A DNA stretch of 64,000 nt from Clostridia bacterium (GTDB lineage: Bacteria; Bacillota; Clostridia; Oscillospirales; CAG-272): the NCBI GenBank assembly GCA_017504405.1, contig JAFVRG010000004.1:1-64000 (forward strand). Reading direction: 5' to 3'. Below, piece by piece: positions 1-64,000 of the stretch. Numbering within the stretch: position 1 is the stretch's first letter; the number at the start of each line of letters is the position of its first letter. A program made the position numbers and the translations under genes. Under the pieces are notes generated by a model, which saw only the letters and a program-made list of their open reading frames with translations, was not told where the DNA came from and searched no databases.

Positions 1-1078
1 CAGAACAGATGTTACCAACTATTTCGACTTTACCGATAAGAGCTGGTTTGCAGACGTTTTGCAGGCATATTCACTCGGTGCCGATCTGAAAACGGGCAAG
101 ATGTACATTCTCGGCGGCGATTACTTCATCGATATAATCCGTACGCTTGACATACTCTTTGTTAACGAGAGTATTCTTGAATCCACCAACGGCGGCCCAG
201 AGGGCGTAAATCAGTTTTACAGCATTGTAAAGGGTGAAGATGAGGATATGCCTTGGACGTACGATATGATGGCGACCTACGCCTCACGTGCATACCGCAA
301 TACGGGAACCGAAATAGGTCATGATGAAAACGATGAGAACGGAATAGTTTATTCGGGAGAATTCGGCTACACAGTCCGCCTTTCCAATATGGCAATTGTA
401 TATTCTGCGGACATCGACTACCTTGTAAATAATGGTAACGGATATCAGTTCAACACAATTCAGAATCTTTCCGCGCTCACCACTCTGCGTGATAAGGTTG
501 CGACCGTTCTTGATTACGGTTACGCAGCGGGCGGAGCAGGCGGAGCTGATAAGGTCAAGTCTGTATTTGTGAAGAATAAGTCACTCTTCGCTCTCGGACT
601 TAAGCTTTATAACCTTGAGAGCGCAGACCTCTCCTCGTTAAAGATATGCCCGATTCCCCTGCCGAAGCTCAACGCTTCCGATGAATATAAGGCGTATATG
701 CACAACAACGCATCCGTCGGTGCAGTCTTTAAGACAGGTGACTTTGAGGCTGTCAGTGCATTCTGGCAGTACGCAAATATAATGAGCCAGCCCGTTCGTG
801 AGAAGTACTATACCGACGGTCTTGGACTCAAATACGACCTCGGCTCCGATACAAGAGCAATGCTCGATATTATTTACGATGCAATAGACGTAAACATTTC
901 CTTTGTATGGGAAAACCTCGCAAAGGATGAAAATTCCGAGGCACAGGAGTTTACCGAAATGTTCCAAATGATGATACAGAACGGAGATCAGGACCTCGCA
1001 GGCCTTTGGGCTACCTATGAAACACCTAAAAGGAATGCACTGAACGCCGCAATGAACAAGTTCTACGCACTGAACTAA
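1..1078 (+). CDS. Extracellular solute-binding protein of a sugar ABC transporter (C-terminal part)
   Basis: The reading frame is open at the left edge (codons start at base 2), so the N-terminus, including any lipoprotein signal, is missing. About 359 residues are visible. The stretch with 'LFVNESILE' and 'PWTYDMMATYA' resembles the region of family 1 sugar-binding proteins where the usual text is 'YvNkelfe...p.TWdel'. The C-terminus ends with a helical segment and 'MNKFYALN', as in clostridial sugar-binding lipoproteins. The inferred role is ligand capture outside the membrane for an ABC importer whose permeases would lie upstream of the window. It ends in a strong terminator and lies convergent to an AraC regulator. 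The substrate cannot be read from the sequence. Confidence 0.75.
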   Translation, partial: RTDVTNYFDFTDKSWFADVLQAYSLGADLKTGKMYILGGDYFIDIIRTLDILFVNESILESTNGGPEGVNQFYSIVKGEDEDMPWTYDMMATYASRAYRNTGTEIGHDENDENGIVYSGEFGYTVRLSNMAIVYSADIDYLVNNGNGYQFNTIQNLSALTTLRDKVATVLDYGYAAGGAGGADKVKSVFVKNKSLFALGLKLYNLESADLSSLKICPIPLPKLNASDEYKAYMHNNASVGAVFKTGDFEAVSAFWQYANIMSQPVREKYYTDGLGLKYDLGSDTRAMLDIIYDAIDVNISFVWENLAKDENSEAQEFTEMFQMMIQNGDQDLAGLWATYETPKRNALNAAMNKFYALN

Positions 1079-1098
1079 AATTGGATTAAAACATAATA

Positions 1099-1146
1099 AA
1101 GGCTCGGACCGCTTTAAAATGAAGCAGTCCGAGCTTTCCCTTTTAT
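1099..1146. terminator. Intrinsic terminator after the solute-binding protein
   Basis: A stem of about 12 bp (gctcggac...gtccgagc with flanking pairs) closes a short AT loop and is followed by a T-rich run. It lies between two convergent genes and could stop transcription from both sides. Confidence 0.75.
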
Positions 1147-1187
1147 ATTTATTTACGAAGTATAGTGAATATTCCCGTCCGGTTGGA

Positions 1188-1994
1188 TTATATAAATTTA
1201 TGTTTTTTCATACGGTGATACTTTTTCCACTGTACGGGGGGAACACCCTCGATTTTTTTAAACTGTCTGGAGAAGTGGGTGTAATTTGAATACCCGAGAG
1301 AATATGCAATATCGGTCAGGTTCTCACCTGCCAGCATTTGCTTTTTCGCCGCCTCTATACGTATTGCTATGAGATCGTCAATCGGCGCCATTCCGAACAA
1401 GCCCTTATAAAGGTTAGCAAAATAAGACAGACTGAGATTTACCGACTTAGCCATAATAGATACCGACCATTTGTCACCGGGATTTTCAACCATCATATTA
1501 CGCAGCGCATACAGCTTGTTTTCCAGCTGCTCACTCGATATTCTGAGCGTCTGCTCGGTAGATGTCATGAATTTGAGAATTTGCTGAATGAGCTTGTCGG
1601 CATCTACCTTAAACTGGTCAGATCCGAATTTGTAGAGATACATGCGGTCGAGCTCGTTAATCACTCGAAACATTCGCTCGTGTTGAGTGGGATAATACGG
1701 ACGTCCGAACTCGATTCCCGTTTTGAGCATTTCTTCCTTAGAGCAGTCTATCATCATCCATGAATATGAAACAGGATGGTCGAGAATACTGTACAGAGAA
1801 AAATAAGTATTTTTGTCTATGAGAACGCATGCGTTGGGCTCGAGGTCGTAGGTGATTTGCTTATCTTCACATTGACACTTAAATCTCATTTTGTTGTGGA
1901 AATAGTGCAAAATATATATATCCTGCCTCGGTTGGTTGGTGGAAAAACCGATTCGGGCCATCACGTGCGACGCCATATTTTTGCAAATGAACAT
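1188..1994 (-). CDS. AraC-family transcriptional regulator (1)
   Basis: This is a 268-aa protein with an N-terminal cupin-like sensing half and a C-terminal double helix-turn-helix of the AraC/XylS type. The signature 'LTDIAYSLGYSNYTHFSRQFKK' region is followed by 'GVPPVQW'. The start is the ATG at 1994, because AAAGGAG lies 5-6 bases upstream; an in-frame codon 18 residues earlier has no ribosome site. The gene is divergent from a two-gene beta-helix operon. The intergenic region carries 11-bp boxes repeated every 21 bp, the usual footprint of an AraC monomer pair, so this protein is the obvious candidate to bind them. The effector is unknown; a sugar or oligosaccharide is likely from context. 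Confidence 0.9.
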   Translation of the reverse strand: MFICKNMASHVMARIGFSTNQPRQDIYILHYFHNKMRFKCQCEDKQITYDLEPNACVLIDKNTYFSLYSILDHPVSYSWMMIDCSKEEMLKTGIEFGRPYYPTQHERMFRVINELDRMYLYKFGSDQFKVDADKLIQQILKFMTSTEQTLRISSEQLENKLYALRNMMVENPGDKWSVSIMAKSVNLSLSYFANLYKGLFGMAPIDDLIAIRIEAAKKQMLAGENLTDIAYSLGYSNYTHFSRQFKKIEGVPPVQWKKYHRMKKHKFI

Positions 1995-2065
1995 GGTTTT
2001 CTCCTTTTGTCTATCGATTTGCATCGAAATTTTCGGATAACTAAACATATTTTATCATAAAAAAT

Positions 2066-2097
2066 AGAATATGTCAAGTATTAAATAGGATATATCA
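2066..2097 (+). promoter_or_regulatory. Paired AraC-type boxes, set 1
   Basis: Box AGAATATGTCA (2066-2076) is repeated 21 bp later as AGGATATATCA (2087-2097). The second box directly abuts the -35 element of the promoter at 2098-2125. A 21-bp repeat abutting -35 is the classical arrangement for AraC activators. Confidence 0.6.
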
Positions 2098-2125
2098 TTG
2101 TATTTCTATAAATTAGGTGTATAAT
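2098..2125 (+). promoter_or_regulatory. Promoter P1 for the structured RNA
   Basis: TTGTAT (2098-2103), 16-bp spacer, TATAAT (2120-2125). Transcription would begin near 2132. The weak -35 next to phased boxes suggests dependence on an activator. Confidence 0.55.
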
Positions 2126-2131
2126 TAATAC

Positions 2132-2336
2132 GCAAGCATACACGCACACGCGTATGCGCACAGGAATTAGAAAGTACAAAGAATAAATTTCTTTTACTAC
2201 CTACAACGGGGTTGTTCCGCCGAGAGGCGTTGCAATATTTTTCATATTGGAGAGCCGAGAGGCTTTCCACTTTCTCCTTACACACACGGGGGCTTTACCG
2301 TGTGTGGGCGCCCGCCTTTGGCGGGCGTTTCTCTCT
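2132..2336 (+). ncRNA. Putative AraC-controlled structured small RNA (about 205 nt)
   Basis: No convincing open reading frame lies between promoter P1 and the terminator ending near 2336. The interval folds by eye into consecutive hairpins. They are 2136-2141/2152-2157, 2178-2183/2189-2194, 2204-2207/2211-2214, 2218-2221/2226-2229 (GAGA loop), 2233-2238/2244-2249, 2249-2256/2261-2268 (GAGA loop), 2281-2289/2298-2306, and a GC-rich 8-bp terminator stem 2309-2316/2320-2327 followed by TTTCTCTCT. Between the sixth and seventh hairpins is an apparently unpaired CTTTCTCCTT (2270-2279), complementary to Shine-Dalgarno sequences. I do not recognise it as a known RNA family. It may instead be a leader that reads through into the beta-helix operon. 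Confidence 0.5.
2309..2336 (+). terminator. Intrinsic terminator of the P1 transcript
   Basis: CGCCCGCC, TTT loop, GGCGGGCG, then TTTCTCTCT. This is a perfect 8-bp GC stem. The pyrimidine tail is not pure T, so some readthrough is possible. Confidence 0.6.
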
Positions 2337-2349
2337 GCCTGCAAAAAGT

Positions 2350-2402
2350 AGAATATGTCAACTATTTGCAAGAATATGTCATTGAAGGCAAAGAGTATGT
2401 AT
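2350..2402 (+). promoter_or_regulatory. AraC-type boxes, set 2 (three copies)
   Basis: AGAATATGTCA occurs at 2350-2360 and again, identical, at 2371-2381. A weaker third copy AGAGTATGTAT follows at 2392-2402. All three are spaced 21 bp. The second copy abuts the -35 of promoter P2 exactly as in set 1; the third falls in the promoter spacer. Confidence 0.65.
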
Positions 2403-2410
2403 GTTAAAAT
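2382..2410 (+). promoter_or_regulatory. Promoter P2 for the beta-helix operon
   Basis: TTGAAG (2382-2387), 17-bp spacer, TAAAAT (2405-2410). The predicted leader of about 30 bases contains the GGAGGAG ribosome site used by the first gene. Confidence 0.55.
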
Positions 2411-2449
2411 CTACTCAAAGGATAATACCTTTATCCGGAGGAGATTTGT

Positions 2450-5038
2450 ATGGAAAAGCAGCTTTTTGGATATGAAGTATCTGAATATTCGATTGAATGC
2501 GCTCACAGTGAGAGCTTTGCTGAGGAAAATGCGGCGAAGGCTTTTTTGCTGAGGAGTGCAATTTTTTTTAACGCAAAACCGAGTGATGAAAAAAAGGAGA
2601 AAAAGATAATTTTCTCCGAAAATCCGCTTGATATTAAGCGTGGCGATGCACGTTTTTATACCGAGGACTCAAATCTCGTTTTTGAGGGATTCGGCTACGA
2701 CTCTATGAAAATTGCAGTCATGCTGTTCTTTGACATTTACGGAAAAGAGGGGAAATTCCCCGAGCCCTTTTTCGTAGATGAATACTGCGAGAAAAACGGT
2801 ATTGATAAATTTGAATACGTGTCGGAAAAGCCCCTTGTTTTCACCGATGCACATCTTTCACGGGTTGAGCGCCCGTCAGACGGCGTTGCGCTGGTTTATT
2901 GGCATAACCACACCTCGCTCCCCGATGAAACCGTCAATATGCTCGGCACGAATTTTGAAAACGGTATGCAAATTCTCATTTCACGCCTCGCCGATGAAAC
3001 GGACGGAGCGGATGAGAGAGCGGTTGAGCCGCTTATGGTGTCCGATAATAACGTGATGTTCACAATTCCTGCGGATATGAAAATGGGAATTTTCTCCGTG
3101 AGGATAAAAAACAGCTACGGCGAGAGTGACGAGATTCTCGTAAATGCGCCCAATGCGTGGTGGTTTATTGCGGATGACGGCGAGGAGATTACCGAGGACG
3201 GATACGTTCAGATAATGGGAAATGCGCTGTCCTTTGACGGCAGAGCCTCGGTTAAGCTCGTGTCCCACTCTGACGGCAAGGAGTATTCTGCCGACGTCTT
3301 TTTCGCTGACGAATACTGTGTGAAGGCGAGAGTAAATGCGCTTCCCCTTGGAAAATACGATATATACGTAAACAACGGTTATGGCAACGAAAGAGGCTGG
3401 GTTCGCCACGACTGGATTGAGTGCGTTCCCACTTACAAACGTGGAGAGGCGAGCATCACTCTCGCTCCTGCTGACGGTGATATGTTTGACGCAATAGACG
3501 GCGCACTTTCCGAGCTTGAAAGGTGTGGAGGCGGAACCCTCACTCTTACGGAGGGCGAATATACGGTAAACGGCCCTGTTCGCATAGGTAAGGGGGTTGC
3601 TCTCGTAGGCGAGGGTGACGTGCGTGTGAGCATGTACGGCTCGGTGAATTTCTTTTCCAGAAGCGAGGTGAAGAATATCTATTTTGATTTTCTTCACACC
3701 AAGGAGGGAAATCTCGCTTATGTCCACGGTGACGGTGTCAGAATATACAATTCCACCTTTGTCATTTCAGAGAAGATAAAAACCGCAAGAGAAATGATAG
3801 GCGTTGCCTTCTGGGCGCAGAGTGTCAAAAACCTCGTTATGGAGGGCAGTGAAGTATATGCTGACCATATGGGCGTTGATTTGTCCCGCTGTACCTTTTC
3901 CGCAATCCGCTCCTGTCATATAAAGGCGGGTGCCGGCGGTATATATTTCCGTGCGTGTAACAGAGTTACGGCAGAGGATAATTTGATGACCACGATAGGT
4001 CTGGTTTCAGGCTCGTCTATATGGCCTGACAACTCCTACGTCGGAAATTTCTTTAACTATGTAGCACGAAACAGAATCATACACTGTCTGTGGGGTGACC
4101 GAGAGGGCATAACCTACGATGACCACGGCACGTATTTCTTCGGCAAGGCAACGGCACGTGGCTGTGAGCTGGTGACCGAGTACTCGCCGCAGGTGGTCGA
4201 AACTATCCCTAACGGTGTAACAACGCACAGAACCCCGTACAAAAAGTATAATTTCCTCGCCGCCCTCACCGCTCATAAGCGTGACGACAGAGAGTGGCAC
4301 GGACTCAACGCAGTTATCATATCGGGCAAGGGTATGGGTCAGTTCAGAAATATCGAGGCGTTAGAGGGCGATCTCGTTATAATCGACAGACCGTGGGACG
4401 TTATTCCCGATGATAGCTCGGTGTTCATTATGGGTGTGTTTAACGGACGGCATATCCTTGATAAAAACTATATCGAAACAGCGTCCTGCCTTCAGACATA
4501 TCCACCCAACTATGAGTCAATAGTTGCGAACAATACGTTGTACCGAGCAGGAGCTGTGGTGGTAAACTCGTCACTAAATCAAATAGACGAAAAGCCCTAC
4601 AACGATCATTCCGGAAATTGGCGTAAGGGAGCGCCGATGTTCTCGGCAGAGCCTAATATACTCACCACCGTTGTTGGAAACGTTGGAATTACAGGAAATC
4701 ACAGCCTTGATTTCGAGGGCAGACCCAGTATGGGACCGCACGCAACGGTAGAAACCGATATGTATGAGGTTCACGCCACTATGGGAACAACCACAAAGAG
4801 AAATGAGCTTGGCGCATTCTATATACTCACGAACAAGGGTGCGACGGATATGTCTATCCTTGAGAAAAACAAAATACACGATAATTTCTCGGGCATAAGG
4901 ATAGACAGCGACACTAATACGCTGTATCATCCGACGAGATTTATTGTCCGTGAGAACAAGCAGTACAATACAAGGTGTAAGCTCTGGACAAACTCTGAGC
5001 TTGTAGAGAGAAAGGGGGCGCAGGACTATGAGGCGTGA
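2450..5038 (+). CDS. Large cytoplasmic right-handed beta-helix protein (pectate-lyase-like)
   Basis: This is an 862-aa protein without a signal peptide or membrane segment. Residues about 1-330 are a beta-rich N-terminal part that I do not recognise. From about 340 onward there is a pectate-lyase-3-type start ('MFDAIDGALSELERCGGGTLTL', a calculated floor for helix rungs) followed by many short rungs with alternating hydrophobic residues and asparagines ('VEDNLMTTIGL', 'NRVTAEDNLM'-like). GGAGGAG precedes the ATG by 7 bases. The next gene overlaps by 11 bases and encodes a smaller beta-helix, so they form an operon. Such folds are polysaccharide lyases, glycosidases or epimerases; no catalytic set could be assigned. 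Confidence 0.7.
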   Translation: MEKQLFGYEVSEYSIECAHSESFAEENAAKAFLLRSAIFFNAKPSDEKKEKKIIFSENPLDIKRGDARFYTEDSNLVFEGFGYDSMKIAVMLFFDIYGKEGKFPEPFFVDEYCEKNGIDKFEYVSEKPLVFTDAHLSRVERPSDGVALVYWHNHTSLPDETVNMLGTNFENGMQILISRLADETDGADERAVEPLMVSDNNVMFTIPADMKMGIFSVRIKNSYGESDEILVNAPNAWWFIADDGEEITEDGYVQIMGNALSFDGRASVKLVSHSDGKEYSADVFFADEYCVKARVNALPLGKYDIYVNNGYGNERGWVRHDWIECVPTYKRGEASITLAPADGDMFDAIDGALSELERCGGGTLTLTEGEYTVNGPVRIGKGVALVGEGDVRVSMYGSVNFFSRSEVKNIYFDFLHTKEGNLAYVHGDGVRIYNSTFVISEKIKTAREMIGVAFWAQSVKNLVMEGSEVYADHMGVDLSRCTFSAIRSCHIKAGAGGIYFRACNRVTAEDNLMTTIGLVSGSSIWPDNSYVGNFFNYVARNRIIHCLWGDREGITYDDHGTYFFGKATARGCELVTEYSPQVVETIPNGVTTHRTPYKKYNFLAALTAHKRDDREWHGLNAVIISGKGMGQFRNIEALEGDLVIIDRPWDVIPDDSSVFIMGVFNGRHILDKNYIETASCLQTYPPNYESIVANNTLYRAGAVVVNSSLNQIDEKPYNDHSGNWRKGAPMFSAEPNILTTVVGNVGITGNHSLDFEGRPSMGPHATVETDMYEVHATMGTTTKRNELGAFYILTNKGATDMSILEKNKIHDNFSGIRIDSDTNTLYHPTRFIVRENKQYNTRCKLWTNSELVERKGAQDYEA

Positions 5039-5996
5039 CTATATAATACTTTCACCGAATTTACAGAATTGCTATGATACCTCCCGCCACGATGACAGCA
5101 CAGAGCGTATTCAGGCGGCCATCAACGAGATGGCGAAGATAGGCGGTACGGTATTCTTCTCTATGGGCGCATACGGTCTGCGTGATACTATCTACGTTCC
5201 CGACGGAGTAACGCTGCTCGGCGAGGGGGAGGGGCTCACAAACCTCGTGTGGCATTATTATCCTCAATCAAACGTTGAGCCACCAAAATGCCTTGACTAT
5301 CTTGTCTGCGGTAAAAATGTAACAGTTAAAAATCTTAAGGTTTCTGTATTTGCCGAGTACGACAATATAATAACCGCCAAGGAGGGCTTTACTCTTTCGG
5401 GCGTTACGGTTATAGCTACCCCATATATGTTTCACAGGGAATCTGTCGTTACAAAGATAAAGAAATCAAAGCTTGTAGATACCGAGGGCTCTGATATTCT
5501 TGTTGAAGACGTTGATATATTCGGCAGGGGAAAGTGCATATCTGTCCGCAACGGAAAGAACCTGACGGTAAGGAATGCGAAAATATTTACCTCCGATTTC
5601 GGAGTGCTGGCAGAAAATTATGAGGGCATCAAGGTTGATAATGCATTCCTCGTCGGTAAGTGCGATAAGGAGAATATCAAACAGGAGCACGGTCTGCACG
5701 CAACGGCGGATTGCTCGCTGAACTTTATGGGATGCAAGGACGTTGCACTTTCAAACATCGAGGTTCAGGACCTGCGTGCCGGCAGGTACGCCGCAATTTA
5801 CGCAAACGGAACAGATAGGCTATCGGTAGACACCTTAACCACCGTTGAGGTGGAAAAATCGGTATTCTGCGAAAATTGCCGTGACGTCAGCGTTAATGAT
5901 GTAACCGTCTGTCGCGGAAAGGGCGTGTTTGCAGACGGAGCGAGCATCAGTGACGTGAAATTTCTCGGTATCAACGAAAAAATTGCAATGAAATAA
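5028..5996 (+). CDS. Small beta-helix protein, pectate lyase superfamily
   Basis: The protein has 322 aa. The N-terminus 'ERIQAAINEMAKIGGTVFF' followed by 'YVPDGVTLLGEGEG' is the typical opening of the Pectate_lyase_3 fold, in which substrate-free rungs follow the 'aI..A...GGtV.lp.G.Y' motif. There is no signal peptide. It starts inside the end of the upstream 862-aa gene (11-base overlap, ribosome site AAAGGGGG), so translation is coupled. The two may act as a pair on an imported uronic or other acidic oligosaccharide, which is inference from fold and position next to an ABC sugar-binding protein and AraC gene. Confidence 0.7.
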   Translation: MRRDYIILSPNLQNCYDTSRHDDSTERIQAAINEMAKIGGTVFFSMGAYGLRDTIYVPDGVTLLGEGEGLTNLVWHYYPQSNVEPPKCLDYLVCGKNVTVKNLKVSVFAEYDNIITAKEGFTLSGVTVIATPYMFHRESVVTKIKKSKLVDTEGSDILVEDVDIFGRGKCISVRNGKNLTVRNAKIFTSDFGVLAENYEGIKVDNAFLVGKCDKENIKQEHGLHATADCSLNFMGCKDVALSNIEVQDLRAGRYAAIYANGTDRLSVDTLTTVEVEKSVFCENCRDVSVNDVTVCRGKGVFADGASISDVKFLGINEKIAMK

Positions 5997-6027
5997 TTTG
6001 CCATTCATTTGACAAAGAAATCATAAC

Positions 6028-6070
6028 AAAAAGCAAGAGTGATGGGATTTTCCATCACTCTTGCTTTTTT
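6028..6070. terminator. Intrinsic terminator after the beta-helix operon
   Basis: A long perfect stem (agcaagagtgatgg / ccatcactcttgct) with loop GATTTT is followed by TTTTT on the plus strand. A-rich bases on the other side allow bidirectional use against the convergent AraC gene. Confidence 0.85.
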
Positions 6071-6108
6071 GGATTGAATTTTAACTTGTACAACAGTAAA
6101 ACATTAAA

Positions 6109-6903
6109 TTAAGCATTTACCGCCGAGGACATAGCCAGCGCCTGATATTCCCTCGGCGTTACGCCCGTCACCTTCTTGAAATTGCGGTTGAAGCTCCTGA
6201 GCGAATCAAATCCGCAGTCGTATGCGACCTGTAAAACTGAGGGCGGATTGTTTTTGAGCATATAGCACGCCTCGTTTATGCGGTAGCTGTTTACAAAATC
6301 AATAAAGGATGCTCCCGTCAATTGCTTAAAGTAGCGTGAAAGATATACGTAGTGATAGGAGAGCCTTTGAGAAAGGGAGGAGAGTGTGCAATCGTTTTTA
6401 TACTCAGTCTCAACGAAATGAAATATCTTCGATAACAGGGTATCGCCATCCTTTTTCTTCGCAACGTACCTTCGGTTGAGGTCAAATTCAGCGCACAGTG
6501 AGTAGAGCAGTGACTTCACCCTCAAAAGATTTGCTGTGACGGTTTTTGTGTCAATTTCGGACAGAGCGTCAATGTCAAAGGATTTCAGAATCAGGAAATT
6601 GTTTTCGGGTATCTGCGTGCGGTATACCCCACTGTATGACTGAACCAGCTTCTCCGAAAAAATACATAGAAAATGCACGCTGTGACTGTCAGTGCATAGC
6701 GAGTGTATCTGATTTGGGAATATGAGGAGCGACTCACCCGGGTGTATAATGTAATCCGTACCGTCAATCTGAACACGCATTTCGCCCTCTGTGACGGTTA
6801 TGAATTCAAAACTGCTGTGAAGATGAGGAGGGAAGTTAAAATCTGTCCCACACTCCGTTCTGATTAGGTCGCTATTTAGGGAATTGTGATACTCATAAAA
6901 CAT
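6109..6903 (-). CDS. AraC-family regulator (2), divergent from the xylose operon
   Basis: The protein has 264 aa. The N-terminal cupin domain contains 'FPPHLHSSFEFITVTEGEM' and 'IHPGESLLIFPNQIHS', the conserved pattern of AraC_binding domains. The C-terminal double HTH contains 'LQVAYDCGFDSLRSFNRNFKKVTGVTPREYQ'-type motifs. The ATG at 6903 is chosen because CGGAG lies 6-7 bases upstream; an earlier in-frame TTG at 6918 lacks a spaced ribosome site. It has its own promoter in the 120-bp gap shared with xylA. It is likely the activator of xylA-xylB-GH3 and may respond to xylose or a xyloside. Confidence 0.9.
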   Translation of the reverse strand: MFYEYHNSLNSDLIRTECGTDFNFPPHLHSSFEFITVTEGEMRVQIDGTDYIIHPGESLLIFPNQIHSLCTDSHSVHFLCIFSEKLVQSYSGVYRTQIPENNFLILKSFDIDALSEIDTKTVTANLLRVKSLLYSLCAEFDLNRRYVAKKKDGDTLLSKIFHFVETEYKNDCTLSSLSQRLSYHYVYLSRYFKQLTGASFIDFVNSYRINEACYMLKNNPPSVLQVAYDCGFDSLRSFNRNFKKVTGVTPREYQALAMSSAVNA

Positions 6904-6937
6904 AGCAAGCTCCGACAAAAGTTAAATATTGTCTATA

Positions 6938-6966
6938 ATTATACACAAAATGACGGGAAAAGTCAA
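6938..6966 (-). promoter_or_regulatory. Promoter of AraC regulator 2
   Basis: On the minus strand TTGACT (6966-6961), 17-bp spacer, TATAAT (6943-6938). Inside the spacer and -35 is a short dyad, TGAC-N7-GTCA (about 6951-6964), which could be an operator shared with the divergent xylA promoter. Confidence 0.6.
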
Positions 6967-7023
6967 GCGGTTTTGCTATAAAATATAAAGTGGATACCGA
7001 TAATTTTAAGAGGAAAAAACTGT

Positions 7024-8346
7024 ATGGAGTTTTTCAAGGAATTTGGCAAAATAAGATACGAGGGCAGAAATGCAAAAACACCGTTTGCCTTCCGTTTCTA
7101 CAATCCCGATGAAAAAATAGCGGGAAAAACCATGAGGGAGCAGCTCCGCTTCGCTATGGCGTACTGGCACACTATGTGCGCCGAGGGAACTGATATGTTC
7201 GGCGTGGGAACCATTGATAAAAGCTTTGACTCAGCTAATCCTATGGAGATAGCGAAGAACAAGGCGTATGCGGCCTTTGAGCTTATGGAGAAGCTGGATA
7301 TAGATTATTTCTGCTTCCACGACAGAGATATTGCGCCCGAGGGCAGGACACTTGCAGAGAGCAATGAGCGCCTTGATGAGATTACCGAGCTTATAGGCGC
7401 TCTTATGAGAAAGAGCGGTAAAAAGCTCCTCTGGGGCACAGCAAACTGCTTTGGAAACAAGAGATATATGCACGGCGCAGGAACCGCACCCAACGCAGAC
7501 GTGTTTGCCTTTGCGGCGGCGCAGATAAAGAAGACTATCGAGATTACTGTGAAGCTCGGCGGTGAGGGATACGTTTTCTGGGGTGGCAGAGAGGGATATG
7601 AAACCCTTTTGAATACCGATATGGCTCTGGAGCAGGACAATATGGCACGCCTTATGAGAATGGCGGTTGATTATGCTCGCTCGATAGGCTTCAAGGGAGA
7701 TTTCTATATAGAGCCGAAGCCGAAGGAGCCCACAAAGCACCAGTATGATTTCGACACTGCAACCGTGCTCGCATTTTTGCGTAAATACGGGTTGCAAAAC
7801 GATTTCAAGATGAATATAGAGGCAAACCACGCAACGCTTGCAGGTCATACCTTCCAGCACGAGCTACGTGTAGCACGTGAAAACGGCGTTTTCGGCTCAA
7901 TTGATGCCAACCAGGGTGATATGCTCCTCGGTTGGGATACCGACCAATACCCCACTAACGTATACGAAACGGCGCTCTGCATGTATGAGGTATTGAAGGC
8001 GGGCGGATTTACTCACGGCGGACTTAACTTCGATGCAAAAACACGCCGAGGCTCAAACACTCCCGAGGATATAGCGCTTTCCTTTATTGCAGGAATGGAT
8101 GCTTTCGCACTTGGACTGCGTATAGCTGACAAAATGATAAGCGACGGACGCATTGACGATTTCGTGCAGGAAAGATATTCGAGCTATAACAGCGGAATCG
8201 GAAAGAGAATCGTTGACGGAGATATAAGCATACATGAGCTCGAAAAATACGCCCTGTTTTTGGGCGACGTCACCACTAATAAGAGCGGCAGACAGGAGTA
8301 CCTTGAAAATATAATCAACGAAATTATGTTCGGTGGCAAATTATGA
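7024..8346 (+). CDS. xylA: Xylose isomerase
   Basis: D-xylose to D-xylulose isomerase (EC 5.3.1.5), 440 aa, the length of the class II long form found in clostridia. The catalytic histidine is in 'YFCFHDRDI' (about H99). Metal ligands are in '[16 protein letters not shown]', '[13 protein letters not shown]' and 'GSIDANQGD'. The signature '[16 protein letters not shown]' is intact. AAGAGG precedes the ATG. The stop codon overlaps the start of xylB (ATGA), so the two are translationally coupled. It stands divergent from AraC regulator 2. A plausible -10 (TATAAA near 6977) has no good -35, consistent with activator dependence. Confidence 0.97.
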
Positions 8347-9833
8347 AAAAATACCTTGTAGGAATTGATATTGGTACTACGGGTACAAAGAGTGTTTTGT
8401 TCGATACAGAGGGCAACACGGTTGCATCCTCGACAGCAGAATACCCGATGTCGCAGCCTAAAAACGGCTGGGCAGAGCAGTCACCTGCCGATTGGTGGGA
8501 TGCCGTTTGCAAAACCTTGAGGGAAATCACTCCGAGCGCAGCTGACGGCGAAATATGCGGCATAGGCCTCTCGGGACAGATGCACAGCCTCGTTATGCTT
8601 GATAAAGAAAATGAGGTGATACGCCCCGCAATCCTCTGGTGTGACCAGCGCACAGGCGAGGAATGTGCTGAAATAGAGGCCAAAATAGGCAGAAAAAGGC
8701 TGATTGAAATAACGGCCAATCCTGCCCTGACAGGCTTCACAGCGTCAAAAATTATGTGGGTCAAGAAGCACGAGCCGGAAAGCTTTGAGAAATGCGCCCA
8801 CATTCTCCTCGCAAAGGATTATATCAGATTTAAGCTGACAGGCGAGTATGCAACCGACGTGTCGGACGCCTCGGGTATGCAGCTGCTTGACGTTGCGAAA
8901 CGAAGCTGGAGCCTTGAGATATGCGAGGCTCTCGGAATAGATATGAGTATGCTTGCAACGGTGTATGAGAGCCCCGAGCTTACGGGCAGAATTACGGAAG
9001 AGGCGTCAGAGCTTACGGGACTTCCTGTCGGTGCCTGTGTTGCAGGAGGCGGCGGAGATAACGCCTCGGCTGCGATAGGCACGGGAGTCTGTAAGGAGGG
9101 CAAGGCGTTTACCACAATCGGCACGAGCGGAGTTGTATTTGCTCCGACCAACACCCCGGTAATAGATTCCGAGGGTAGAATACATACCTTCTGCGCCGCA
9201 GTCCCGGGCACGTGGCACGTTATGGGAGTAACGCAGGCGGCAGGACTTTCCCTCAATTGGTTCAGGCGGACCGTTACACCTGATGCAAATTACCGCCAGA
9301 TAGATGACTGGTGCGAGAAAATTCCTATCGGTGCCGAGGGGCTTATATACCTTCCCTATCTTATGGGAGAGCGCACACCGATTCTTGACCCGAATGCCAG
9401 AGGCGTTATTTTCGGACTCTCGGCTCTGCATACGAGGGAGCATATGGCACGTGCGGTGATAGAGGGAGTTTCCTATTCCCTGTACAGTGCTCTTGAGCTT
9501 ATTGACAGGGTAGGAGTACCCGTTAACGATATGTCGCTTTGCGGCGGCGGAGCCAAGAGCGGGCTCTGGCGGCAGATGCTTAGCGACGTGTACGCAACAG
9601 ATATTAAAATTCCCGAATCGGGCGAAGGAGCAGCGCTCGGCGCCGCAATACTCGGCGGCTGTGCAGCGGGAATATACAGCTCTGTTGAAGAGGGTTGTGA
9701 GAGGGCGGTGCGGACGAAAACCACCGTGCTCTCAAACAACGCAAACCATGAAAAATATATGAAACATTATGCCGTCTATTCCTCACTTTACCCCGCACTT
9801 TCCGAGAGCTTTTTGAAGCTTTCTAAAATATAA
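8343..9833 (+). CDS. xylB: Xylulokinase
   Basis: ATP-dependent phosphorylation of D-xylulose to xylulose 5-phosphate (EC 2.7.1.17), 496 aa, normal length. FGGY kinase features are present: the phosphate-1 motif '[18 protein letters not shown]' at the N-terminus, the catalytic aspartate region '[11 protein letters not shown]' near residue 100, and the adenosine-binding '[15 protein letters not shown]'. The start overlaps the xylA stop by 4 bases. The product enters the pentose phosphate or phosphoketolase route. Confidence 0.96.
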
Positions 9834-9844
9834 GGAGGAGCATT

Positions 9845-11731
9845 ATGACCTTTTTGAAAAGAGCGAAAGAACTTGTCTCAAGGATGACTCTTGAGGAAAA
9901 GATTTCACAGCTTCGCTATAACGCCCCCGCCATTGAGCGACTCGGCGTTCCTGCCTACAATTGGTGGAACGAGTGTCTGCACGGTGTGGCACGCCAGGGA
10001 GCGGCGACGGTTTTTCCGCAGGCGATAGCTATGGCGGCGAGCTTTAACACCCGACTTATGGAGAGAGTTGCGGTGGCAATCTCCGACGAGGGCAGAGCAA
10101 AATACAACGAGTATAAGAAATTCGGATATACCGATATATATCAGGGTATCACCTTCTGGTCGCCGAATATAAACATATTCAGAGACCCTCGTTGGGGCAG
10201 AGGACACGAAACCTACGGAGAGGACCCGTATCTTACGGGCAGAATGGGTGTTGCATTCATAAAGGGCTTGCAGGGTAACGGCAAATACCGAAAGACAGAT
10301 GCAACGATAAAGCATTTTGCTGTCCATAGCGGACCCGAGAGCCTGCGCCATAGCTTTGATGCTAAGGTGAGCGAAAAGGATATGAGAGAGACATATCTGT
10401 GGGCATTTAAATACTGCATAGACAACGCCGACCCCTCTGCTGTAATGGGTGCATACAACAGGGTAAACGGAGAGCCCTGCTGCGCATCCGATACTCTCTT
10501 GCGTGATATTTTATACGGCGAGTGGGGATTTAAGGGATACGTCGTATCCGATTGCGGAGCAATATGCGATTTTCACGAGCACCACAAAATCACGGGCAGC
10601 GAAAAGGAGAGTGCCGCATTGGCGGTAAACTCAGGCTGTCAGCTCAATTGCGGTAGGGCGTATAATTGGCTCTGCGATGCGTACAGTGCCGGACTCGTCA
10701 GCGAGGAAACGATAACCGCTGCGGCAGAGAAGCTGTTTGAGGCACGCTTCCGCCTCGGTATGTTTGATAACGACTGCGAGTATGACGCTATTCCCTACGA
10801 GGTGGTTGAATGCGATGAGCACAGAGCGCTTAACAGGCAAATGGCGCAGGAGAGCATGGTCCTTCTCAAAAATAACGGAGTGCTTCCGATTAGAAACGCA
10901 AAAACCGTAGCCGTCATAGGCCCGAATGCAGACGATGTGAGTGTTCTGCTCGCAAATTACAACGGAATCCCCTCGAAATATACAACGCTATTGCGTGGTA
11001 TTCAACAGGAGTTTGACGGACGTGTCATTTGTGCACGGGGCTGCCATATCTTTAAGGATGAGGAGAGCCCCTGGGATGAACACCCCTTGAACGAGGCGAT
11101 TATAGCCGCAAAAAAGGCAGATGCCGTCATTATATGCACAGGACTCAATCCCTCAATGGAGGGCGAGGAGGGTGATGCGTATAACGGTATGTACAGCGGA
11201 GATAAGGGGGATATTGAGCTTCCGAAATCTCAGCTTAACTTAATTGAAAAGGTTGTCGCTGTCGGAAAGCCGACTGTGCTTGTCAACGTGAGCGGCAGCT
11301 GTGTAAATCTCGAGTACGCAGACGCTAATTGCGATGCGGTAATTCAGTGCTTTTATCCCGGCGCTGAGGGCGGCTTGGCGCTTGCCGACATACTTTTCGG
11401 AAAGGTCTCGCCCAGCGGCAGACTCCCCGTCAGCTTTTACCGTTCAACCGACGATTTGCCCGACTTTGAGGATTACAGTATGGATAACCGTACCTACAAA
11501 TTCTTCAAGGGCAAGTGCGTTTACGATTTCGGTCACGGACTGACCTACTCGGATATTGAGGAAAAGTGGCTTGATGAAAAAACCGTCGAGCTTCACAACA
11601 AAGGCGAGTATGATACCGCCTACTCAGTCCTACGCTACGAGTATGTTCCTCACAAGAGCCTTTGCGGCTTCAAAAAGGTATATATCCAAGCCCACGAGAG
11701 CATCACCGTCAGCTTTAATGCCTACACCTAA
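9845..11731 (+). CDS. Cytoplasmic GH3 beta-xylosidase/beta-glucosidase
   Basis: The protein has 628 aa and no signal peptide. GH3 N-domain motifs are 'YNWWNECLHGVAR', 'GRGHETYGEDPYL' and 'IKHFAVHSGPE'. The nucleophile aspartate is in 'GYVVSDCGAI' (about D236). The C-domain has 'VIGPNADD' and 'GRLPVSFY'. The 'NWWNE.LHG' variant is common in xylosidases, and location 11 bases after xylB supports release of xylose from imported xylo-oligosaccharides. After 'FGHGLTYS' only about 60 residues remain, so the fibronectin-III-like C-terminal domain is much shorter than in most family members. AGGAG precedes the ATG. Confidence 0.9.
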   Translation: MTFLKRAKELVSRMTLEEKISQLRYNAPAIERLGVPAYNWWNECLHGVARQGAATVFPQAIAMAASFNTRLMERVAVAISDEGRAKYNEYKKFGYTDIYQGITFWSPNINIFRDPRWGRGHETYGEDPYLTGRMGVAFIKGLQGNGKYRKTDATIKHFAVHSGPESLRHSFDAKVSEKDMRETYLWAFKYCIDNADPSAVMGAYNRVNGEPCCASDTLLRDILYGEWGFKGYVVSDCGAICDFHEHHKITGSEKESAALAVNSGCQLNCGRAYNWLCDAYSAGLVSEETITAAAEKLFEARFRLGMFDNDCEYDAIPYEVVECDEHRALNRQMAQESMVLLKNNGVLPIRNAKTVAVIGPNADDVSVLLANYNGIPSKYTTLLRGIQQEFDGRVICARGCHIFKDEESPWDEHPLNEAIIAAKKADAVIICTGLNPSMEGEEGDAYNGMYSGDKGDIELPKSQLNLIEKVVAVGKPTVLVNVSGSCVNLEYADANCDAVIQCFYPGAEGGLALADILFGKVSPSGRLPVSFYRSTDDLPDFEDYSMDNRTYKFFKGKCVYDFGHGLTYSDIEEKWLDEKTVELHNKGEYDTAYSVLRYEYVPHKSLCGFKKVYIQAHESITVSFNAYT

Positions 11732-11746
11732 CATTAAAAATACAAA

Positions 11747-11791
11747 AATAAAGCCCTTGTCAACCGTTCGGTAGGCAAGGGCTTTTTATTA
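11747..11791. terminator. Terminator after the xylose operon
   Basis: AAGCCCTTG ... CAAGGGCTT stem with an internal imperfect hairpin, then TTTTTATT. It sits between convergent genes. Confidence 0.8.
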
Positions 11792-11796
11792 TATTT

Positions 11797-11832
11797 GCAA
11801 CAATTGTGCAAAAAAATGAATCAATTGTGCAA
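11797..11832. repeat. Direct repeat CAATTGTGCAA, 21-bp period
   Basis: CAATTGTGCA occurs at 11801-11810 and again at 11822-11831, a 21-bp period. The upstream extension GCAACAATTGTGCAA (11797-11811) matches 13 of 15 bases of GCAACAATTTTACAA at 12676-12690, upstream of the ketohexose operon. The second copy overlaps the last codons of AraC regulator 3. Confidence 0.45.
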
Positions 11833-12627
11833 TTTTCTATATTCACTTGGGGATTTACCTGTAATTTTTTTGAAGAGGCGTGAGAAATAATATATGTCGC
11901 AAATACCAACAAAACGGGCAATCTCACTCACAGAATATCGCCCGCAGTTAATCAACTCGCACGCTCTTTTTATTCTGTAATTGATTATGTATTGCTCAGG
12001 TGATGAACCCGTGTATTTCTTAAACAAACGGTAGAAATGAGAACGCTCTATGTTCAGGTAGGTGCTCACATCCTTCGCAGTTATTGCATTCATATAGTTA
12101 TACTCTATATATCTGACTGCTCGGTCCGCCTGTTCCACGGCACTGACTCTTTTATCAGACTTAATTTTTTTCAGAGCGTCAAGTGCATTTAAGGTATATG
12201 CGTTCAGCTTTAACTGAGATATGCTGCCGGTATTCTCTCCGATGTAGTTGAGACAATTAGAAATAACCGAGTAAAATTCGAGGTTTTCAATCTTTTTTGT
12301 ATAACCGTCAATACCGGTCAGCCTGAAATATTCATCTGCGCCATTGCCGGAGAATCCAATCCAACAGAATGACCACGTGTTATTTATATCGGGCGAATAA
12401 TAGGTTATCAGCTCATTTGGGTATATAACGAATATTTCACCCTCACCTACGGAGTATTTTTCTCCGTTAACCTCGTAATATCCGTTTCCTTTGGTAACGT
12501 AGTGAATGAGATAATATTTTCTCATATGAGGAGCGCATACAAAATTAGGACAGCAATCCTCGTATCCGCAGTTGACCATATATAAATCCGTTTTGTGCTT
12601 CTTAGTATTGAAAAACTCTTTTCTCAT
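11821..12627 (-). CDS. AraC-family regulator (3), divergent from the ketohexose operon
   Basis: The protein has 268 aa. The N-terminal cupin half contains 'YYLIHYVTKGNGYYEVNGEKYSVGEGEIFVIYPNE', typical of AraC_binding (shown here in parts: 'YEVNGEKYSVGEGEIF'). The C-terminal double HTH contains 'DVSTYLNIERSHFYRLFKKYTG' and 'ISEIARFVGICDIYYFSRLFKKITGKSPSEYR'-like motifs. The ATG at 12627 has AGGGGGA 8 bases upstream; the earlier TTG is too close to it. It is divergent from the epimerase-kinase-aldolase operon and is its likely regulator. Confidence 0.9.
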   Translation of the reverse strand: MRKEFFNTKKHKTDLYMVNCGYEDCCPNFVCAPHMRKYYLIHYVTKGNGYYEVNGEKYSVGEGEIFVIYPNELITYYSPDINNTWSFCWIGFSGNGADEYFRLTGIDGYTKKIENLEFYSVISNCLNYIGENTGSISQLKLNAYTLNALDALKKIKSDKRVSAVEQADRAVRYIEYNYMNAITAKDVSTYLNIERSHFYRLFKKYTGSSPEQYIINYRIKRACELINCGRYSVSEIARFVGICDIYYFSRLFKKITGKSPSEYRKLHN

Positions 12628-12711
12628 GTGCAATCTCCCCCTTTGCTGTTATTGTAACACAAAGGCGTTCAAAACGCAACAATTTTACAAAAAAATAGCA
12701 ACTTAAATGTA

Positions 12712-12740
12712 TTGATGTATGTATATGGGTTTTGTAGAAT
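12712..12740 (+). promoter_or_regulatory. Promoter of the ketohexose operon
   Basis: TTGATG (12712-12717), 17-bp spacer, TAGAAT (12735-12740). Just upstream, GCAAC-containing boxes at 12676 and 12698 are spaced 22 bp and may be the site of AraC regulator 3. Confidence 0.5.
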
Positions 12741-12773
12741 GTAATTAAAGTACAAAGAAAGGATCTAAAACAA

Positions 12774-13640
12774 ATGAAATTCGGAACACTTTACGCATAT
12801 TGGACTCACGATTGGACAGGCGATTACAAACACTTTGCAAGGAAAGCGAGTGAAATAGGATTTGATATTCTCGAAATATCCGCAGGCGACCTTATTGCTA
12901 TGCCTGAGAAGGAGCTGTGTGAGCTCAAGGCGATATCAAAGGAGCTTGGAATAGAGATAACCTCTAACATAGGGCCAGCCAAAAAATACGACGTAGCTTC
13001 GCCCGACAAGAATGTCAGGGAGGCAGGCATAAAATTCTTGTCAGACATAATGGAAAAAATGGATAAGCTGGACTCACGTTCTCTCGTTGGCGTTATGTAT
13101 ACTTATTGGCCCAACGACTTTACCGACCTTGATAAGGAGGGAGCTTGGGCGAGAGGTGTTGAGAGCGTAAAGCGCTTGGGCAAGGTAGCAGGTGAGCTGG
13201 GTATTGATTACTGTCTTGAGGTTGTAAACCGATTTGAAACCCATATACTCAATACCGCAGAGGAAGGTGTTCGTTACTGTAAGGACGTTGACTGTCCGAG
13301 TGTGAAGCTTTTGCTTGACACCTTCCATATGAATATTGAGGAGGACAATCTTGCCGATGCCATACGCCTCGCAGGTCCGTACCTTGCCCATCTGCACGTA
13401 GGAGAGGGTAACAGAAAGCTACCCGGCACAGGACATCTTCCCTGGCGAGATATAGGAAAAGCTCTCAATGATATAGGATATAACAAGGGTGTGGTAATGG
13501 AGCCGTTTGTCACTATGGGAGGAAAGGTTGGCGAGGATATTAAGGTATGGCGTGACCTTTCAGGCAATGCAACACCCGAGAAAATGGATGAAGATATTAA
13601 AAAATCCCTTATGTTCCTGAGGGATGCCTTTGCGAGGTAA
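12774..13640 (+). CDS. D-psicose (allulose)/D-tagatose 3-epimerase
   Basis: A 288-aa TIM-barrel protein of the ketose 3-epimerase family, very close in pattern to clostridial D-psicose 3-epimerases, which interconvert D-fructose and D-allulose. The four metal ligands are all present: E149 ('CLEVVNRFE'), D182 ('LLDTFHMNIEED'), H208 ('LAHLHVGEGNRK') and E243 ('VVMEPFV'). The N-terminal 'YAYWTHDWTGDYK' also follows the family. AAAGGA precedes the ATG. It is the first gene of a tightly packed operon with a sugar kinase, a class II aldolase and an isomerase-like protein, so the likely job is entry of a rare ketohexose into glycolysis. Confidence 0.88.
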   Translation: MKFGTLYAYWTHDWTGDYKHFARKASEIGFDILEISAGDLIAMPEKELCELKAISKELGIEITSNIGPAKKYDVASPDKNVREAGIKFLSDIMEKMDKLDSRSLVGVMYTYWPNDFTDLDKEGAWARGVESVKRLGKVAGELGIDYCLEVVNRFETHILNTAEEGVRYCKDVDCPSVKLLLDTFHMNIEEDNLADAIRLAGPYLAHLHVGEGNRKLPGTGHLPWRDIGKALNDIGYNKGVVMEPFVTMGGKVGEDIKVWRDLSGNATPEKMDEDIKKSLMFLRDAFAR

Positions 13641-13644
13641 CGGA

Positions 13645-14568
13645 ATGATATTCACAATGGGCGAATTAATAGTCGAGATTATGCGCAACCGAGAGGGTGT
13701 ATCTCTCAGAGAGGCTGATGTATTTCTCGGCCCGTATCCGAGTGGCGCACCTGCGATATTTATTGACACCGTAGCAAAAATGAAACACAGCGCCGCAATT
13801 ATAGGAGCTGTCGGAAACGATGATTTCGGGCTTTGCCTTGAAAAGAGATTTGAGCGTGACGGCGTCGATACCTCGTATATTACAAGGGTAGACGGCGTGT
13901 CAACAGGCTGTGCCTTTGTCACCTATTTTGAGGACGGCTCACGTAAATTCATTTTCCATATCGGTAACAGTGCGGCGGCAAGTGCAAAATGTCCTCACCC
14001 CGACAAAATACCGAGTGCGGATTATTTTCATATAATGGGTTGCTCGGTTATGTCAAACGAGAGCTTTGGCAGAGAGATTATAAAAGCAATGCATCTTTTT
14101 GCGCAAAAGGGAGCTAAAGTCAGCTTTGACCCCAATGTGCGCCCTGAGCTGCTCGGTAACGCAGAGCTGATTGATGAAATTATGAGTATGACAAATGTGC
14201 TGATGCCCGGCGTATCAGAGCTTTTGTCAATCAGTAAGGAAGACACGGTTGAGAGGGCAGTGGAAAAATGCTTTGAGAATGAGCGCCTCGAAATCATAGC
14301 ACTGAAAAACGGCTCGAAGGGATGCAGAATTTTCACACGTGAGGGCTCGTTTGATATGGGTATTTATAAGATAGAGCCGGTAGATGCTACAGGCGCAGGC
14401 GATTCCTTCGACGCCGCCTTTCTGTGCGGTCTTTGCGATGGGCTTTCTCTTGTTGAGTGTGCAAAGCAGGCGAGCGCCGCAGCAGCACTCAATACATCTG
14501 CATTCGGACCTATGGAGGGAAAAATCACACCTGACAGTGTAAAGAAGATGGTAGAGGGAGGTATGTGA
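13645..14568 (+). CDS. PfkB-family ketohexose kinase (tagatose/fructose-type)
   Basis: The protein has 307 aa from the ATG at 13645, which has GCGAGG 7 bases upstream; an in-frame ATG at 13624 lacks a usable ribosome site. PfkB features are the N-terminal 'MGELIVEIMRN', the substrate loop 'GPYPSGAPAIFID', and the C-terminal ATP/anion-hole motif 'DATGAGDSFDAAF'. The N-terminal text resembles proteins annotated as tagatose kinases. It follows the 3-epimerase by 4 bases and overlaps the aldolase start (TGATG). It probably phosphorylates the ketohexose made by the epimerase; whether at C1 or C6 cannot be told from the sequence. Confidence 0.85.
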   Translation: MIFTMGELIVEIMRNREGVSLREADVFLGPYPSGAPAIFIDTVAKMKHSAAIIGAVGNDDFGLCLEKRFERDGVDTSYITRVDGVSTGCAFVTYFEDGSRKFIFHIGNSAAASAKCPHPDKIPSADYFHIMGCSVMSNESFGREIIKAMHLFAQKGAKVSFDPNVRPELLGNAELIDEIMSMTNVLMPGVSELLSISKEDTVERAVEKCFENERLEIIALKNGSKGCRIFTREGSFDMGIYKIEPVDATGAGDSFDAAFLCGLCDGLSLVECAKQASAAAALNTSAFGPMEGKITPDSVKKMVEGGM

Positions 14569-15410
14569 TGTATACAGCAAGTAAAGAGCTTTTGGAAAAG
14601 GCGAAAAAAGAGGGCTATGCTGTGCCTGCATTCAATGCGGAAAATCTTGAAATGGTACAGGCAATAATTTCTGCCGCCGAGTATGCACACTCCCCCGTGA
14701 TGATACAAACAACACCGCCGACAGTTAAGTACATAGGCGCAGAAACCATGTACGCAATGGTGAGCACTATTGCAAGAATGGCGAGCGTGCCCGTTGCGCT
14801 TCACCTTGACCATTGCTCGGTGTATGAGGACGTTATTTCTGCAATCGAGGCAGGATATTCATCGGTAATGTTTGACGGCTCGAAGCTCTCATTTGATGAA
14901 AACGTGAGCATAGCAAAAAGGGTCGTCGAATATGCAAAAAAACGTGGAGTTACCGTTGAGGCTGAGCTCGGTACCGTGGGCGGAAAAGAGGATAACGTAA
15001 CCGCCGAGGGCTCAATGTATACCGACCCCGCCGAGGCAGAGCAGTTTGCGAGAGATAGCGGTGTGGATATGCTCGCCGTGGCAATAGGTACGGCTCACGG
15101 ATTTTATAAGGGCGAGCCTAAGCTGGATTTTGACAGAATAGAGAAAATCAGCAGTATGACAAAAATACCCCTCGTCCTTCACGGCGGCTCGGGCGTGCCC
15201 GAGGATAGCGTAAAGAGGGCAATATCCCTCGGAATGAGCAAGGTGAATTTTGCCACCGAGCTCAGGTGCGCCGCAACAAAGGGCGTAAGACGTGTGCTCT
15301 TGGACGAGAGCGTTATAGACCCTAAAAAGTATATGGGAGAAGCACGCAAAGAGGTGTATAATCTTTGTCTTGAAAAGATAGCGATGTGCGGCTCCGAAAA
15401 TAAAGCATGA
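14568..15410 (+). CDS. Class II ketose-bisphosphate aldolase (Fba/GatY/KbaY type)
   Basis: A 280-aa zinc aldolase. The zinc ligands are in 'ALHLDHCS', 'AIGTAHGFYKGEP' and 'LVLHGGSGVP'. 'VEAELGTVGGKEDNV' is the usual active-site segment. The ATG at 14568 shares a base with the kinase stop, and GGGAGG lies 7 bases upstream. The size and 'YTASKELLEKAKKEGYAVPAFNAEN' type N-terminus fit the fructose/tagatose-bisphosphate group. With the kinase upstream it probably cleaves a ketohexose phosphate to two trioses. If the kinase makes a 1-phosphate or 6-phosphate, a second phosphorylation elsewhere is needed. Confidence 0.92.
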   Translation: MYTASKELLEKAKKEGYAVPAFNAENLEMVQAIISAAEYAHSPVMIQTTPPTVKYIGAETMYAMVSTIARMASVPVALHLDHCSVYEDVISAIEAGYSSVMFDGSKLSFDENVSIAKRVVEYAKKRGVTVEAELGTVGGKEDNVTAEGSMYTDPAEAEQFARDSGVDMLAVAIGTAHGFYKGEPKLDFDRIEKISSMTKIPLVLHGGSGVPEDSVKRAISLGMSKVNFATELRCAATKGVRRVLLDESVIDPKKYMGEARKEVYNLCLEKIAMCGSENKA

Positions 15411-15421
15411 GAGGTGTTTTT

Positions 15422-16396
15422 ATGGAAAGGAAATATTCGGTATTTACAGACCACGTAGGAACGTTTTGCGACAGATATTGCAATGCGTATTCGGAAAAAA
15501 GCTATACTATAAGCGAGAAGTTTGACAGAATTAAATCTATTCCCCTTATATCTGCGGTTGACCTTAATATGACCAAGGATTATGCGGATAACAAGGATGA
15601 AGTAAAGGAAAGCCTGAAGCGCACAGGGCTTAAGGTTAATTCTGTAATGATGGACTCAACCGCAGACAGAATATTCAGACAGGGCTCTTTTTCCAGCCTT
15701 GATTTTGCGGTAAGAAAGAGAGCTGTCGAGGATGCGAAGAAGGCAATGGATTTTGCCGAGGAGCTCGGATGCTCAACCTTTGCCGTTTGGCCCGGACAGG
15801 ACGGATACGACTATATGTTTGAGGCAGATTATATAAAGGAAAGGACACTTTTCGTTGACTGCCTGAAGGAGCTTTCCGCCTATAAGCCCAATATGAATAT
15901 AGCTCTTGAATACAAGCCCAAGGAGCCGAGGAATAAATCCTATATTGATACTATGACAGGCACACTTCTTATGATTGAGAAGTCAGGGCTTGATAACCTC
16001 GGTATCGCTATGGACTACGGTCATTCATTTTTCAGCGGAGAGAATCCTGCCGAAGCCGTAGCAATTCTCTCAATGTATGGCGGCAAGCTTATGGCTATTC
16101 ATATGAACGACAACTACGGCTCGTGGGATGACGATATGATTGCAGGCAGTGTAAACACCCTGCCGTATCTTGAATTTATTTATTGGCTGCGCCGTACGGG
16201 ATATAACGGTTATATAACCTTCGACCAGTTCCCGTACAGAGAGGAATCACGTGATGCGGTCAACGAGAGCGCACTGTGGTTTGACTACCTGGAGAGCTTG
16301 ATAGATAACGCCGATATGGACGAAATAGCAGAAACTCTTACAAAGAAGGACGGCGTAAGCGCCAGCAGACTGATGAGAAAGCTCATAATGAAGTGA
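15422..16396 (+). CDS. Xylose-isomerase-like TIM-barrel sugar isomerase/epimerase
   Basis: A 324-aa protein of the AP-endonuclease-2/xylose-isomerase-like fold. Probable metal ligands are in 'IALEYKPKEPR', 'IAMDYGHS', 'AIHMND' and 'ITFDQFP'. The segment 'VWPGQDGYDY' recalls the L-rhamnose isomerase-like group, some members of which also act on D-allose/D-allulose. The start is the ATG at 15422, because AGAGGTG sits 5-6 bases upstream. It is the last gene of the operon and could feed an aldose such as allose into the ketose step. That substrate is inference. Confidence 0.75.
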   Translation: MERKYSVFTDHVGTFCDRYCNAYSEKSYTISEKFDRIKSIPLISAVDLNMTKDYADNKDEVKESLKRTGLKVNSVMMDSTADRIFRQGSFSSLDFAVRKRAVEDAKKAMDFAEELGCSTFAVWPGQDGYDYMFEADYIKERTLFVDCLKELSAYKPNMNIALEYKPKEPRNKSYIDTMTGTLLMIEKSGLDNLGIAMDYGHSFFSGENPAEAVAILSMYGGKLMAIHMNDNYGSWDDDMIAGSVNTLPYLEFIYWLRRTGYNGYITFDQFPYREESRDAVNESALWFDYLESLIDNADMDEIAETLTKKDGVSASRLMRKLIMK

Positions 16397-16457
16397 TAAA
16401 AGCTTTACGAGGCAGTGCGTAATCAAATATCACACTATACGTAAAATTCAAAAAACA

Positions 16458-16495
16458 ATCCCCTTGCCAACCAAACGGCTGACAAGGGGTTTTGT
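16458..16495. terminator. Terminator after the ketohexose operon
   Basis: CCCCTTG ... CAAGGGG stem with an inner CAACC/GGCTG region, followed by TTTTGTTT. It also closes the small minus-strand gene that ends at 16496. Confidence 0.75.
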
Positions 16496-16639
16496 TTATC
16501 TTTCGTTTTTGCTCTGCTGACTCTGCTGATTTTTCTGATTCTGATTGTTCTGCTGATTTTTCTGATTATTCTGCTGATTGTTCTGGTTCTGGTTATTCTG
16601 ATTTTTTTCGTTTTTGTAGTTCTGATTTCTATCCATCAT
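16496..16639 (-). CDS. Asn/Gln-rich small protein (47 aa)
   Basis: The minus strand encodes 47 residues starting MMDRNQNYKNEKNQ and continuing as an almost pure run of N, Q and K to ...SKNER-stop. Asn, Gln and Lys make up most residues; there is no Cys, Trp or membrane segment. AGGGGGTG (16643-16650) lies a few bases before the first ATG at 16639, a second ATG follows at once, and a terminator is shared at the 3' end. I infer a real gene because of the ribosome site and the biased composition. Its function is unknown; such small hydrophilic N/Q-rich proteins are seen in spore-forming clostridia. Confidence 0.65.
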   Translation of the reverse strand: MMDRNQNYKNEKNQNNQNQNNQQNNQKNQQNNQNQKNQQSQQSKNER

Positions 16640-16726
16640 TTTCACCCCCTTTTCGTTATATCAAATATAGTTTTGCCCCTTTTCATTTGTATATACATTT
16701 TAATTTTAAAATCAATTTTTCCAAAA

Positions 16727-16765
16727 CAAAAAGGCTCTGCACACGGCAGAGCCCCTTTTGTAATT
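16727..16765 (-). terminator. Terminator of the lipoprotein gene
   Basis: On the minus strand GGCTCTGC, 4-5 base loop, GCAGAGCC, then TTTTTGTTTT. It lies directly after the lipoprotein stop. Confidence 0.85.
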
Positions 16766-16775
16766 TTTGATTTTG

Positions 16776-19424
16776 TTATTTTATCATCTCGACGTTTCCG
16801 TTGGAGAGCGTCAGGCAATAAAGGTGAGAATCACCAAGAGTGCCTCCAAGCACGTAGTTGACAAAATAGAGTTTTCCGTCAATCACGGTAATTTCCGTTG
16901 GATAATATGTTTCACTGCCAACGGTTCTCGGCATAATCTGCGTTATGCTTCCGTCAGAGTTAACCTTAAATATTCCTGCGGTTGCAGCCTTTGTGGTATC
17001 AGAGTAGAAATAAATCTCGCCGTTATAAACGGTTATATCTACAGGGTCATGGGTCTTTTCGGAAACAATTGCATATCCCGTTCCGTCCACGTTGATTTTG
17101 GAGAGATTCTTGTTAATCAAGAGGACTTCACGGAAAAAGATAACACCGTTATGAATTTCAAATATGTCAACGTCTCCGTCACGTAGCATTGTGGGCTGGT
17201 CTACAGTATAATTCTTAGTCGGCATTCTGTAAAGCTTATCTCCGTCAATAAAGTACAGATAGCCGTCGTAATAGCGCAGATTGTCGACACCCTTGCTGTA
17301 AACGATGGGATCGCTTCCGTCAGAGGATACCATACGAATTGCCGTTCTCACGCCCGAAGCATTCTTTTCTACATAGAATACGTTTTCACCGTCAAAGACA
17401 ATGTCATTTGCATCAAAAGTGGAAATCTTTTCGGGCTCGCCGCCGGTCTTCAAGTTTACACGGTACAAATCGTTGTTTACCAAAATGCTAACCGAATTGT
17501 AGTACAACCAGTCACCGATAATTGCAAAATCAGAAACCTTGTTTGCGCTTATCTTTCTTACAGCGCCAGTTAAGGGGTTGTAAGAATAGAGGCACTTGTC
17601 ATTGTGGAGATCAAGATAGTAGAGAACACCGTTGTGTGAAGCTGTTTTTGAACCGGTGCTCAGGGGCTTGGTTTCGGGAGGAGTGAAGCCCTCGAGAACG
17701 TTCACCTCGGAATTTGTATCAAGATCGTATACAACAAGATCCTGAGTTGCACCTATTCTGTAGAAAGCAATCTTGTTATCGCCAAGATAAGTTAGAGAGG
17801 AGTAGGTTGAATCACCGACAAGCAAGCTTCCGCTCAACTGATTATCAACAATTGGGAATGCATTTACATAGTAAATTCCCTCGCCTCTTACGTATGAGGT
17901 AAGCAAATCTACGTTAATGTAGTAGAGCTTGTTTCCTATAACTGTGAGATTAGCTCCGGCATCTATGGTAAGCTTGCGGTATGTACCGTTGCTTATATTG
18001 TAGTTTTCTATGTAATCACCAACAAGGTTGTTGACGGTATAGAACAGGTAGTTGCCGCTAACGGTGAGACAATTTATTTTCTCGTCACGCACAAGAACTC
18101 TTGCACCGCCGTTTGTGCTGATCTTTGAGAGCTTGTAGCCGTTATTTCCGTCTGCAAAGTACAAATATCCGTTGTGATACTGAAGATATTTTGCTTTGCC
18201 CTCAGAAAGCTTGGTTATAACAGGCTCACCGTCGTCGGGGATGGATAACTTATAAATACCACTGCCCGAAGCCGTCAAGCCGTTTACAGCGTAATAGAAG
18301 TAGGTTCCGTCGGTTACCAGATACTCACCCTTAACATCTGCAACACTGTCTATGTTTGTAGTGCTTGAAACGACATTTATTTGTTTAACAGCGCCACCGA
18401 AGAGCGATTTACCTCTGAAGTAGAGCTCGCCGTTCTTTACAGTAAAGTTATATGGAACATCTGATGAAAGGCGAACCAGATTAGTTCCGTCCCATGCGTA
18501 TAGATAATCACCGTGCAATGCGTTAGCAAAATACAAAACCCCGTCGTGCATTGCTATAAAGCGCTCATCCTCAGAGCCCTTTATAGACAAGGTTGCTTCT
18601 AAGGTATAGTCGTTGAAATTGGGGTTCTTAATTAACGCAACAATGGTGTAACTGCCTATTTCGGTTGCCGTGTTTCTGATAGCGTTATCCTCTTTGCAAG
18701 AGTAGATTATATTTGTGTTTGAGGGAAGAGCTCCCTGAACCTCTATAAGCTTCTCGGTTCCGTCATAGTCAAAACTTTCATTTTTGAACGTTAATCCGGA
18801 AAAATCAGCTTTCTTTATTTCCCATGAACAGCTGCTCATAATCGGGGCATTGTAGTTGGTTTGGTCGTAGTTAAAGCTAACTGTTGCCGTGTAGCTTCCG
18901 GCATTCGTTTTTTCATTATTCTGATAATTCTTTACCGTTACGCCGTTAGGCAAGCCGGATACCGTAACGCTTTGAGCATTGCCGTTATATGTAAAATCGG
19001 CCTGTGACCAAGTAGCACCGCTCATATCGTAATTAGCCTTTTCAATTTTAAGTGTAGCATAGAGCGTTTTGGTAATGTAGCCCTCTCCACTCAATACAGC
19101 AGTCGCTTCATAGGTGTTTGCGTTTGTGCCTTTGTTGTTTGTGTAGGCAACATTTACACCGTCCGGAATTGTTCCGGAGACTAATACTTTATGCTCGCTA
19201 CCATTATAAGTAACGGTCTTGTTTTCAAATATTACACCCGTTATCTCCTTGTCTTGCGATGTGGATGTAGTCGTTGTAGTAGTGGTAGTCGTTGTGCCGC
19301 CATCTGCTGTGGTCGTGGTGGTAGTGGTTGCGAGATCAGTGGTTTCACCACTGTCGCAGGCAATCAGAACCAAAGCCAGCGTTAGCATCAGCATAATTAC
19401 GAAAAGCACCTGTAGTTTTTTCAT
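16776..19424 (-). CDS. Large surface lipoprotein with Ig-like repeats and DUF5050-type beta-propeller
   Basis: The protein has 882 aa. The signal peptide ends in the lipobox 'LVLIAC' (Cys23). Then comes a threonine-rich linker (about 30-55). Three similar modules of about 75 residues follow (about 58-135, 136-207, 208-283), each with 'vtYnG...v.g.lp.gv...y.nn..tnagsYta', as in MBG/bacterial Ig-like repeats. From about 285 to the end there are repeated 'ngyLYFadg....ykls' strands typical of DUF5050 propeller-like domains. AAGGAG precedes the ATG. It lies 24 bases after a membrane XRE regulator and is probably co-transcribed with it. It is likely anchored outside the membrane for binding; no enzymatic motif was seen. 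Confidence 0.8.
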   Translation of the reverse strand: MKKLQVLFVIMLMLTLALVLIACDSGETTDLATTTTTTTADGGTTTTTTTTTTSTSQDKEITGVIFENKTVTYNGSEHKVLVSGTIPDGVNVAYTNNKGTNANTYEATAVLSGEGYITKTLYATLKIEKANYDMSGATWSQADFTYNGNAQSVTVSGLPNGVTVKNYQNNEKTNAGSYTATVSFNYDQTNYNAPIMSSCSWEIKKADFSGLTFKNESFDYDGTEKLIEVQGALPSNTNIIYSCKEDNAIRNTATEIGSYTIVALIKNPNFNDYTLEATLSIKGSEDERFIAMHDGVLYFANALHGDYLYAWDGTNLVRLSSDVPYNFTVKNGELYFRGKSLFGGAVKQINVVSSTTNIDSVADVKGEYLVTDGTYFYYAVNGLTASGSGIYKLSIPDDGEPVITKLSEGKAKYLQYHNGYLYFADGNNGYKLSKISTNGGARVLVRDEKINCLTVSGNYLFYTVNNLVGDYIENYNISNGTYRKLTIDAGANLTVIGNKLYYINVDLLTSYVRGEGIYYVNAFPIVDNQLSGSLLVGDSTYSSLTYLGDNKIAFYRIGATQDLVVYDLDTNSEVNVLEGFTPPETKPLSTGSKTASHNGVLYYLDLHNDKCLYSYNPLTGAVRKISANKVSDFAIIGDWLYYNSVSILVNNDLYRVNLKTGGEPEKISTFDANDIVFDGENVFYVEKNASGVRTAIRMVSSDGSDPIVYSKGVDNLRYYDGYLYFIDGDKLYRMPTKNYTVDQPTMLRDGDVDIFEIHNGVIFFREVLLINKNLSKINVDGTGYAIVSEKTHDPVDITVYNGEIYFYSDTTKAATAGIFKVNSDGSITQIMPRTVGSETYYPTEITVIDGKLYFVNYVLGGTLGDSHLYCLTLSNGNVEMIK

Positions 19425-19448
19425 TGCAAACTCCTTATGTAATAAAAT

Positions 19449-20345
19449 TTAATCATTATCAACCAAATCGCACTTTGTTCCAAGAGCGATGCAGCGATTT
19501 ACATTACGCAGAACGTACGGGAATACGAACGGGGCGCAAATAAGTCCGAGAATTGTGCCGATAATAAATGTCACGATACCGAACAGTGCGCCGAGAATGA
19601 AGAACAAAAGCTTCATTGAGATAAGCCAGATAAAGCCGTCAATGTCAAATTCAAATATAAGTCCCGGCCAGCTTATGGATTTTGACGTCCATTCAAAAAT
19701 AACGTCTCTGACGAAGCAGTCCTCATAGAATAAGCAAGCGATAAATGAAAACAGTATGTAAGAGAAAATAAGTGTGAAAGCAAGAAATCCGCCGCTGAAA
19801 TTATCGACCAAGGATGCTATTCCTAATATAAGGAAGATAACCGTTGCTATTGCCGCAATCGACAGGCTCCAGCCACGTATTCTGCGCAGGCGTGCTCGGT
19901 TAGCACGCTTTTCCATCTCTATTTTTCTATTTTCTTCGGCTCTTTGCTTTGCCGCACGCTCAGCCGCAATTCTTTCATTTTCGTTTTTGATAGTGAGGCA
20001 TTTTTTGCACAAAACAACGGGAGAGTCGCAACCGAGGTTTTCCTCTGTTACGGTAATTCCGCACTCCTTGCAGAAGCCTATCGGTGCAAACGATGATTTT
20101 TCTTCATTAGTATTATCCTCTGCGGGCTCGCTCACGGATACATCCTCGCAATCAAGATTAAGAAGGTCATCAAGCGTTGTTTTGTAAAGCTCAGCTAATT
20201 TTTTGAGGGTAGAAAGGTCGGGCTCCGCCATATCGTTTTCCCATTTTGATATAGCCTGTGCGCTCAGGCTTAGGTGCTCGCCTAATTGCTGTTGGGTTAA
20301 TCCCGCCAGCTTGCGGTGGTTTGATAGTTTTCTTCCAAGTGTCAT
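19449..20345 (-). CDS. XRE-family regulator with zinc-ribbon and membrane domain
   Basis: The protein has 298 aa from the ATG at 20345, which has AAGGAG 6 bases upstream. Residues about 4-58 are a Cro/CI helix-turn-helix ('LTQQQLGEHLSLSAQAISKWEND'-type motif). An acidic linker follows, then a C-x2-C ... C-x2-C zinc-ribbon pair ('GFCKECG', 'LCKKC'). After that come a basic coiled-coil segment (about 115-155) and four hydrophobic membrane segments. A DNA-binding domain tied to the membrane suggests a regulator that senses an envelope signal. It precedes the propeller lipoprotein by 24 bases, so the two may form a sensing unit. Confidence 0.85.
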   Translation of the reverse strand: MTLGRKLSNHRKLAGLTQQQLGEHLSLSAQAISKWENDMAEPDLSTLKKLAELYKTTLDDLLNLDCEDVSVSEPAEDNTNEEKSSFAPIGFCKECGITVTEENLGCDSPVVLCKKCLTIKNENERIAAERAAKQRAEENRKIEMEKRANRARLRRIRGWSLSIAAIATVIFLILGIASLVDNFSGGFLAFTLIFSYILFSFIACLFYEDCFVRDVIFEWTSKSISWPGLIFEFDIDGFIWLISMKLLFFILGALFGIVTFIIGTILGLICAPFVFPYVLRNVNRCIALGTKCDLVDND

Positions 20346-20365
20346 AGAAATCTCCTTTGTAAAAT

Positions 20366-20441
20366 GTTGGTTGATTTTATTGTATCGCAAAAGCAGAAAG
20401 AGTCAATAAAAGGTTGGTTGAAATATTCTACCTTTGGTTGA
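20366..20441. promoter_or_regulatory. GTTGGTTGA repeats around the XRE-membrane promoter
   Basis: GTTGGTTGA occurs at 20366-20374 and 20413-20421, with TTTGGTTGA at 20433-20441. The minus-strand promoter TTGACT (20406-20401), 16-bp spacer, TACAAT (20384-20379) lies between the first two. Boxes that flank a promoter suggest autoregulation by the XRE protein it drives. Confidence 0.5.
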
Positions 20442-20532
20442 AAACGGCGGAAGAGACCAAAAATTAGACTGTACAAGATTTGAAAAGGGTAATCTTGGTT
20501 ATATTATAGTAAACTTTTTTATTAAAGTCAAT

Positions 20533-20557
20533 AGTAAATTTATTTACTTGATATAAT
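20533..20557 (+). promoter_or_regulatory. Palindromic operator and -10 of the small XRE gene
   Basis: A perfect 16-bp palindrome AGTAAATTTATTTACT (20533-20548) lies just before TATAAT (20552-20557), where a repressor would block RNA polymerase. No good -35 is seen. Confidence 0.5.
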
Positions 20558-20584
20558 AATAAAAAGAGGTAAAGGAGATTGCCT

Positions 20585-20800
20585 ATGAGCGGTTATATGA
20601 AGCGCATACGTGATTTACGCATAGACCATGACAAAACCCAGCAACAAATTGCAACAGTTTTGGGCACATCTCAGACAATGTATGCCAGATATGAGCGTGG
20701 CGCAAACGAGCTTCCCCTACGCCATTTAGTCACCCTTTGCCTTTATTATAAGGTCAGTGCTGATTATATTTTGGGAATAGAAGGCAAAGAGAAAAAATAA
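20585..20800 (+). CDS. Small XRE/Cro-like regulator
   Basis: The protein has 71 aa and is nearly all helix-turn-helix: 'MKRIRDLRIDHDKTQQQIATVLGTSQTMYARYERGANELPLRHLVTLCLYY...' in outline, ending 'VSADYILGIEGKEKK'. The ATG at 20585 has AAAGGAG 7 bases upstream. It is a single-gene unit with a palindromic operator-like site at its promoter, so it probably represses itself. Its other targets are unknown. It is not flanked by phage genes. Confidence 0.88.
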   Translation: MSGYMKRIRDLRIDHDKTQQQIATVLGTSQTMYARYERGANELPLRHLVTLCLYYKVSADYILGIEGKEKK

Positions 20801-20823
20801 AAAATATTTTTTGCCAAAAACTA

Positions 20824-20852
20824 TTGACAAATGAGAAAGGGTTGTGTATAAT
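20824..20852 (+). promoter_or_regulatory. Promoter of tRNA-Leu
   Basis: Near-consensus TTGACA (20824-20829), 17-bp spacer, TATAAT (20847-20852), 13 bases before the tRNA. Confidence 0.85.
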
Positions 20853-20865
20853 AATGAATGTTGCT

Positions 20866-20949
20866 GCGGGAGTGGCGGAACTGGCAGACGCGCACGTTTG
20901 AGGGGCGTGTGGATTCACCGTACGGGTTCAAGTCCCGTTTCCCGCACCA
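20866..20949 (+). tRNA. tRNA-Leu (anticodon GAG)
   Basis: An 84-nt class II tRNA with encoded CCA. The acceptor stem GCGGGAG pairs with TTCCCGC. The anticodon stem CACGT/GCGTG encloses TTGAGGG, giving GAG. A variable arm follows, and the T arm is ACGGG-TTCAAGT-CCCGT. It has its own promoter and terminator. Confidence 0.95.
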
Positions 20950-21144
20950 AAACAAAAGACCGAGTCGAGAGACTCGGTTTTTTTGCTTCGGGGGAAACGG
21001 GACAGTTTTCAGGTAAACCTTCAAACTTCGGGCGGAAAATGCTCGTCTGCATTTTCTTGGTCGCCCGACATTTCCCGCACCACAGGCACTATGAGAGATC
21101 ATAGTGCTTTTTTTGTGAGATAGTGCCTGTGGGGGAAACGGGAT
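20932..21144. repeat. Inverted and direct repeats derived from the tRNA-Leu 3' end
   Basis: The tRNA 3' end (20932-20945) reappears inverted at 20990-21003 with one mismatch. The last 12 bases TTTCCCGCACCA reappear directly at 21071-21082, and an inverted copy follows at 21131-21144. Between them lie a hairpin at about 21029-21067 and, in the second unit, mutually exclusive stems 21081-21092/21120-21131 and 21086-21094/21099-21107 (the latter followed by T7). The rest of the 463 bases between the small XRE gene and the NfeD-like gene holds no gene that I can support. Confidence 0.7.
20957..20985 (+). terminator. Terminator of tRNA-Leu
   Basis: ACCGAGTC, GAGA loop, GACTCGGT, then seven T residues. 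Confidence 0.85.
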
Positions 21145-21264
21145 AGTTCACTGTAAAGAAAAACAATGTAAATTTTTTTAATTCAACCTTTGAGATATTG
21201 ACATCATACTTATATAATGATATACTGTAAACAAAGAATTATTAGGAAAACGGAGGTGCTTTTT

Positions 21265-21690
21265 ATGATTTGGTTATGGATTTGGATAGCGGTTCTGGTT
21301 ACTGCCATTACCGTTGAGGCACTGACAAGCGATTTGTTTGCAATCTGGTTTTTTCCTGCTGCGCTCGTTTCAATGATTTTGTCGCTGTGCGGGGTTGCCG
21401 CTTGGATACAGATTATATGCTTTTTCATTATCGGTGTTGCTCTCGTTATCGCAACCCGTCCTTTGTGCAAGAAATTCTTGCAGGGCAAGGAGGTAAAGAC
21501 GAATGCCGAGGCGCTGGTTGGCAAGATTTGTATGGTTACGGAGGAAATCTGCAACATAAAAGAGGAGGGCGAGGTAAAGATATCCGGTCTATGCTGGTCT
21601 GCACGTTCCCTTGACGAGGAAAGAACAATTGCCGTCGGCGAGCAGGTCGAAATAGTAAAAATACAGGGCGTAAAGCTCATTGTAAAATAA
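21265..21690 (+). CDS. NfeD-like membrane protein
   Basis: The protein has 141 aa from the ATG at 21265, which has GGAGGTG 6 bases upstream. It has two or three hydrophobic helices in the first 75 residues ('MIWLWIWIAVLVTAITVEA', then 'IQIICFFIIGVALVIAT' regions). A C-terminal OB-fold of the short NfeD type follows ('ALVGKICMVTEEICNIKEEGEVKISGLCWSA' in outline, with 'IAVGEQVEIVKIQGVKLIV'). It lies 21 bases before a stomatin/band 7 gene, the usual NfeD-SPFH pairing thought to organise membrane domains or protein quality control. Confidence 0.88.
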   Translation: MIWLWIWIAVLVTAITVEALTSDLFAIWFFPAALVSMILSLCGVAAWIQIICFFIIGVALVIATRPLCKKFLQGKEVKTNAEALVGKICMVTEEICNIKEEGEVKISGLCWSARSLDEERTIAVGEQVEIVKIQGVKLIVK

Positions 21691-21711
21691 TTTCCGAAGG
21701 GAGAATCTAAA

Positions 21712-22638
21712 ATGATAGGTGTTATAATAGCTGTTGTAGCAGTTCTTGTGATTTTGCTTATCGTTCTTATAAGCAACATTCACATCGTTCCTCAGGCTCA
21801 TGCGTACGTGGTAGAGCGCCTTGGCTCGTACTACGCTACGTGGAGCAACGGTCTTCATTTAAAAATTCCTTTTATAGACCGTGTTAGCAAGAAGGTGAAC
21901 CTTATGGAGCAGGTTGTTGATTTCCCGCCCCAGTCGGTTATTACAAAGGATAACGTCCGTATGCAGATTGATACGGTAGTGTATTTCCAGATTACCGACT
22001 GTAAGCTCTATGCGTACGGTGTTACCAATCCGATTTTTGCGATTGAAAATCTCACCGCAACGACTCTGCGTAATATGATAGGCGAGCTCGACCTCGACGG
22101 CACGCTGACGTCACGTGACACGATAAATACCAAGATGCGTTCGATTCTCGACCAGGCAACCGATGCGTGGGGTATCAAGGTTAACCGTGTTGAGCTTAAA
22201 AACATAATTCCGCCCAGAGAAATTCAGGACGCAATGGAAAAGCAGATGAAGGCGGAGCGTGAGCGCCGTGAGGCTATCCTGCGTGCTGAGGGTGAGAAGA
22301 ACTCTGCGATACTCGTTGCAGAGGGACGCAAGCAATCTGCAATACTCGATGCAGAGGCTGAAAAGCAGGCGGCAATTCTGCGTGCAGAGGCTGTCCGTGA
22401 GGCGCACATACGTGAGGCTGAGGGTGAGGCTGAGGCGATTTTGAAGGTTCAGCAGGCGACTGCAGAGGGTCTGAAAATGCTCAACGAGTCGGCACCCACC
22501 AAGGAGGTTTTGACCCTGAAGAGCTACGAAACGCTCGCAAAGGTGGCGAACGGTCAGGCAACAAAGCTGATAATACCCTCTGATTTACAGGGTATCGCAG
22601 GACTTGCAACAACAATTGCCGAGACAGTAAAAAAATAA
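21712..22638 (+). CDS. SPFH/band 7 protein (stomatin/QmcA-like)
   Basis: The protein has 308 aa. One N-terminal membrane helix is followed by 'IVPQAHAYVVERLGSYYATWSNGLH' and 'VDFPPQSVITKDNVRMQIDTVVYFQI', the SPFH core (parts quoted). Then come 'IRSILDQATDAWGIKVNRVELKNIIPP' and a long charged coiled coil of repeated 'aEGekqaaILrAEa' units (about 165-250). GGGAG precedes the ATG. It is co-transcribed with the NfeD-like gene and probably forms oligomeric rings on the cytoplasmic membrane. Confidence 0.93.
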   Translation: MIGVIIAVVAVLVILLIVLISNIHIVPQAHAYVVERLGSYYATWSNGLHLKIPFIDRVSKKVNLMEQVVDFPPQSVITKDNVRMQIDTVVYFQITDCKLYAYGVTNPIFAIENLTATTLRNMIGELDLDGTLTSRDTINTKMRSILDQATDAWGIKVNRVELKNIIPPREIQDAMEKQMKAERERREAILRAEGEKNSAILVAEGRKQSAILDAEAEKQAAILRAEAVREAHIREAEGEAEAILKVQQATAEGLKMLNESAPTKEVLTLKSYETLAKVANGQATKLIIPSDLQGIAGLATTIAETVKK

Positions 22639-22646
22639 GTGAAAAC

Positions 22647-22676
22647 AAGGGCGGCTGACAAGTCGCCCTTTTGGAT
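22647..22676 (+). terminator. Terminator after the SPFH gene
   Basis: AAGGGCG ... CGCCCTTTT stem with a 10-base loop. It ends 7 bases before the next start codon. Confidence 0.65.
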
Positions 22677-22682
22677 AAGAAT

Positions 22683-23933
22683 ATGAGGGTAAGAAGAAAC
22701 GAAAAATGCGACGTGCTGGTTATCGGAGCGGGCTGTGCAGGCTTTTGTGCGGCGGTTGCGGCGGCACGGAGCGGTGAGGACGTAATTTTAGCGGAGAGGG
22801 AATGTATGCCCGGCGGTGTGTTGACTGTTGGCGGCAACAATCACATTCACGAATTTAATAACCCTTTCCTTTCCGAAAACAAAATGATAATAGGCGGTAT
22901 TGCGTGGGAGCTGGTGCTAAGGCTCCATTCCGAGGGCTGGGCGCATATTCCCGATATGAACGCCGAGTGTAAGGGAAAGAGCGTACGCTTCGGCGTTAAG
23001 GTTAATTCCCTCGCCGCCGCAACGGTTATGGACGAAATGCTCGCCGAGAGCGGTGTACGTGTTATGTACGGCACTGCCCTTGCCGATATAGAAATGCAAA
23101 ACGAAAGAGCAGAGGCGGCGGTCTTTTCCGCTCCCGAGGGGCTCTTGCGTGTCAGCGCACGTGTTATCATAGATGCTACGGGAGACGGTGTAGCGGCATA
23201 CCTTGCGGGTGCGGAATATGAAATCGGTGATGAAAATGCTACTCTCCAGCCTGCAACGATGCGTGTATATCCCTCAAATGCAAGGGCAGAGCTGTCCGAG
23301 AGCAGTCGCTCTCTCTTCCTCTATTCCTCTCTCCAGGAGGGGGACAATATAAACCACGTTATCGGTTATGACCCCACTACCGCCGAGGGACTGACGGATT
23401 CGGAGAAGCGTGCCCGAGCGCTTTTGTGCGATATGCAAAAACGCTTGAGAGAGGATAACCCTGATTTTTCCTTCCTCGCAACTGCGCCACGCTGCGGAAT
23501 AAGGGAGAGCCGCAGAATAACCTGCGACCACACCTTAACGCTTGCGGAATACGAAAGCGGTAGCTCCGAGGGGGCAGTATGCTATTCCTTCTGGTACGTC
23601 GATATTCACAATGAGGGCAAGGGTGTTCATAAAATCCTTGACAGCGGCATAACACCGAAAATTCCGTACGCCTCGCTGGCGGTAAAGGGAATTGAGAATA
23701 TGCTCGTTGCAGGCAGATGCATCGGCGCTGACAGGGAGGCGTCATCGGCACTTAGGGTAAAGGCGAGCTGTATGGCAATCGGCGAAGCGGCAGGCACAGC
23801 CGCAGCGATGGCAGATAACGGAAACGTACATACGGTAGACGTTTCACAGCTAAGAAAAAGGCTCGCTGACAACGGAGCAATAGTTCCCGATATAGTGCCA
23901 ACCCGTAGTTTTTCGGATATGATGGCTAAATAA
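22683..23933 (+). CDS. FAD-dependent oxidoreductase (FAD_oxidored family)
   Basis: The protein has 416 aa. The N-terminal Rossmann motif is 'VLVIGAGCAGFCAAVAAARSG' (parts), followed by an acidic end of strand 2 ('ILAERE') and 'MPGGVLTVGG'. 'VIIDATGDG' and the C-terminal 'MLVAGRCIGADREASSALRVKASCMAIGEAAG' region (parts) are typical of the FAD_oxidored family often found near carbohydrate genes. The ATG at 22683 is preferred over an in-frame TTG at 22671 that lies inside the upstream terminator, but no strong ribosome site is seen for either. The substrate is unknown. Confidence 0.82.
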   Translation: MRVRRNEKCDVLVIGAGCAGFCAAVAAARSGEDVILAERECMPGGVLTVGGNNHIHEFNNPFLSENKMIIGGIAWELVLRLHSEGWAHIPDMNAECKGKSVRFGVKVNSLAAATVMDEMLAESGVRVMYGTALADIEMQNERAEAAVFSAPEGLLRVSARVIIDATGDGVAAYLAGAEYEIGDENATLQPATMRVYPSNARAELSESSRSLFLYSSLQEGDNINHVIGYDPTTAEGLTDSEKRARALLCDMQKRLREDNPDFSFLATAPRCGIRESRRITCDHTLTLAEYESGSSEGAVCYSFWYVDIHNEGKGVHKILDSGITPKIPYASLAVKGIENMLVAGRCIGADREASSALRVKASCMAIGEAAGTAAAMADNGNVHTVDVSQLRKRLADNGAIVPDIVPTRSFSDMMAK

Positions 23934-23938
23934 AAATC

Positions 23939-23977
23939 AAAACCCGTTTATCGGTCAGGATAAGCGGGTTGTTTTTT
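23939..23977. terminator. Bidirectional terminator between FAD oxidoreductase and hydrolase
   Basis: A stem of about 12 bp (AACCCGTTTATC / GATAAGCGGGTT with one G-T pair) is followed by T7. A-rich bases on the left make it usable on the minus strand. Confidence 0.85.
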
Positions 23978-23980
23978 TGT

Positions 23981-24916
23981 TTATATGTTTTTTGAGATAA
24001 ACTCACGCACAAGGCGCTGATAACGCTCAGTATCATACATATAGCTGAGAGCGTGCCCTGCATCGGGGAATGTGTGCTTTGTAATTTTGGGGTTGGCGGT
24101 TACCGCCTCGTCACTCATTGAGGACGGAACAAAATCGTCACCCTCGCCGTGAATTATCATTAAATGAATTTTTGCGTTTGCAACCGCCCGTGCCGCAGTC
24201 ATTTCCGCTATGTTAAAGCCGCCGAAAATTCTCGCTCCGAGCCATACAAACGGATACATAAGCCGAGCGGGGTAGTGCATATCCCTTGCCACCTTGGAAA
24301 TTATCGCCACGGGTGATGAGTAGGGGCAGTCAGCGATTCCGAGCCGTACGTTGTCGGGCAAATCCATTCCCGATACCATTAAAACGGTAGCGGCACCCAT
24401 TGACACGCCGTACAGCATAATAGGTGTGTTGTTGCCAAAACGCTCGCACGCCCAATTTATCCAGGATAGGCAGTCACGGCGCTCGTTTATTCCAAAGGTG
24501 ATGGCGTGTCCCTCGCTATTTCCGTGCGCACGCTGGTCCACGAGCAGGAGATTAAATCCCATGTCGAGCGCTAACGGTCCGCCACCGCAGAAATCACGTA
24601 TAGAGGTTGAGCGGTAGCCGTGCAGTCCGATAGCGAGCGGAGCGCCTTCGTTTCTATGGTAATACCTTGCGTGCAGGGTTAATCCGTCGTGTGATTTTAT
24701 AAATACACTCTCATACGGTATCGCCAAAAGAGCCTCAACCATATCGTAGGTTCTCTCACGTAGATGCTCATACGGTCCATCATTTGGAAATGCGTGGGGG
24801 TCCCCCTGGTTTTTCTTCGGTGAGTGAAACGCCATTCGGTAGCAGACGTAAGAAACTGTAAGAGAAATCGCAAGAATTCCCAATATCACCGAAGCTGTTA
24901 TAGTAATTGCTGTCAT
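23981..24916 (-). CDS. Membrane-anchored alpha/beta hydrolase
   Basis: The protein has 311 aa. One N-terminal membrane helix (about 3-27) is followed by an alpha/beta-hydrolase fold. The nucleophile elbow is 'LYGVSMGAATVL' (about S172). The acid is likely in 'IIHGEGDDFVP', and the histidine is in 'PDAGHALSY'. The oxyanion region is 'GLHGYRSTS'. It starts inside the end of the NagZ-like gene (ATGA overlap), so it is the last gene of the four-gene glycosidase operon. It may be an acyl- or acetyl-esterase acting with the glycosidases; that is inference. Confidence 0.85.
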   Translation of the reverse strand: MTAITITASVILGILAISLTVSYVCYRMAFHSPKKNQGDPHAFPNDGPYEHLRERTYDMVEALLAIPYESVFIKSHDGLTLHARYYHRNEGAPLAIGLHGYRSTSIRDFCGGGPLALDMGFNLLLVDQRAHGNSEGHAITFGINERRDCLSWINWACERFGNNTPIMLYGVSMGAATVLMVSGMDLPDNVRLGIADCPYSSPVAIISKVARDMHYPARLMYPFVWLGARIFGGFNIAEMTAARAVANAKIHLMIIHGEGDDFVPSSMSDEAVTANPKITKHTFPDAGHALSYMYDTERYQRLVREFISKNI

Positions 24917-26463
24917 TGCTTTTTAGTGAGAAGGGAGCTTCCCGTAAATTCCTTCTCGCCGAAGAGCCTGTCGACCAGCGCCTTAACCGTTGCGGCAGAG
25001 GGGCGGCAGTTGGTCTCTACAATCGTGGGGTCCTCGGGGAAATATTCGGGAGCAAAGTAGGGTGAGCCGTGGTTTATTATCAGCTTTTTCTTCTTGTCAA
25101 ACAGGTGGGATGCCCATATTAACATATGAGGAACACTCCACTCGGCGACGAAGAATGCGTTGACGTTAAACAGCACCAAGTCGTAATCTGCCGCCAGCCT
25201 ATCAATATCAGCCTGCCAGCATACACGGGAGGGCACGTCGTAAATGTCACGCTTCACCTCTGCAAAAATTCCGCGTGCTTTCAGCTCGTCACAAATGAGG
25301 CCCGAGGATTTTGCGTCCTCGTCGGTTACGTCAACGATGAGCACCTTCTGATATTTTTCTTTCGAAAGGGGCAGAAGTCCTATATCGTTTCTGAGCAGAC
25401 ACATTCCGTTTCCTGCGATTCTCTGCGACTCGCTGTCAGCCCATTCTGCGTCGGGGGTGTCGTATGCCTTTTCCGCAAGAGCCTTGTTGCGGAAGCTCTC
25501 CATTTTCTCTATGCGAGAAAGAGCATCGTCAAGACGGCTCATAGGAATCTCGCCGTCAAGGATAGCCCTTTCGATAGCCTCTGCCGCCTCAACGGGGGGC
25601 CAGAGGAGCAGGTCAGCGCCTGCCTTGAATGCCTGAACGGTTTCTGCGACGAGGTCACCTGTCGCCATACCGCCCATTATCAGCGCATCGGTAACGACGG
25701 CACCCTCGAAGCCAAGCTCACCCTTGAGCAGGTCGGTTGTCAGCTTCTTCGAGAAGGTAGCGGTGGGGTAATATCCGTTATCCCCCTCACTGTCGTAGGA
25801 TTTCAGAGTGGTGTGGGTAGTCATTACCGACATAACACCCTCCTTGAACATTTCCTTGTAGGTGTAGCCGTAGGTTTTCATCCATTCGTCGTATGACAGC
25901 TTGTTTGAGCCGGGAGCTATATGCATATTTACAAAATAAGTGCCAAGACCGGGGAAGTGCTTTACCGTTGCGCAAACGCCCTGGTCCTGAATACCTCTGA
26001 CTGCCTGACGGTAGAGCCTTGCAATAATTTTTGGGTCATCGCTTATCGCCATGAGGTACATAAGAGGGTCAAGGCACATATCAATCGAGGGTTGGAGAAC
26101 CCAGTCGATGCCCTTGTCGTTCATCTGCATACCGATGATTTTGCCGAAGTTGTAGGCATCCTCGTCAGAGAGTGAGCCACCTATCGAGCGCTGTGTGTAG
26201 ATGGGTGTTACCTGTCCTCTTATCTTTGCACTGTCAGCGCAAACGAGCAATTTCTTTTTCGAGTATTTTTTGCACTCGCAGAGCTTCTCATAATCAAACT
26301 GCGTTCCCATTTCGAGGCCGTTCTCATCACGCAGAACGTCCTCCTCACCGTAGTACAGACCGCCAACGGGATATTTCTCAAAAAATTCCTTCGGTCCTCC
26401 GTGAGTGTTGATTTCTCTTATCGTAACAACAAAGGTTTTGAATATTTTTTCTCTCAGTGTCAT
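24913..26463 (-). CDS. GH3 NagZ-like glycosidase with altered catalytic loop
   Basis: The protein has 516 aa and is cytoplasmic. GH3 features: 'LQPSIDMCLDP', 'VKHFPGLGTYFVNMHIAP' and the nucleophile loop 'GAVVTDALIMGGM' (D269). The C-terminal part continues as an alpha/beta sandwich. In NagZ-type enzymes the acid/base loop reads K-H-F-P-G-H/D-G-x4-D-S/T-H. Here the loop histidine is kept (H181), but the preceding residues are N-M instead of D-S/T, and the first H/D is L. The activity may therefore differ (for example phosphorylase-like or another substrate) or be reduced. ATGA overlap with the hydrolase; 13 bases after the upstream gene. Confidence 0.85.
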   Translation of the reverse strand: MTLREKIFKTFVVTIREINTHGGPKEFFEKYPVGGLYYGEEDVLRDENGLEMGTQFDYEKLCECKKYSKKKLLVCADSAKIRGQVTPIYTQRSIGGSLSDEDAYNFGKIIGMQMNDKGIDWVLQPSIDMCLDPLMYLMAISDDPKIIARLYRQAVRGIQDQGVCATVKHFPGLGTYFVNMHIAPGSNKLSYDEWMKTYGYTYKEMFKEGVMSVMTTHTTLKSYDSEGDNGYYPTATFSKKLTTDLLKGELGFEGAVVTDALIMGGMATGDLVAETVQAFKAGADLLLWPPVEAAEAIERAILDGEIPMSRLDDALSRIEKMESFRNKALAEKAYDTPDAEWADSESQRIAGNGMCLLRNDIGLLPLSKEKYQKVLIVDVTDEDAKSSGLICDELKARGIFAEVKRDIYDVPSRVCWQADIDRLAADYDLVLFNVNAFFVAEWSVPHMLIWASHLFDKKKKLIINHGSPYFAPEYFPEDPTIVETNCRPSAATVKALVDRLFGEKEFTGSSLLTKKQ

Positions 26464-26476
26464 TTTTCATTTCTCC

Positions 26477-28483
26477 TTAATCCTTGTTTGCAAAATCAAA
26501 TTCGCTCCGTGACATGGCGTAAAGCCGAAATGCCGTTACCCATGCGGGTAAAAAGTCAACAAAGTGTCCTCTTTCCTCACACGTTGGACGGTATTTTGTC
26601 CAACGGCAGGGGAAGGTTGCCTCGCTCTGCGAGCCGACGGGGCGGTGCTGCCCACGCATCTCGTAGCTTTCGTCTGGTGTAATTCCCAGCATTCCGTTCT
26701 TCCACATCATATCTGCGATAATTTTCCACTTTTTATCCTTCGTCAGGCGGGAAAGCTCGTAAAGCTCAGGGGCAGTAATCACTCCGTACGGGTCTGTTGC
26801 GGGATGCTCAGCGCCAACGAAGGTTGCGCCCTGTGTGGAATATCCGTATTTTGTAAATTCGCTGTCGGCGGGATAGAGCGCATCGTAAAAGACGGTAAAC
26901 GACGTAAAGAAGGTCGCCGCCATTTTCGCACGTTCCAAGTATTTTTCATCATTAGTTATCCTGTACAGCGACATTGATGAGCGCAAAAACGGATATGCGC
27001 TCTCCCTGTCAACGCTCTGACAGTCGATAGCACCGCCCGAGCATTTGAAGCCGTTAAGGAAATTTTCGTAGTAAAAGTCGCTTGCTTTTATTGCAGAGTC
27101 GAGATATTTTTGCTCACCCGTTGCCAGATACAGCTCACTCATAGCAGCGAGCACAAAGCCGCCCGTAGCATTATAAACAAAGCGCATTCCGTGCCTTTCG
27201 GGCACCCAGGGAGCAAAACGGCACAAGCCGCCGTCCCAGGACAGGCGCTCCCCGCTTATGACGTCAAAGCATACGCCAAAGCCTAAGGAATCGTCATAGC
27301 GCTCTATCATTGCATCGGCAAGCGTCTTTGCATAATCAAGAAATCTTTGGTACTCAAGCCCTGCACTCTTTAGCATAGCGGCAACACCCGTCATCTCGTA
27401 AATCTGCTGCCCGATAACGCATGTGTTTGTCGGCGCAACCGCGCCTCTCGGACTTTCGGGAATTCTCGTGAATGCGAGCCCTGACGGAGTCATGAGCCCG
27501 AGCCAGCAGTCGAGCATCTCAATAGCCCTCTGAACACCCTCGCTGTCCTTACGCTTTATCGCATCCAAAAGGAGCATGCGCTCGGAGAGTATTCCCTGAC
27601 TCGAAAAACCTGCGGCGGCGTGGTCGGCGAGGAAAAACTCAAGATTTTTCGGCTCCTTCGCCATTTCTATCATCTCCTCGGGAGTGATAGGCTTGCCACG
27701 TCCTGCCTGCCTTGCGGCGAGGGGGGTGTCGTAATATGCCGCCACAAACGGCTTGCCCTCGTGCTCACTCACAAGCGAGTTGAGGTATTTTATCTGGCTG
27801 TCATACAGCTCGTCTTGCGTGAATATCGGCTCCTTTTTGTCGGGAAATACACGCACGGCACAGTCGAGCAGATTTTCGTATGCGTAATGCTCACGAACAG
27901 GGGTACCTGTCAGAATATAAAGAGTAGCGGTAAAGCTCTCGGCAGCGCCAAGGGTGAGATAGCCGTCATAGCGCTCGGTGAATTTTCTTTTATTTGAATA
28001 CGTATACGGCGCTTCGGTCACGGGATAGTATATCCTCTGCTCAAAGCGTCCGTCAACGTGACGGAGAAGAGAGCAGGAGGATACAAGGCTCGACTCATCC
28101 TTATCCGAGGCGAACAGAGCGCAGAAGTAATCCTTGTCTTGTGTGAGTGTGCAGGAGGGCAGAGAGACTCTGTCGTAGGAAAAAATCCAGCTCTCACCGT
28201 CACGGGTGAGCCCTGTGGGGATACCTCTGTCTGCGTTGTCGTTTCCGTTATACAAAACGCTCGGTATAGTGTAATCGACGGGTAGAAACTCGGTTACAAC
28301 CGAGTAAATTACCTTGATTTTTCTTTCTTTATCGGTTGGATTTGTGACCGTCAGTACAACACGTGTAAGCCCATCCCCCTCATCAGTATACGAGAGGGAG
28401 TGGGTGAAATCGGTATCCGAAATATTCCTTTCGCATCCGTTTTCGTATATCAGAACACTTTTACTATTCAAAAAATCCTTCAT
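26477..28483 (-). CDS. Unrecognised protein, probable (alpha/alpha)6-barrel glycosidase
   Basis: The protein has 668 aa from the ATG at 28483 (AAGGAG upstream; an earlier start codon has none). There is no signal peptide. Residues about 1-200 are beta-rich. From about 220 to the end there are regularly spaced amphipathic helices with aromatic-rich loops ('LGLMTPSGLAF', 'GGFVLAAMSELYLATGEQKYLDSAIKASDFY' in outline, 'RMSLYRITNDEKYLERAKMAA'-like), the pattern of six-hairpin glycosidases. I cannot place it in a GH family. It is flanked by GH31 and GH3 genes in one operon, so a role in the same oligosaccharide pathway is likely. Confidence 0.65.
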   Translation of the reverse strand: MKDFLNSKSVLIYENGCERNISDTDFTHSLSYTDEGDGLTRVVLTVTNPTDKERKIKVIYSVVTEFLPVDYTIPSVLYNGNDNADRGIPTGLTRDGESWIFSYDRVSLPSCTLTQDKDYFCALFASDKDESSLVSSCSLLRHVDGRFEQRIYYPVTEAPYTYSNKRKFTERYDGYLTLGAAESFTATLYILTGTPVREHYAYENLLDCAVRVFPDKKEPIFTQDELYDSQIKYLNSLVSEHEGKPFVAAYYDTPLAARQAGRGKPITPEEMIEMAKEPKNLEFFLADHAAAGFSSQGILSERMLLLDAIKRKDSEGVQRAIEMLDCWLGLMTPSGLAFTRIPESPRGAVAPTNTCVIGQQIYEMTGVAAMLKSAGLEYQRFLDYAKTLADAMIERYDDSLGFGVCFDVISGERLSWDGGLCRFAPWVPERHGMRFVYNATGGFVLAAMSELYLATGEQKYLDSAIKASDFYYENFLNGFKCSGGAIDCQSVDRESAYPFLRSSMSLYRITNDEKYLERAKMAATFFTSFTVFYDALYPADSEFTKYGYSTQGATFVGAEHPATDPYGVITAPELYELSRLTKDKKWKIIADMMWKNGMLGITPDESYEMRGQHRPVGSQSEATFPCRWTKYRPTCEERGHFVDFLPAWVTAFRLYAMSRSEFDFANKD

Positions 28484-28506
28484 GGGATTTCTCCTTATTA
28501 TATGGG

Positions 28507-30216
28507 TCATCTTATTTTTTCAAATACGGGAATGTTTTCGGTAGCTATGTGATGAGTGCCCTGTGTGTAAACCTCACCGGTCCAGAAATCACGCCACTCG
28601 CCGCAGGGCAGATAAACGTCACGCTCGTCGGGGTCGGTGTCCGCAATAGGAGCAACAAGAAGACTGTCGCAGAAGATATATTCGTCATCAATATTGTAGG
28701 TGTTTTCGTCGTCGGTATAGTCCATAACGAGAGCCCTTACAGGGGGCTTGCCCGTATCTCTGTATTCGTCAAATGCCTTTTTGAGCATAGGAATCAGCCT
28801 CTCACGAAGCTTCAACAGGTCACGGACCTCGTCCTCGCAGTCAAATCCCTCCCAGGGAATAGTGGGGCAGTACCAGGCGTTTATAATAGCCTGTACCGAG
28901 AACACAACCGTTTGCAGACGTCTGATGAGCGATTTTTTTGTTCTCGCATCCCGAAGCTCAGGAGTCCACAAAATTCCCGAAAATCCCGAATTTACAACTC
29001 CCCGTATGAAATCCTTGTGGTTGTAGAGGTCGCTGTAAAGAACGAAGGGATACGGAGCGGCGAGTGCGCCCGCATTTCTGACCTCGGACAGAGTTTTGTT
29101 ATCGCCAAGCGCTTTCATTATTGCCTGCATATAAAGCGTTCCGAACATCTGGTGATATTGCTCGCCGTCCATTCCCGAGGGGAACTGCGTGCAGTTCGGG
29201 AAGCTCCAGTCGTGAACGAAGTCGCTGTTGTCGCACTCATCGAGCTTAAAGCCGTCAATGCCCAGCTCCACCAGCGCCTTGCGGTGGTAGTCGGCAAAAA
29301 TCTCTTGTGCCTTATCGGTTCCGAAGTCGGGGATTATACCCTTCCATACCTCAAAGTCGCCTGAATAATCGTGCAGAGCCTCGTAAATCGGCGAGGTTGA
29401 GTTGACGAAGGCGTGCTCCCAAAGGTTTATGTGGTAGCCCTTATCTCTTACGTATTTGACCATTTTCTCATAGTTAGGAAATCTTTCCTTATCCCATACG
29501 TAGGAGCAGGAGTAGGAGCTCGACTGCCAGCCGGGCTCGAGGCCGATTATTCCAAATGGCAGATCCTTTTCCTCAAAGCGGTCCACCGTCGCCATAACCT
29601 GCTCGTCGGTGTTTTTTGCATAACAGCGGTATATGGTCTCAAGACCCCATTCAGGAACGTCACAGCCACCGCCTGCAAGCATATTGTACTGCTTGACTAT
29701 GTCTGTTATTGAATCTCCCTCGATTATGTAAATGTCAACGCCCTTGGCTACGGGAATTTCTATTGCCATAACCGTCGTTTCGTGCAACCCGCACTTCTTG
29801 TACAAATCCTCAGCGGTTGCTATTATCGTATTGTTTTCTACCTTTTCACGGTTCTTGTTCTTTCCGTATCCGCAGTGAGCCTCCATATATCTCGCAGAGT
29901 CGAAATACATTCCGTAGCCTTCCGTCGTTACGAAGAAGGGAACGGGTGCGTGGCTGTCGCCCGTGTTTGCGCAGGGGTCGGAGTTGGTACGGAGCTGGAG
30001 CTTGTGGTTTTTGTGATTAAAGCCCTTGAGCTGAAGTCCAAAGCCGTATACCTGCTCATTCTCAAGCAACGGCATCTCAATGAGACAGCCGCGTGCAGTT
30101 TCCTTGAACGAAATCTGCGACACGTCGTATTTAATATCGGTTTCCGTGTAATTAAATCCCTTGCAAAACATTGAGGGGACAATTTTTTCGGGTGTGCCGA
30201 GGGTGATTTTTTTCAT
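28507..30216 (-). CDS. Glycoside hydrolase family 31 enzyme (alpha-glucosidase/alpha-xylosidase type)
   Basis: The protein has 569 aa from the ATG at 30216, with AAGTGAG 8 bases upstream; a GTG 12 bases earlier is possible. N-terminal beta-sandwich with 'NEQVYGFGLQLKGFNHKNH'. Catalytic barrel with 'WGLETIYRCYAKN', 'FGIIGLEPGWQ' and the nucleophile motif 'IDGFKLDE' (D326), then the distal 'FCDSLLVAPIADTDP'. It is shorter than the usual 650-800 aa and lacks a signal peptide. First gene of the four-gene operon; the exact alpha-linkage cleaved is unknown. Confidence 0.9.
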   Translation of the reverse strand: MKKITLGTPEKIVPSMFCKGFNYTETDIKYDVSQISFKETARGCLIEMPLLENEQVYGFGLQLKGFNHKNHKLQLRTNSDPCANTGDSHAPVPFFVTTEGYGMYFDSARYMEAHCGYGKNKNREKVENNTIIATAEDLYKKCGLHETTVMAIEIPVAKGVDIYIIEGDSITDIVKQYNMLAGGGCDVPEWGLETIYRCYAKNTDEQVMATVDRFEEKDLPFGIIGLEPGWQSSSYSCSYVWDKERFPNYEKMVKYVRDKGYHINLWEHAFVNSTSPIYEALHDYSGDFEVWKGIIPDFGTDKAQEIFADYHRKALVELGIDGFKLDECDNSDFVHDWSFPNCTQFPSGMDGEQYHQMFGTLYMQAIMKALGDNKTLSEVRNAGALAAPYPFVLYSDLYNHKDFIRGVVNSGFSGILWTPELRDARTKKSLIRRLQTVVFSVQAIINAWYCPTIPWEGFDCEDEVRDLLKLRERLIPMLKKAFDEYRDTGKPPVRALVMDYTDDENTYNIDDEYIFCDSLLVAPIADTDPDERDVYLPCGEWRDFWTGEVYTQGTHHIATENIPVFEKIR

Positions 30217-30261
30217 TGATTTTCTCACTTTCTTGTGTTTTTAAACCATTTTAGCATATAT

Positions 30262-30287
30262 TTGCGCAAAAAGCAATAATCTGCGCA
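30262..30287 (-). promoter_or_regulatory. Two TGCGCA palindromes upstream of the GH31 operon
   Basis: TGCGCA occurs at 30262-30267 within TTTGCGCAAA and at 30282-30287, 20 bp apart, about 45-70 bases upstream of the GH31 start. A possible -10 (GCTAAAAT on the minus strand, near 30250) lies downstream of them. They could be operator half-sites. Confidence 0.35.
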
Positions 30288-30308
30288 TATTTTAATGAAC
30301 CTTTACAA

Positions 30309-30342
30309 TAGAAAAAGGAACAGAAAATTCTGTTCCTTTAAT
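30309..30342 (-). terminator. Terminator of the ParB/Noc-like gene
   Basis: A perfect 12-bp stem AAAGGAACAGAA / TTCTGTTCCTTT, with a T-run on the minus strand. Confidence 0.8.
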
Positions 30343-30380
30343 GCTGCGATTGTGTCTTGCCACTCGGCTGTAAAATGACC

Positions 30381-31304
30381 TTACCCCTCACTTTTCGGCT
30401 TTTTTATCTTAATAGTCAATTCAATCTCATCCTCAAGCTCACGCTTTTTTGTAAACACGGCAACTCCGCTTTTTCTGACGATTTTGAGCGCATTGTCTAT
30501 TGAATTGTAGAACAGACGCACGTCCTTGATAGCACCGAGAGTTTTCTGCTTAGGCGCTCTCTCCTTGGGTGTTATCATTCTGTCAATCAGTTCCTCGCTC
30601 TGTGAAACGTTGAGCTTTCTCTCAACGATTTTTTCGAGTGCCTTTTTTCTTTCCGTGGGGTCGGATAGCTTCAACAGGGCACGTGCGTGGCGCTCGGTCA
30701 GGGCATTTTGCGTTATAATATCACGCTCCTGTTCGGTGAGCCTTAAGAGCCTTAACTTGTTAGCGATGTACGACTGACTCACGCACAGCCTTGCGGCTAC
30801 CTGCTCCTGAGTGAGCGAATATATGCAGATTAGCGCTGAAATGGCACTCGCCTGCTCGAAAATGTTGAGATTTTCCCGTTGCAGATTTTCGATTATTGCC
30901 AGCTCTGCGCTCTGCTTGTCCGTGACGTTGACGATAAGACACGGAACGGTTTCCATACCGAGGGATTTTGCCGCACGCAGACGGCGCTCACCCGCTACCA
31001 GCTCGTAGCACTCTTCGTCAAGATACATGGAAACGTTGCGAACCGTCAGTGGCTGGAGAATACCGTACTTTGAAATGCTCTCGGCAAGCGCTGAAATCGC
31101 CTCGTCCTCAAAAACCTTTCTCGGCTGCATCGGATTTGCGATTATAGAGGAAATTTTTATGTGGTATACCTGCTCGTCCCCCCATATTTTATTCTCTTCT
31201 CGGAATGCTATCCTCTCACTCGCCCCCTCGGATATGTAAACTCTGCCGCACAGCTCACGTACCCCTATCCCCGTCCTGATTTCTTCGTCTGTAAGTATTG
31301 CCAT
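30381..31304 (-). CDS. noc: ParB-family nucleoid occlusion-like protein
   Basis: The protein has about 307 aa. The ParB N-terminal CTPase motifs are present: 'NPMQPRKVFEDEAISALAESI' region, 'GILQPLTVR', 'YELVAGERRLRAAK', 'ENLQRENLN'. A helix-turn-helix follows ('LTQEQVAARLCVSQSYIANKLRLL'). It lies next to rsmG, as noc does in many Bacillota. No parA partner is present in the window, which favours Noc over Spo0J, although the two cannot be separated firmly by eye. The start is uncertain: the ATG at 31304 has GGGA 6 bases upstream; another ATG lies at 31316. Confidence 0.85.
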   Translation of the reverse strand: MAILTDEEIRTGIGVRELCGRVYISEGASERIAFREENKIWGDEQVYHIKISSIIANPMQPRKVFEDEAISALAESISKYGILQPLTVRNVSMYLDEECYELVAGERRLRAAKSLGMETVPCLIVNVTDKQSAELAIIENLQRENLNIFEQASAISALICIYSLTQEQVAARLCVSQSYIANKLRLLRLTEQERDIITQNALTERHARALLKLSDPTERKKALEKIVERKLNVSQSEELIDRMITPKERAPKQKTLGAIKDVRLFYNSIDNALKIVRKSGVAVFTKKRELEDEIELTIKIKKPKSEG

Positions 31305-31423
31305 TGCTTTTCCCATTCCTTTCTTTGTGTTTTTTCTTTGATTATACCGCAAATCGGAGGGGATATATGTCGATGTAGGTGCGAGGAAAATGATTTTTTT
31401 ATCCGCTATCTGTCGGGAAAGGA

Positions 31424-31461
31424 AAAATCACGGCGAGTTATGGCGCTCGCCGTGATTTTCG
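31424..31461 (-). terminator. Terminator of rsmG
   Basis: AAAATCACGGCGAG ... CTCGCCGTGATTTT, a perfect 14-bp stem with an 8-base loop, between rsmG and the noc-like gene. Confidence 0.85.
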
Positions 31462-31478
31462 GTCATTAAAATTGTTGG

Positions 31479-32213
31479 TTACAGCGGTTTTTTGACTATC
31501 TGCGAGTAGGGACGTGGGTATTTTGGCGGACAGACGGAGATCTTCTTTATTTCAATGAGCGAGCGTCCGACGCTCTCCCCGAAATTGTTGAGGAAAATCT
31601 CGCTCTCCCCCACAACAGCGCCGCAAAGTGTCCTAATCGCTCCCTTGGCAGCCTCGCTCTCCTGTGCCACGCCCGAGCCCTTCATTGATATAAATTTTCC
31701 GCCGACACGGACAAACGGCATACACAGCTCGCATAAAACTCTCAGCTCGGCTACCGCCCGTGCGGTTGCCACGTCGAATTTCTCACGCATGTCCGCACGT
31801 CTTGCCGCATCCTCGGCTCGCAGACACACTGCATTTATATTTGAAAGACCGAGCAGGGAAATGCACTCGTTTACAAAATTTATTCTTTTCTGCGTTGAAT
31901 CAATTGCGGTTACAGTCACGTCGGGGCGCAGAATGGCAATCGGCAGAGAGGGAAAGCCTGCACCGCACCCAACGTCACACACTCTCGCTCCCTCTGGGAG
32001 CATACGGGCGAGCAGAGCACAGTCCGCAAAATGCAGAGCCGCAACGCCCGACGGGGTTTTTATGGCAGTCAGGTTGTATTTTTCATTCTCCGTCAGAAGA
32101 TGCGTGGCGAGAGTGAAAAAGCTATCCTTTATCTTTTCCGTGAGCATATCCTTAATTTTATTGTCGGAAAATGCAGTATCTATCAGCTCTAAAAACTGTG
32201 TTTTATCAAGCAT
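31479..32213 (-). CDS. rsmG: 16S rRNA (guanine527-N7)-methyltransferase
   Basis: A 244-aa SAM-dependent methyltransferase of normal length. The SAM motif is 'VCDVGCGAGFPSLPIAIL'. Also typical are 'NLTAI', 'IDSTQKRINFV', 'ATARAVAEL' and 'VGGKFISMKG'. It modifies G527 in the 530 loop of 16S rRNA. It sits upstream of the noc-like gene on the same strand, separated by a terminator. Confidence 0.95.
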   Translation of the reverse strand: MLDKTQFLELIDTAFSDNKIKDMLTEKIKDSFFTLATHLLTENEKYNLTAIKTPSGVAALHFADCALLARMLPEGARVCDVGCGAGFPSLPIAILRPDVTVTAIDSTQKRINFVNECISLLGLSNINAVCLRAEDAARRADMREKFDVATARAVAELRVLCELCMPFVRVGGKFISMKGSGVAQESEAAKGAIRTLCGAVVGESEIFLNNFGESVGRSLIEIKKISVCPPKYPRPYSQIVKKPL

Positions 32214-32321
32214 AAATCTTCCCCTTGCGTCAATTTAATCATATTGTATCAAAAAAAAATACCGTTGTCCATACATTTTTACCATAATTATAAAAATCGT
32301 GATAAATTTAACAATAAAATA

Positions 32322-32350
32322 TTGACGAGCCGACAATAATATGATATACT
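32322..32350 (+). promoter_or_regulatory. Promoter of pgk-tpiA
   Basis: TTGACG (32322-32327), 17-bp spacer, TATACT (32345-32350). Confidence 0.75.
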
Positions 32351-32388
32351 ATCGTTTGGTAAAAATTATCTTAAAGGAGATATAAATT

Positions 32389-33705
32389 ATGTCAATGTAT
32401 GAAAAGAAGACCATTGAGGATGTTGACGTAGCAGGTAAGCGTGTGCTCGTCCGTTGCGACTTCAACGTTCCTCTCAAGGACGGAAAAATCACGAGTGATA
32501 AGAGAATAGTTGAGGCTCTGCCTACTATCAAGTATCTGCTCGGCAAGGGCGCAAAGGTAATTCTTTGCTCTCATATGGGTAAGCCTCACAGCATCTTTAC
32601 CGAGGGCTTCGGACTTACCAAGAAGGAGAAGAAGGCTATCGCCGCTATGCCCGAGGCAGAGCAGGCAGCAGCTACCAAGGCAGCTCTTGACAAGGCACTT
32701 AAAAACGACCCTGTAAAGTTTACTCTGAGACCCGTTGCTGACAGACTCAACGAGCTTCTCGGTGAGGGTACGGTTGCTTTCGCTACCGATATTATCGGTG
32801 CTGATGCTAAGGCAAAGGTTGCGGCCCTCGAGGGCGGCAAGGCTGTCCTTCTTGAAAACGTACGCTTTGATGCACGTGAGGAGAAGAACGGCGCTGATTT
32901 CGCAGAGGAGCTCTCCAAGTATGCAGACGTATATGTAAACGATGCGTTCGGTACCGCTCACAGAGCGCACGCTACCACTGCAGGCGTTGCAGCATTCCTT
33001 CCCGCAGCATGCGGATACCTCATTCAGAAGGAAATCGGCATTATGGGTAAGGCTCTTGAGAATCCCGCACGTCCCTTCGTTGCTATTCTCGGCGGAGCAA
33101 AGGTTGCTGATAAGCTCAACGTAATTGACAACCTTCTTACCAAGGTTGATACACTCATTATCGGTGGCGGTATGGCATACACCTTCATTGCGGCTAAGGG
33201 CGGCTCTATCGGAACCTCTCTTTTCGACAGCGAGAAGCTTGACTACTGCAAGGATATGATGAAGAAGGCTGAGGAGAAGGGCGTTAAGCTTCTTCTTCCC
33301 GTAGACACTGTTGTTGCGAAGTCCTTCCCCGACCCCATTGACGGCGATATCGAGGTTAAGACTGTTGTCTCCTCCGAAATCCCCGCAGATATGATGGGAC
33401 TTGATATTGGAGAAGAAACCCGCGCTCTCTTTGCTGACGCAGTTAAGAGCGCAAAGACGGTTGTATGGAACGGTCCTATGGGCGTGTTCGAGAACCCCAC
33501 TCTTGCAAAGGGTACTATCGCAGTTGCAGAGGCTCTCGCTGAGTGCGACGGTATCACTATTGTAGGCGGCGGCGATTCTGCGGCAGCTTGCGAGCAGCTC
33601 GGCTATGCAGACAGAATTACGCACATTTCCACAGGCGGTGGCGCATCTCTTGAATTCCTCGAGGGTAAATCTCTCCCCGGAATTGCAGCACTCCTTGACA
33701 AATAA
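32389..33705 (+). CDS. pgk: Phosphoglycerate kinase
   Basis: 1,3-bisphosphoglycerate + ADP to 3-phosphoglycerate + ATP. The protein has 438 aa against about 395 usually. The difference is a charged insert of roughly 35-40 residues between 'LCSHMGKPH' and 'TLRPVADRL' (about residues 70-108). Other motifs are intact: '[11 protein letters not shown]', '[13 protein letters not shown]', '[14 protein letters not shown]'-type, '[11 protein letters not shown]', 'WNGPMGVFE', '[11 protein letters not shown]'. GGAG precedes the ATG. Followed 18 bases later by tpiA. Confidence 0.97.
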
Positions 33706-33723
33706 TTTTCTGAGGTAATAATA

Positions 33724-34479
33724 ATGAGAAGAACAGTAATAGCAGGCAACTGGAAGATGAATATGACTCCCAGTAAGACCCGTGCATTCATAACCGAGCT
33801 CGCTCCTATGGTAGCGGGTAAGGACAAGTGCGATATCGTTTTGTGCGTACCCTTCGTAGATATCGCAACCGCAGTTGAGGCGGCTAAGGGAACTAATATA
33901 AAGATTGGTGCTGAGAACGTTCACTTCAAGGCAAACGGCGCATACACGGGCGAGGTTTCGGCAGAAATGCTCAAGGAAATCGGTACTGAGTACGTTATCG
34001 TCGGCCACAGCGAGCGCAGACAGTACTTCAATGAAACCGATGAAACCGTAAATCTGCGCACCAAGGCAGCACTTGCGGCAGGGCTTAAGGTTATCCTTTG
34101 CGTAGGCGAGCTTTTGGAGGCACGTCAGAGCGGCATAACCGAGGAAATCGTTTCTATGCAGACAAAGCTCGATTTTGCAGGCATTCCCGAAGAGGACCTC
34201 AAAAACGTTATAATCGCATACGAGCCTGTATGGGCAATCGGAACAGGTCTCACCGCTACTCCCGAGCAGGCTGACGAGGCTTGCGGAATTATCCGTGGTG
34301 TGATAGCGAAGCTTTATTCCGACAAGGCGGCTGAGGAAATGATAATCCAGTACGGCGGCTCGATGAACGACGCAAATGCGGCAGAGCTTCTGGCTAAGGA
34401 GAACGTTGACGGCGGACTTATCGGCGGAGCATCGCTGAAGACCGACAAATTTACGGCTATCGTAGACGCAGCAAACTGA
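33724..34479 (+). CDS. tpiA: Triosephosphate isomerase
   Basis: A 251-aa TIM barrel of normal length. The N-terminal lysine is in 'AGNWKMN', the catalytic histidine in '[12 protein letters not shown]', and the catalytic glutamate in '[11 protein letters not shown]'. The phosphate loop 'GGSMNDANA' and 'GGLIGGASL' are present. Co-transcribed with pgk. Confidence 0.98.
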
Positions 34480-34523
34480 TTCTTGCTTGCGCTTTTTGCG
34501 CATATTGAGTTTTCACCGCCCGT

Positions 34524-34600
34524 CGCTCGACGTAGGTAACTACGCCTTCGGGGACGGAGAAGAAGCAATCTGCATCAAAAATCACGGCGCAAAGCCTATA
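34524..34600. repeat. Dispersed intergenic repeat, copy A
   Basis: Core CTCGACGTA-N-GTAAC-TACGCCTTCGG (34526-34551) with a short hairpin CGTAG/CTACG, followed 61 bases after its start by GCGCAAAGCC. The same order of blocks recurs at 63699-63780 downstream of tsf. Confidence 0.5.
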
Positions 34601-34613
34601 GTATAAAACAGTA

Positions 34614-34648
34614 TCAAAAGGAACGGATTTTCGTCTGTTCCTTTTTTA
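34614..34648 (+). terminator. Terminator after the pgk-tpiA region
   Basis: AAAGGAACGGA / TCTGTTCCTTT stem with loop TTTTCG and a T6 tail. It directly precedes the promoter of the radical SAM gene. Confidence 0.7.
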
Positions 34649-34649
34649 C

Positions 34650-34678
34650 TTGAATAGGGAACAATTGTGTGATATAAT
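34650..34678 (+). promoter_or_regulatory. Promoter of the radical SAM gene
   Basis: TTGAAT (34650-34655), 17-bp spacer, TATAAT (34673-34678). The start point near 34685 makes an ATG at 34689 almost leaderless, which favours the ATG at 34710. Confidence 0.7.
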
Positions 34679-34709
34679 CTAAATATAAATGAAAAGTACG
34701 GTTGGAAAT

Positions 34710-35630
34710 ATGACGGATTTGACGGATATTAAGAATTTGTATAAAAATTGTATGCTGTGCCCACGCAAATGCGGTGTTAACAGAGCTATCGGCGAGAGGG
34801 GCTTTTGCGTAGCAGGGGCAAACCCGTATGTTGCACGTGCTGCGTTGCATCGCTGGGAGGAGCCCTGTCTTTCGGGTACAAACGGCTCGGGAACGGTGTT
34901 CTTTTCGGGTTGCTCGCTTAGGTGCGTTTTCTGCCAGAATGCAGAAATCTCACGGGGGGCTGCGGGAAAGGAGATTGACACCGCCCGTCTTTGCGATATT
35001 TTCCTCGAGCTTGAGGAAAAGGGTGCGCACAATATAAACCTCGTCAGCTCTTCGCACTACACCCCCTCGGTTATAGAGGCACTCGACCTTTCAAGGAGCA
35101 GAGGCTTGAAAATTCCCGTAGTTTACAACTCGTCGGGCTACGAGAGCGTGAACACCCTGCGACTTTTAGAGGGTTACATAGACATTTATCTTCCCGATTT
35201 CAAGTATATATCCCCCGTTCTTTCGGAAAAATATTCCCACGCCAAGGATTATTCGGAGAGGGCAAAGGAGGCACTCGCCGAAATGGTGCGCCAACAGCCC
35301 CGTGCGGTTTTTGACGAAAACGGAATAATGAAAAAGGGCGTGATTGTACGCCACCTGATGCTCCCCGACTGCGCCCGTGACAGCAGAGCCGTGCTTGAAT
35401 ATATCCATAAAACCTATGGGGGTAGCGTATATATCAGCATTATGAGGCAGTTTACACCCACGGCTGAGCTGACGGAGAGTCATCCCGAGCTTTTTCGCAA
35501 AATCACCGATAAGGAATACGGGCGTATGCTCGATTTCTGCGATACCCTCGGAATTGAGCGAGGATTTTCGCAGGACGCAGGGTGCGAGGAGGAGAGCTTC
35601 ATTCCCCCGTTTGATTTAGAGGGCGTATAG
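34710..35630 (+). CDS. Radical SAM protein, PflA-like (COG1313 type)
   Basis: The protein has 306 aa. The 4Fe-4S/SAM motif is 'FSGCSLRCVFCQN' (C-x3-C-x2-C). An extra N-terminal cysteine pair, 'NCMLCPRKCGVNR' with 'GFCVAG', is characteristic of the pyruvate-formate-lyase-activating-enzyme-like group. Later 'SGYESVNTLRLLEGYIDIYLPDFKY' (parts) matches this group. The ATG at 34710 is chosen because of promoter spacing; 34689 is in frame. Single-gene unit. The target is unknown. Confidence 0.85.
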   Translation: MTDLTDIKNLYKNCMLCPRKCGVNRAIGERGFCVAGANPYVARAALHRWEEPCLSGTNGSGTVFFSGCSLRCVFCQNAEISRGAAGKEIDTARLCDIFLELEEKGAHNINLVSSSHYTPSVIEALDLSRSRGLKIPVVYNSSGYESVNTLRLLEGYIDIYLPDFKYISPVLSEKYSHAKDYSERAKEALAEMVRQQPRAVFDENGIMKKGVIVRHLMLPDCARDSRAVLEYIHKTYGGSVYISIMRQFTPTAELTESHPELFRKITDKEYGRMLDFCDTLGIERGFSQDAGCEEESFIPPFDLEGV

Positions 35631-35658
35631 GCATTTTTCACAAAAAGTGCTCAACCTC

Positions 35659-35687
35659 TTGCAAAGTGTTAAAACATATTGTATAAT
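35659..35687 (+). promoter_or_regulatory. Promoter of the nucleotide-sugar dehydratase gene
   Basis: TTGCAA (35659-35664), 17-bp spacer, TATAAT (35682-35687), 30 bases before the ATG. Confidence 0.7.
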
Positions 35688-35717
35688 AATATAAATACCT
35701 GTTTTTGGAGATTTTCT

Positions 35718-37556
35718 ATGATTGGATTCATTGCGGGCAACAAATACCTGAAAAAAGCTGTCATAATGATTATAGACATTGTGGCTTTGTTTGCTGCCTA
35801 TTTCTTTGCGTATCTCATGGTAAATAAAGGCGTATCCGATTTCGTGTCCGCCCGTTCCTTTTTCTGGTGGAGCATGTCGGCGGTTATGATGACTATCGTT
35901 TTTGTGACGCTGAATATGGACGGAATAGTTTATTCGCTTTTCGGCTTTGGCGATGCGGTGAAATGCACGCTCGCTATGGCGGTATACGGAACATTCAATA
36001 TTGTTTTCACGCTGATTTATCCTCACGGCGATATTTCGGTATGTATAATTACAATTATATTATTCGCCATGTTCATATTCCCGGCGAAGGCTTATAAGAG
36101 GATTCTTCGCTTTATAAGATACAGAATGTCCTCATCTCACACCGAAAGCAGGACGATAATTGTCGGAGCCGGAGCGGCAGGCTCTGCGCTCTTGCGTGAA
36201 ATACGCAATACCGATAAAATAAATGCAACAAGCGTTGTGTGCTTTCTTGACGATAACCCGCACAAAAAAGGGCATACAGTCGGTGGAGTGAAGGTATTCG
36301 GTCCCGTCGATTCGGTATTTGAGGCAGTAGAGAAATATAAAGCAAACAAGATTATAGTTGCAATCCCCACAGCGCCCAAGAAGGTGCTGTCGGAGATATT
36401 CAAGACCTGTCAGATGACGGGGGTTAAGGTGCAGACCGTCCCCGGAATGTATCAGCTCTTAAACGAGCAGTTATCCGTTTCAAACGTGCGTGACGTCAGC
36501 ATACAGGACCTTCTCGGACGTGATCAGGTTACGGTAAACCTGCGTGAGATTATGGGATATATTGAGGGCAAAACAGTGCTGGTTACGGGTGTCGGCTCGA
36601 TAGGAAGCGAGCTGTGCCGTCAGATTGCCTCGCATAATCCAAAACGCCTCATTATGCTCGATATTTACGAGAATAATGCCTACGATATACAAATGGAGCT
36701 TAGCCGTCAGCACCCCGAGCTTGACCTTGTCACTCTCATTGCAAGCATAAGGGATAAGAAAAAGCTCGATGACGTGTTTGACAAATACCGCCCCGAGATA
36801 ATCTTCAATGCTGCAGCGCATAAGCACGTGCCCCTTATGGAGACCTCTCCAAACGAGGCGGTCAAAAACAATGTGTTCGGCACGCTCAATATGGCTAAAT
36901 GCGCTGACAAATACGGCGCAAAGCGATTTGTGCAGATAAGCACGGATAAGGCGGTAAATCCCACAAACGTTATGGGTGCGACCAAGCGTATTTGCGAGAT
37001 GATAGTGCAGACAATCGGCAGACATTCAAAAACCGAATTTGTCGCCGTGCGTTTCGGAAATGTGCTCGGCTCTAACGGCTCGGTTATCCCCCTGTTCAAT
37101 AAGCAGATTGACGAGGGCGGTCCCGTCACCCTCACACATAAGGATATAATCCGCTACTTTATGACAATACCCGAGGCAGTCAGCCTTGTGTTACAGGCAG
37201 GCGCATACGCAAGGGGCGGCGAGATATACGTCCTCGATATGGGCGAGCCTATGAAGATATACGACCTCGCCTGCAACCTGATTAGGCAGAGGGGATATGA
37301 GCCCAACGTGGATATTGAAATTAAATGCATAGGTCTGCGCCCCGGTGAGAAGCTCTATGAGGAGCGATTGATGGCGGAGGAGGGGCTCGAAAGAACCGAT
37401 AATGCTATGATTAGCATCGGTAAGCCCCTTGATATTGACGAGGACAACCTGTTCTCGATGCTTGATAGGCTCTATGACGCCGCACACGCTGAAACCGACA
37501 GTATGAAGCAATTGGTGCACGAGCTCGTCCCCACCTACGTTATAGATGAACGTTAA
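35718..37556 (+). CDS. Long-form UDP-sugar 4,6-dehydratase (CapD/PglF/WbpM type)
   Basis: The protein has 612 aa with TTTGGAG before the ATG. Four membrane segments lie in the first 130 residues, then a CoA-binding-like Rossmann domain ('IIVGAGAAGSALLREI'). The catalytic SDR domain follows ('VLVTGVGSIGSELCRQI', 'AAAHKHVPLME', 'ISTDKAVNPTNVMGATKR'). The usual Tyr of YxxxK is Met, as in the membrane-bound PglF/WbpM dehydratases with a Ser/Met/Lys triad. It probably makes UDP-4-keto-6-deoxy-GlcNAc for surface polysaccharide. An attenuator-like hairpin separates it from a PAP2 gene. Confidence 0.92.
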   Translation: MIGFIAGNKYLKKAVIMIIDIVALFAAYFFAYLMVNKGVSDFVSARSFFWWSMSAVMMTIVFVTLNMDGIVYSLFGFGDAVKCTLAMAVYGTFNIVFTLIYPHGDISVCIITIILFAMFIFPAKAYKRILRFIRYRMSSSHTESRTIIVGAGAAGSALLREIRNTDKINATSVVCFLDDNPHKKGHTVGGVKVFGPVDSVFEAVEKYKANKIIVAIPTAPKKVLSEIFKTCQMTGVKVQTVPGMYQLLNEQLSVSNVRDVSIQDLLGRDQVTVNLREIMGYIEGKTVLVTGVGSIGSELCRQIASHNPKRLIMLDIYENNAYDIQMELSRQHPELDLVTLIASIRDKKKLDDVFDKYRPEIIFNAAAHKHVPLMETSPNEAVKNNVFGTLNMAKCADKYGAKRFVQISTDKAVNPTNVMGATKRICEMIVQTIGRHSKTEFVAVRFGNVLGSNGSVIPLFNKQIDEGGPVTLTHKDIIRYFMTIPEAVSLVLQAGAYARGGEIYVLDMGEPMKIYDLACNLIRQRGYEPNVDIEIKCIGLRPGEKLYEERLMAEEGLERTDNAMISIGKPLDIDEDNLFSMLDRLYDAAHAETDSMKQLVHELVPTYVIDER

Positions 37557-37558
37557 AG

Positions 37559-37590
37559 AGATACTCACAGCACTTGCTGTGAGTATTCTT
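37559..37590 (+). terminator. Hairpin between dehydratase and PAP2 genes
   Basis: A perfect 10-bp stem ATACTCACAG / CTGTGAGTAT with loop CACTTG, followed by TCTTGTT. The weak T tail suggests partial termination. Confidence 0.5.
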
Positions 37591-37611
37591 GTTAATTTAA
37601 AAGGAGATTTT

Positions 37612-38565
37612 ATGTCATTTTTGTATTGGCTTGAAGCGCACAGATGCGCATTTTTCGATGGCTTTTTCTCGGTTATCACCTATCTCGGTGACGAAATAGG
37701 ATTTATGCTCATAGCGCTTTTATTCTATTGGTGTATAGATAAAAAGGATGCCTACTATCTGTTCGCTGTCGGATTTTTCGGCACGATAGTAAACCAGTGT
37801 GTTAAAATCAGCGCACGCATCTCCCGCCCCTGGATAAAGGACCCGAGCTTCACAGTGGTAGGAAATGCGAAGGAGGCGGCAGGCGGATATTCATTCCCCA
37901 GCGGTCACACGCAGAATGCTGTCGGCACACTCGGCGGCGCCGCAATGCTTTCAAGGCCCTTGTGGCTGAAAATAACTCTGCCGATTCTTGCCCTGCTCGT
38001 GGCGCTTTCCCGTATGTATCTCGGAGTCCATACTCCTGCCGATGTTTTATTCTCTCTCGGCTTTGCCGTTGTTCTCGTTTTTGCACTTTATCCTCTGTTT
38101 AAAAAGGCAAGAGAAAATTATAAGCTTATGAATATAATTCTCGGCGTTTTTACGCTAATAACAGTGGTTGCGTTTATATACGTTTTGGTTCTTGACGGCG
38201 ACGGGCTTGTCGGCTCATCACTCGAGGAGTTTAACGAAAACCTCGCCTCTGCGAGAAGGAATATAGCAAAAATGCTCGGCTGCGCACTTGGACTTTGGCT
38301 CGTATACAATCTCGATGAAAAATATGTCCATTTCAGCGAGCGTGCAACGCTCCCTGCGCAGATAGTGAAAATGCTGCTCGGCATCCTCGTTCTTTTGGCA
38401 ATCAAGGAGGGTGTGAAGCTCATTATCGGTACGTCGCTCGTGGCAAACGCAATCCGCTATTTTCTCATAGTTGCGGTTGCGGGTATCGTTTACCCACTGC
38501 TTTTCCCCCACATTCAGCGCCTTTGCGATAAAATTTTCAGCAAAAAAAGCAACAAAACGGAATAA
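37612..38565 (+). CDS. PAP2-family membrane phosphatase
   Basis: The protein has 317 aa from the ATG at 37612 (AAAGGAG 6 bases upstream). All three PAP2 motifs are present: K-x6-R-P ('KISARISRP'), 'YSFPSGHTQ', and 'SRMYLGVHTPADV'. About eight membrane helices. An extended C-terminal membrane part of about 150 residues follows the phosphatase core. It may dephosphorylate undecaprenyl diphosphate or another lipid phosphate. Downstream of the sugar dehydratase. Confidence 0.9.
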   Translation: MSFLYWLEAHRCAFFDGFFSVITYLGDEIGFMLIALLFYWCIDKKDAYYLFAVGFFGTIVNQCVKISARISRPWIKDPSFTVVGNAKEAAGGYSFPSGHTQNAVGTLGGAAMLSRPLWLKITLPILALLVALSRMYLGVHTPADVLFSLGFAVVLVFALYPLFKKARENYKLMNIILGVFTLITVVAFIYVLVLDGDGLVGSSLEEFNENLASARRNIAKMLGCALGLWLVYNLDEKYVHFSERATLPAQIVKMLLGILVLLAIKEGVKLIIGTSLVANAIRYFLIVAVAGIVYPLLFPHIQRLCDKIFSKKSNKTE

Positions 38566-38583
38566 AACGCACCTAAAAACAGC

Positions 38584-38614
38584 AAAAAATCCGCCGATTT
38601 CGGCGGATTTTTTA
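38584..38614. terminator. Bidirectional terminator between PAP2 and thioredoxin genes
   Basis: AAAAATCCGCCGA / TCGGCGGATTTTT, a perfect 13-bp stem with T-runs on both strands. Confidence 0.9.
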
Positions 38615-38694
38615 ATATTTCTTTATCACAGCGTAGCAAAGCCAGATTTGATGCCTGTCCGCCAAAAAACGCCTGCTTGCTTGGAACGTAGCAC

Positions 38695-39000
38695 TTATTT
38701 TAGCATATCGAGGATTTGCTGTTTGGGGCGTGCGCCGACTGCGGTTGCGGTTACCTTTCCGTCCTTGACTACTGCAAGCATAGGAATACTCACAACCTCA
38801 AATGCCTGTGCAAGCTCGCCCTCCTCGTCAACGTTTACCTTGCCAACCTTATATTCGGGATGCTCGCTTGCTATCTCCTCGATTATCGGCGCTACCATGC
38901 GGCAGGGGCCGCACCAATCTGCGTAAAAATCGAGAAGCACGGGCTTTTCACTCTGCATTACCTCATTTTCAAAATTTTCTGCTGTTATTTTAAGAGCCAT
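38695..39000 (-). CDS. trxA: Thioredoxin
   Basis: A 101-aa thioredoxin with the active site 'YADWCGPCRM' and the cis-proline region 'VSIPMLAV'. GGAGGA precedes the ATG. It is 30 bases downstream of a ferredoxin-thioredoxin-reductase-like gene, so it may receive electrons from ferredoxin. It is the last gene of an operon that also carries a GT8 enzyme and a flippase-like protein. Confidence 0.96.
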   Translation of the reverse strand: MALKITAENFENEVMQSEKPVLLDFYADWCGPCRMVAPIIEEIASEHPEYKVGKVNVDEEGELAQAFEVVSIPMLAVVKDGKVTATAVGARPKQQILDMLK

Positions 39001-39029
39001 TTTATCCTCCTTTCGGGCATAGCCCGCTT

Positions 39030-39245
39030 TTATTTTTTTGATTTATAGTAGAGCATACAGTGGCAGTAGCCCTCGAAATCGGGGTCTGCTATCTGCTCAC
39101 GGAATTCCTTGCAAATACACTTGTATTCATCGGTTTTTGGAATACGGCAGGGGCAGTATCCGCCACGTGCTTTAAGAGCCGCCTTTATTTCGGCTACCAA
39201 TTTTTCATCCTCGTTAAATCTTACGTTTGGCTTTTTCATATCCAT
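39030..39245 (-). CDS. Short ferredoxin-thioredoxin reductase catalytic chain-like protein
   Basis: The protein has 71 aa with six cysteines in three pairs: C31-P-C33, C43-I-C45 and C61-H-C63, followed by 'MLYYK'. These pairs are the signature of the 4Fe-4S/disulfide catalytic beta chain of ferredoxin-thioredoxin reductase, though the spacings (9 and 15 residues) differ from the plant enzyme (16 and 8). GGAG precedes the ATG at 39245. It overlaps the end of the GT8 gene by 10 bases and is followed by trxA, which supports a ferredoxin-to-thioredoxin role. Confidence 0.85.
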   Translation of the reverse strand: MDMKKPNVRFNEDEKLVAEIKAALKARGGYCPCRIPKTDEYKCICKEFREQIADPDFEGYCHCMLYYKSKK

Positions 39246-40069
39246 ATCAGCTCCTCATTTCCGTCAGCAAGAATTTTATCGTACTGCTCAAAAATATCGT
39301 CAAAATCGTGAATTTTGAGACTTTTATGTACCTTATCCCTCTGCCATTGCTTTATGTTATAGGAAATCGGGGTGTGCCACTTATATCCCTTGCAGAAGTG
39401 CTTCAATACAGTATCGGGCTTTATTTTCCTTTGCTCGTTGAAGCGGTACGGTAGAATGAGCTTCGCCTTCGCTTCCATATTGAGTGCTGTCTGGTCGGGC
39501 ATCATCATCCATTTGTCACGCACACGCACTCTTGCTTTCTCAAAAAGTCCCGTTTCCTTGATTTTTCTCATATTCAGGAGCAAAACTCCCGAATTGCAGT
39601 ATTTCGGGTGGAGCATTTTGTGTCCCACTATATCCAACGCTGCGCCGAATTCATATTCTTCAATATCAGTATCAAACAGCTCGGATATATCGGAAAGACA
39701 CATTATATCTGCGTCAAGATAGATTATTTTGTCAGGCACGTCGAGCAAGTCGAGGAAAAGGCGTATGCTCGCATAGGGGGTATAGTAGTTTTTGTTGTTT
39801 TTGCCCTTTTCAAAAAACTCTGTCTGTTGCTCGGTTACGTCTATTATGCGTACACGGCTGAGCGGATTTTTTTCGCACAGTGTACGCTCCATCAGCGCCC
39901 GCTGCTCCTCTGAAAAGGGAATAAAATCAGGGCTTTTATCCGATAGGTCCATTGATAAAAGAATTATGTCAAGCGGAGATTCGGTATTTTTCATTATGGA
40001 CAAAACCGACATAAATATTCCGCCAAATATTTTTTTATTTCCGCAATAGCAGATTGTTATCGGCTTCAT
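39236..40069 (-). CDS. Family 8 glycosyltransferase
   Basis: A 277-aa GT8 (retaining, GT-A fold). The nucleotide-sugar/metal motif is 'IIYLDADIMCLSDISELFD', with 'YYTPYASIRLFL' before it. 'KYCNSGVLLLNMRKIKE', 'PDQTALNM' and the late 'LKHFCKGYKWH' histidine region are typical. Overlaps the upstream flippase-like gene (ATGA). It probably adds galactose or glucose to a surface glycan. Confidence 0.92.
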   Translation of the reverse strand: MKPITICYCGNKKIFGGIFMSVLSIMKNTESPLDIILLSMDLSDKSPDFIPFSEEQRALMERTLCEKNPLSRVRIIDVTEQQTEFFEKGKNNKNYYTPYASIRLFLDLLDVPDKIIYLDADIMCLSDISELFDTDIEEYEFGAALDIVGHKMLHPKYCNSGVLLLNMRKIKETGLFEKARVRVRDKWMMMPDQTALNMEAKAKLILPYRFNEQRKIKPDTVLKHFCKGYKWHTPISYNIKQWQRDKVHKSLKIHDFDDIFEQYDKILADGNEELIWI

Positions 40070-41196
40070 TGTTGTTCCTCGCTTTCCTCAGAAAAAATTT
40101 CAGCCGATGAATCGGTTTCTGCCTCGCCATCCTTGCCAGCATGCCTTGCCGTGCGTGAAAATCTTATTTCAAGCAGTATATAAAATCCGAGGGAAATGAG
40201 CATTGTGAAATAGTAGGTCAGCATTCTCCATATCAGCATACCGCCCGCAGCGACGGTTGCGGTTGACGCAACGCCCGTTGAGGCAATTATGATTGATGCA
40301 AAAACTGAGGAGAAGGCAAATTCAATACCGCCGCTTGATCCGGGCGTGGGCAGAAATACCACAGTAGTAATCGCAAAGGACGAGCCGAGTAGTATGAACA
40401 GAAAATCGTTCATCTGCGCATTTATATGCAACGCACGCAGGATAAAAAACGTGGTTGAGTAGTACGCCGCCATTGACAGTGCCTTTGTGAACAGGGCAAG
40501 GAAAAATGCCTTTTTCTTCTTCCACAGCTCGGAAAATGCGTCCTGAACCTGAACGAAATACAGCTTGAGCGCATCGCTCTTCGGTGCTAAGAAGCGTCCG
40601 ATCCAACGGAAACGGCAGAGAAAATCAACAAATCTCGAAATTGCCGCCGCAACACGGCGGTTAGCCGCCAATATTACGGTGCAGGCGAGGACAATAAAGT
40701 TCATCGTGAAGCCGAATATGGCGATCACCGTCATAGCGGTATCGGTCACAAAACGCTTAAAATAAAACAACGAACAGAGCGCAAAAGCGTTTGTCACGAG
40801 CATAAAAACTATGAAATTCATAAGCAAAAGCCCCGTTGACTCGGAAACCTTCACCTTTGATTTTGCATAGGCGTAAGCCTGAAAGGGTTGACCGCCCGTC
40901 GCAAACGGAGTTATGCCGTTGAAGAAATGCTCGGTCATTGCTATATTGTAGGTTCTGCCGAATTTTATATCCGTGCCACGTGCACGGGTGAGAATACACA
41001 AAGAAAGCGGATATAATGCAAGATATATAAAAATTGCCAGAACGGACAGCAGTATGTATTTTACGTCCGCCGTTTTCAGCACCTCAAAAATAGCGCTTAT
41101 GTCGTTAAAGGATAAAACCAAGGCGAGCAGAAAGACAGTCAGTGCGCCTGACAGAATGTATATTCCAACCTTTGATTTTTTCTTTTCTGTCTTCAT
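40066..41196 (-). CDS. Lysylphosphatidylglycerol synthase TM-like (flippase-like) membrane protein
   Basis: The protein has 376 aa with about seven to eight membrane helices. The family motif 'FFNGITPFATGGQPFQAYAY' (around residues 90-110; parts) and 'FLPTPGSSGGIEFAF' mark the UPF0104/LPG_synthase_TM group, proposed lipid translocases. The soluble synthase domain of MprF is absent, and the C-terminal tail is acidic. AAGGGGC precedes the ATG. It overlaps the GT8 gene by 4 bases, which suggests a role in glycolipid or glycan export. Confidence 0.88.
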   Translation of the reverse strand: MKTEKKKSKVGIYILSGALTVFLLALVLSFNDISAIFEVLKTADVKYILLSVLAIFIYLALYPLSLCILTRARGTDIKFGRTYNIAMTEHFFNGITPFATGGQPFQAYAYAKSKVKVSESTGLLLMNFIVFMLVTNAFALCSLFYFKRFVTDTAMTVIAIFGFTMNFIVLACTVILAANRRVAAAISRFVDFLCRFRWIGRFLAPKSDALKLYFVQVQDAFSELWKKKKAFFLALFTKALSMAAYYSTTFFILRALHINAQMNDFLFILLGSSFAITTVVFLPTPGSSGGIEFAFSSVFASIIIASTGVASTATVAAGGMLIWRMLTYYFTMLISLGFYILLEIRFSRTARHAGKDGEAETDSSAEIFSEESEEQQ

Positions 41197-41253
41197 CTTT
41201 TGCCCCTTTGTGCGTTATACAACTATTATAGCAGATGTGCTGTAAAAAATCAA

Positions 41254-41294
41254 TATAAAAAAATAGCGTTTTGGTAAACGCTATTTTTTTGTTT
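41254..41294. terminator. Terminator between flippase-like and M23 peptidase genes
   Basis: AAAAATAGCGTTT / AAACGCTATTTTT stem, T-runs on both sides. On the minus strand it terminates the M23 gene. Confidence 0.85.
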
Positions 41295-41329
41295 GCAGTT
41301 GTGCCGAAACGGAGCAATCCGCTCGGTGC

Positions 41330-42004
41330 TTATCCCTCAAACGCCTCGTCCTTTGAGAGCGATGCGCTCTTACTGTCCTCGGCGATATAATCGAGAGGGT
41401 CTACGCTTGCATTTTTGACAAGCAGCTCAAAATGCAGATGCGGCTCATCTGCGCTCTCGCTCGCCGCAGTGTCTCCGACGGTTGCGATTTTTTGTCCTGC
41501 GCTGACGCTTGCACCCTCGACTATTCCCTCAGCTACCTCGTTTGCGAGGTTTTTGTATACGGTTACGGTATCGCCGTTATGCGATATAGAGATGCACTTG
41601 CCCATAAAATCATCGTTCCACACCTTCGTTACCACACCGTCTGCGGCGGCGTATACGTCAGCGCCGAGAGAGGTTGCGATGTCGATTCCCGTATGGGTTC
41701 TGTAATCGTTCATCGAGGGGGAGAATACGTATACATCCTCACTGTGCTCCCAGGACACGATACCGCTTGTCGGTGCGATGAATACGGGAATTTTGTTTGT
41801 GTCGTCCTCGACGGGTACTTCAACAGGGGTGTCGGTTGGGGTTTCGATGGGGTCGGTGATTGCGGGCTCGTCAACAGGTGCTTCCTTCGACCTGCCGGCG
41901 CTGACGGAGGCTATTATTCCTATGGTTACAGCAATTACGCAGAGCACGGCTATTACCGACACGTAGAGAATTTTGTTTGCCTTGGTAGAGTAATTTGTTT
42001 GCAT
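41330..42004 (-). CDS. Membrane-anchored M23 (LytM) peptidase, SpoIIQ-like
   Basis: The protein has 224 aa from the ATG at 42004 (AAAGGA upstream). One membrane helix (about 12-37) and a Pro/Glu/Thr-rich linker precede a LytM domain. The zinc ligands are in 'YRTHTGIDIA' (H-x3-D) and 'EPHLHFEL' (H-x-H), so the active site is complete. This short single-helix architecture matches clostridial SpoIIQ-type proteins and also general septal endopeptidases. No sporulation partner is adjacent, so the SpoIIQ role is inference. Confidence 0.85.
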   Translation of the reverse strand: MQTNYSTKANKILYVSVIAVLCVIAVTIGIIASVSAGRSKEAPVDEPAITDPIETPTDTPVEVPVEDDTNKIPVFIAPTSGIVSWEHSEDVYVFSPSMNDYRTHTGIDIATSLGADVYAAADGVVTKVWNDDFMGKCISISHNGDTVTVYKNLANEVAEGIVEGASVSAGQKIATVGDTAASESADEPHLHFELLVKNASVDPLDYIAEDSKSASLSKDEAFEG

Positions 42005-42103
42005 TGGTTTATTCCTTTCTTTTGTTATCAACGCTATTTTTACCAATGAAAAGAATTTTATACACAAACGGAAGTTTTTTTACTGTTTTCGGTGGCTTTT
42101 TTG

Positions 42104-42132
42104 TTGACAAGTTCTCTTTACAATGGTAAAAT
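42104..42132 (+). promoter_or_regulatory. Promoter of the GH20 gene
   Basis: TTGACA (42104-42109), 17-bp spacer, TAAAAT (42127-42132). Confidence 0.7.
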
Positions 42133-42173
42133 TAGAGTTGGAAAATATATGAAATCAAAAGGAGATTTTCGTT

Positions 42174-43955
42174 ATGAAGCTTATGCCCTCGCCGAGAAAA
42201 ATCGAATACGGTGCAAATTATATAAGCCTTTCAAAATCTTATTCGGTAAAATGCCCGTTTGATTATCCGAGAGCTTTAAAATACCTCAATACGTTTATCG
42301 TTTCCGACACAAAGGCTGAAAATGCCGTAATTTTTGCCCGTGATGGCAAAATGGAGGACGAGGAATATTCGCTTAAATTTGACGGCGATATAACGGTAAC
42401 CTCGAACGGCGAGAGGGGCGCACACCTTGCACTCACAACTTTAAAGCAGATTGTGGCTGAGGGCGAAACCAACGTGTCGTTTATCAGCGATAAGCCTAAG
42501 GTTAAATTGCGTGGCTATATGCTCGATGTCAGCCGTGGAAGGTTGCCTAAGGTTGAACGCCTTCACGAGATAGTTGATATTATAGCCGATATGAAATACA
42601 ACCATTTCGAGCTGTACATAGATACCAGAGTTTTCGAGTATGCTCATTTCAAAAAATACTGTGAAAATTGCCTCACCCCTGCGGATATAATTTCCCTGCG
42701 TGAGCATTGCAAGGACAGATTTGTGGACCTCTGCCCGAACCAGAACGGCTTTGGCCATATGGCAGGGTGGCTCGGGCTCGATGAGTTCAGGCATCTGGGT
42801 ATCAGCCGTGAGGATGGGAAACCGAAGGATACGCTCAATCCTCTGCTGCCCGAGGCGGTGGAGCACGCGAAAGCACTCTATGCCGATACACTCCCTCTCT
42901 TTGAGTCCGAGTACGCAAACGTCGGTATGGACGAGCCGTTTTCACTCGGAAAGGGAGAAACCAAGGAAGAATGTGACCGCCGGGGAAAGGGTGAGGTGTA
43001 CGTTGAATATCTCAACAAAATACTCTCTTTCGTCAAAGAGGAATACGGAAAAACACCTATGTTCTGGGACGACCACGTTATGGCTCACCCCGACAGTATA
43101 CCGAAGATTTATAAGGACAGTATAGCTCTCGTTTGGGGCTACGAGCAGGAATGGCCGCAGATGGAGAGATGCCGTCTGCTCGCCGAGCAGGGCAGAAGGT
43201 TTATAGTATGCCCCTCAACCGCAAACTTCAACTCGATTACAGGCAGATTTAACAATGCACAGTACAACATAGACGGCGCAGTGCGCTCCTGCCTCTGCTT
43301 TGGCGGCGAGGGCGTAATCGTAACCGATTGGGGCGACGGCGGTCATCCGCAGTGCTTTGCTATGTCGCTCATGCCCCTCGCGTTTGCAGCGTCGTGTATG
43401 TGGAACTACTGCGATGACAGAGAGATAACTCCTATAAAGCACCTCGTTCACGAAAAGATGACAGGCGCCAGCATCGCCTGTGAGGAATACCTTGACCGCG
43501 CGGTGTTCGGTGTAAAGGGGCTTGCGCGCCTTACGCACCTGATGCAAAACTACTATCTTCTCGAGAGCCGTTTGTCGTGGGCAGGACCTCATTACGAATG
43601 TGAGGCTAACCAGGCTATGAATAACGTGCCCTCACGTCTTGACCCCCTGACTATGCGGCTTATCGAGGGGTATATGAGGGAAATCAAGGCGGAGCTTTTA
43701 AAATACCCGAAGGATACGCCTCATATAGACGACATAATTCTCAATTGCGATATGGTTATCGCCATTCATCAATTCTCGCAGGCACGCAGGGCGAATGATA
43801 CAGAGGCGCTTGCAAAAATCCGTGAGTTTATGAGGGATATAGAGGCGCGCTTCCTCATCCTCTGGCGCAAGAACAGCTTTGACAGGGGATTTGAGATATT
43901 CCTTGAAAAGGAAAACGGCATTTGGAAAAGAATCAAAAATAACATTGACGGTTAA
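42174..43955 (+). CDS. GH20-type beta-N-acetylhexosaminidase, cytoplasmic
   Basis: The protein has 593 aa and no signal peptide. An N-terminal GH20b-like domain (to about 110) is followed by the barrel 'KVKLRGYMLDVSRGR' and 'YANVGMDEPF', where D253-E254 match the catalytic Asp-Glu pair of GH20. 'VIVTDWGDGGH' is also characteristic. About 200 C-terminal residues are helical and do not match a common module. Own promoter and terminator; AAAGGAG lies 9 bases before the ATG. Likely substrate: GlcNAc-containing glycans taken up or from wall turnover. Confidence 0.85.
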   Translation: MKLMPSPRKIEYGANYISLSKSYSVKCPFDYPRALKYLNTFIVSDTKAENAVIFARDGKMEDEEYSLKFDGDITVTSNGERGAHLALTTLKQIVAEGETNVSFISDKPKVKLRGYMLDVSRGRLPKVERLHEIVDIIADMKYNHFELYIDTRVFEYAHFKKYCENCLTPADIISLREHCKDRFVDLCPNQNGFGHMAGWLGLDEFRHLGISREDGKPKDTLNPLLPEAVEHAKALYADTLPLFESEYANVGMDEPFSLGKGETKEECDRRGKGEVYVEYLNKILSFVKEEYGKTPMFWDDHVMAHPDSIPKIYKDSIALVWGYEQEWPQMERCRLLAEQGRRFIVCPSTANFNSITGRFNNAQYNIDGAVRSCLCFGGEGVIVTDWGDGGHPQCFAMSLMPLAFAASCMWNYCDDREITPIKHLVHEKMTGASIACEEYLDRAVFGVKGLARLTHLMQNYYLLESRLSWAGPHYECEANQAMNNVPSRLDPLTMRLIEGYMREIKAELLKYPKDTPHIDDIILNCDMVIAIHQFSQARRANDTEALAKIREFMRDIEARFLILWRKNSFDRGFEIFLEKENGIWKRIKNNIDG

Positions 43956-43963
43956 ACCGCAAA

Positions 43964-43998
43964 AAAAGCGAGGTGCAAAAAGCATCTCACTTTTTTCT
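43964..43998 (+). terminator. Terminator after the GH20 gene
   Basis: AAAAGCGAGGTGC / GCATCTCACTTTTTT stem with loop AAAAA. Confidence 0.75.
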
Positions 43999-44024
43999 TT
44001 CCCACATTATTTTTGTCCACGTAC

Positions 44025-44053
44025 TTGTATTACGTACGCAATTGTTGTATAAT
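44025..44053 (+). promoter_or_regulatory. Promoter of uvrB-uvrA
   Basis: TTGTAT (44025-44030), 17-bp spacer, TATAAT (44048-44053). Confidence 0.65.
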
Positions 44054-44086
44054 ATAACTTAGATAATGATGCACGGAGGTGATAGT

Positions 44087-46051
44087 GTGGACGGACAGTT
44101 CCTTCTCAAAAGTGAATTTACACCGACAGGCGACCAGCCTGAGGCAATAGAGACGCTCGTCCAATCTATCAAGGACGGCAACAGGATGCAAACCCTGCTT
44201 GGCGTTACAGGCTCGGGCAAAACCTTTACTATGGCAAACGTAATTGCACGCTGCAATATGCCAACAATAATTTTAGAGCCGAACAAAACCCTCGCAGCAC
44301 AGGTATGCACCGAGCTGCGTGAATTTTTCCCCGACAGCGCGGTTGAATATTTCGTGTCCTACTATGACTACTATCAGCCCGAGGCGTATATCCCCGGCAA
44401 GGATATGTACATCGAAAAGGATGCTATGGTTAACGAGGAGATTGATAAGCTCCGTCACAGCGCAACCAGCGCCCTCTTTGAGAGAAACGACGTAATAATA
44501 GTGTCGAGTGTTTCCTGCATATACAGCCTTGGTGACCCTTATGAATACAGTACGCTGATTGCCTCTGCACGTGTAGGGCAGGAGCTGTCACGTGATAGCT
44601 TCGTGCGTAAGCTCGTGTCAATCAGCTACGAGAGAAACGACCTCAATTTCGTCAGAGATAAATTCAGAATACGCGGTGACGTTGTAGAGGTATTTCCCGC
44701 CTCGTCAACCGATACGGCAATCCGTGTAGAGTTTTTCGGCGACGAGGTTGACAGAATAACCGAGATAAACGTTTTGACGGGTGAGATTAAAAAATCGCTC
44801 GCATACGTTGCGATATACCCTGCAACGCACTACGCCGTGTCGGATGACCGCAGAGAGGCGGCTCTCCTTGAAATAGAAGAGGAGATGCGTGAGCGTGTGG
44901 AGTTCTTCAAATCGCAGGGTAAGCTGATTGAGGCGCAGCGCATTGAGGAGAGGACGAAATACGACCTTGAGATGCTGCGTGAGGTAGGATTTTGCTCGGG
45001 CGTTGAGAATTATTCGAGAGTAATGTCGGGCAGACCCGAGGGCTCAACCCCTTATTGCCTTCTCGATTATTTTCCAAAGGATTATTTAATGTTCATAGAC
45101 GAATCGCACGTCACGGTTCCGCAGGTTCGCGGAATGAGCGGCGGAGACCGTTCAAGGAAAACGAACCTTATTGAATACGGCTTCCGTCTGCCCTCGGCGT
45201 ACGATAACAGACCGCTGTTTTTCGAGGAATTTGAGAAAAAGCTGTCGCAGGTGGTGTTCGTCAGTGCAACCCCTGCCGAGTACGAGCGCAGAAATTCCTC
45301 GGTTATAGCAGAGCAGATTATCCGTCCGACAGGACTTGTCGATCCCGAAATAACCGTTCGTCCCGTAGCGGGACAGATTGACGACCTCATCGGAGAGATA
45401 AGGAAAACCGCAGTCGGGGGAGAGAAGATACTCGTAACAACCCTTACAACCAAAATGGCGGAGGATCTGACCGACTATCTTTCGGGACACGGTATTAAGG
45501 TAAAATATCTGCATCACAACGTGGAAACAATGGAACGTATGGAAATAATACGTGATTTGCGTATGGGTGAATTTGACGTACTTGTGGGAATAAACCTCTT
45601 ACGTGAGGGTCTCGATATTCCCGAGGTGTCGCTCGTCGCTATACTTGATGCGGATAAGGAGGGCTTTTTACGTAACGAAACCTCCCTGATACAGACGGCG
45701 GGACGTGCGGCGAGAAACGTGAACGGCAGAGTAATCATGTATGCCGATACAGTGACTCGCTCAATGCGTGCGGCAATTGATGAAACCGAGCGCCGCCGCA
45801 AAATACAGAAGAAATATAACGAGGATAACGGAATAGTTGCAAAGAGTGTTAAGAAATCCGTGCGTGACGTTATAGATATAGCAAACAAGAAGGAGGAGCG
45901 CACGCTCACCTCCAAGAAGATGGACAAGAAGTCGAGGGAGATGCTGATAGCATCCCTCACAGCGCAGATGATAGACGCATCGAAGCATCTCGAATTCGAG
46001 AGGGCTGCATATCTGCGTGACAGAATCAAGGATTTGAGAACCACAAAATAA
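44087..46051 (+). CDS. uvrB: UvrABC excinuclease subunit B
   Basis: The protein has 654 aa from the GTG at 44087. This start is chosen because GGAGGTGA lies 4-5 bases upstream; the ATG at 44066 would put that ribosome site inside the gene. Walker A '[14 protein letters not shown]', the beta-hairpin region '[10 protein letters not shown]', helicase motifs 'FIDESHVT' and '[14 protein letters not shown]', and the C-terminal UVR domain are all present. Followed 32 bases later by uvrA. Nucleotide excision repair. Confidence 0.97.
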
Positions 46052-46083
46052 ACGGCGGCAGAAATAGCCGCAAGGGTAGAAAA

Positions 46084-48927
46084 ATGAGTGATAAGCAAAG
46101 AAAAATTGTAATAAGGGGAGCAAGAGAGAACAACCTCAAAAACATATCCGTCGATATCCCGAGAGATAAGCTCGTTGTGCTGACGGGGCTTTCCGGCTCG
46201 GGCAAATCCTCTCTCGCCTTTGATACCGTTTATGCGGAGGGGCACAGGCGTTTTGTCGAGTCGCTGTCCTCCTACGCGCGTCAGTTTTTAGGTCAGGTGG
46301 ACAAGCCCGACGTGGATATAATAGAGGGACTCTCCCCTGCAATTGCAATCGACCAGAAAACCACCTCGAAGAATCCGAGGTCAACGGTTGGTACGGTTGC
46401 GGAGATATACGACTATCTGCGTCTTTTGTATGCAAGGGTGGGAATACCTCACTGTCCTGTGTGCGGCAAGGAAATCAAGCAGCAGTCGCTCGACAGCATC
46501 GTGGATAAAATTCTCTCGCTACCCGAGGGTACACGCTTTTTGGTGCTCGCTCCTATCGTAAGAGCGGAGAAGGGAATGCACGAGAAGGTGCTCGCCTCTG
46601 CGAAAAAGAGCGGATACGTCCGTGTCAGAGTAGACGGCAGTATGTACGAGCTGTCCGAGGAAATTAAGCTCGATAAAAATCTGCGCCACGACATAGACGT
46701 CGTGATAGACCGATTGGTTATAAGAGAGGGCGTGAGAGCGAGGCTCGGCGACTCGGTAGAGAGCGCTCTTTCCCTCACGGACGGCAGGGTTAACATTGCC
46801 GTCATAGACCGTGACGGCGGTGAAGGCGAAGAGTATAAATTCTCGCAGAAATACGCCTGTGAGGAGCATAAAATCAGCTTCGGCGAGCTTGAGCCAAATA
46901 TGTTTTCCTTCAATAATCCCGCAGGGGCGTGCCCCGAGTGTGCGGGAATAGGCGAGATGCGTGTTATCAGCTCAGATAAGGTAATACCCGATAAGGAGCT
47001 GTCGCTGAGGCAGGGCGCAATCGCCTGCAACGGATTTAAGTCAATGGATGAGGATAGCTGGTCCGGGCCTCTCGTTGCGAGGATGCTCGAGGATTTCGGA
47101 CTCACTCTTGACAGCAAAATTTCCGAATATTCTGAGGACGCATACCGTGCGCTTATGTACGGACGCCCGGGAGTGCAGTATGACGTCGTGCGCTACTTTG
47201 GCAAGAGTGCGAAGCATCAGATAACCGAGTGGGCAGGCGTTATCCCAACAATAGAGCGCCGTATTTCCATGTTTGGCGACGAGGGCTACGACGAGCTTAT
47301 TGACTATGCACCCTGTCCGAGATGCCATGGCAGACGTCTCTCCGACGAGGTTTTGGCGGTAACCGTGGGCGGTCTTAATATTGACGAAATATGCCGACTC
47401 TCAATAAAGAAAATGCTGGATTTTGTAAATGAGATAAAATTCACTCCAAGTGAGGAAGTCATAGCCAAGGAGATTATGAAGGAGATAAGAGCGAGGCTTT
47501 CGTTCCTTTGTAACGTCGGGCTTGAATATCTTAACCTTGCGAGAAAGGCAGGCACGCTATCGGGCGGTGAGGCTCAGAGGATACGCCTCGCAACACAGAT
47601 AGGCTCAGCCCTTGTAGGAGTTTTGTACGTCCTCGACGAGCCGAGCATAGGACTGCATCAGCGTGATAACGGCAAGCTGATTTCCGCCCTCAAAAATCTG
47701 CGTGACGTGGGAAACACGGTCCTGGTTGTCGAGCACGACGAGGAAACCATGCAGAATGCGGACTATATCGTTGATATCGGTCCGGGTGCAGGTATTCACG
47801 GTGGTGAGGTCGTGGTTTGCGGTACTCCCGACGAGGTTGCAAAATGCGAAAAATCTATCACGGGTGCGTATCTTTCGGGCAGACAGAAAATAGCCGTTCC
47901 AAACAAACGGCGTGAGGGAAACGGAGAGTTTTTAGAGGTTATTGGCGCTTGTGAAAACAACCTCAAAAACGTGGACGTGAAATTTCCGCTCGGCAAGCTG
48001 ATTGCCGTGACGGGTGTTTCGGGCTCGGGAAAATCCTCGCTCGTAAACGTTATATTAAACCGTGCACTCGCACGTGACCTCAACCGAGCACGCACGTACC
48101 CGGGAAGACACAAGGAGATTTTGGGTAAGGAGCACGTTGATAAGGTAATTACAATCGACCAGAGCCCTATCGGCAGAACGCCTCGTTCCAATCCCGCAAC
48201 ATATACGGGAATTTTTACCGATATACGTAACCTTTTTGCTAAGACGCAGGACGCAAGGGCAAAGGGATACAGTGCAGGCAGATTTTCATTCAATGTGCGT
48301 GGCGGACGCTGTGAGGCGTGTGAGGGTGACGGTGTGAAGCTCATAGAGATGCACTTTTTGCCCGACGTGTACGTAAAATGCGACGTATGTCACGGCAAAA
48401 GGTACAACCGTGATACCCTTGACGTAAGATATAAGGGCAAAAACATTTACGAGGTGCTCGAAATGACGGTGGAGGAGGGACTCTCCTTCTTTGATTCCGT
48501 CCCTCAGCTGGAGCGTAAGCTGAGAACACTCTACGACGTAGGACTCGGATATATAAAAATAGGACAGTCCTCTACCACCCTTTCGGGCGGCGAAGCGCAG
48601 AGGGTGAAGCTCGCAACCGAGCTGTCAAAGCGCTCTACGGGAAAGACTGTGTATATCCTCGATGAGCCTACAACGGGACTTCATACGGCAGACGTATCAC
48701 GCCTGATAGATATTCTCGCAAGGCTATCCGATGCGGGCAATACGGTAATCGTAATAGAGCACAACCTCGACCTGATTAAAACCGCCGACCATATAATCGA
48801 CCTCGGACCCGAGGGAGGAGATAAGGGCGGACGGATAATTGCCGAGGGTACGCCCGAGGAGGTTGCAGCCACCGAGGGCTCGTATACGGGTATGTATTTG
48901 AGGGAAAAGCTGAAGGAGAAAAGTTAA
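46084..48927 (+). CDS. uvrA: UvrABC excinuclease subunit A
   Basis: The protein has 947 aa, normal length. Two ABC ATPase halves with Walker A '[12 protein letters not shown]' and '[11 protein letters not shown]'. Zinc-finger cysteines are in 'PHCPVCGK', 'CPRCHG' and 'CEACEGDG...CDVCHGKRY'. ABC signatures 'LSGGEAQR' occur twice. In an operon with uvrB. Confidence 0.98.
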
Positions 48928-49069
48928 ATCTTCAAATCCGTGCTCGCCTGACAGTGAGTGCGGTTGAAATCGGTTTCTCCGCCATTCGCAGAAAACTGCG
49001 AAACGGGGTTCTCGTAAGAAAGAACGGCAATTTAAAAGACTACATTATAATATGTTAAGGAGTTAAGCA

Positions 49070-49507
49070 ATGAAGGTAAACGTTAAAAAATTAGACCCCA
49101 ATGCAATCATTCCCACGTACGGAACGGAATTTGCGGCAGGAGCCGACCTGTATGCTCTCACGGAGGGCACGGTTGAGCTCACACCCAATGAAACTAAGCT
49201 AATTAAGACAGGAATAGCGATGGAAATACCGAAGGGCTACGTCGGTCTTGTTTATGCGAGAAGCGGACTTGCCTGCAAGCGCGGGCTTGCCCCCGCCAAC
49301 AAGGTTGGAGTAATAGATGCCGATTACAGGGGAGAAATAATGGTAGCTCTCCACAATCACAGCGATAAGATAGCTTCGATTGAGAACGGCGAGAGAATAG
49401 CGCAGATGGTAATTGCTCCGTTTATAACCGCTGATTACAACGAGGTTGAGGAGCTGTCCGACACCGATAGAGGAGCAGGTGGCTTCGGCTCAACGGGAAA
49501 GAAATGA
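49070..49507 (+). CDS. dut: Deoxyuridine 5'-triphosphate nucleotidohydrolase
   Basis: A 145-aa trimeric dUTPase. Motif 1 'AAGADLYAL', motif 2 'YARSGLACKRGL', motif 3 'GVIDADYRGEIMVAL', motif 4 'GERIAQMVI' and motif 5 'RGAGGFGSTG' are all intact. AAGGAG precedes the ATG; TATAAT lies near 49043. Terminator follows at once. Confidence 0.97.
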   Translation: MKVNVKKLDPNAIIPTYGTEFAAGADLYALTEGTVELTPNETKLIKTGIAMEIPKGYVGLVYARSGLACKRGLAPANKVGVIDADYRGEIMVALHNHSDKIASIENGERIAQMVIAPFITADYNEVEELSDTDRGAGGFGSTGKK

Positions 49508-49509
49508 GA

Positions 49510-49540
49510 ACAAAAAACGGCGAAAAGCCGTTTTTTGTTT
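49510..49540 (+). terminator. Terminator after dut
   Basis: AAAAACGGC-GAAA-GCCGTTTTTT, with a stable GAAA loop. Confidence 0.9.
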
Positions 49541-49658
49541 AAATACAAAGGTAAACAGTTGTTTACATTTTTGAGTAATTTGCAAATTTTTAAAATTATT
49601 TTACCCGATAAAATATGAGGAAAGCCGTTTTTTGTGTAAAAAAACACACTTTTACGTA

Positions 49659-49687
49659 TTGACAATTGTATGCGCAGGTGTTATAAT
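49659..49687 (+). promoter_or_regulatory. Promoter of the exopolysaccharide control operon
   Basis: TTGACA (49659-49664), 17-bp spacer, TATAAT (49682-49687): a consensus sigma-A-type promoter. Confidence 0.85.
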
Positions 49688-49733
49688 CTTATAGGTATAA
49701 AAATTCATCACTTTTATTTGCGAGGAAACCAGT

Positions 49734-50534
49734 ATGGAAGAAAGAAAAGAAATAGCGCTCATTGACTTGTTCTCGGCGCTAAAAAGATTTTGGTACATAG
49801 TTATCATTGTCGCACTTCTGTTCACCACTGCGGCATACTTCTTTACTAAGAAGCAGACTCCTATGTATTCACAGCGCCTTGAGTTTTACGTTACCCACCG
49901 TGACGTTACTACCTCGGGCTCCGATATTTCAATTATCGGCAACAACATTCCCTTTATCGCTGACTCGGTAGGTAAGGAGAAGGTTGTTAACTATATGTAC
50001 AGAGAATATCTGTCGAAGAAGAATTACACCATGACTACTGGAGCTTTGATGTCCTGCATAAGCACAGGTGTTGTTTCCCACGATGACGGGTCCCGTCAGT
50101 TCTACATTGAGGCTACTGCGGAAAACCCCACTCTGTGTAAGGATATTCTTGAATCCTACAAGGAAATGTTCGATTATCATTCGACAATAGCAGACCCCCT
50201 TCCGCCCGACGAGGCTCTCCACGCCTTCAACGGATTTGATGTGAAGACAAACGATAATGCGAAGATTGGTACGCAGGTGTCCCCCTCTATGCCTAAAAAT
50301 CTGGTAATAGGATTTCTTATAGGCGCTGTTGTGTCTTATATCCTCGTGTTCATCAGGTATATAACCGACAACGTTGTAAATACCGCTGAGGATTTGTCGA
50401 GAAGATTTTCAGACATACCCATTCTCGCTATCATTCCCGATATAGAGAGTGATGATAAGCATTCCGATGAATATGTGAAGAGTGCGTCAGGTGCAAAGAA
50501 AAAGACAGTAAAGGAGGACGTTTCGAATGGCTAA
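49734..50534 (+). CDS. Capsular polysaccharide chain-length/kinase adaptor (CpsC/YveK-like)
   Basis: A 266-aa Wzz-family protein. Two membrane helices (about 17-38 and 190-210) bracket an extracellular part, and a cytoplasmic C-terminal tail ends the protein. GAGGAAA precedes the ATG. It overlaps the tyrosine kinase gene by 8 bases. In Gram-positives this adaptor activates the separate kinase CpsD. The proline-rich loop before helix 2 ('TQVSPSMPKNLVIG') fits the Wzz pattern. Confidence 0.88.
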   Translation: MEERKEIALIDLFSALKRFWYIVIIVALLFTTAAYFFTKKQTPMYSQRLEFYVTHRDVTTSGSDISIIGNNIPFIADSVGKEKVVNYMYREYLSKKNYTMTTGALMSCISTGVVSHDDGSRQFYIEATAENPTLCKDILESYKEMFDYHSTIADPLPPDEALHAFNGFDVKTNDNAKIGTQVSPSMPKNLVIGFLIGAVVSYILVFIRYITDNVVNTAEDLSRRFSDIPILAIIPDIESDDKHSDEYVKSASGAKKKTVKEDVSNG

Positions 50535-51267
50535 CAGTAACAAGATTCTTACAGATGATACCCTTTTCGGTATAAAAGAAGCCTACAACATGGCTCGTAC
50601 GAACATAATGTATCTCAACAATGATGCCAAGTGTCCTGTTTACGGTATTACGAGCGCAGTTCCCCATGAGGGCAAGTCGCTGACGGCGGCTAATATTGCA
50701 ATATCCTTTGCAAAGATGGGTAAGAAGGTTCTTCTCGTTGACTGCGACATGCGTCTTGCAGTTCAGAGCGCAACCTTTGCAGCTAAGGTTAAGGCGGGTC
50801 TTTCCGAATACCTTGCGGGAATAAGAAACGATCTCGTTGTTCAGAAGACAAAGCACGATAATCTTTTCCTCATCACCGCAGGCAAGGTTCCGCCTAACCC
50901 CTCCGAGCTTCTCAACAATCAGAGAATGAAGGAGCTCATCGCTCACGCACGTGAAGAATACGATTACGTATTCCTCGATTTCCCGCCGATTATAGTTGTT
51001 TCGGATGCTACGGCTCTCGTTGAGGAGATAGACGGATATATTATGGTTGTAAGAGCGGGTATATCTGATGCCAGATTCATTTCCGACGCCCTCAATACCA
51101 TGAACAAAATCAATGCTAAGGTTGTTGGATTCGTGTTCAACTGCGCTAACCCGAAGAGCGCAGGACGTGCATACAAAAAAGAATATAAGAAATATAAGTA
51201 CGGTTCGTATAGCAAGTATGGCTCGTACGCCTTTTACGGAGATAAGTACGACGCCGCTACGAGATAA
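50527..51267 (+). CDS. Bacterial tyrosine kinase (CpsD/CapB/YwqD-like)
   Basis: The protein has 246 aa. Walker A variant 'SAVPHEGKSLTAANIA' (the usual P-G-E-G-K is P-H-E-G-K here). Walker A' 'VLLVDCDMR' and Walker B-like 'YDYVFLDFPP'. The C-terminal tyrosine cluster ('YKKYKYGSYSKYGSYAFYG') has about ten Tyr and is the autophosphorylation tail. Overlaps the adaptor gene upstream; a phosphatase gene follows 5 bases later. Controls polysaccharide export or polymerisation. Confidence 0.93.
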   Translation: MANSNKILTDDTLFGIKEAYNMARTNIMYLNNDAKCPVYGITSAVPHEGKSLTAANIAISFAKMGKKVLLVDCDMRLAVQSATFAAKVKAGLSEYLAGIRNDLVVQKTKHDNLFLITAGKVPPNPSELLNNQRMKELIAHAREEYDYVFLDFPPIIVVSDATALVEEIDGYIMVVRAGISDARFISDALNTMNKINAKVVGFVFNCANPKSAGRAYKKEYKKYKYGSYSKYGSYAFYGDKYDAATR

Positions 51268-51272
51268 CTTCT

Positions 51273-51962
51273 ATGAGAATAATAGATTTTCATTCTCACA
51301 TTCTCGCAGGTGTTGATCACGGTTCCCGTGTTTTATCCGAATCTATCGCACAATTGGAGCGCATTTCGGCATCGGGCACCGATGCAGTGGTTGCTACCTC
51401 TCATTTTTCCCCGTATTCGGATAAGCTGAGAGCTTTTCTTGAAAAGAGGGAGCGTGCAATCTCTACGGTTGCGAAGCATATACCTAAGGGGCTGAGCGTC
51501 TACGTCGGCGCCGAGGTTCTGCTTTGTCCGGGGCTTGACCATTTTGAGGAGCTGTCTGATTTGTGCGTTGTCGGCACGAAAACCTTGCTTATTGAGATGC
51601 CTACGCACAGCTGGACGCTGGAGCTGATTGAAACTCTCCACCGCATAAAAGCCCTCGGATACAATGTGGTTATAGCGCATCTTGACAGGTATAAGAAGGA
51701 GCTGTCGGCACGTCTGCTTGACGCCGGATTTTCCTATCAGATAAACGCAGGCTCGCTGTATGCCTTTGGCTCACGCAGACGCAACAGGCATTATCTCTCC
51801 CTCGACGGGGCAGTTGCGCTGGGTAGCGATTTGCACGGAGTTGACGGCTATGATGCGTTTGCCCATGCGGTTAAGGATAAAAAGCTCAATGCTTCCAAAA
51901 TAATGGCAAAAACCGAGGAGTTGCTCTTGGGAGCAATTCCTATCACGGTTGCCGAGGAATAG
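51273..51962 (+). CDS. PHP-type protein tyrosine phosphatase (CpsB/CapC-like)
   Basis: A 229-aa PHP-domain phosphatase. The N-terminal metal motif is 'IDFHSHILAGVDHGS', with 'VATSHFSPYS', 'VGAEVLL', 'VIAHLDRY' and 'LGSDLHG' as further metal or active-site segments. It would dephosphorylate the CpsD-like kinase encoded just upstream. The rest of a capsule cluster is not in the window after this gene. Confidence 0.92.
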   Translation: MRIIDFHSHILAGVDHGSRVLSESIAQLERISASGTDAVVATSHFSPYSDKLRAFLEKRERAISTVAKHIPKGLSVYVGAEVLLCPGLDHFEELSDLCVVGTKTLLIEMPTHSWTLELIETLHRIKALGYNVVIAHLDRYKKELSARLLDAGFSYQINAGSLYAFGSRRRNRHYLSLDGAVALGSDLHGVDGYDAFAHAVKDKKLNASKIMAKTEELLLGAIPITVAEE

Positions 51963-51964
51963 AA

Positions 51965-51995
51965 TTTAAGGGTGCTTTTCGGCACCCTTTTTTAT
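51965..51995 (+). terminator. Terminator after the CpsCDB-like operon
   Basis: AAGGGTGC-TTTTCG-GCACCCTT followed by TTTT. Confidence 0.9.
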
Positions 51996-52079
51996 TTTAT
52001 AAATATGTTGCTTTTTTACTTATTTTGTGGTAACATATATACTGAGTTAGAATGCAAAAAAACGAAAGGGGGATATTAA

Positions 52080-53393
52080 ATGGTTAAAATCACCGAGGTT
52101 TCTCGCCGCTCACGTGCGGCAAAGGCAGGAATATTGGCGGGCGATGTACTGATTTCTGTGAACGGAAATGAGATTAACGATGTTCTGGATTATCGCTTTT
52201 ACCTTGCCGACGAGGATATCACCCTTTGTTTGGAGAGGGATGGCGTTTCCTTTGAAACGCAGATTTTCAAGGATACCTATGACGATATAGGACTTTCGTT
52301 TGAAACACCTCTTATGGATAAAAAGCATTCCTGTAAAAACAAGTGCATATTCTGCTTTATCGACCAGCTGCCCGACGGAATGAGGGAGAGTTTGTATTTT
52401 AAGGATGACGATTCCCGTCTGTCCTTTTTGCACGGTAACTATATAACCCTGACTAACCTCACCGAGGCGGATATTGACAGGATTGTAAAGATGCACATTT
52501 CTCCTATAAACATATCGGTCCATACTATGAATCCCGACCTGCGTGTTTCTATGATGAAGAACAAAAACGCAGGCAAGGTGCTGTCCTACCTTGATAAAAT
52601 CAAGGAGGCGGGACTTACCATGAGGGCGCAGATAGTCCTTTGCAAGGGGGTTAACGACGGCGACGAGCTTCTGTATTCAATGCAAAGGCTCACCGAATAT
52701 CTGCCCGAGCTCGACAGCGTTTCGATAGTTCCTGCGGGGCTGACGGCTCACCGTGAAGGGCTATATCCCTTGGAGCAGTTCACAAGGGATGAGGCGGCGG
52801 CAGTTATAGACACGGTAACCAATTTTGGCGATAAGCTGCTAGAAAAGCACGGCACACGCCTGTTTTTCGTAGGGGACGAGCTTTACCTGACGGCAGAGCG
52901 TCCTCTGCCCGATGCCGATTATTACGAGGGGTATCCTCAGATAGAGAACGGAGTAGGTATGCTGCGCTCCTTTATTGACGGGTTTGGAGTTTCCCTCGAT
53001 ACACTCACCGCACGCAGGCTGATGCGCCGACGTCACGTTTCGGTTGCGACAGGCGAGGCGTCCTATCCGTTTATATCCGAAATGTGTGCACAGCTTGAGA
53101 AAATATACCCACGCCTCACCGTGAGCGTACATAAAATAGTCAACGATTTCTTCGGTCACAGCATAACCGTTTCGGGACTTATGACTGGTAGGGATATATG
53201 CAATCAGTTAGCAGGCAAGGAGCTTGGACGGGAGCTTCTTCTCCCCGACAACTGCCTGCGTGACGGAGAGGATGTGTTCCTTTGCGGTATGACTGTTTCG
53301 GAATTGGAAAAGAATTTGAGTATCAAGGTACGTATGGCGGGCGATGATGCTGACAGCTTTGTGTCAGCTGTGCTCGGAAAAAGAAGGAGGTAA
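52080..53393 (+). CDS. DUF512 protein with PDZ-like domain and Fe-S cysteine motif
   Basis: The protein has 437 aa. An N-terminal PDZ-like domain (to about 75, 'AAKAGILAGDVLISVNGNEIND') precedes a radical-SAM-like segment with 'CKNKCIFCFIDQLP' (C-x3-C-x2-C), then the DUF512 domain. This architecture is conserved in Clostridia and often lies next to der, as here (4 bases upstream). AAAGGGGG precedes the ATG. Biochemical role unknown. Confidence 0.9.
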   Translation: MVKITEVSRRSRAAKAGILAGDVLISVNGNEINDVLDYRFYLADEDITLCLERDGVSFETQIFKDTYDDIGLSFETPLMDKKHSCKNKCIFCFIDQLPDGMRESLYFKDDDSRLSFLHGNYITLTNLTEADIDRIVKMHISPINISVHTMNPDLRVSMMKNKNAGKVLSYLDKIKEAGLTMRAQIVLCKGVNDGDELLYSMQRLTEYLPELDSVSIVPAGLTAHREGLYPLEQFTRDEAAAVIDTVTNFGDKLLEKHGTRLFFVGDELYLTAERPLPDADYYEGYPQIENGVGMLRSFIDGFGVSLDTLTARRLMRRRHVSVATGEASYPFISEMCAQLEKIYPRLTVSVHKIVNDFFGHSITVSGLMTGRDICNQLAGKELGRELLLPDNCLRDGEDVFLCGMTVSELEKNLSIKVRMAGDDADSFVSAVLGKRRR

Positions 53394-53396
53394 GAT

Positions 53397-54728
53397 ATGT
53401 CAAAGCCCATAATTGCAATTGTCGGCAGACCTAACGTTGGCAAGAGCACTTTTTTTAATAAAATTATCGGTCAGCGCCGTTCGATAGTCGAGGACACCCC
53501 GGGTGTTACCCGTGACAGAATTTACGGCGAGGGCGAATGGTGCGGCAGACGCTTCATTCTCATTGATACGGGTGGAATAGAGCCGAAAACCGACAGTGTA
53601 ATTCTCAAAAAAATGAAGCTTCAGGCAGAAATAGCGATAGATACTGCCGATGCTATAATATTTATGTGTGACGTTCACGCAGGCCTGCTTGCTGACGACA
53701 GGGATATTGCCGTTATGCTCAAAAAGAGCGGAAAGCCTGTGTTCGTATGCGTAAACAAGGTTGACCGTGTCGGCGCACCCCCTATGGAGTTTTACGAGTT
53801 TTACGAGCTGGGCTTTGACTCCGACCCGATAGCTATATCCTCTCTGCACGGCAGCGGCAGCGGAGATTTGCTCGACGAGGTTCTGAGAGCAATTCCCGTC
53901 CGTGAGGACGAGAGCGAGGACGACGATAAAATAAACGTCGCTGTAATCGGCAAGCCGAATGCGGGCAAATCCTCAATAATCAACAAAATACTCGGCTCGG
54001 AGCGCCTGATTGTTTCGGATATAGCGGGCACTACCCGTGATGCCGTTGATACCGAATTTGAAAACGAGTACGGAAAATTCAACTTCATAGATACCGCAGG
54101 AATACGCCGTCAGAGCAAAATCGAGGACAGAATAGAGAAGTTCTCGGTGCTTCGCACACATATGGCGGTTGAGCGTGCGGACGTATGCCTTATAATGATA
54201 GATGCAGCCGAGGGTATAACCGAGCAGGACGAGAAGATTGCAGGAATTGCCCACGAGGCTGGTAAGGCATCAATAATTGTCGTAAACAAATGGGACCTGG
54301 TAGAAAAGGACAATAATACCGTAAAGCAGTTTACCGATAAAATCAGAACTGCGCTCTCCTATATGCCGTATGCACCGATAATATTCGTGTCGGCTATGAC
54401 AGGACAGAGGGTGACAAAGCTCTTTGAGGAGATTTGCTACGTAAACAATCAGGCAAAGACGAGGATTTCTACGGGTATGCTCAACGACCTTCTGAGCGAT
54501 GCGCAGGTCAAGCATCAGCCCCCCTCGGATAAGGGTAAGCGACTGAAAATCTACTATATGACACAGCCGACGGTTGCACCGCCTAGCTTCGTTATATTCT
54601 GCAACAGCGAGGAGCTGTTCCACTTCTCATATCAAAGATATATAGAAAACTGCATACGTGAGACCTTTGGCTTTGTCGGTACGCCGATAAGGATAATAGT
54701 GAGAGAGCGTGGCGAGGATAAGAAATAA
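53397..54728 (+). CDS. der: Ribosome-associated GTPase Der (EngA)
   Basis: A 443-aa double-G-domain GTPase. First domain: 'VGRPNVGKSTFFN', 'DTPGVTRD', 'NKVD'. Second domain: 'IGKPNAGKSSIIN', 'DIAGTTRDAVD', 'NKWDLV'. A C-terminal KH-like domain follows. AAGGAGG precedes the ATG. It shares one base with the obg start. 50S subunit assembly. Confidence 0.98.
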   Translation: MSKPIIAIVGRPNVGKSTFFNKIIGQRRSIVEDTPGVTRDRIYGEGEWCGRRFILIDTGGIEPKTDSVILKKMKLQAEIAIDTADAIIFMCDVHAGLLADDRDIAVMLKKSGKPVFVCVNKVDRVGAPPMEFYEFYELGFDSDPIAISSLHGSGSGDLLDEVLRAIPVREDESEDDDKINVAVIGKPNAGKSSIINKILGSERLIVSDIAGTTRDAVDTEFENEYGKFNFIDTAGIRRQSKIEDRIEKFSVLRTHMAVERADVCLIMIDAAEGITEQDEKIAGIAHEAGKASIIVVNKWDLVEKDNNTVKQFTDKIRTALSYMPYAPIIFVSAMTGQRVTKLFEEICYVNNQAKTRISTGMLNDLLSDAQVKHQPPSDKGKRLKIYYMTQPTVAPPSFVIFCNSEELFHFSYQRYIENCIRETFGFVGTPIRIIVRERGEDKK

Positions 54729-56011
54729 TGTTTGTAGATAATGTGAAAATTTACGTGAAGGCAGGCGACGGCGGTGATGGCGCAGTTTCCTTCCGCCGTG
54801 AGAAATACGTGGCGGCAGGCGGCCCTGACGGAGGCGACGGCGGCAACGGCGGAAGTATTATCTTCCGTGTTGACACAGGCACTAATACCCTGCTTGCTTT
54901 CAGATATAAGAGAAAATTTATAGCAGAGCGCGGCGAAAACGGCAAGGCGTGTAAAATGTGGGGCAAGGGCGGCGAGGACCTCGTCATTCTCGTTCCGCCG
55001 GGCACGCTTCTGCGTGATGCCGACAGCGGAAAAATAATTCACGATATGGCAAACGGCGAGGACTTTGTAGCCTGCAAGGGCGGCAGAGGCGGTTGGGGAA
55101 ACCGTCATTTCGCAACCCCCACACGCCAGATCCCCCGATTTGCAAAGAAGGGTACAGCGGGCGAGGAGCGCAATATCCAGCTCGAACTAAAAATGATAGC
55201 CGACGTAGGACTTGTTGGCTTCCCCAACGTAGGAAAATCGTCAATCCTTTCCCGTGTTTCGGCGGCAAAACCGAAAATTGCCGATTATCATTTCACAACC
55301 CTCTCCCCCAACCTCGGAGTCGTTTCGGTTTCGGAGGGCAAGGGCTTTGTTATGGCAGATATCCCCGGTCTTATCGAGGGAGCGGCAGACGGACTCGGTC
55401 TCGGACACGAATTTCTGCGCCACGTTGACCGTTGCCGACTTCTCTTACACGTGGTTGATATATCCGCCTCTGAGGGCAGAAGTCCGATAGAGGATATAGA
55501 GAAGATTGACTTCGAGCTTGAAAAATACAGCAAGTCCCTATCCTCACGCCCCCAGATTGTCGTAGCGAATAAGGCAGATATAACAGACCGTGACGATGAT
55601 TACGTAAAGGAATTTGAGGCATTTGTACGTGAGAGCGGACGTGAGCTTATGTACGTGTCCGCCGCAACGGGTGAGGGACTCCGTGAGCTTGTTAATAAGG
55701 TGAGCGAGCGACTTGCCGAAATGCCCGACACGACGGTTTACGAGCCTGAAATCGGCGAGGTTGACAATATGCTTGCAAAGAGCGTTGGCACTACCGACAC
55801 TACCGTGAGAGTGGAGGACGGCGTTTACTACGTTGAGGGCGAGTGGCTTCTTAATCTTTTGGGACAGGTGAATTTTGACGATTACGAGTCGCTCGATTTC
55901 TTCCAGCGCGCGCTGATTAAAAACGGTGTGATAGATAAGCTGCGTGAGAGCGGAATTTCCGACGGCGATACCGTCAATATCTATGATTTTGAATTTGATT
56001 TTGTATTCTGA
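54728..56011 (+). CDS. obg: GTPase Obg
   Basis: The protein has 427 aa. A glycine-rich Obg fold ('GGDGGDGAVSFRREKYVAAGGPDGGDGG' region, in parts), then the G domain ('GLVGFPNVGKSSILS', 'DIPGLIEGAADGLGLG', 'NKAD'), then a C-terminal OCT domain ('VNIYDFEFDFVF' end). Overlaps the der stop. 50S maturation and stress response. Confidence 0.98.
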   Translation: MFVDNVKIYVKAGDGGDGAVSFRREKYVAAGGPDGGDGGNGGSIIFRVDTGTNTLLAFRYKRKFIAERGENGKACKMWGKGGEDLVILVPPGTLLRDADSGKIIHDMANGEDFVACKGGRGGWGNRHFATPTRQIPRFAKKGTAGEERNIQLELKMIADVGLVGFPNVGKSSILSRVSAAKPKIADYHFTTLSPNLGVVSVSEGKGFVMADIPGLIEGAADGLGLGHEFLRHVDRCRLLLHVVDISASEGRSPIEDIEKIDFELEKYSKSLSSRPQIVVANKADITDRDDDYVKEFEAFVRESGRELMYVSAATGEGLRELVNKVSERLAEMPDTTVYEPEIGEVDNMLAKSVGTTDTTVRVEDGVYYVEGEWLLNLLGQVNFDDYESLDFFQRALIKNGVIDKLRESGISDGDTVNIYDFEFDFVF

Positions 56012-56022
56012 CGAGGTGTTTT

Positions 56023-56661
56023 ATGAATAAGGCTGTTGTTGACAGAAACAGAAAGCTCGGCGAGTCGGTTGTAAATTCTATGAAGCAGAGGCACTTTGAT
56101 GCCTACTACTGCGAAAGCTGTGAAGAGGCAGTGGCTCTTGCCCTCTCGCTTATGCCCAAGGGCACGAGTGTAGGCTGGGGCGGCTCAGCCAGCATTGCCG
56201 AAGCAGGTCTTATCGACGCTATATACGAGAGCGGCGAATATGAAATTCTTGACCGCTCAAAGGTAAGCCCGGAGGAGCTTGAGGAATTTGCAAGGAGGGT
56301 TGCATTCTGCGATACCTTTCTTGCCAGCGCAAACGCAATAACCGAGGACGGACAGATAGTAAACGTTGACGGCAACGGCAACCGAGTCAGTGCAATGATA
56401 TACGGCCCGAAGAGCGTCATTGTGGTAGCGGGCGTGAACAAAATTGTGAAAGCTCACGAGGATGCAGTTTCGAGAGCACGCAATACCGCCGCTCCGATAA
56501 ACGCACAGCGCTTTGAGGTAAATACCCCCTGTAAGGGTAGTGGCAAATGTGCCGATTGCAAATCCCCCGACAGCATCTGCGCAACTATCGTCACCCACCG
56601 CCTTTCCAAGCCTGCAGGGAGAATAAAGGTAATAATCGTTGGTACGAATTTAGGTTTTTAA
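56023..56661 (+). CDS. LUD-domain protein (lactate utilization/YkgG-like)
   Basis: The protein has 212 aa. LUD domain features: 'SVGWGGSASIAEAGLIDAI', 'FLASANAITEDGQIVNVDGNGNRVSAM' (parts) and 'VVAGVNKIV'. A cysteine cluster 'TPCKGSGKCADCKSPDSIC' near the C-terminus (four Cys) could bind metal; it is present in the stand-alone clostridial members. GAGGTG precedes the ATG. It stands alone without LutAB partners, so its substrate is not clear. Confidence 0.85.
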   Translation: MNKAVVDRNRKLGESVVNSMKQRHFDAYYCESCEEAVALALSLMPKGTSVGWGGSASIAEAGLIDAIYESGEYEILDRSKVSPEELEEFARRVAFCDTFLASANAITEDGQIVNVDGNGNRVSAMIYGPKSVIVVAGVNKIVKAHEDAVSRARNTAAPINAQRFEVNTPCKGSGKCADCKSPDSICATIVTHRLSKPAGRIKVIIVGTNLGF

Positions 56662-56669
56662 TTAAATTA

Positions 56670-56706
56670 CAAACAAAAAAGCTCCAATCGGAGCTTTTTG
56701 TTTTAT
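56670..56706. terminator. Terminator between LUD and azlD genes
   Basis: AAAAGCTCC-AATC-GGAGCTTTT stem with T/A-runs on both strands; bidirectional. Confidence 0.85.
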
Positions 56707-56763
56707 GAATTTTTTGCTAAGCTTTTTTTCAAAAAAGCGCAAGTTCTCTTAACGAGGTCGCTT

Positions 56764-57084
56764 TTAAAACAAAAGGAGTATTCCCTCGGCGCAAAGGACT
56801 GCCGTGCAGGCGAGAATTGCTACTGTGACGAGCGAGCGCCTTTTGTATGCGGCGAATAGGGCAACCGCCGTTCCTACCGATGCGGAAATATAATTTCCCG
56901 TGGAATAGAAAATGAACGGAAAGGTCATTGCCGACAAAACCGCATAGGGTATGTAATAAAGCAGACTGTTTATGTAGCGCGAGGTGATTTTACGCCTGAA
57001 AAACACCATAGGTATCATTCGCACGAGGTAGGTAACCAGCGCCATAGTCAACGCCATAAGCGCCATATAAAGATACTTATTCAT
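56764..57084 (-). CDS. azlD: Branched-chain amino acid exporter small subunit AzlD
   Basis: A 106-aa membrane protein with three to four helices; 'LVTYLVRMIPMVFFRRK' and 'YYIPYAVLSAMTFP' match AzlD. The ATG at 57084 has GGGGGAG 7 bases upstream; a GTG 6 bases earlier is too close. Overlaps the end of azlC by 8 bases. Confidence 0.9.
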   Translation of the reverse strand: MNKYLYMALMALTMALVTYLVRMIPMVFFRRKITSRYINSLLYYIPYAVLSAMTFPFIFYSTGNYISASVGTAVALFAAYKRRSLVTVAILACTAVLCAEGILLLF

Positions 57085-57805
57085 CGGCACTCTCCCCCTT
57101 ATCCTCGTTCTCGCTCACGGGGAAGAAATATGCGCCGATTGCCGCAGAAACGAGCGCCGCAATTATGTAAACAAAGCCCTCGCCTATCCTGTTAAGATAG
57201 GGAATGAAGGTCAAAGCACAGCTGATGCCGACGCTAATCAGCATTACGGGTATTACGTGTGAGTCGCTCATTGCCGCAGGGATTATTATTGCGATAAACA
57301 TAGCGTAGAGCGCAATTCCGAGCGCCGACATAACGATTTCGGGCAGAACGTTACCGATAAGACCGCCGATAAGTGTGCCCGAGGTCCACGACACCCACGG
57401 CAAGAGAATGAGCCCGTACATATATTTTCTCGTCACGGGCGTTTTCTGCGCAGAGGCTACCGCAAAAATCTCGTCGGTGATGCCAAAGGAGCAGAGCAGT
57501 CGGTCGGTGAGACGGAATTTTCCGTCCAGCCTTTGCGACAGCGTAAGGCTCATAAGGCAGTAGCGTGAATTGATTATCAGTTGCGTGAGAATTATCTCGG
57601 CAACGGTACCCATAGCCATTATAATTCCAAGTCCTGCGAGCTGACCTGCCGAGGTGAGATTGGTTGTTGACATAAGCGTAGCAATAAACCAAGGCATACC
57701 CCGTCCGACAGCGGTAACGCCGAATGCGAGCGACACGGCAAAATATCCGAGCGCTATCGGTATTCCGTCGTGAAGCCCACGCTTGAACGATAAGCTGTTA
57801 TCCAT
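57077..57805 (-). CDS. azlC: Branched-chain amino acid exporter large subunit AzlC
   Basis: A 242-aa protein with several membrane helices. Family motifs 'GIPIALGYFAVSLAFG' and 'TSAGQLAGLGIIMA' occur near the N-terminus, with 'SFGITDEIFAVA' in the middle. The ATG at 57805 follows the ppiB stop (TGATATG), so translation is coupled. Forms an exporter with AzlD. Confidence 0.92.
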   Translation of the reverse strand: MDNSLSFKRGLHDGIPIALGYFAVSLAFGVTAVGRGMPWFIATLMSTTNLTSAGQLAGLGIIMAMGTVAEIILTQLIINSRYCLMSLTLSQRLDGKFRLTDRLLCSFGITDEIFAVASAQKTPVTRKYMYGLILLPWVSWTSGTLIGGLIGNVLPEIVMSALGIALYAMFIAIIIPAAMSDSHVIPVMLISVGISCALTFIPYLNRIGEGFVYIIAALVSAAIGAYFFPVSENEDKGESADE

Positions 57806-57806
57806 A

Positions 57807-58277
57807 TCAGTCAACGGTTATGCTCTTGATTTTCATATCAACACGGGGACGGTCAGAGTAGTCGGTAGGAATTTCTGCTATCTCGTCAACTACCTCAATA
57901 CCCTCAACAACACGTCCGAAAGCGGCGTAAGAGCCGTCGAGGTGCGGAGCGTCCTTGTGCATTATAAAGAACTGAGAGGATGCGGAGTTGGGATTCATAG
58001 AGCGTGCCATTGATATGACGCCACGTGTGTGCTTTATCGGGTTGTTTACACCGTTAGCGGCAAACTCGCCCTTGATGTTTTCCTCGGAGCCGCCAAAGCC
58101 TGTGCCGAGAGGGTCGCCGCCCTGAATCATAAAGCCCTTGATAACACGGTGGAAAATAAGACCGTTGTAGAAGCCCTCTCTCGCCAGCTTTTCAAAGTTG
58201 GCAACGGTGATGGGGGCATACTCGGGGTAAAGCTCCAGCTTGATTTTTCCGCCGTTTTCCATTTCAATAGTAATCAT
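57807..58277 (-). CDS. ppiB: Cyclophilin-type peptidyl-prolyl isomerase
   Basis: A 156-aa cyclophilin. 'YNGLIFHRVIKGFMIQGGDP', 'SMARSMNPNSASSQFFI' and 'LDGSYAAFGRV' contain the catalytic Arg and binding pocket. No signal peptide, so cytoplasmic. AAAGGA precedes the ATG. First gene of a ppiB-azlC-azlD operon. Confidence 0.95.
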   Translation of the reverse strand: MITIEMENGGKIKLELYPEYAPITVANFEKLAREGFYNGLIFHRVIKGFMIQGGDPLGTGFGGSEENIKGEFAANGVNNPIKHTRGVISMARSMNPNSASSQFFIMHKDAPHLDGSYAAFGRVVEGIEVVDEIAEIPTDYSDRPRVDMKIKSITVD

Positions 58278-58359
58278 TTTTTTATTCCTTTCATTTGTCT
58301 TAATATTTTTTTGTTCTTTTGTGTATAATTAACAGTAAGAAAAGTGTGGGGTGAAAAAT

Positions 58360-59475
58360 ATGAGGCTGTCGCAAATAGATTACAGAAAATGGGCGTATAT
58401 AACCGTCTGCATCTTCGGCGCTCTTGCGTTTGCCTTTATATTTTTCAAATTTCTGATACCGATAGCATTGCCCTTCCTCATTTCTTGGGCGATAGCCTTT
58501 CCTGTCAGGCAGGCTGCGCATTTTCTTCATAGAAAAACGAAAATTCCAACGAGGGTGGCGAGCCTTATTCTGACAGCGCTCTTTATTGTCGGAATATTTC
58601 TCTTGCTCTTTTTGCTTGTCAGGCAGCTTGTAAGCGAGCTTGGAGGACTTTTCGCCTACCTTACTCAGAATCCCGATATGCTGTCGGATATGATGAGTGA
58701 CGTGAAGGGCTTTCTTTGCTCAATTGTCGAGCTGCTGCCGTTTGATACCGACTCGGACAGCGTGTTTTTGAGAGTTGAGGAATATCTTGAGAGCTTTATG
58801 TCCGAGAGCGTTTCTGCGCTCGTCGCATATCTTCCCCGTCTTATCGGCTCGATAGCGATAGGGCTTCCTTCAATTATATTCTTTATACTCGTAACGACAA
58901 TATCCGCATTCTATTTTTGCCTCGATTTGACAGCGATAAACAACAGTGTTCTGTCCGTATTTCCGCAGAAAATCAGGGTGGCTGTTTCATCGTTCAAGCG
59001 TGGAGTGTTCAAAACTGCGCTCCGCTATATCAGGGCGTACCTCACTCTGATGTTGATAATATTTGCTATGCTACTTATCGGCTTTCTTATCCTCGGAGTT
59101 GAATATTCCTTGCTTTTGGCGGTAATATTCGCCCTCGTGGACGTTCTGCCCGTGCTTGGCGTGGGAATTTTAATAATTCCTTGGGCGATTTTCTGCCTCA
59201 TTACGGGTAAAATACCGCTCGGCATTGGTCTTTTGGTTCTTTATGCGGTTGTTACCGTCGTGCGCCAGTACGCCGAGCCGAGAGTTATCGGTAAGCATTT
59301 CGGTATTCATCCGCTTCTCACCCTCGTCGCAATGTACGCAGGGGTGCAGTTGTTTGGATTTATCGGTATGATTTTAGGACCTGTCGGGGTGGTTTTTTTG
59401 AAGGGTGTTCTGAAAAAGCCGAGCGAAAAATCTCCGCCCACGGTCTACACGAACAAAATCTTACCGAAATCGTAG
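58360..59475 (+). CDS. AI-2E-family permease, sporulation YtvI-like
   Basis: A 371-aa protein with about seven to eight membrane helices. The 'ALPFLISWAIAFPVRQAAHFL' segment (parts) near the N-terminus and 'PVLGVGILIIPWAI', 'EPRVIGKHFGIHPLLTLVAMYAG' (parts) and 'GMILGPVG' near the C-terminus mark the family. The ATG at 58360 follows GGGGTG; a GTG at 58351 lies inside the ribosome site. TATAAT at 58324-58329 may be its -10. Its 3' end overlaps the convergent downstream gene by 31 bases. Confidence 0.88.
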   Translation: MRLSQIDYRKWAYITVCIFGALAFAFIFFKFLIPIALPFLISWAIAFPVRQAAHFLHRKTKIPTRVASLILTALFIVGIFLLLFLLVRQLVSELGGLFAYLTQNPDMLSDMMSDVKGFLCSIVELLPFDTDSDSVFLRVEEYLESFMSESVSALVAYLPRLIGSIAIGLPSIIFFILVTTISAFYFCLDLTAINNSVLSVFPQKIRVAVSSFKRGVFKTALRYIRAYLTLMLIIFAMLLIGFLILGVEYSLLLAVIFALVDVLPVLGVGILIIPWAIFCLITGKIPLGIGLLVLYAVVTVVRQYAEPRVIGKHFGIHPLLTLVAMYAGVQLFGFIGMILGPVGVVFLKGVLKKPSEKSPPTVYTNKILPKS

Positions 59476-60140
59476 AGTAGAGCATTTGAGAGTGAAAATG
59501 CTCTCATGCCCGCCTCGGTTATAAAATTCTTTATCTTTTCGTAGGACGGGTGCGCCTCAATACTACCCGTAAAATAAACCGTTTTACCGAAAACGCCGGA
59601 TGCGCCGCCGATAAAGCCGTATTCGTACGGCGACAGCGCAACGCCGCCCCTATCAATAAGGCAAACGCTCACGCCCTCACGTTCTGCCGTATCTGCAATC
59701 GACTTATCCTCGGTTATTATGTGTGAGCTGTCAAGCACAACGGTAGAGCAGGCGGCGTATCCCTGCCTTACGTTTATAAGCCTGTGGGCAAGCTTGTGCA
59801 CGCAGGGAGCGAGGCTGTCGGCTCTGCCAAAGGCTTTATCTCTGAGAAAAAAACAGTTGAATGCTATGTCCTTCGGATAATCGGGCGAGGGCGTCATGTC
59901 CTCGCATATAATCTGTATGCCGTTTTCTTCGAGAATATCAAATTCCCGTTTTGCTATCTGCCTGTATCCCTTATACGTATACACTGTGCTTCCGTGCAGA
60001 AGCATCAGCATATCGGGGTGTGACGATACAGGCTCTGAGAGCCTGTGAAAGGGCGGCATTGACAAAACCGAAAAGCCCTCGTTTTCAAGGGCGTTTTTTA
60101 TATTGTCAGGCATGCGAAAGTCAACGATAGCAAAAGCCAT
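59445..60140 (-). CDS. Conserved protein, DUF6873-like (GME-fold)
   Basis: A 231-aa soluble protein. 'DDFRMPDNIKNALENEGF'-type N-terminus ('AIVDFRMPDNIKNALE'), a central 'VRQGYAACSTVVLDSSHIITED', and a late 'YGFIGGASGVFGKTVYFTGSIEAHPSYEKI' (parts) fit my memory of the clostridial DUF6873 family. That family is related to guanidino-group modifying enzymes. The conserved Cys/Asp/His residues could form an active site. TCGGGGG precedes the ATG. Function unknown. Confidence 0.65.
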   Translation of the reverse strand: MAFAIVDFRMPDNIKNALENEGFSVLSMPPFHRLSEPVSSHPDMLMLLHGSTVYTYKGYRQIAKREFDILEENGIQIICEDMTPSPDYPKDIAFNCFFLRDKAFGRADSLAPCVHKLAHRLINVRQGYAACSTVVLDSSHIITEDKSIADTAEREGVSVCLIDRGGVALSPYEYGFIGGASGVFGKTVYFTGSIEAHPSYEKIKNFITEAGMRAFSLSNALLYDFGKILFV

Positions 60141-60157
60141 AAAACCCCCGATAAATT

Positions 60158-60184
60158 AAAAACTCCGCCGTCGGCGGAGTTATT
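60158..60184 (-). terminator. Terminator of rpmB
   Basis: AACTCCGCCG-TCG-GCGGAGTT: perfect stem; A/T runs on both sides. Confidence 0.8.
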
Positions 60185-60187
60185 TAA

Positions 60188-60373
60188 TTATGCACGCTCT
60201 ACCTTGCCCGAACGCAGGCAACGGGAACATACATATACTGTCTTGTTTGAGCCTCCGACTACAGCCTTAACCTTACGGATGTTGGGCTTCCAAGTTCTGT
60301 TTGTCTTACGGTTGGAGTGGGAAACGTTGTGACCGAACACAACACCCTTACCGCAAACGCTACACTTTGCCAT
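60188..60373 (-). CDS. rpmB: 50S ribosomal protein L28
   Basis: The protein has 61 aa from the ATG at 60373, which has GGAGG 7-8 bases upstream. 'MAKCSVCGKG' and 'VCSRCLRSGKVERA' give two C-x2-C pairs, the zinc-binding (C+) form. 'GHNVSHSNRKTNRTWKPN' is diagnostic. Confidence 0.97.
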   Translation of the reverse strand: MAKCSVCGKGVVFGHNVSHSNRKTNRTWKPNIRKVKAVVGGSNKTVYVCSRCLRSGKVERA

Positions 60374-60499
60374 TTGGTGATACCTCCTAATTTGCATCAA
60401 TATCCATTATTTTTTTCAATATCATAAATCGACAAGGTGTATTATAACACACAAAAATCGAAAATGCAATACTTTTTCAAAAAAACTTTCCAAAATTTT

Positions 60500-61210
60500 T
60501 TAACGGGTCAAATCGCTATCAGCAGAAGGCTGTGAAAACATAGAATAGAGCAACCGTCTGACAAGAACGATGCACACGTACGAAAGGAAAACGGTTATCA
60601 AAATAAAGGCGTAAACCCATATAATGTCGAGCCAATCCTCAAAAAACATAATTCCCGCTCTGTCGTCAATGTAGGTTACAACGTCAATTGTTTCGGGAAC
60701 TATTCGCAAAAGCGCAAGCAGTGCGGTGGTTACCCATATTCCTGCGGCGTGAGGATTTTTGAGCGCAAAAAGACTCGGTGCGGCAAACGGAGCGCTGCGC
60801 CTGTCCTCAATTCCCCACATGAGAATTGCGAAAACCAAATAAATTGCCGTGTACTGCAAAAATATCACGATTGCCTGAATGATGCCTGCGGTTATTGCCA
60901 GTATATCGCCCCAGTAGTTGAGGACGGTTGATAAAACGCTCGGTATCATGAGCATAGCAGCGGCAATAACGGCATATGCTATCGCTTTTTTCCAGCCCCT
61001 CAGCTTGAGTGCGGTGTACACACACGCAACCGCAACGCAGGTGGTAGCGGCAGAGAAAAGCTGTGTGAAATAATAGAGAACCTTAGCAAACTCGGAGAGG
61101 TTTGCCGTCAGCGGATAGTATACGAGAAACAAAAGTGCGCTAACTACGTTTATGCACAAAAAGAGCAGGGTGTATGCGGTTAGCGGGCGCCGTGTGCAAA
61201 AATCTCTCAT
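60500..61210 (-). CDS. Unrecognised integral membrane protein
   Basis: A 236-aa protein with six or seven hydrophobic helices and short charged loops; no signal for a known family. AAGGAGG precedes the ATG 6-7 bases upstream, so the gene is real. It lies between rpmB and a YlmC/YmxH gene with no operon partner. Its topology resembles small membrane proteins of unknown function in Oscillospirales. Confidence 0.8.
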   Translation of the reverse strand: MRDFCTRRPLTAYTLLFLCINVVSALLFLVYYPLTANLSEFAKVLYYFTQLFSAATTCVAVACVYTALKLRGWKKAIAYAVIAAAMLMIPSVLSTVLNYWGDILAITAGIIQAIVIFLQYTAIYLVFAILMWGIEDRRSAPFAAPSLFALKNPHAAGIWVTTALLALLRIVPETIDVVTYIDDRAGIMFFEDWLDIIWVYAFILITVFLSYVCIVLVRRLLYSMFSQPSADSDLTR

Positions 61211-61362
61211 ACCGTATCCTCCTTAATTTATCAATGGTAATATCTTACCACAACAAGCATCCAAAAACAAGACCTTTCGTAAAAAAATCATAAGGGAGAG
61301 CCTTTTCGAATAAAATCAAAGGAGAGAGAAACTTTTATGCAATAAAATTTTGAGAGGTGCTT

Positions 61363-61638
61363 ATGTTGAATTGCAGTACTGAGGATTTCAGAGAAAAGGA
61401 GGTCGTCAACGTCTGTGACGGCAGACGGCTCGGCACGGTTGTAGAGATAGAATTCGATATGAACGAAGGACGCCTGACGGCAATTGTCGTTGCCGATGAA
61501 TGCGGCCTTTTCGGCAAGAGCCGAGGGGAAATAACAATCCCCTGGTGCAGAATAGAGAAGATAGGCGAGGACGTCATTTTAGTAAACGGCGAGGGGCTTC
61601 TCCCGCCACCCGAGCCCCCGAAGAAAAAGCGCAGATAA
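61363..61638 (+). CDS. YlmC/YmxH-family PRC-barrel protein
   Basis: The protein has 91 aa from the ATG at 61363, with GAGAGG 5 bases upstream. 'DGRRLGTVVEIEFD', 'RLTAIVVAD' and 'ITIPWCRIEKIGEDVILV' form the PRC-barrel. YlmC/YmxH proteins are conserved in spore formers. The C-terminus is Pro/Lys-rich ('PPPEPPKKKRR'). Confidence 0.88.
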   Translation: MLNCSTEDFREKEVVNVCDGRRLGTVVEIEFDMNEGRLTAIVVADECGLFGKSRGEITIPWCRIEKIGEDVILVNGEGLLPPPEPPKKKRR

Positions 61639-61733
61639 GCTCATATCCGTAACTGTATCGGCTCAGTTTTCGGGGAAACGGCGCTTTTGCGGAAAATAAA
61701 TTGTAAACATTTTGTAAACATGACAAAATTCTC

Positions 61734-61762
61734 TTGCAATTGAAGTCGGTATCCTATATAAT
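61734..61762 (+). promoter_or_regulatory. Promoter of rpsB-tsf
   Basis: TTGCAA (61734-61739), 17-bp spacer, TATAAT (61757-61762). The start point lies near 61769. Confidence 0.75.
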
Positions 61763-61768
61763 ATCAAA

Positions 61769-61882
61769 TGCTGTGCAAAAATATGCGCGGTAAAAATAAA
61801 TCTCACACAGCGTTTCGGCTTCCCGGTGCTCAATGAGTCGGAGCTATACGGCGCTGTGGCGGAAAAACCAAAAGGAGGAACA
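61769..61882 (+). promoter_or_regulatory. Structured 5' leader of rpsB
   Basis: About 120 untranslated bases lie between the promoter and rpsB. GCTGTG (near 61771) can pair with CACAGC (near 61809), and a GC-rich segment with GGCTTCCC...GAGTCGG follows. The length and pairing suggest an autoregulatory leader for S2; I did not match it to a named motif. Confidence 0.4.
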
Positions 61883-61887
61883 TAAAA

Positions 61888-62664
61888 ATGTTCGTAGTTT
61901 CGATCAAGCAGCTGCTTGAAGCGGGTGTTCACTTCGGTCACCCCACCAAAAAATGGAATCCGAAGATGGCGGAGTATATCTTCACCATGAGAAACGGTAT
62001 TCACATCATGGACCTTCAGAAGACCGTTAAGAAATTTGAGGAGGCTTACAACTTTGTTCGCCAGGTATCCGAGGAGGGTGGAAACATTCTTTTCGTTGGA
62101 ACGAAGAAGCAGGCGGCTGACTCTATCAAGGAGGAGGCAATCAAGTGCGGACAGTACTACGTTAACGTACGCTGGCCCGGCGGAATGCTCACCAACTTCA
62201 AAACAATCAGAAAGAGCATTGCAAGACTCAACGAGCTCGAGAAGATGAAGGAGGACGGAACCTTCGCACTTCTTCCCAAGAAGGAGGTTGCAGCACTTCA
62301 GAAGGAAATCGACGATCTCGAGAAGAACTATGGCGGTATCAAGACTATGGATACCCTTCCCGCAGCACTTTTCGTTGTTGACACACGTAAGGAGCACATC
62401 GCAATACTCGAGGCAAAGAAGCTCGGTATTCCCGTTGTTGCAATAGTAGATACCAACTGTGACCCCGATGATGCAGATTACATCATCCCCGGTAACGATG
62501 ACGCTATCCGTGCGGTTAAGCTTATTGGCGGCGCACTTGCAGATGCAGTTATCGAGGGCAAGGGCGGCGAGCAGCTCACCGACGTAGAGGCTGCTACCGA
62601 GGATGCAGCAGAGGCACCCGCAGCCGAGGAGGCTGCTGAGGTAGCAGAGGAAGCTGCTGAGTAA
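61888..62664 (+). CDS. rpsB: 30S ribosomal protein S2
   Basis: The protein has 258 aa. '[24 protein letters not shown]' (parts), '[16 protein letters not shown]', '[13 protein letters not shown]' and '[13 protein letters not shown]' are diagnostic. The last 30 residues are an Ala/Glu-rich acidic tail, a common variable extension. AGGAGG precedes the ATG. Operon with tsf, 21 bases apart. Confidence 0.99.
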
Positions 62665-62685
62665 TTAAAATTAAGGAGAATAAAA

Positions 62686-63612
62686 ATGGCTAATATCAGC
62701 GCAAAGGACGTAGCCGAGCTCAGAAAGCAGACCGGCTGCGGAATGATGGATTGCAAAAACGCACTTGTAGAGGCTAACGGAAACTTTGAGGAGGCTACCA
62801 AGATTCTTCGTGAGAAGGGTATGGCTACCGCCGCTAAGAAGCAGAGCCGTGTTGCAGCTGACGGTGTTGTTGACATAATGACTATCGGTAATACTACCGC
62901 TATGGTTGAGATTAACTCCGAGACCGACTTCGCAGCTAAGAGCGATGCGTTCAAGGAATTTACCAAGAAGATTCTTGAGGTTATCATCAATGAGAAGCCC
63001 TCTGATATCGCCGACCTCATGACCAAGAGCTATGACGGTGACAAGACCGTTGAGCTTGCGCTCACCGAGCTTTCGGGCGCAGTTATCCGTGAGAAGATAA
63101 GCGTTCGCCGTTTCGTTGTTGTTGACGGTATAGTCAGCACCTACATTCACGGCGCAGGCGCAACCGGCGTTGTAATCAGCTTCACCGCTGACGATGCTGT
63201 TGTAGCTAATGCAGATTTCGCTGAGGTAACGAAGAACGTTGCGCTCCAGGCTGCTGCAATGCCCTGTATGTACCTTGATAAGGCTTCTGTTCCCGCGTCC
63301 GTTGTTGAGGAGGAGAAGGCTGTGCTCAAGGCGCAGATGGCAAACGATCCTAAGATGGCAAACAAGCCCGAGAAGGTTCTCGAGGGCATCGTAACGGGTA
63401 AGCTCGGCAAGTTCTACGAGACCAACTGCCTTATGGAGCAGGCGTACGTTAAGGACGACTCTATGAGTGTTGCAAAGTACGTTGCAGGCGCAGCTAAGGC
63501 TATGGGCGGTAACATCACAGTTACTGGCTTCTACCGCTATGATAAGGGCGAGGGCATCGAGAAGAAGGAAGAAAACTTCGCAGATGAAATCGCAAAGATG
63601 GTAAACAACTAA
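62686..63612 (+). CDS. tsf: Elongation factor Ts
   Basis: The protein has 308 aa. The N-terminal UBA domain has 'VAELRKQTGCGMMDCKNALVE' (parts). The core 'EINSETDFAAKSDAF' contacts EF-Tu. The C-terminal half has 'GKLGKFYETNCLMEQAYVKDDSMSV' (parts). AAGGAG precedes the ATG. Confidence 0.99.
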   Translation: MANISAKDVAELRKQTGCGMMDCKNALVEANGNFEEATKILREKGMATAAKKQSRVAADGVVDIMTIGNTTAMVEINSETDFAAKSDAFKEFTKKILEVIINEKPSDIADLMTKSYDGDKTVELALTELSGAVIREKISVRRFVVVDGIVSTYIHGAGATGVVISFTADDAVVANADFAEVTKNVALQAAAMPCMYLDKASVPASVVEEEKAVLKAQMANDPKMANKPEKVLEGIVTGKLGKFYETNCLMEQAYVKDDSMSVAKYVAGAAKAMGGNITVTGFYRYDKGEGIEKKEENFADEIAKMVNN

Positions 63613-63637
63613 TCAGGTCTGCCGCATTTTGGCATAA

Positions 63638-63678
63638 CCGCAAACAAAAAAAGAGGGCTCGACCCTCTTTTTTTGTTT
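63638..63678 (+). terminator. Terminator after rpsB-tsf
   Basis: AAAAAAAGAGGG-CTCGA-CCCTCTTTTTTT, a strong stem with T tail. Confidence 0.92.
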
Positions 63679-63696
63679 ACTATCGTCGTTTTCGAC

Positions 63697-63780
63697 CTCT
63701 CGACGTACCCTCGTACGCCTTCGGATCGAAAAACGGCGATTTCTGCTCAAAATGCAACAGTCCTTTAACAGCGCAAAGCC
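63697..63780. repeat. Dispersed intergenic repeat, copy B
   Basis: CTCGACGTA ... TACGCCTTCGG (63699-63724) with a short GTAC-based hairpin, then GATTTCTGC and TCAAAA blocks, then GCGCAAAGCC (63771-63780). The order of blocks matches copy A downstream of tpiA. Confidence 0.5.
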
Positions 63781-63783
63781 GTG

Positions 63784-63812
63784 TTGACATTGAGGGGAGA
63801 GTTTGTTATAAT
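63784..63812 (+). promoter_or_regulatory. Promoter of the pseudouridine synthase gene
   Basis: TTGACA (63784-63789), 17-bp spacer, TATAAT (63807-63812). Confidence 0.8.
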
Positions 63813-63847
63813 ATTTAAGGAAATAATAAAGGAATGGAGGGCACACC

Positions 63848-64000
63848 TTGAACATTCTTTACGAGGATGAAAATATCATTATAATAAATAAGGAAGCGGG
63901 GATTTTGTCGCAGAAAAGCGACAGTGAGCCGAGCGCCGAGAGCCTTGTGTCCGATTATACGAAAAGCCCCGTGTATATCCTTCATCGCCTCGACCGTGGA
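63848..64000 (+). CDS. RluA-family pseudouridine synthase (N-terminal part)
   Basis: The frame runs off the right edge; 51 residues are visible. It starts with TTG at 63848, preceded by GGAGG 7 bases upstream. 'ILYEDENIIIINKEAGILSQ' opens the fold, and 'VYILHRLDRG' contains the catalytic aspartate of RluA-type enzymes. It converts uridine to pseudouridine in rRNA or tRNA; the exact target cannot be told from this part. Confidence 0.9.
   Translation, partial: MNILYEDENIIIINKEAGILSQKSDSEPSAESLVSDYTKSPVYILHRLDRG

Follow-up and report, generated by a model that had tools for sequence, protein, structure and literature searches.

The 64,000-nucleotide window analyzed here, the whole stretch of DNA from one contig of a Clostridia bacterium, contains between an AraC-family regulator gene and a probable beta-helix gene a structured RNA that almost certainly belongs to a real RNA family. 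Three copies share four hairpins and two invariant unpaired linkers, and the best reading is that the family is restricted to this one genome within the range of genomes searched. As an explanation of the whole, the best is a small RNA (sRNA) gene that would be switched on by AraC and would pair with mRNA starts, a proposal that we regard as evenly poised. The features of the locus and the two further copies are listed in Table 1.

Table 1. Features of the RNA locus in the window, and cores of the two additional copies
Feature	Position	Strand	Description
AraC-family regulator gene, divergent	1188..2048	-	Likely start ATG 1993 after AAAGGAG
araC promoter	2077-2049	-	TTGACA-17-TAAAAT; overlaps P1 boxes
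Promoter P1	2065..2125	+	AraC-box pair 2065-2100; -10 TATAAT 2120-2125; expected start ~2132
5' extension	2132..2209	+	Window copy only; from fold and unpaired probabilities
Conserved RNA core	2210..2333	+	Shared with C14 and C5 copies; from covariance-model matches, pair counts and signature scan
Hairpin 1	2211..2236	+	GUUGU/GCAAU, 2x2 internal loop, CGCC-GAGA-GGCG
Linker 1	2238..2245	+	UUUUUCAU; unpaired, invariant in 3 copies
Hairpin 2	2248..2269	+	UGGAGAGCC-GAGA-GGCUUUCCA; each copy with its own stem sequence
Linker 2	2271..2279	+	UUUCUCCUU; invariant in 3 copies
Hairpin 3	2281..2306	+	CACACACGG/CCGUGUGUG
Hairpin 4	2309..2336	+	Intrinsic terminator, T-rich tail
Promoter P2, beta-helix operon	2349..2410	+	AraC-box pair; -10 TAAAAT 2405-2410
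862-aa gene, probably beta-helix protein	2450..5038	+	No Pfam match
C14 copy core	G000:C14:748-886	-	From covariance model
C5 copy core	G000:C5:33311-33466	-	From motif scan and covariance model

Fold and conserved core

The analysis confirms the array of hairpins at 2132-2336. The MFE is -85.4 kcal/mol (z -7.75), none of 200 dinucleotide shuffles is equally stable, and the reverse strand folds more weakly (z -5.2); the thermodynamic check proposed in an earlier note on this DNA thus finds a very stable structure. The hairpins that the note described, with two C-GAGA-G loops and a GC-rich terminator at 2309-2336, are all present. The GAGA tetraloops are no hallmark of the RNA, however, as they are not kept in the copies on contigs C14 and C5. 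The note had also treated the whole of 2132-2336 as one RNA; the structured array stands, but the conserved part is the four-hairpin 3' section at 2210-2333 and the rest is copy-specific. The 5' extension consists of a hairpin (2132-2159) and an arm (2162-2175) able to mask linker 2, and no counterpart of it is seen in the C14 or C5 copy. Masking by the arm is predicted to be partial: the mean unpaired probability of linker 2 is 0.34 in the full window RNA versus 0.99 in the core.

Promoter-like and terminator sequences flank the RNA. Open reading frames of at least 20 aa run through 2132-2336, but no convincing ribosome site precedes any of them, and a small-protein reading was dropped on this ground.

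Three copies in one genome

A covariance model made from the window sequence alone (R1) was searched against 69 genomes and gave a sole non-self match, in the same genome, at G000:C14:748-974 on the minus strand (E 3.4e-8); this region also holds a paralogue of the window 862-aa gene. The third copy, on contig C5, was detected by a motif scan and scores 15.9 bits with R1. A signature of the family, GGTTG-N15-32-CAATA-N0-4-TTTTTCAT-N18-32-TTTCTCCTT, has exactly three occurrences in 1.78 Mb but none in ten second-order Markov genomes. Folded alone, each copy adopts the same plan: hairpin 1 with its 2x2 internal loop, linker 1, hairpin 2, linker 2, hairpin 3 and the terminator hairpin 4, with one extra hairpin between linker 2 and hairpin 3 in the C5 copy only. 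Hairpin 1 has CGGG/CCCG in both the C14 and C5 copies. A genome search with a second model (R2) yielded no additional convincing copy, and none was found beside the paralogue of the 862-aa gene on C2 or a third GH42-like gene.

Several comparisons of the copies bear on conservation of the RNA. First, in an alignment with hand-set blocks and N padding that omits the extra C5 hairpin (A7), 35 of 35 pairs are standard in all three copies, a percentage that leans towards the structure, which guided the placing of the blocks; pairing falls to 38-50% when the partners are slid by 1-3 columns. Second, 21 pairs of this alignment have changes on both sides, versus 7.4 expected from shuffles. Third, both linkers are identical in all three copies, an identity independent of the blocking. 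Fourth, the GH42-like genes next to the C14 and C5 copies have diverged to 54% protein identity and 39% identity at third codon positions, whereas the RNAs beside them retain long identical stretches, a sign that purifying selection acts on the non-coding sequence. Conservation and compensatory changes, which the earlier note had asked of homologous regions, are thus present among three copies of the same genome but not in relatives, where the genome searches gave none.

DNA searches with the region returned short chance matches only, and no homologue was found in 59 relatives, 69 congeners, 394 order-level genomes, plasmids or phages. R2 found no convincing copy in congeners or in the order, where the search scored 8 candidates per genome and was less sensitive; its matches in other congeners (best E 0.003) were rejected, with linkers or stems missing. 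Among 23 loci with the linker 1 pattern in a scan of viral contigs, none has the structure. At the gathering threshold of Rfam 15, neither the window nor the sites of the C14 and C5 copies has a match, with sub-threshold matches only; 2060-2450 likewise gives weak, unrelated matches. The view that the RNA belongs to no known family therefore holds at this threshold. Searches of relatives with the AraC, 862-aa and GH42-like proteins gave no close match, nor did peptide patterns of the 862-aa protein in a collection of genome contigs (genome_contigs), and synteny in other species is therefore unusable.

Promoters and genomic context

P1 and P2 are diverged duplicates of one AraC-box pair. The earlier note had proposed that P1 has the layout of the neighboring operon promoter, and the same box pair is indeed present in both, with the -10 element 53 bases after the box in P1 and 54 in P2. 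Exact occurrences of the box sequence TAGAATATGTCAA number only five in the genome pieces scanned, two of them within the window. The third lies in a further promoter, P0 (L113:13096-13170), close to the end of contig C17, where the distance is again 53 bases. Downstream of P0 is a gene for a solute-binding lipoprotein, and the window begins with the 3' part of this gene (1-1078): C17 and C3 have a unique 67-base end overlap in common, across which the solute-binding reading frame continues in frame. The remaining two exact sites (L091:11728 and L112:12696) precede genes for very large proteins that look secreted and have almost the same signal peptide.

Because P1 has the same boxes and spacing as P0 and P2, it most likely drives a short RNA ending at 2309-2336, in line with the earlier note. 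From this promoter anatomy, the window copy is quite likely a separately transcribed RNA and is probably under AraC control; it may, as the note suggested, be induced by a sugar. The overlap of the araC promoter with the P1 boxes further suggests autoregulation.

The other two copies occupy different positions. The C14 copy starts ~98 bases past a GH42-like gene (PF02449) and the C5 copy ~20 bases past another. The window copy stands by itself between araC and the beta-helix operon. A promoter-like TGAACA-17-TATAAT ends at L068:894, 8 bases ahead of the first core base (886) of the C14 copy; it would start transcription at that base, and the C14 copy may therefore be transcribed alone. A clear promoter was not found for the C5 copy, which may be processed from mRNA.

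Placement directly behind GH42-like stop codons, together with terminator-like scores for hairpins 2 and 4, would suit a 3'-end element behind glycosidase genes, acting either as a reinforced tandem terminator or in mRNA stability, with the window copy as a remnant end insulating the araC side from the operon. We consider this unlikely, since the linker sequences are kept exactly, beyond U-richness, and in fixed order, an AraC-box promoter of its own, and no same-strand gene, lies upstream of the window copy, and in C14 a promoter-like site stands at the first core base. It is less probable still that the RNA is a 5' leader of the beta-helix operon, a riboswitch or attenuator from which P1 transcripts would read through if the terminator were prevented from forming. 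The RNA does lie upstream of the operon with a promoter before it and a terminator after it, but P2, with the same boxes, stands after that terminator, the copies on C14 and C5 sit at gene 3' ends rather than in leaders of genes they could control, and there is no Rfam riboswitch match.

Linkers and proposed action on translation starts

The sRNA reading draws on the linkers. Linker 1 is complementary to AUGAAAAA and ends in CAU, an anti-AUG, while linker 2 is an anti-Shine-Dalgarno (anti-SD) sequence complementary to AAGGAGAAA. Computed unpaired probabilities leave both unpaired in all three cores, and their 5' to 3' order, anti-AUG then anti-SD, is the order needed for covering a translation start. 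Base pairing with translation starts may be the main function of the RNA; on these sequence features the chances seem about equal either way. Several copies, regular hairpin spacing and conserved unpaired pyrimidine-rich linkers could also fit an RNA that binds protein, for instance a sponge titrating an RNA-binding regulator, but this is improbable, as the two linkers are unlike each other and jointly antisense to a translation start, and no loop conserves a GGA-type motif.

Under the start-pairing proposal, the AraC regulator would switch on the window sRNA together with the solute-binding gene (from P0) and the beta-helix operon (from P2), and the sRNA would stop at its own terminator. The linkers, on either side of hairpin 2, would then pair antisense to 5'-AAGGAGAAA-spacer-AUGAAAAA-3', and hairpin 2 would loop out. 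During an active carbohydrate programme, the RNA would thereby block or adjust the translation of mRNAs for sugar uptake and for glycosidases. The 5' extension of the window copy would mask linker 2 and may tune this activity.

Start regions were counted over 1124 genes, taken from simple script-made gene calls. The sequence AAGGAGAAA is found in 18 and the start ATGAAAAA in 80, and the two occur together in 9 genes versus 1.3 expected (P 9e-7). By inspection rather than domain search, these nine look mostly to be of secreted or carbohydrate type: five resemble lipoproteins (several of them solute-binding), and the others a secreted protein, a GH2-like glycosidase, the paralogue of the 862-aa gene on C2, and Era. 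The corresponding figure in a control congener without the RNA, a partial genome of 669 kb and 53% GC, is 2/14 (P 0.06). This association is suggestive of start-covering by the RNA; it may also reflect selection for strong A-rich starts. Ranking by duplex energy singled out no targets, and since linker 2 fits Shine-Dalgarno sequences generally, any target specificity is putative. In the genome that carries the RNA, the gene at L057:6519 has the start region AAGGAGAAAGGTATGAAAAA, and six genes, several apparently unrelated, have an identical 20-base start region, AAGGAGAAAAATATGAAAAA (L038:9679(+), L056:13441(+), L057:8319(+), L058:16255(+), L107:6821(-) and L117:7373(-)).

Comparison with known sRNAs

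The best reading by analogy is that the family represents multicopy sRNAs that would cover translation starts, similar to the streptococcal csRNAs but with their own control boxes, hairpin plan and motifs. The csRNAs are CiaR-controlled, with several related short RNAs per genome that end in a terminator and carry anti-SD and anti-start-codon (CAU) sequences in unpaired regions (PMC3091779). The RNAs described here resemble them in occurring as several related short RNAs with a terminator at the end and with anti-SD and anti-AUG sequences unpaired in all three cores. Unlike csRNAs, they have four hairpins, one of which splits the anti-AUG from the anti-SD, and the control boxes at P1 are those of an AraC-type locus, shared with P0 and P2. 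Listeria LhrC1-5 is likewise a multicopy sRNA, with pyrimidine-rich unpaired sites able to cover Shine-Dalgarno sequences; its copies are near-identical, LisRK-controlled and possess three redundant CUCCC-type motifs (PMC4132741). The likeness lies in the multiple copies and in a pyrimidine-rich unpaired site matching Shine-Dalgarno sequences, but the present copies share only linkers and fold, and UUUCUCCUU occurs once, as a linker, and is absent from the hairpin loops.

The order of genes in the window also recalls the enteric SgrR-SgrS-setA locus, where a divergent sugar-related regulator, an sRNA of ~200 nt and a sugar gene lie side by side. SgrS needs Hfq and additionally codes for a small protein. 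Here there is no open reading frame with a convincing ribosome site and the regulator is of another family; the likeness is one of arrangement, and no sequence relation is claimed.

A broader interpretation, which we put forward tentatively and with some doubt, is that this is a new, fast-evolving sRNA family travelling with beta-helix and GH42-like loci, which would recognize starts through an anti-SD/anti-AUG bridge split by a hairpin. Each carbohydrate locus would restrain the uptake and glycosidase mRNAs of the others, and one copy would carry an arm that masks its anti-SD site. If so, polysaccharide loci under AraC control in a little-known bacterium would have an additional sRNA layer, several loci each having their own copy of a start-covering RNA. 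The case also shows that an RNA for which relatives show no detectable similarity in DNA can be supported inside one genome, where a single-sequence covariance model leads to its paralogues.

Neighboring loci

The 862-aa protein has two paralogues in the genome (L014 and L015); none of the three matches a Pfam family or was found among the relatives searched. Xylose isomerase, xylulokinase and a xylosidase-like gene follow in a row at window positions 7024-11731, flanked by AraC-type genes, and form a xylan-use locus adjoining the RNA. A TPP riboswitch (RF00059, 69.3 bits) is present at L041:4385-4481(-), ~9 kb from the C5 copy.
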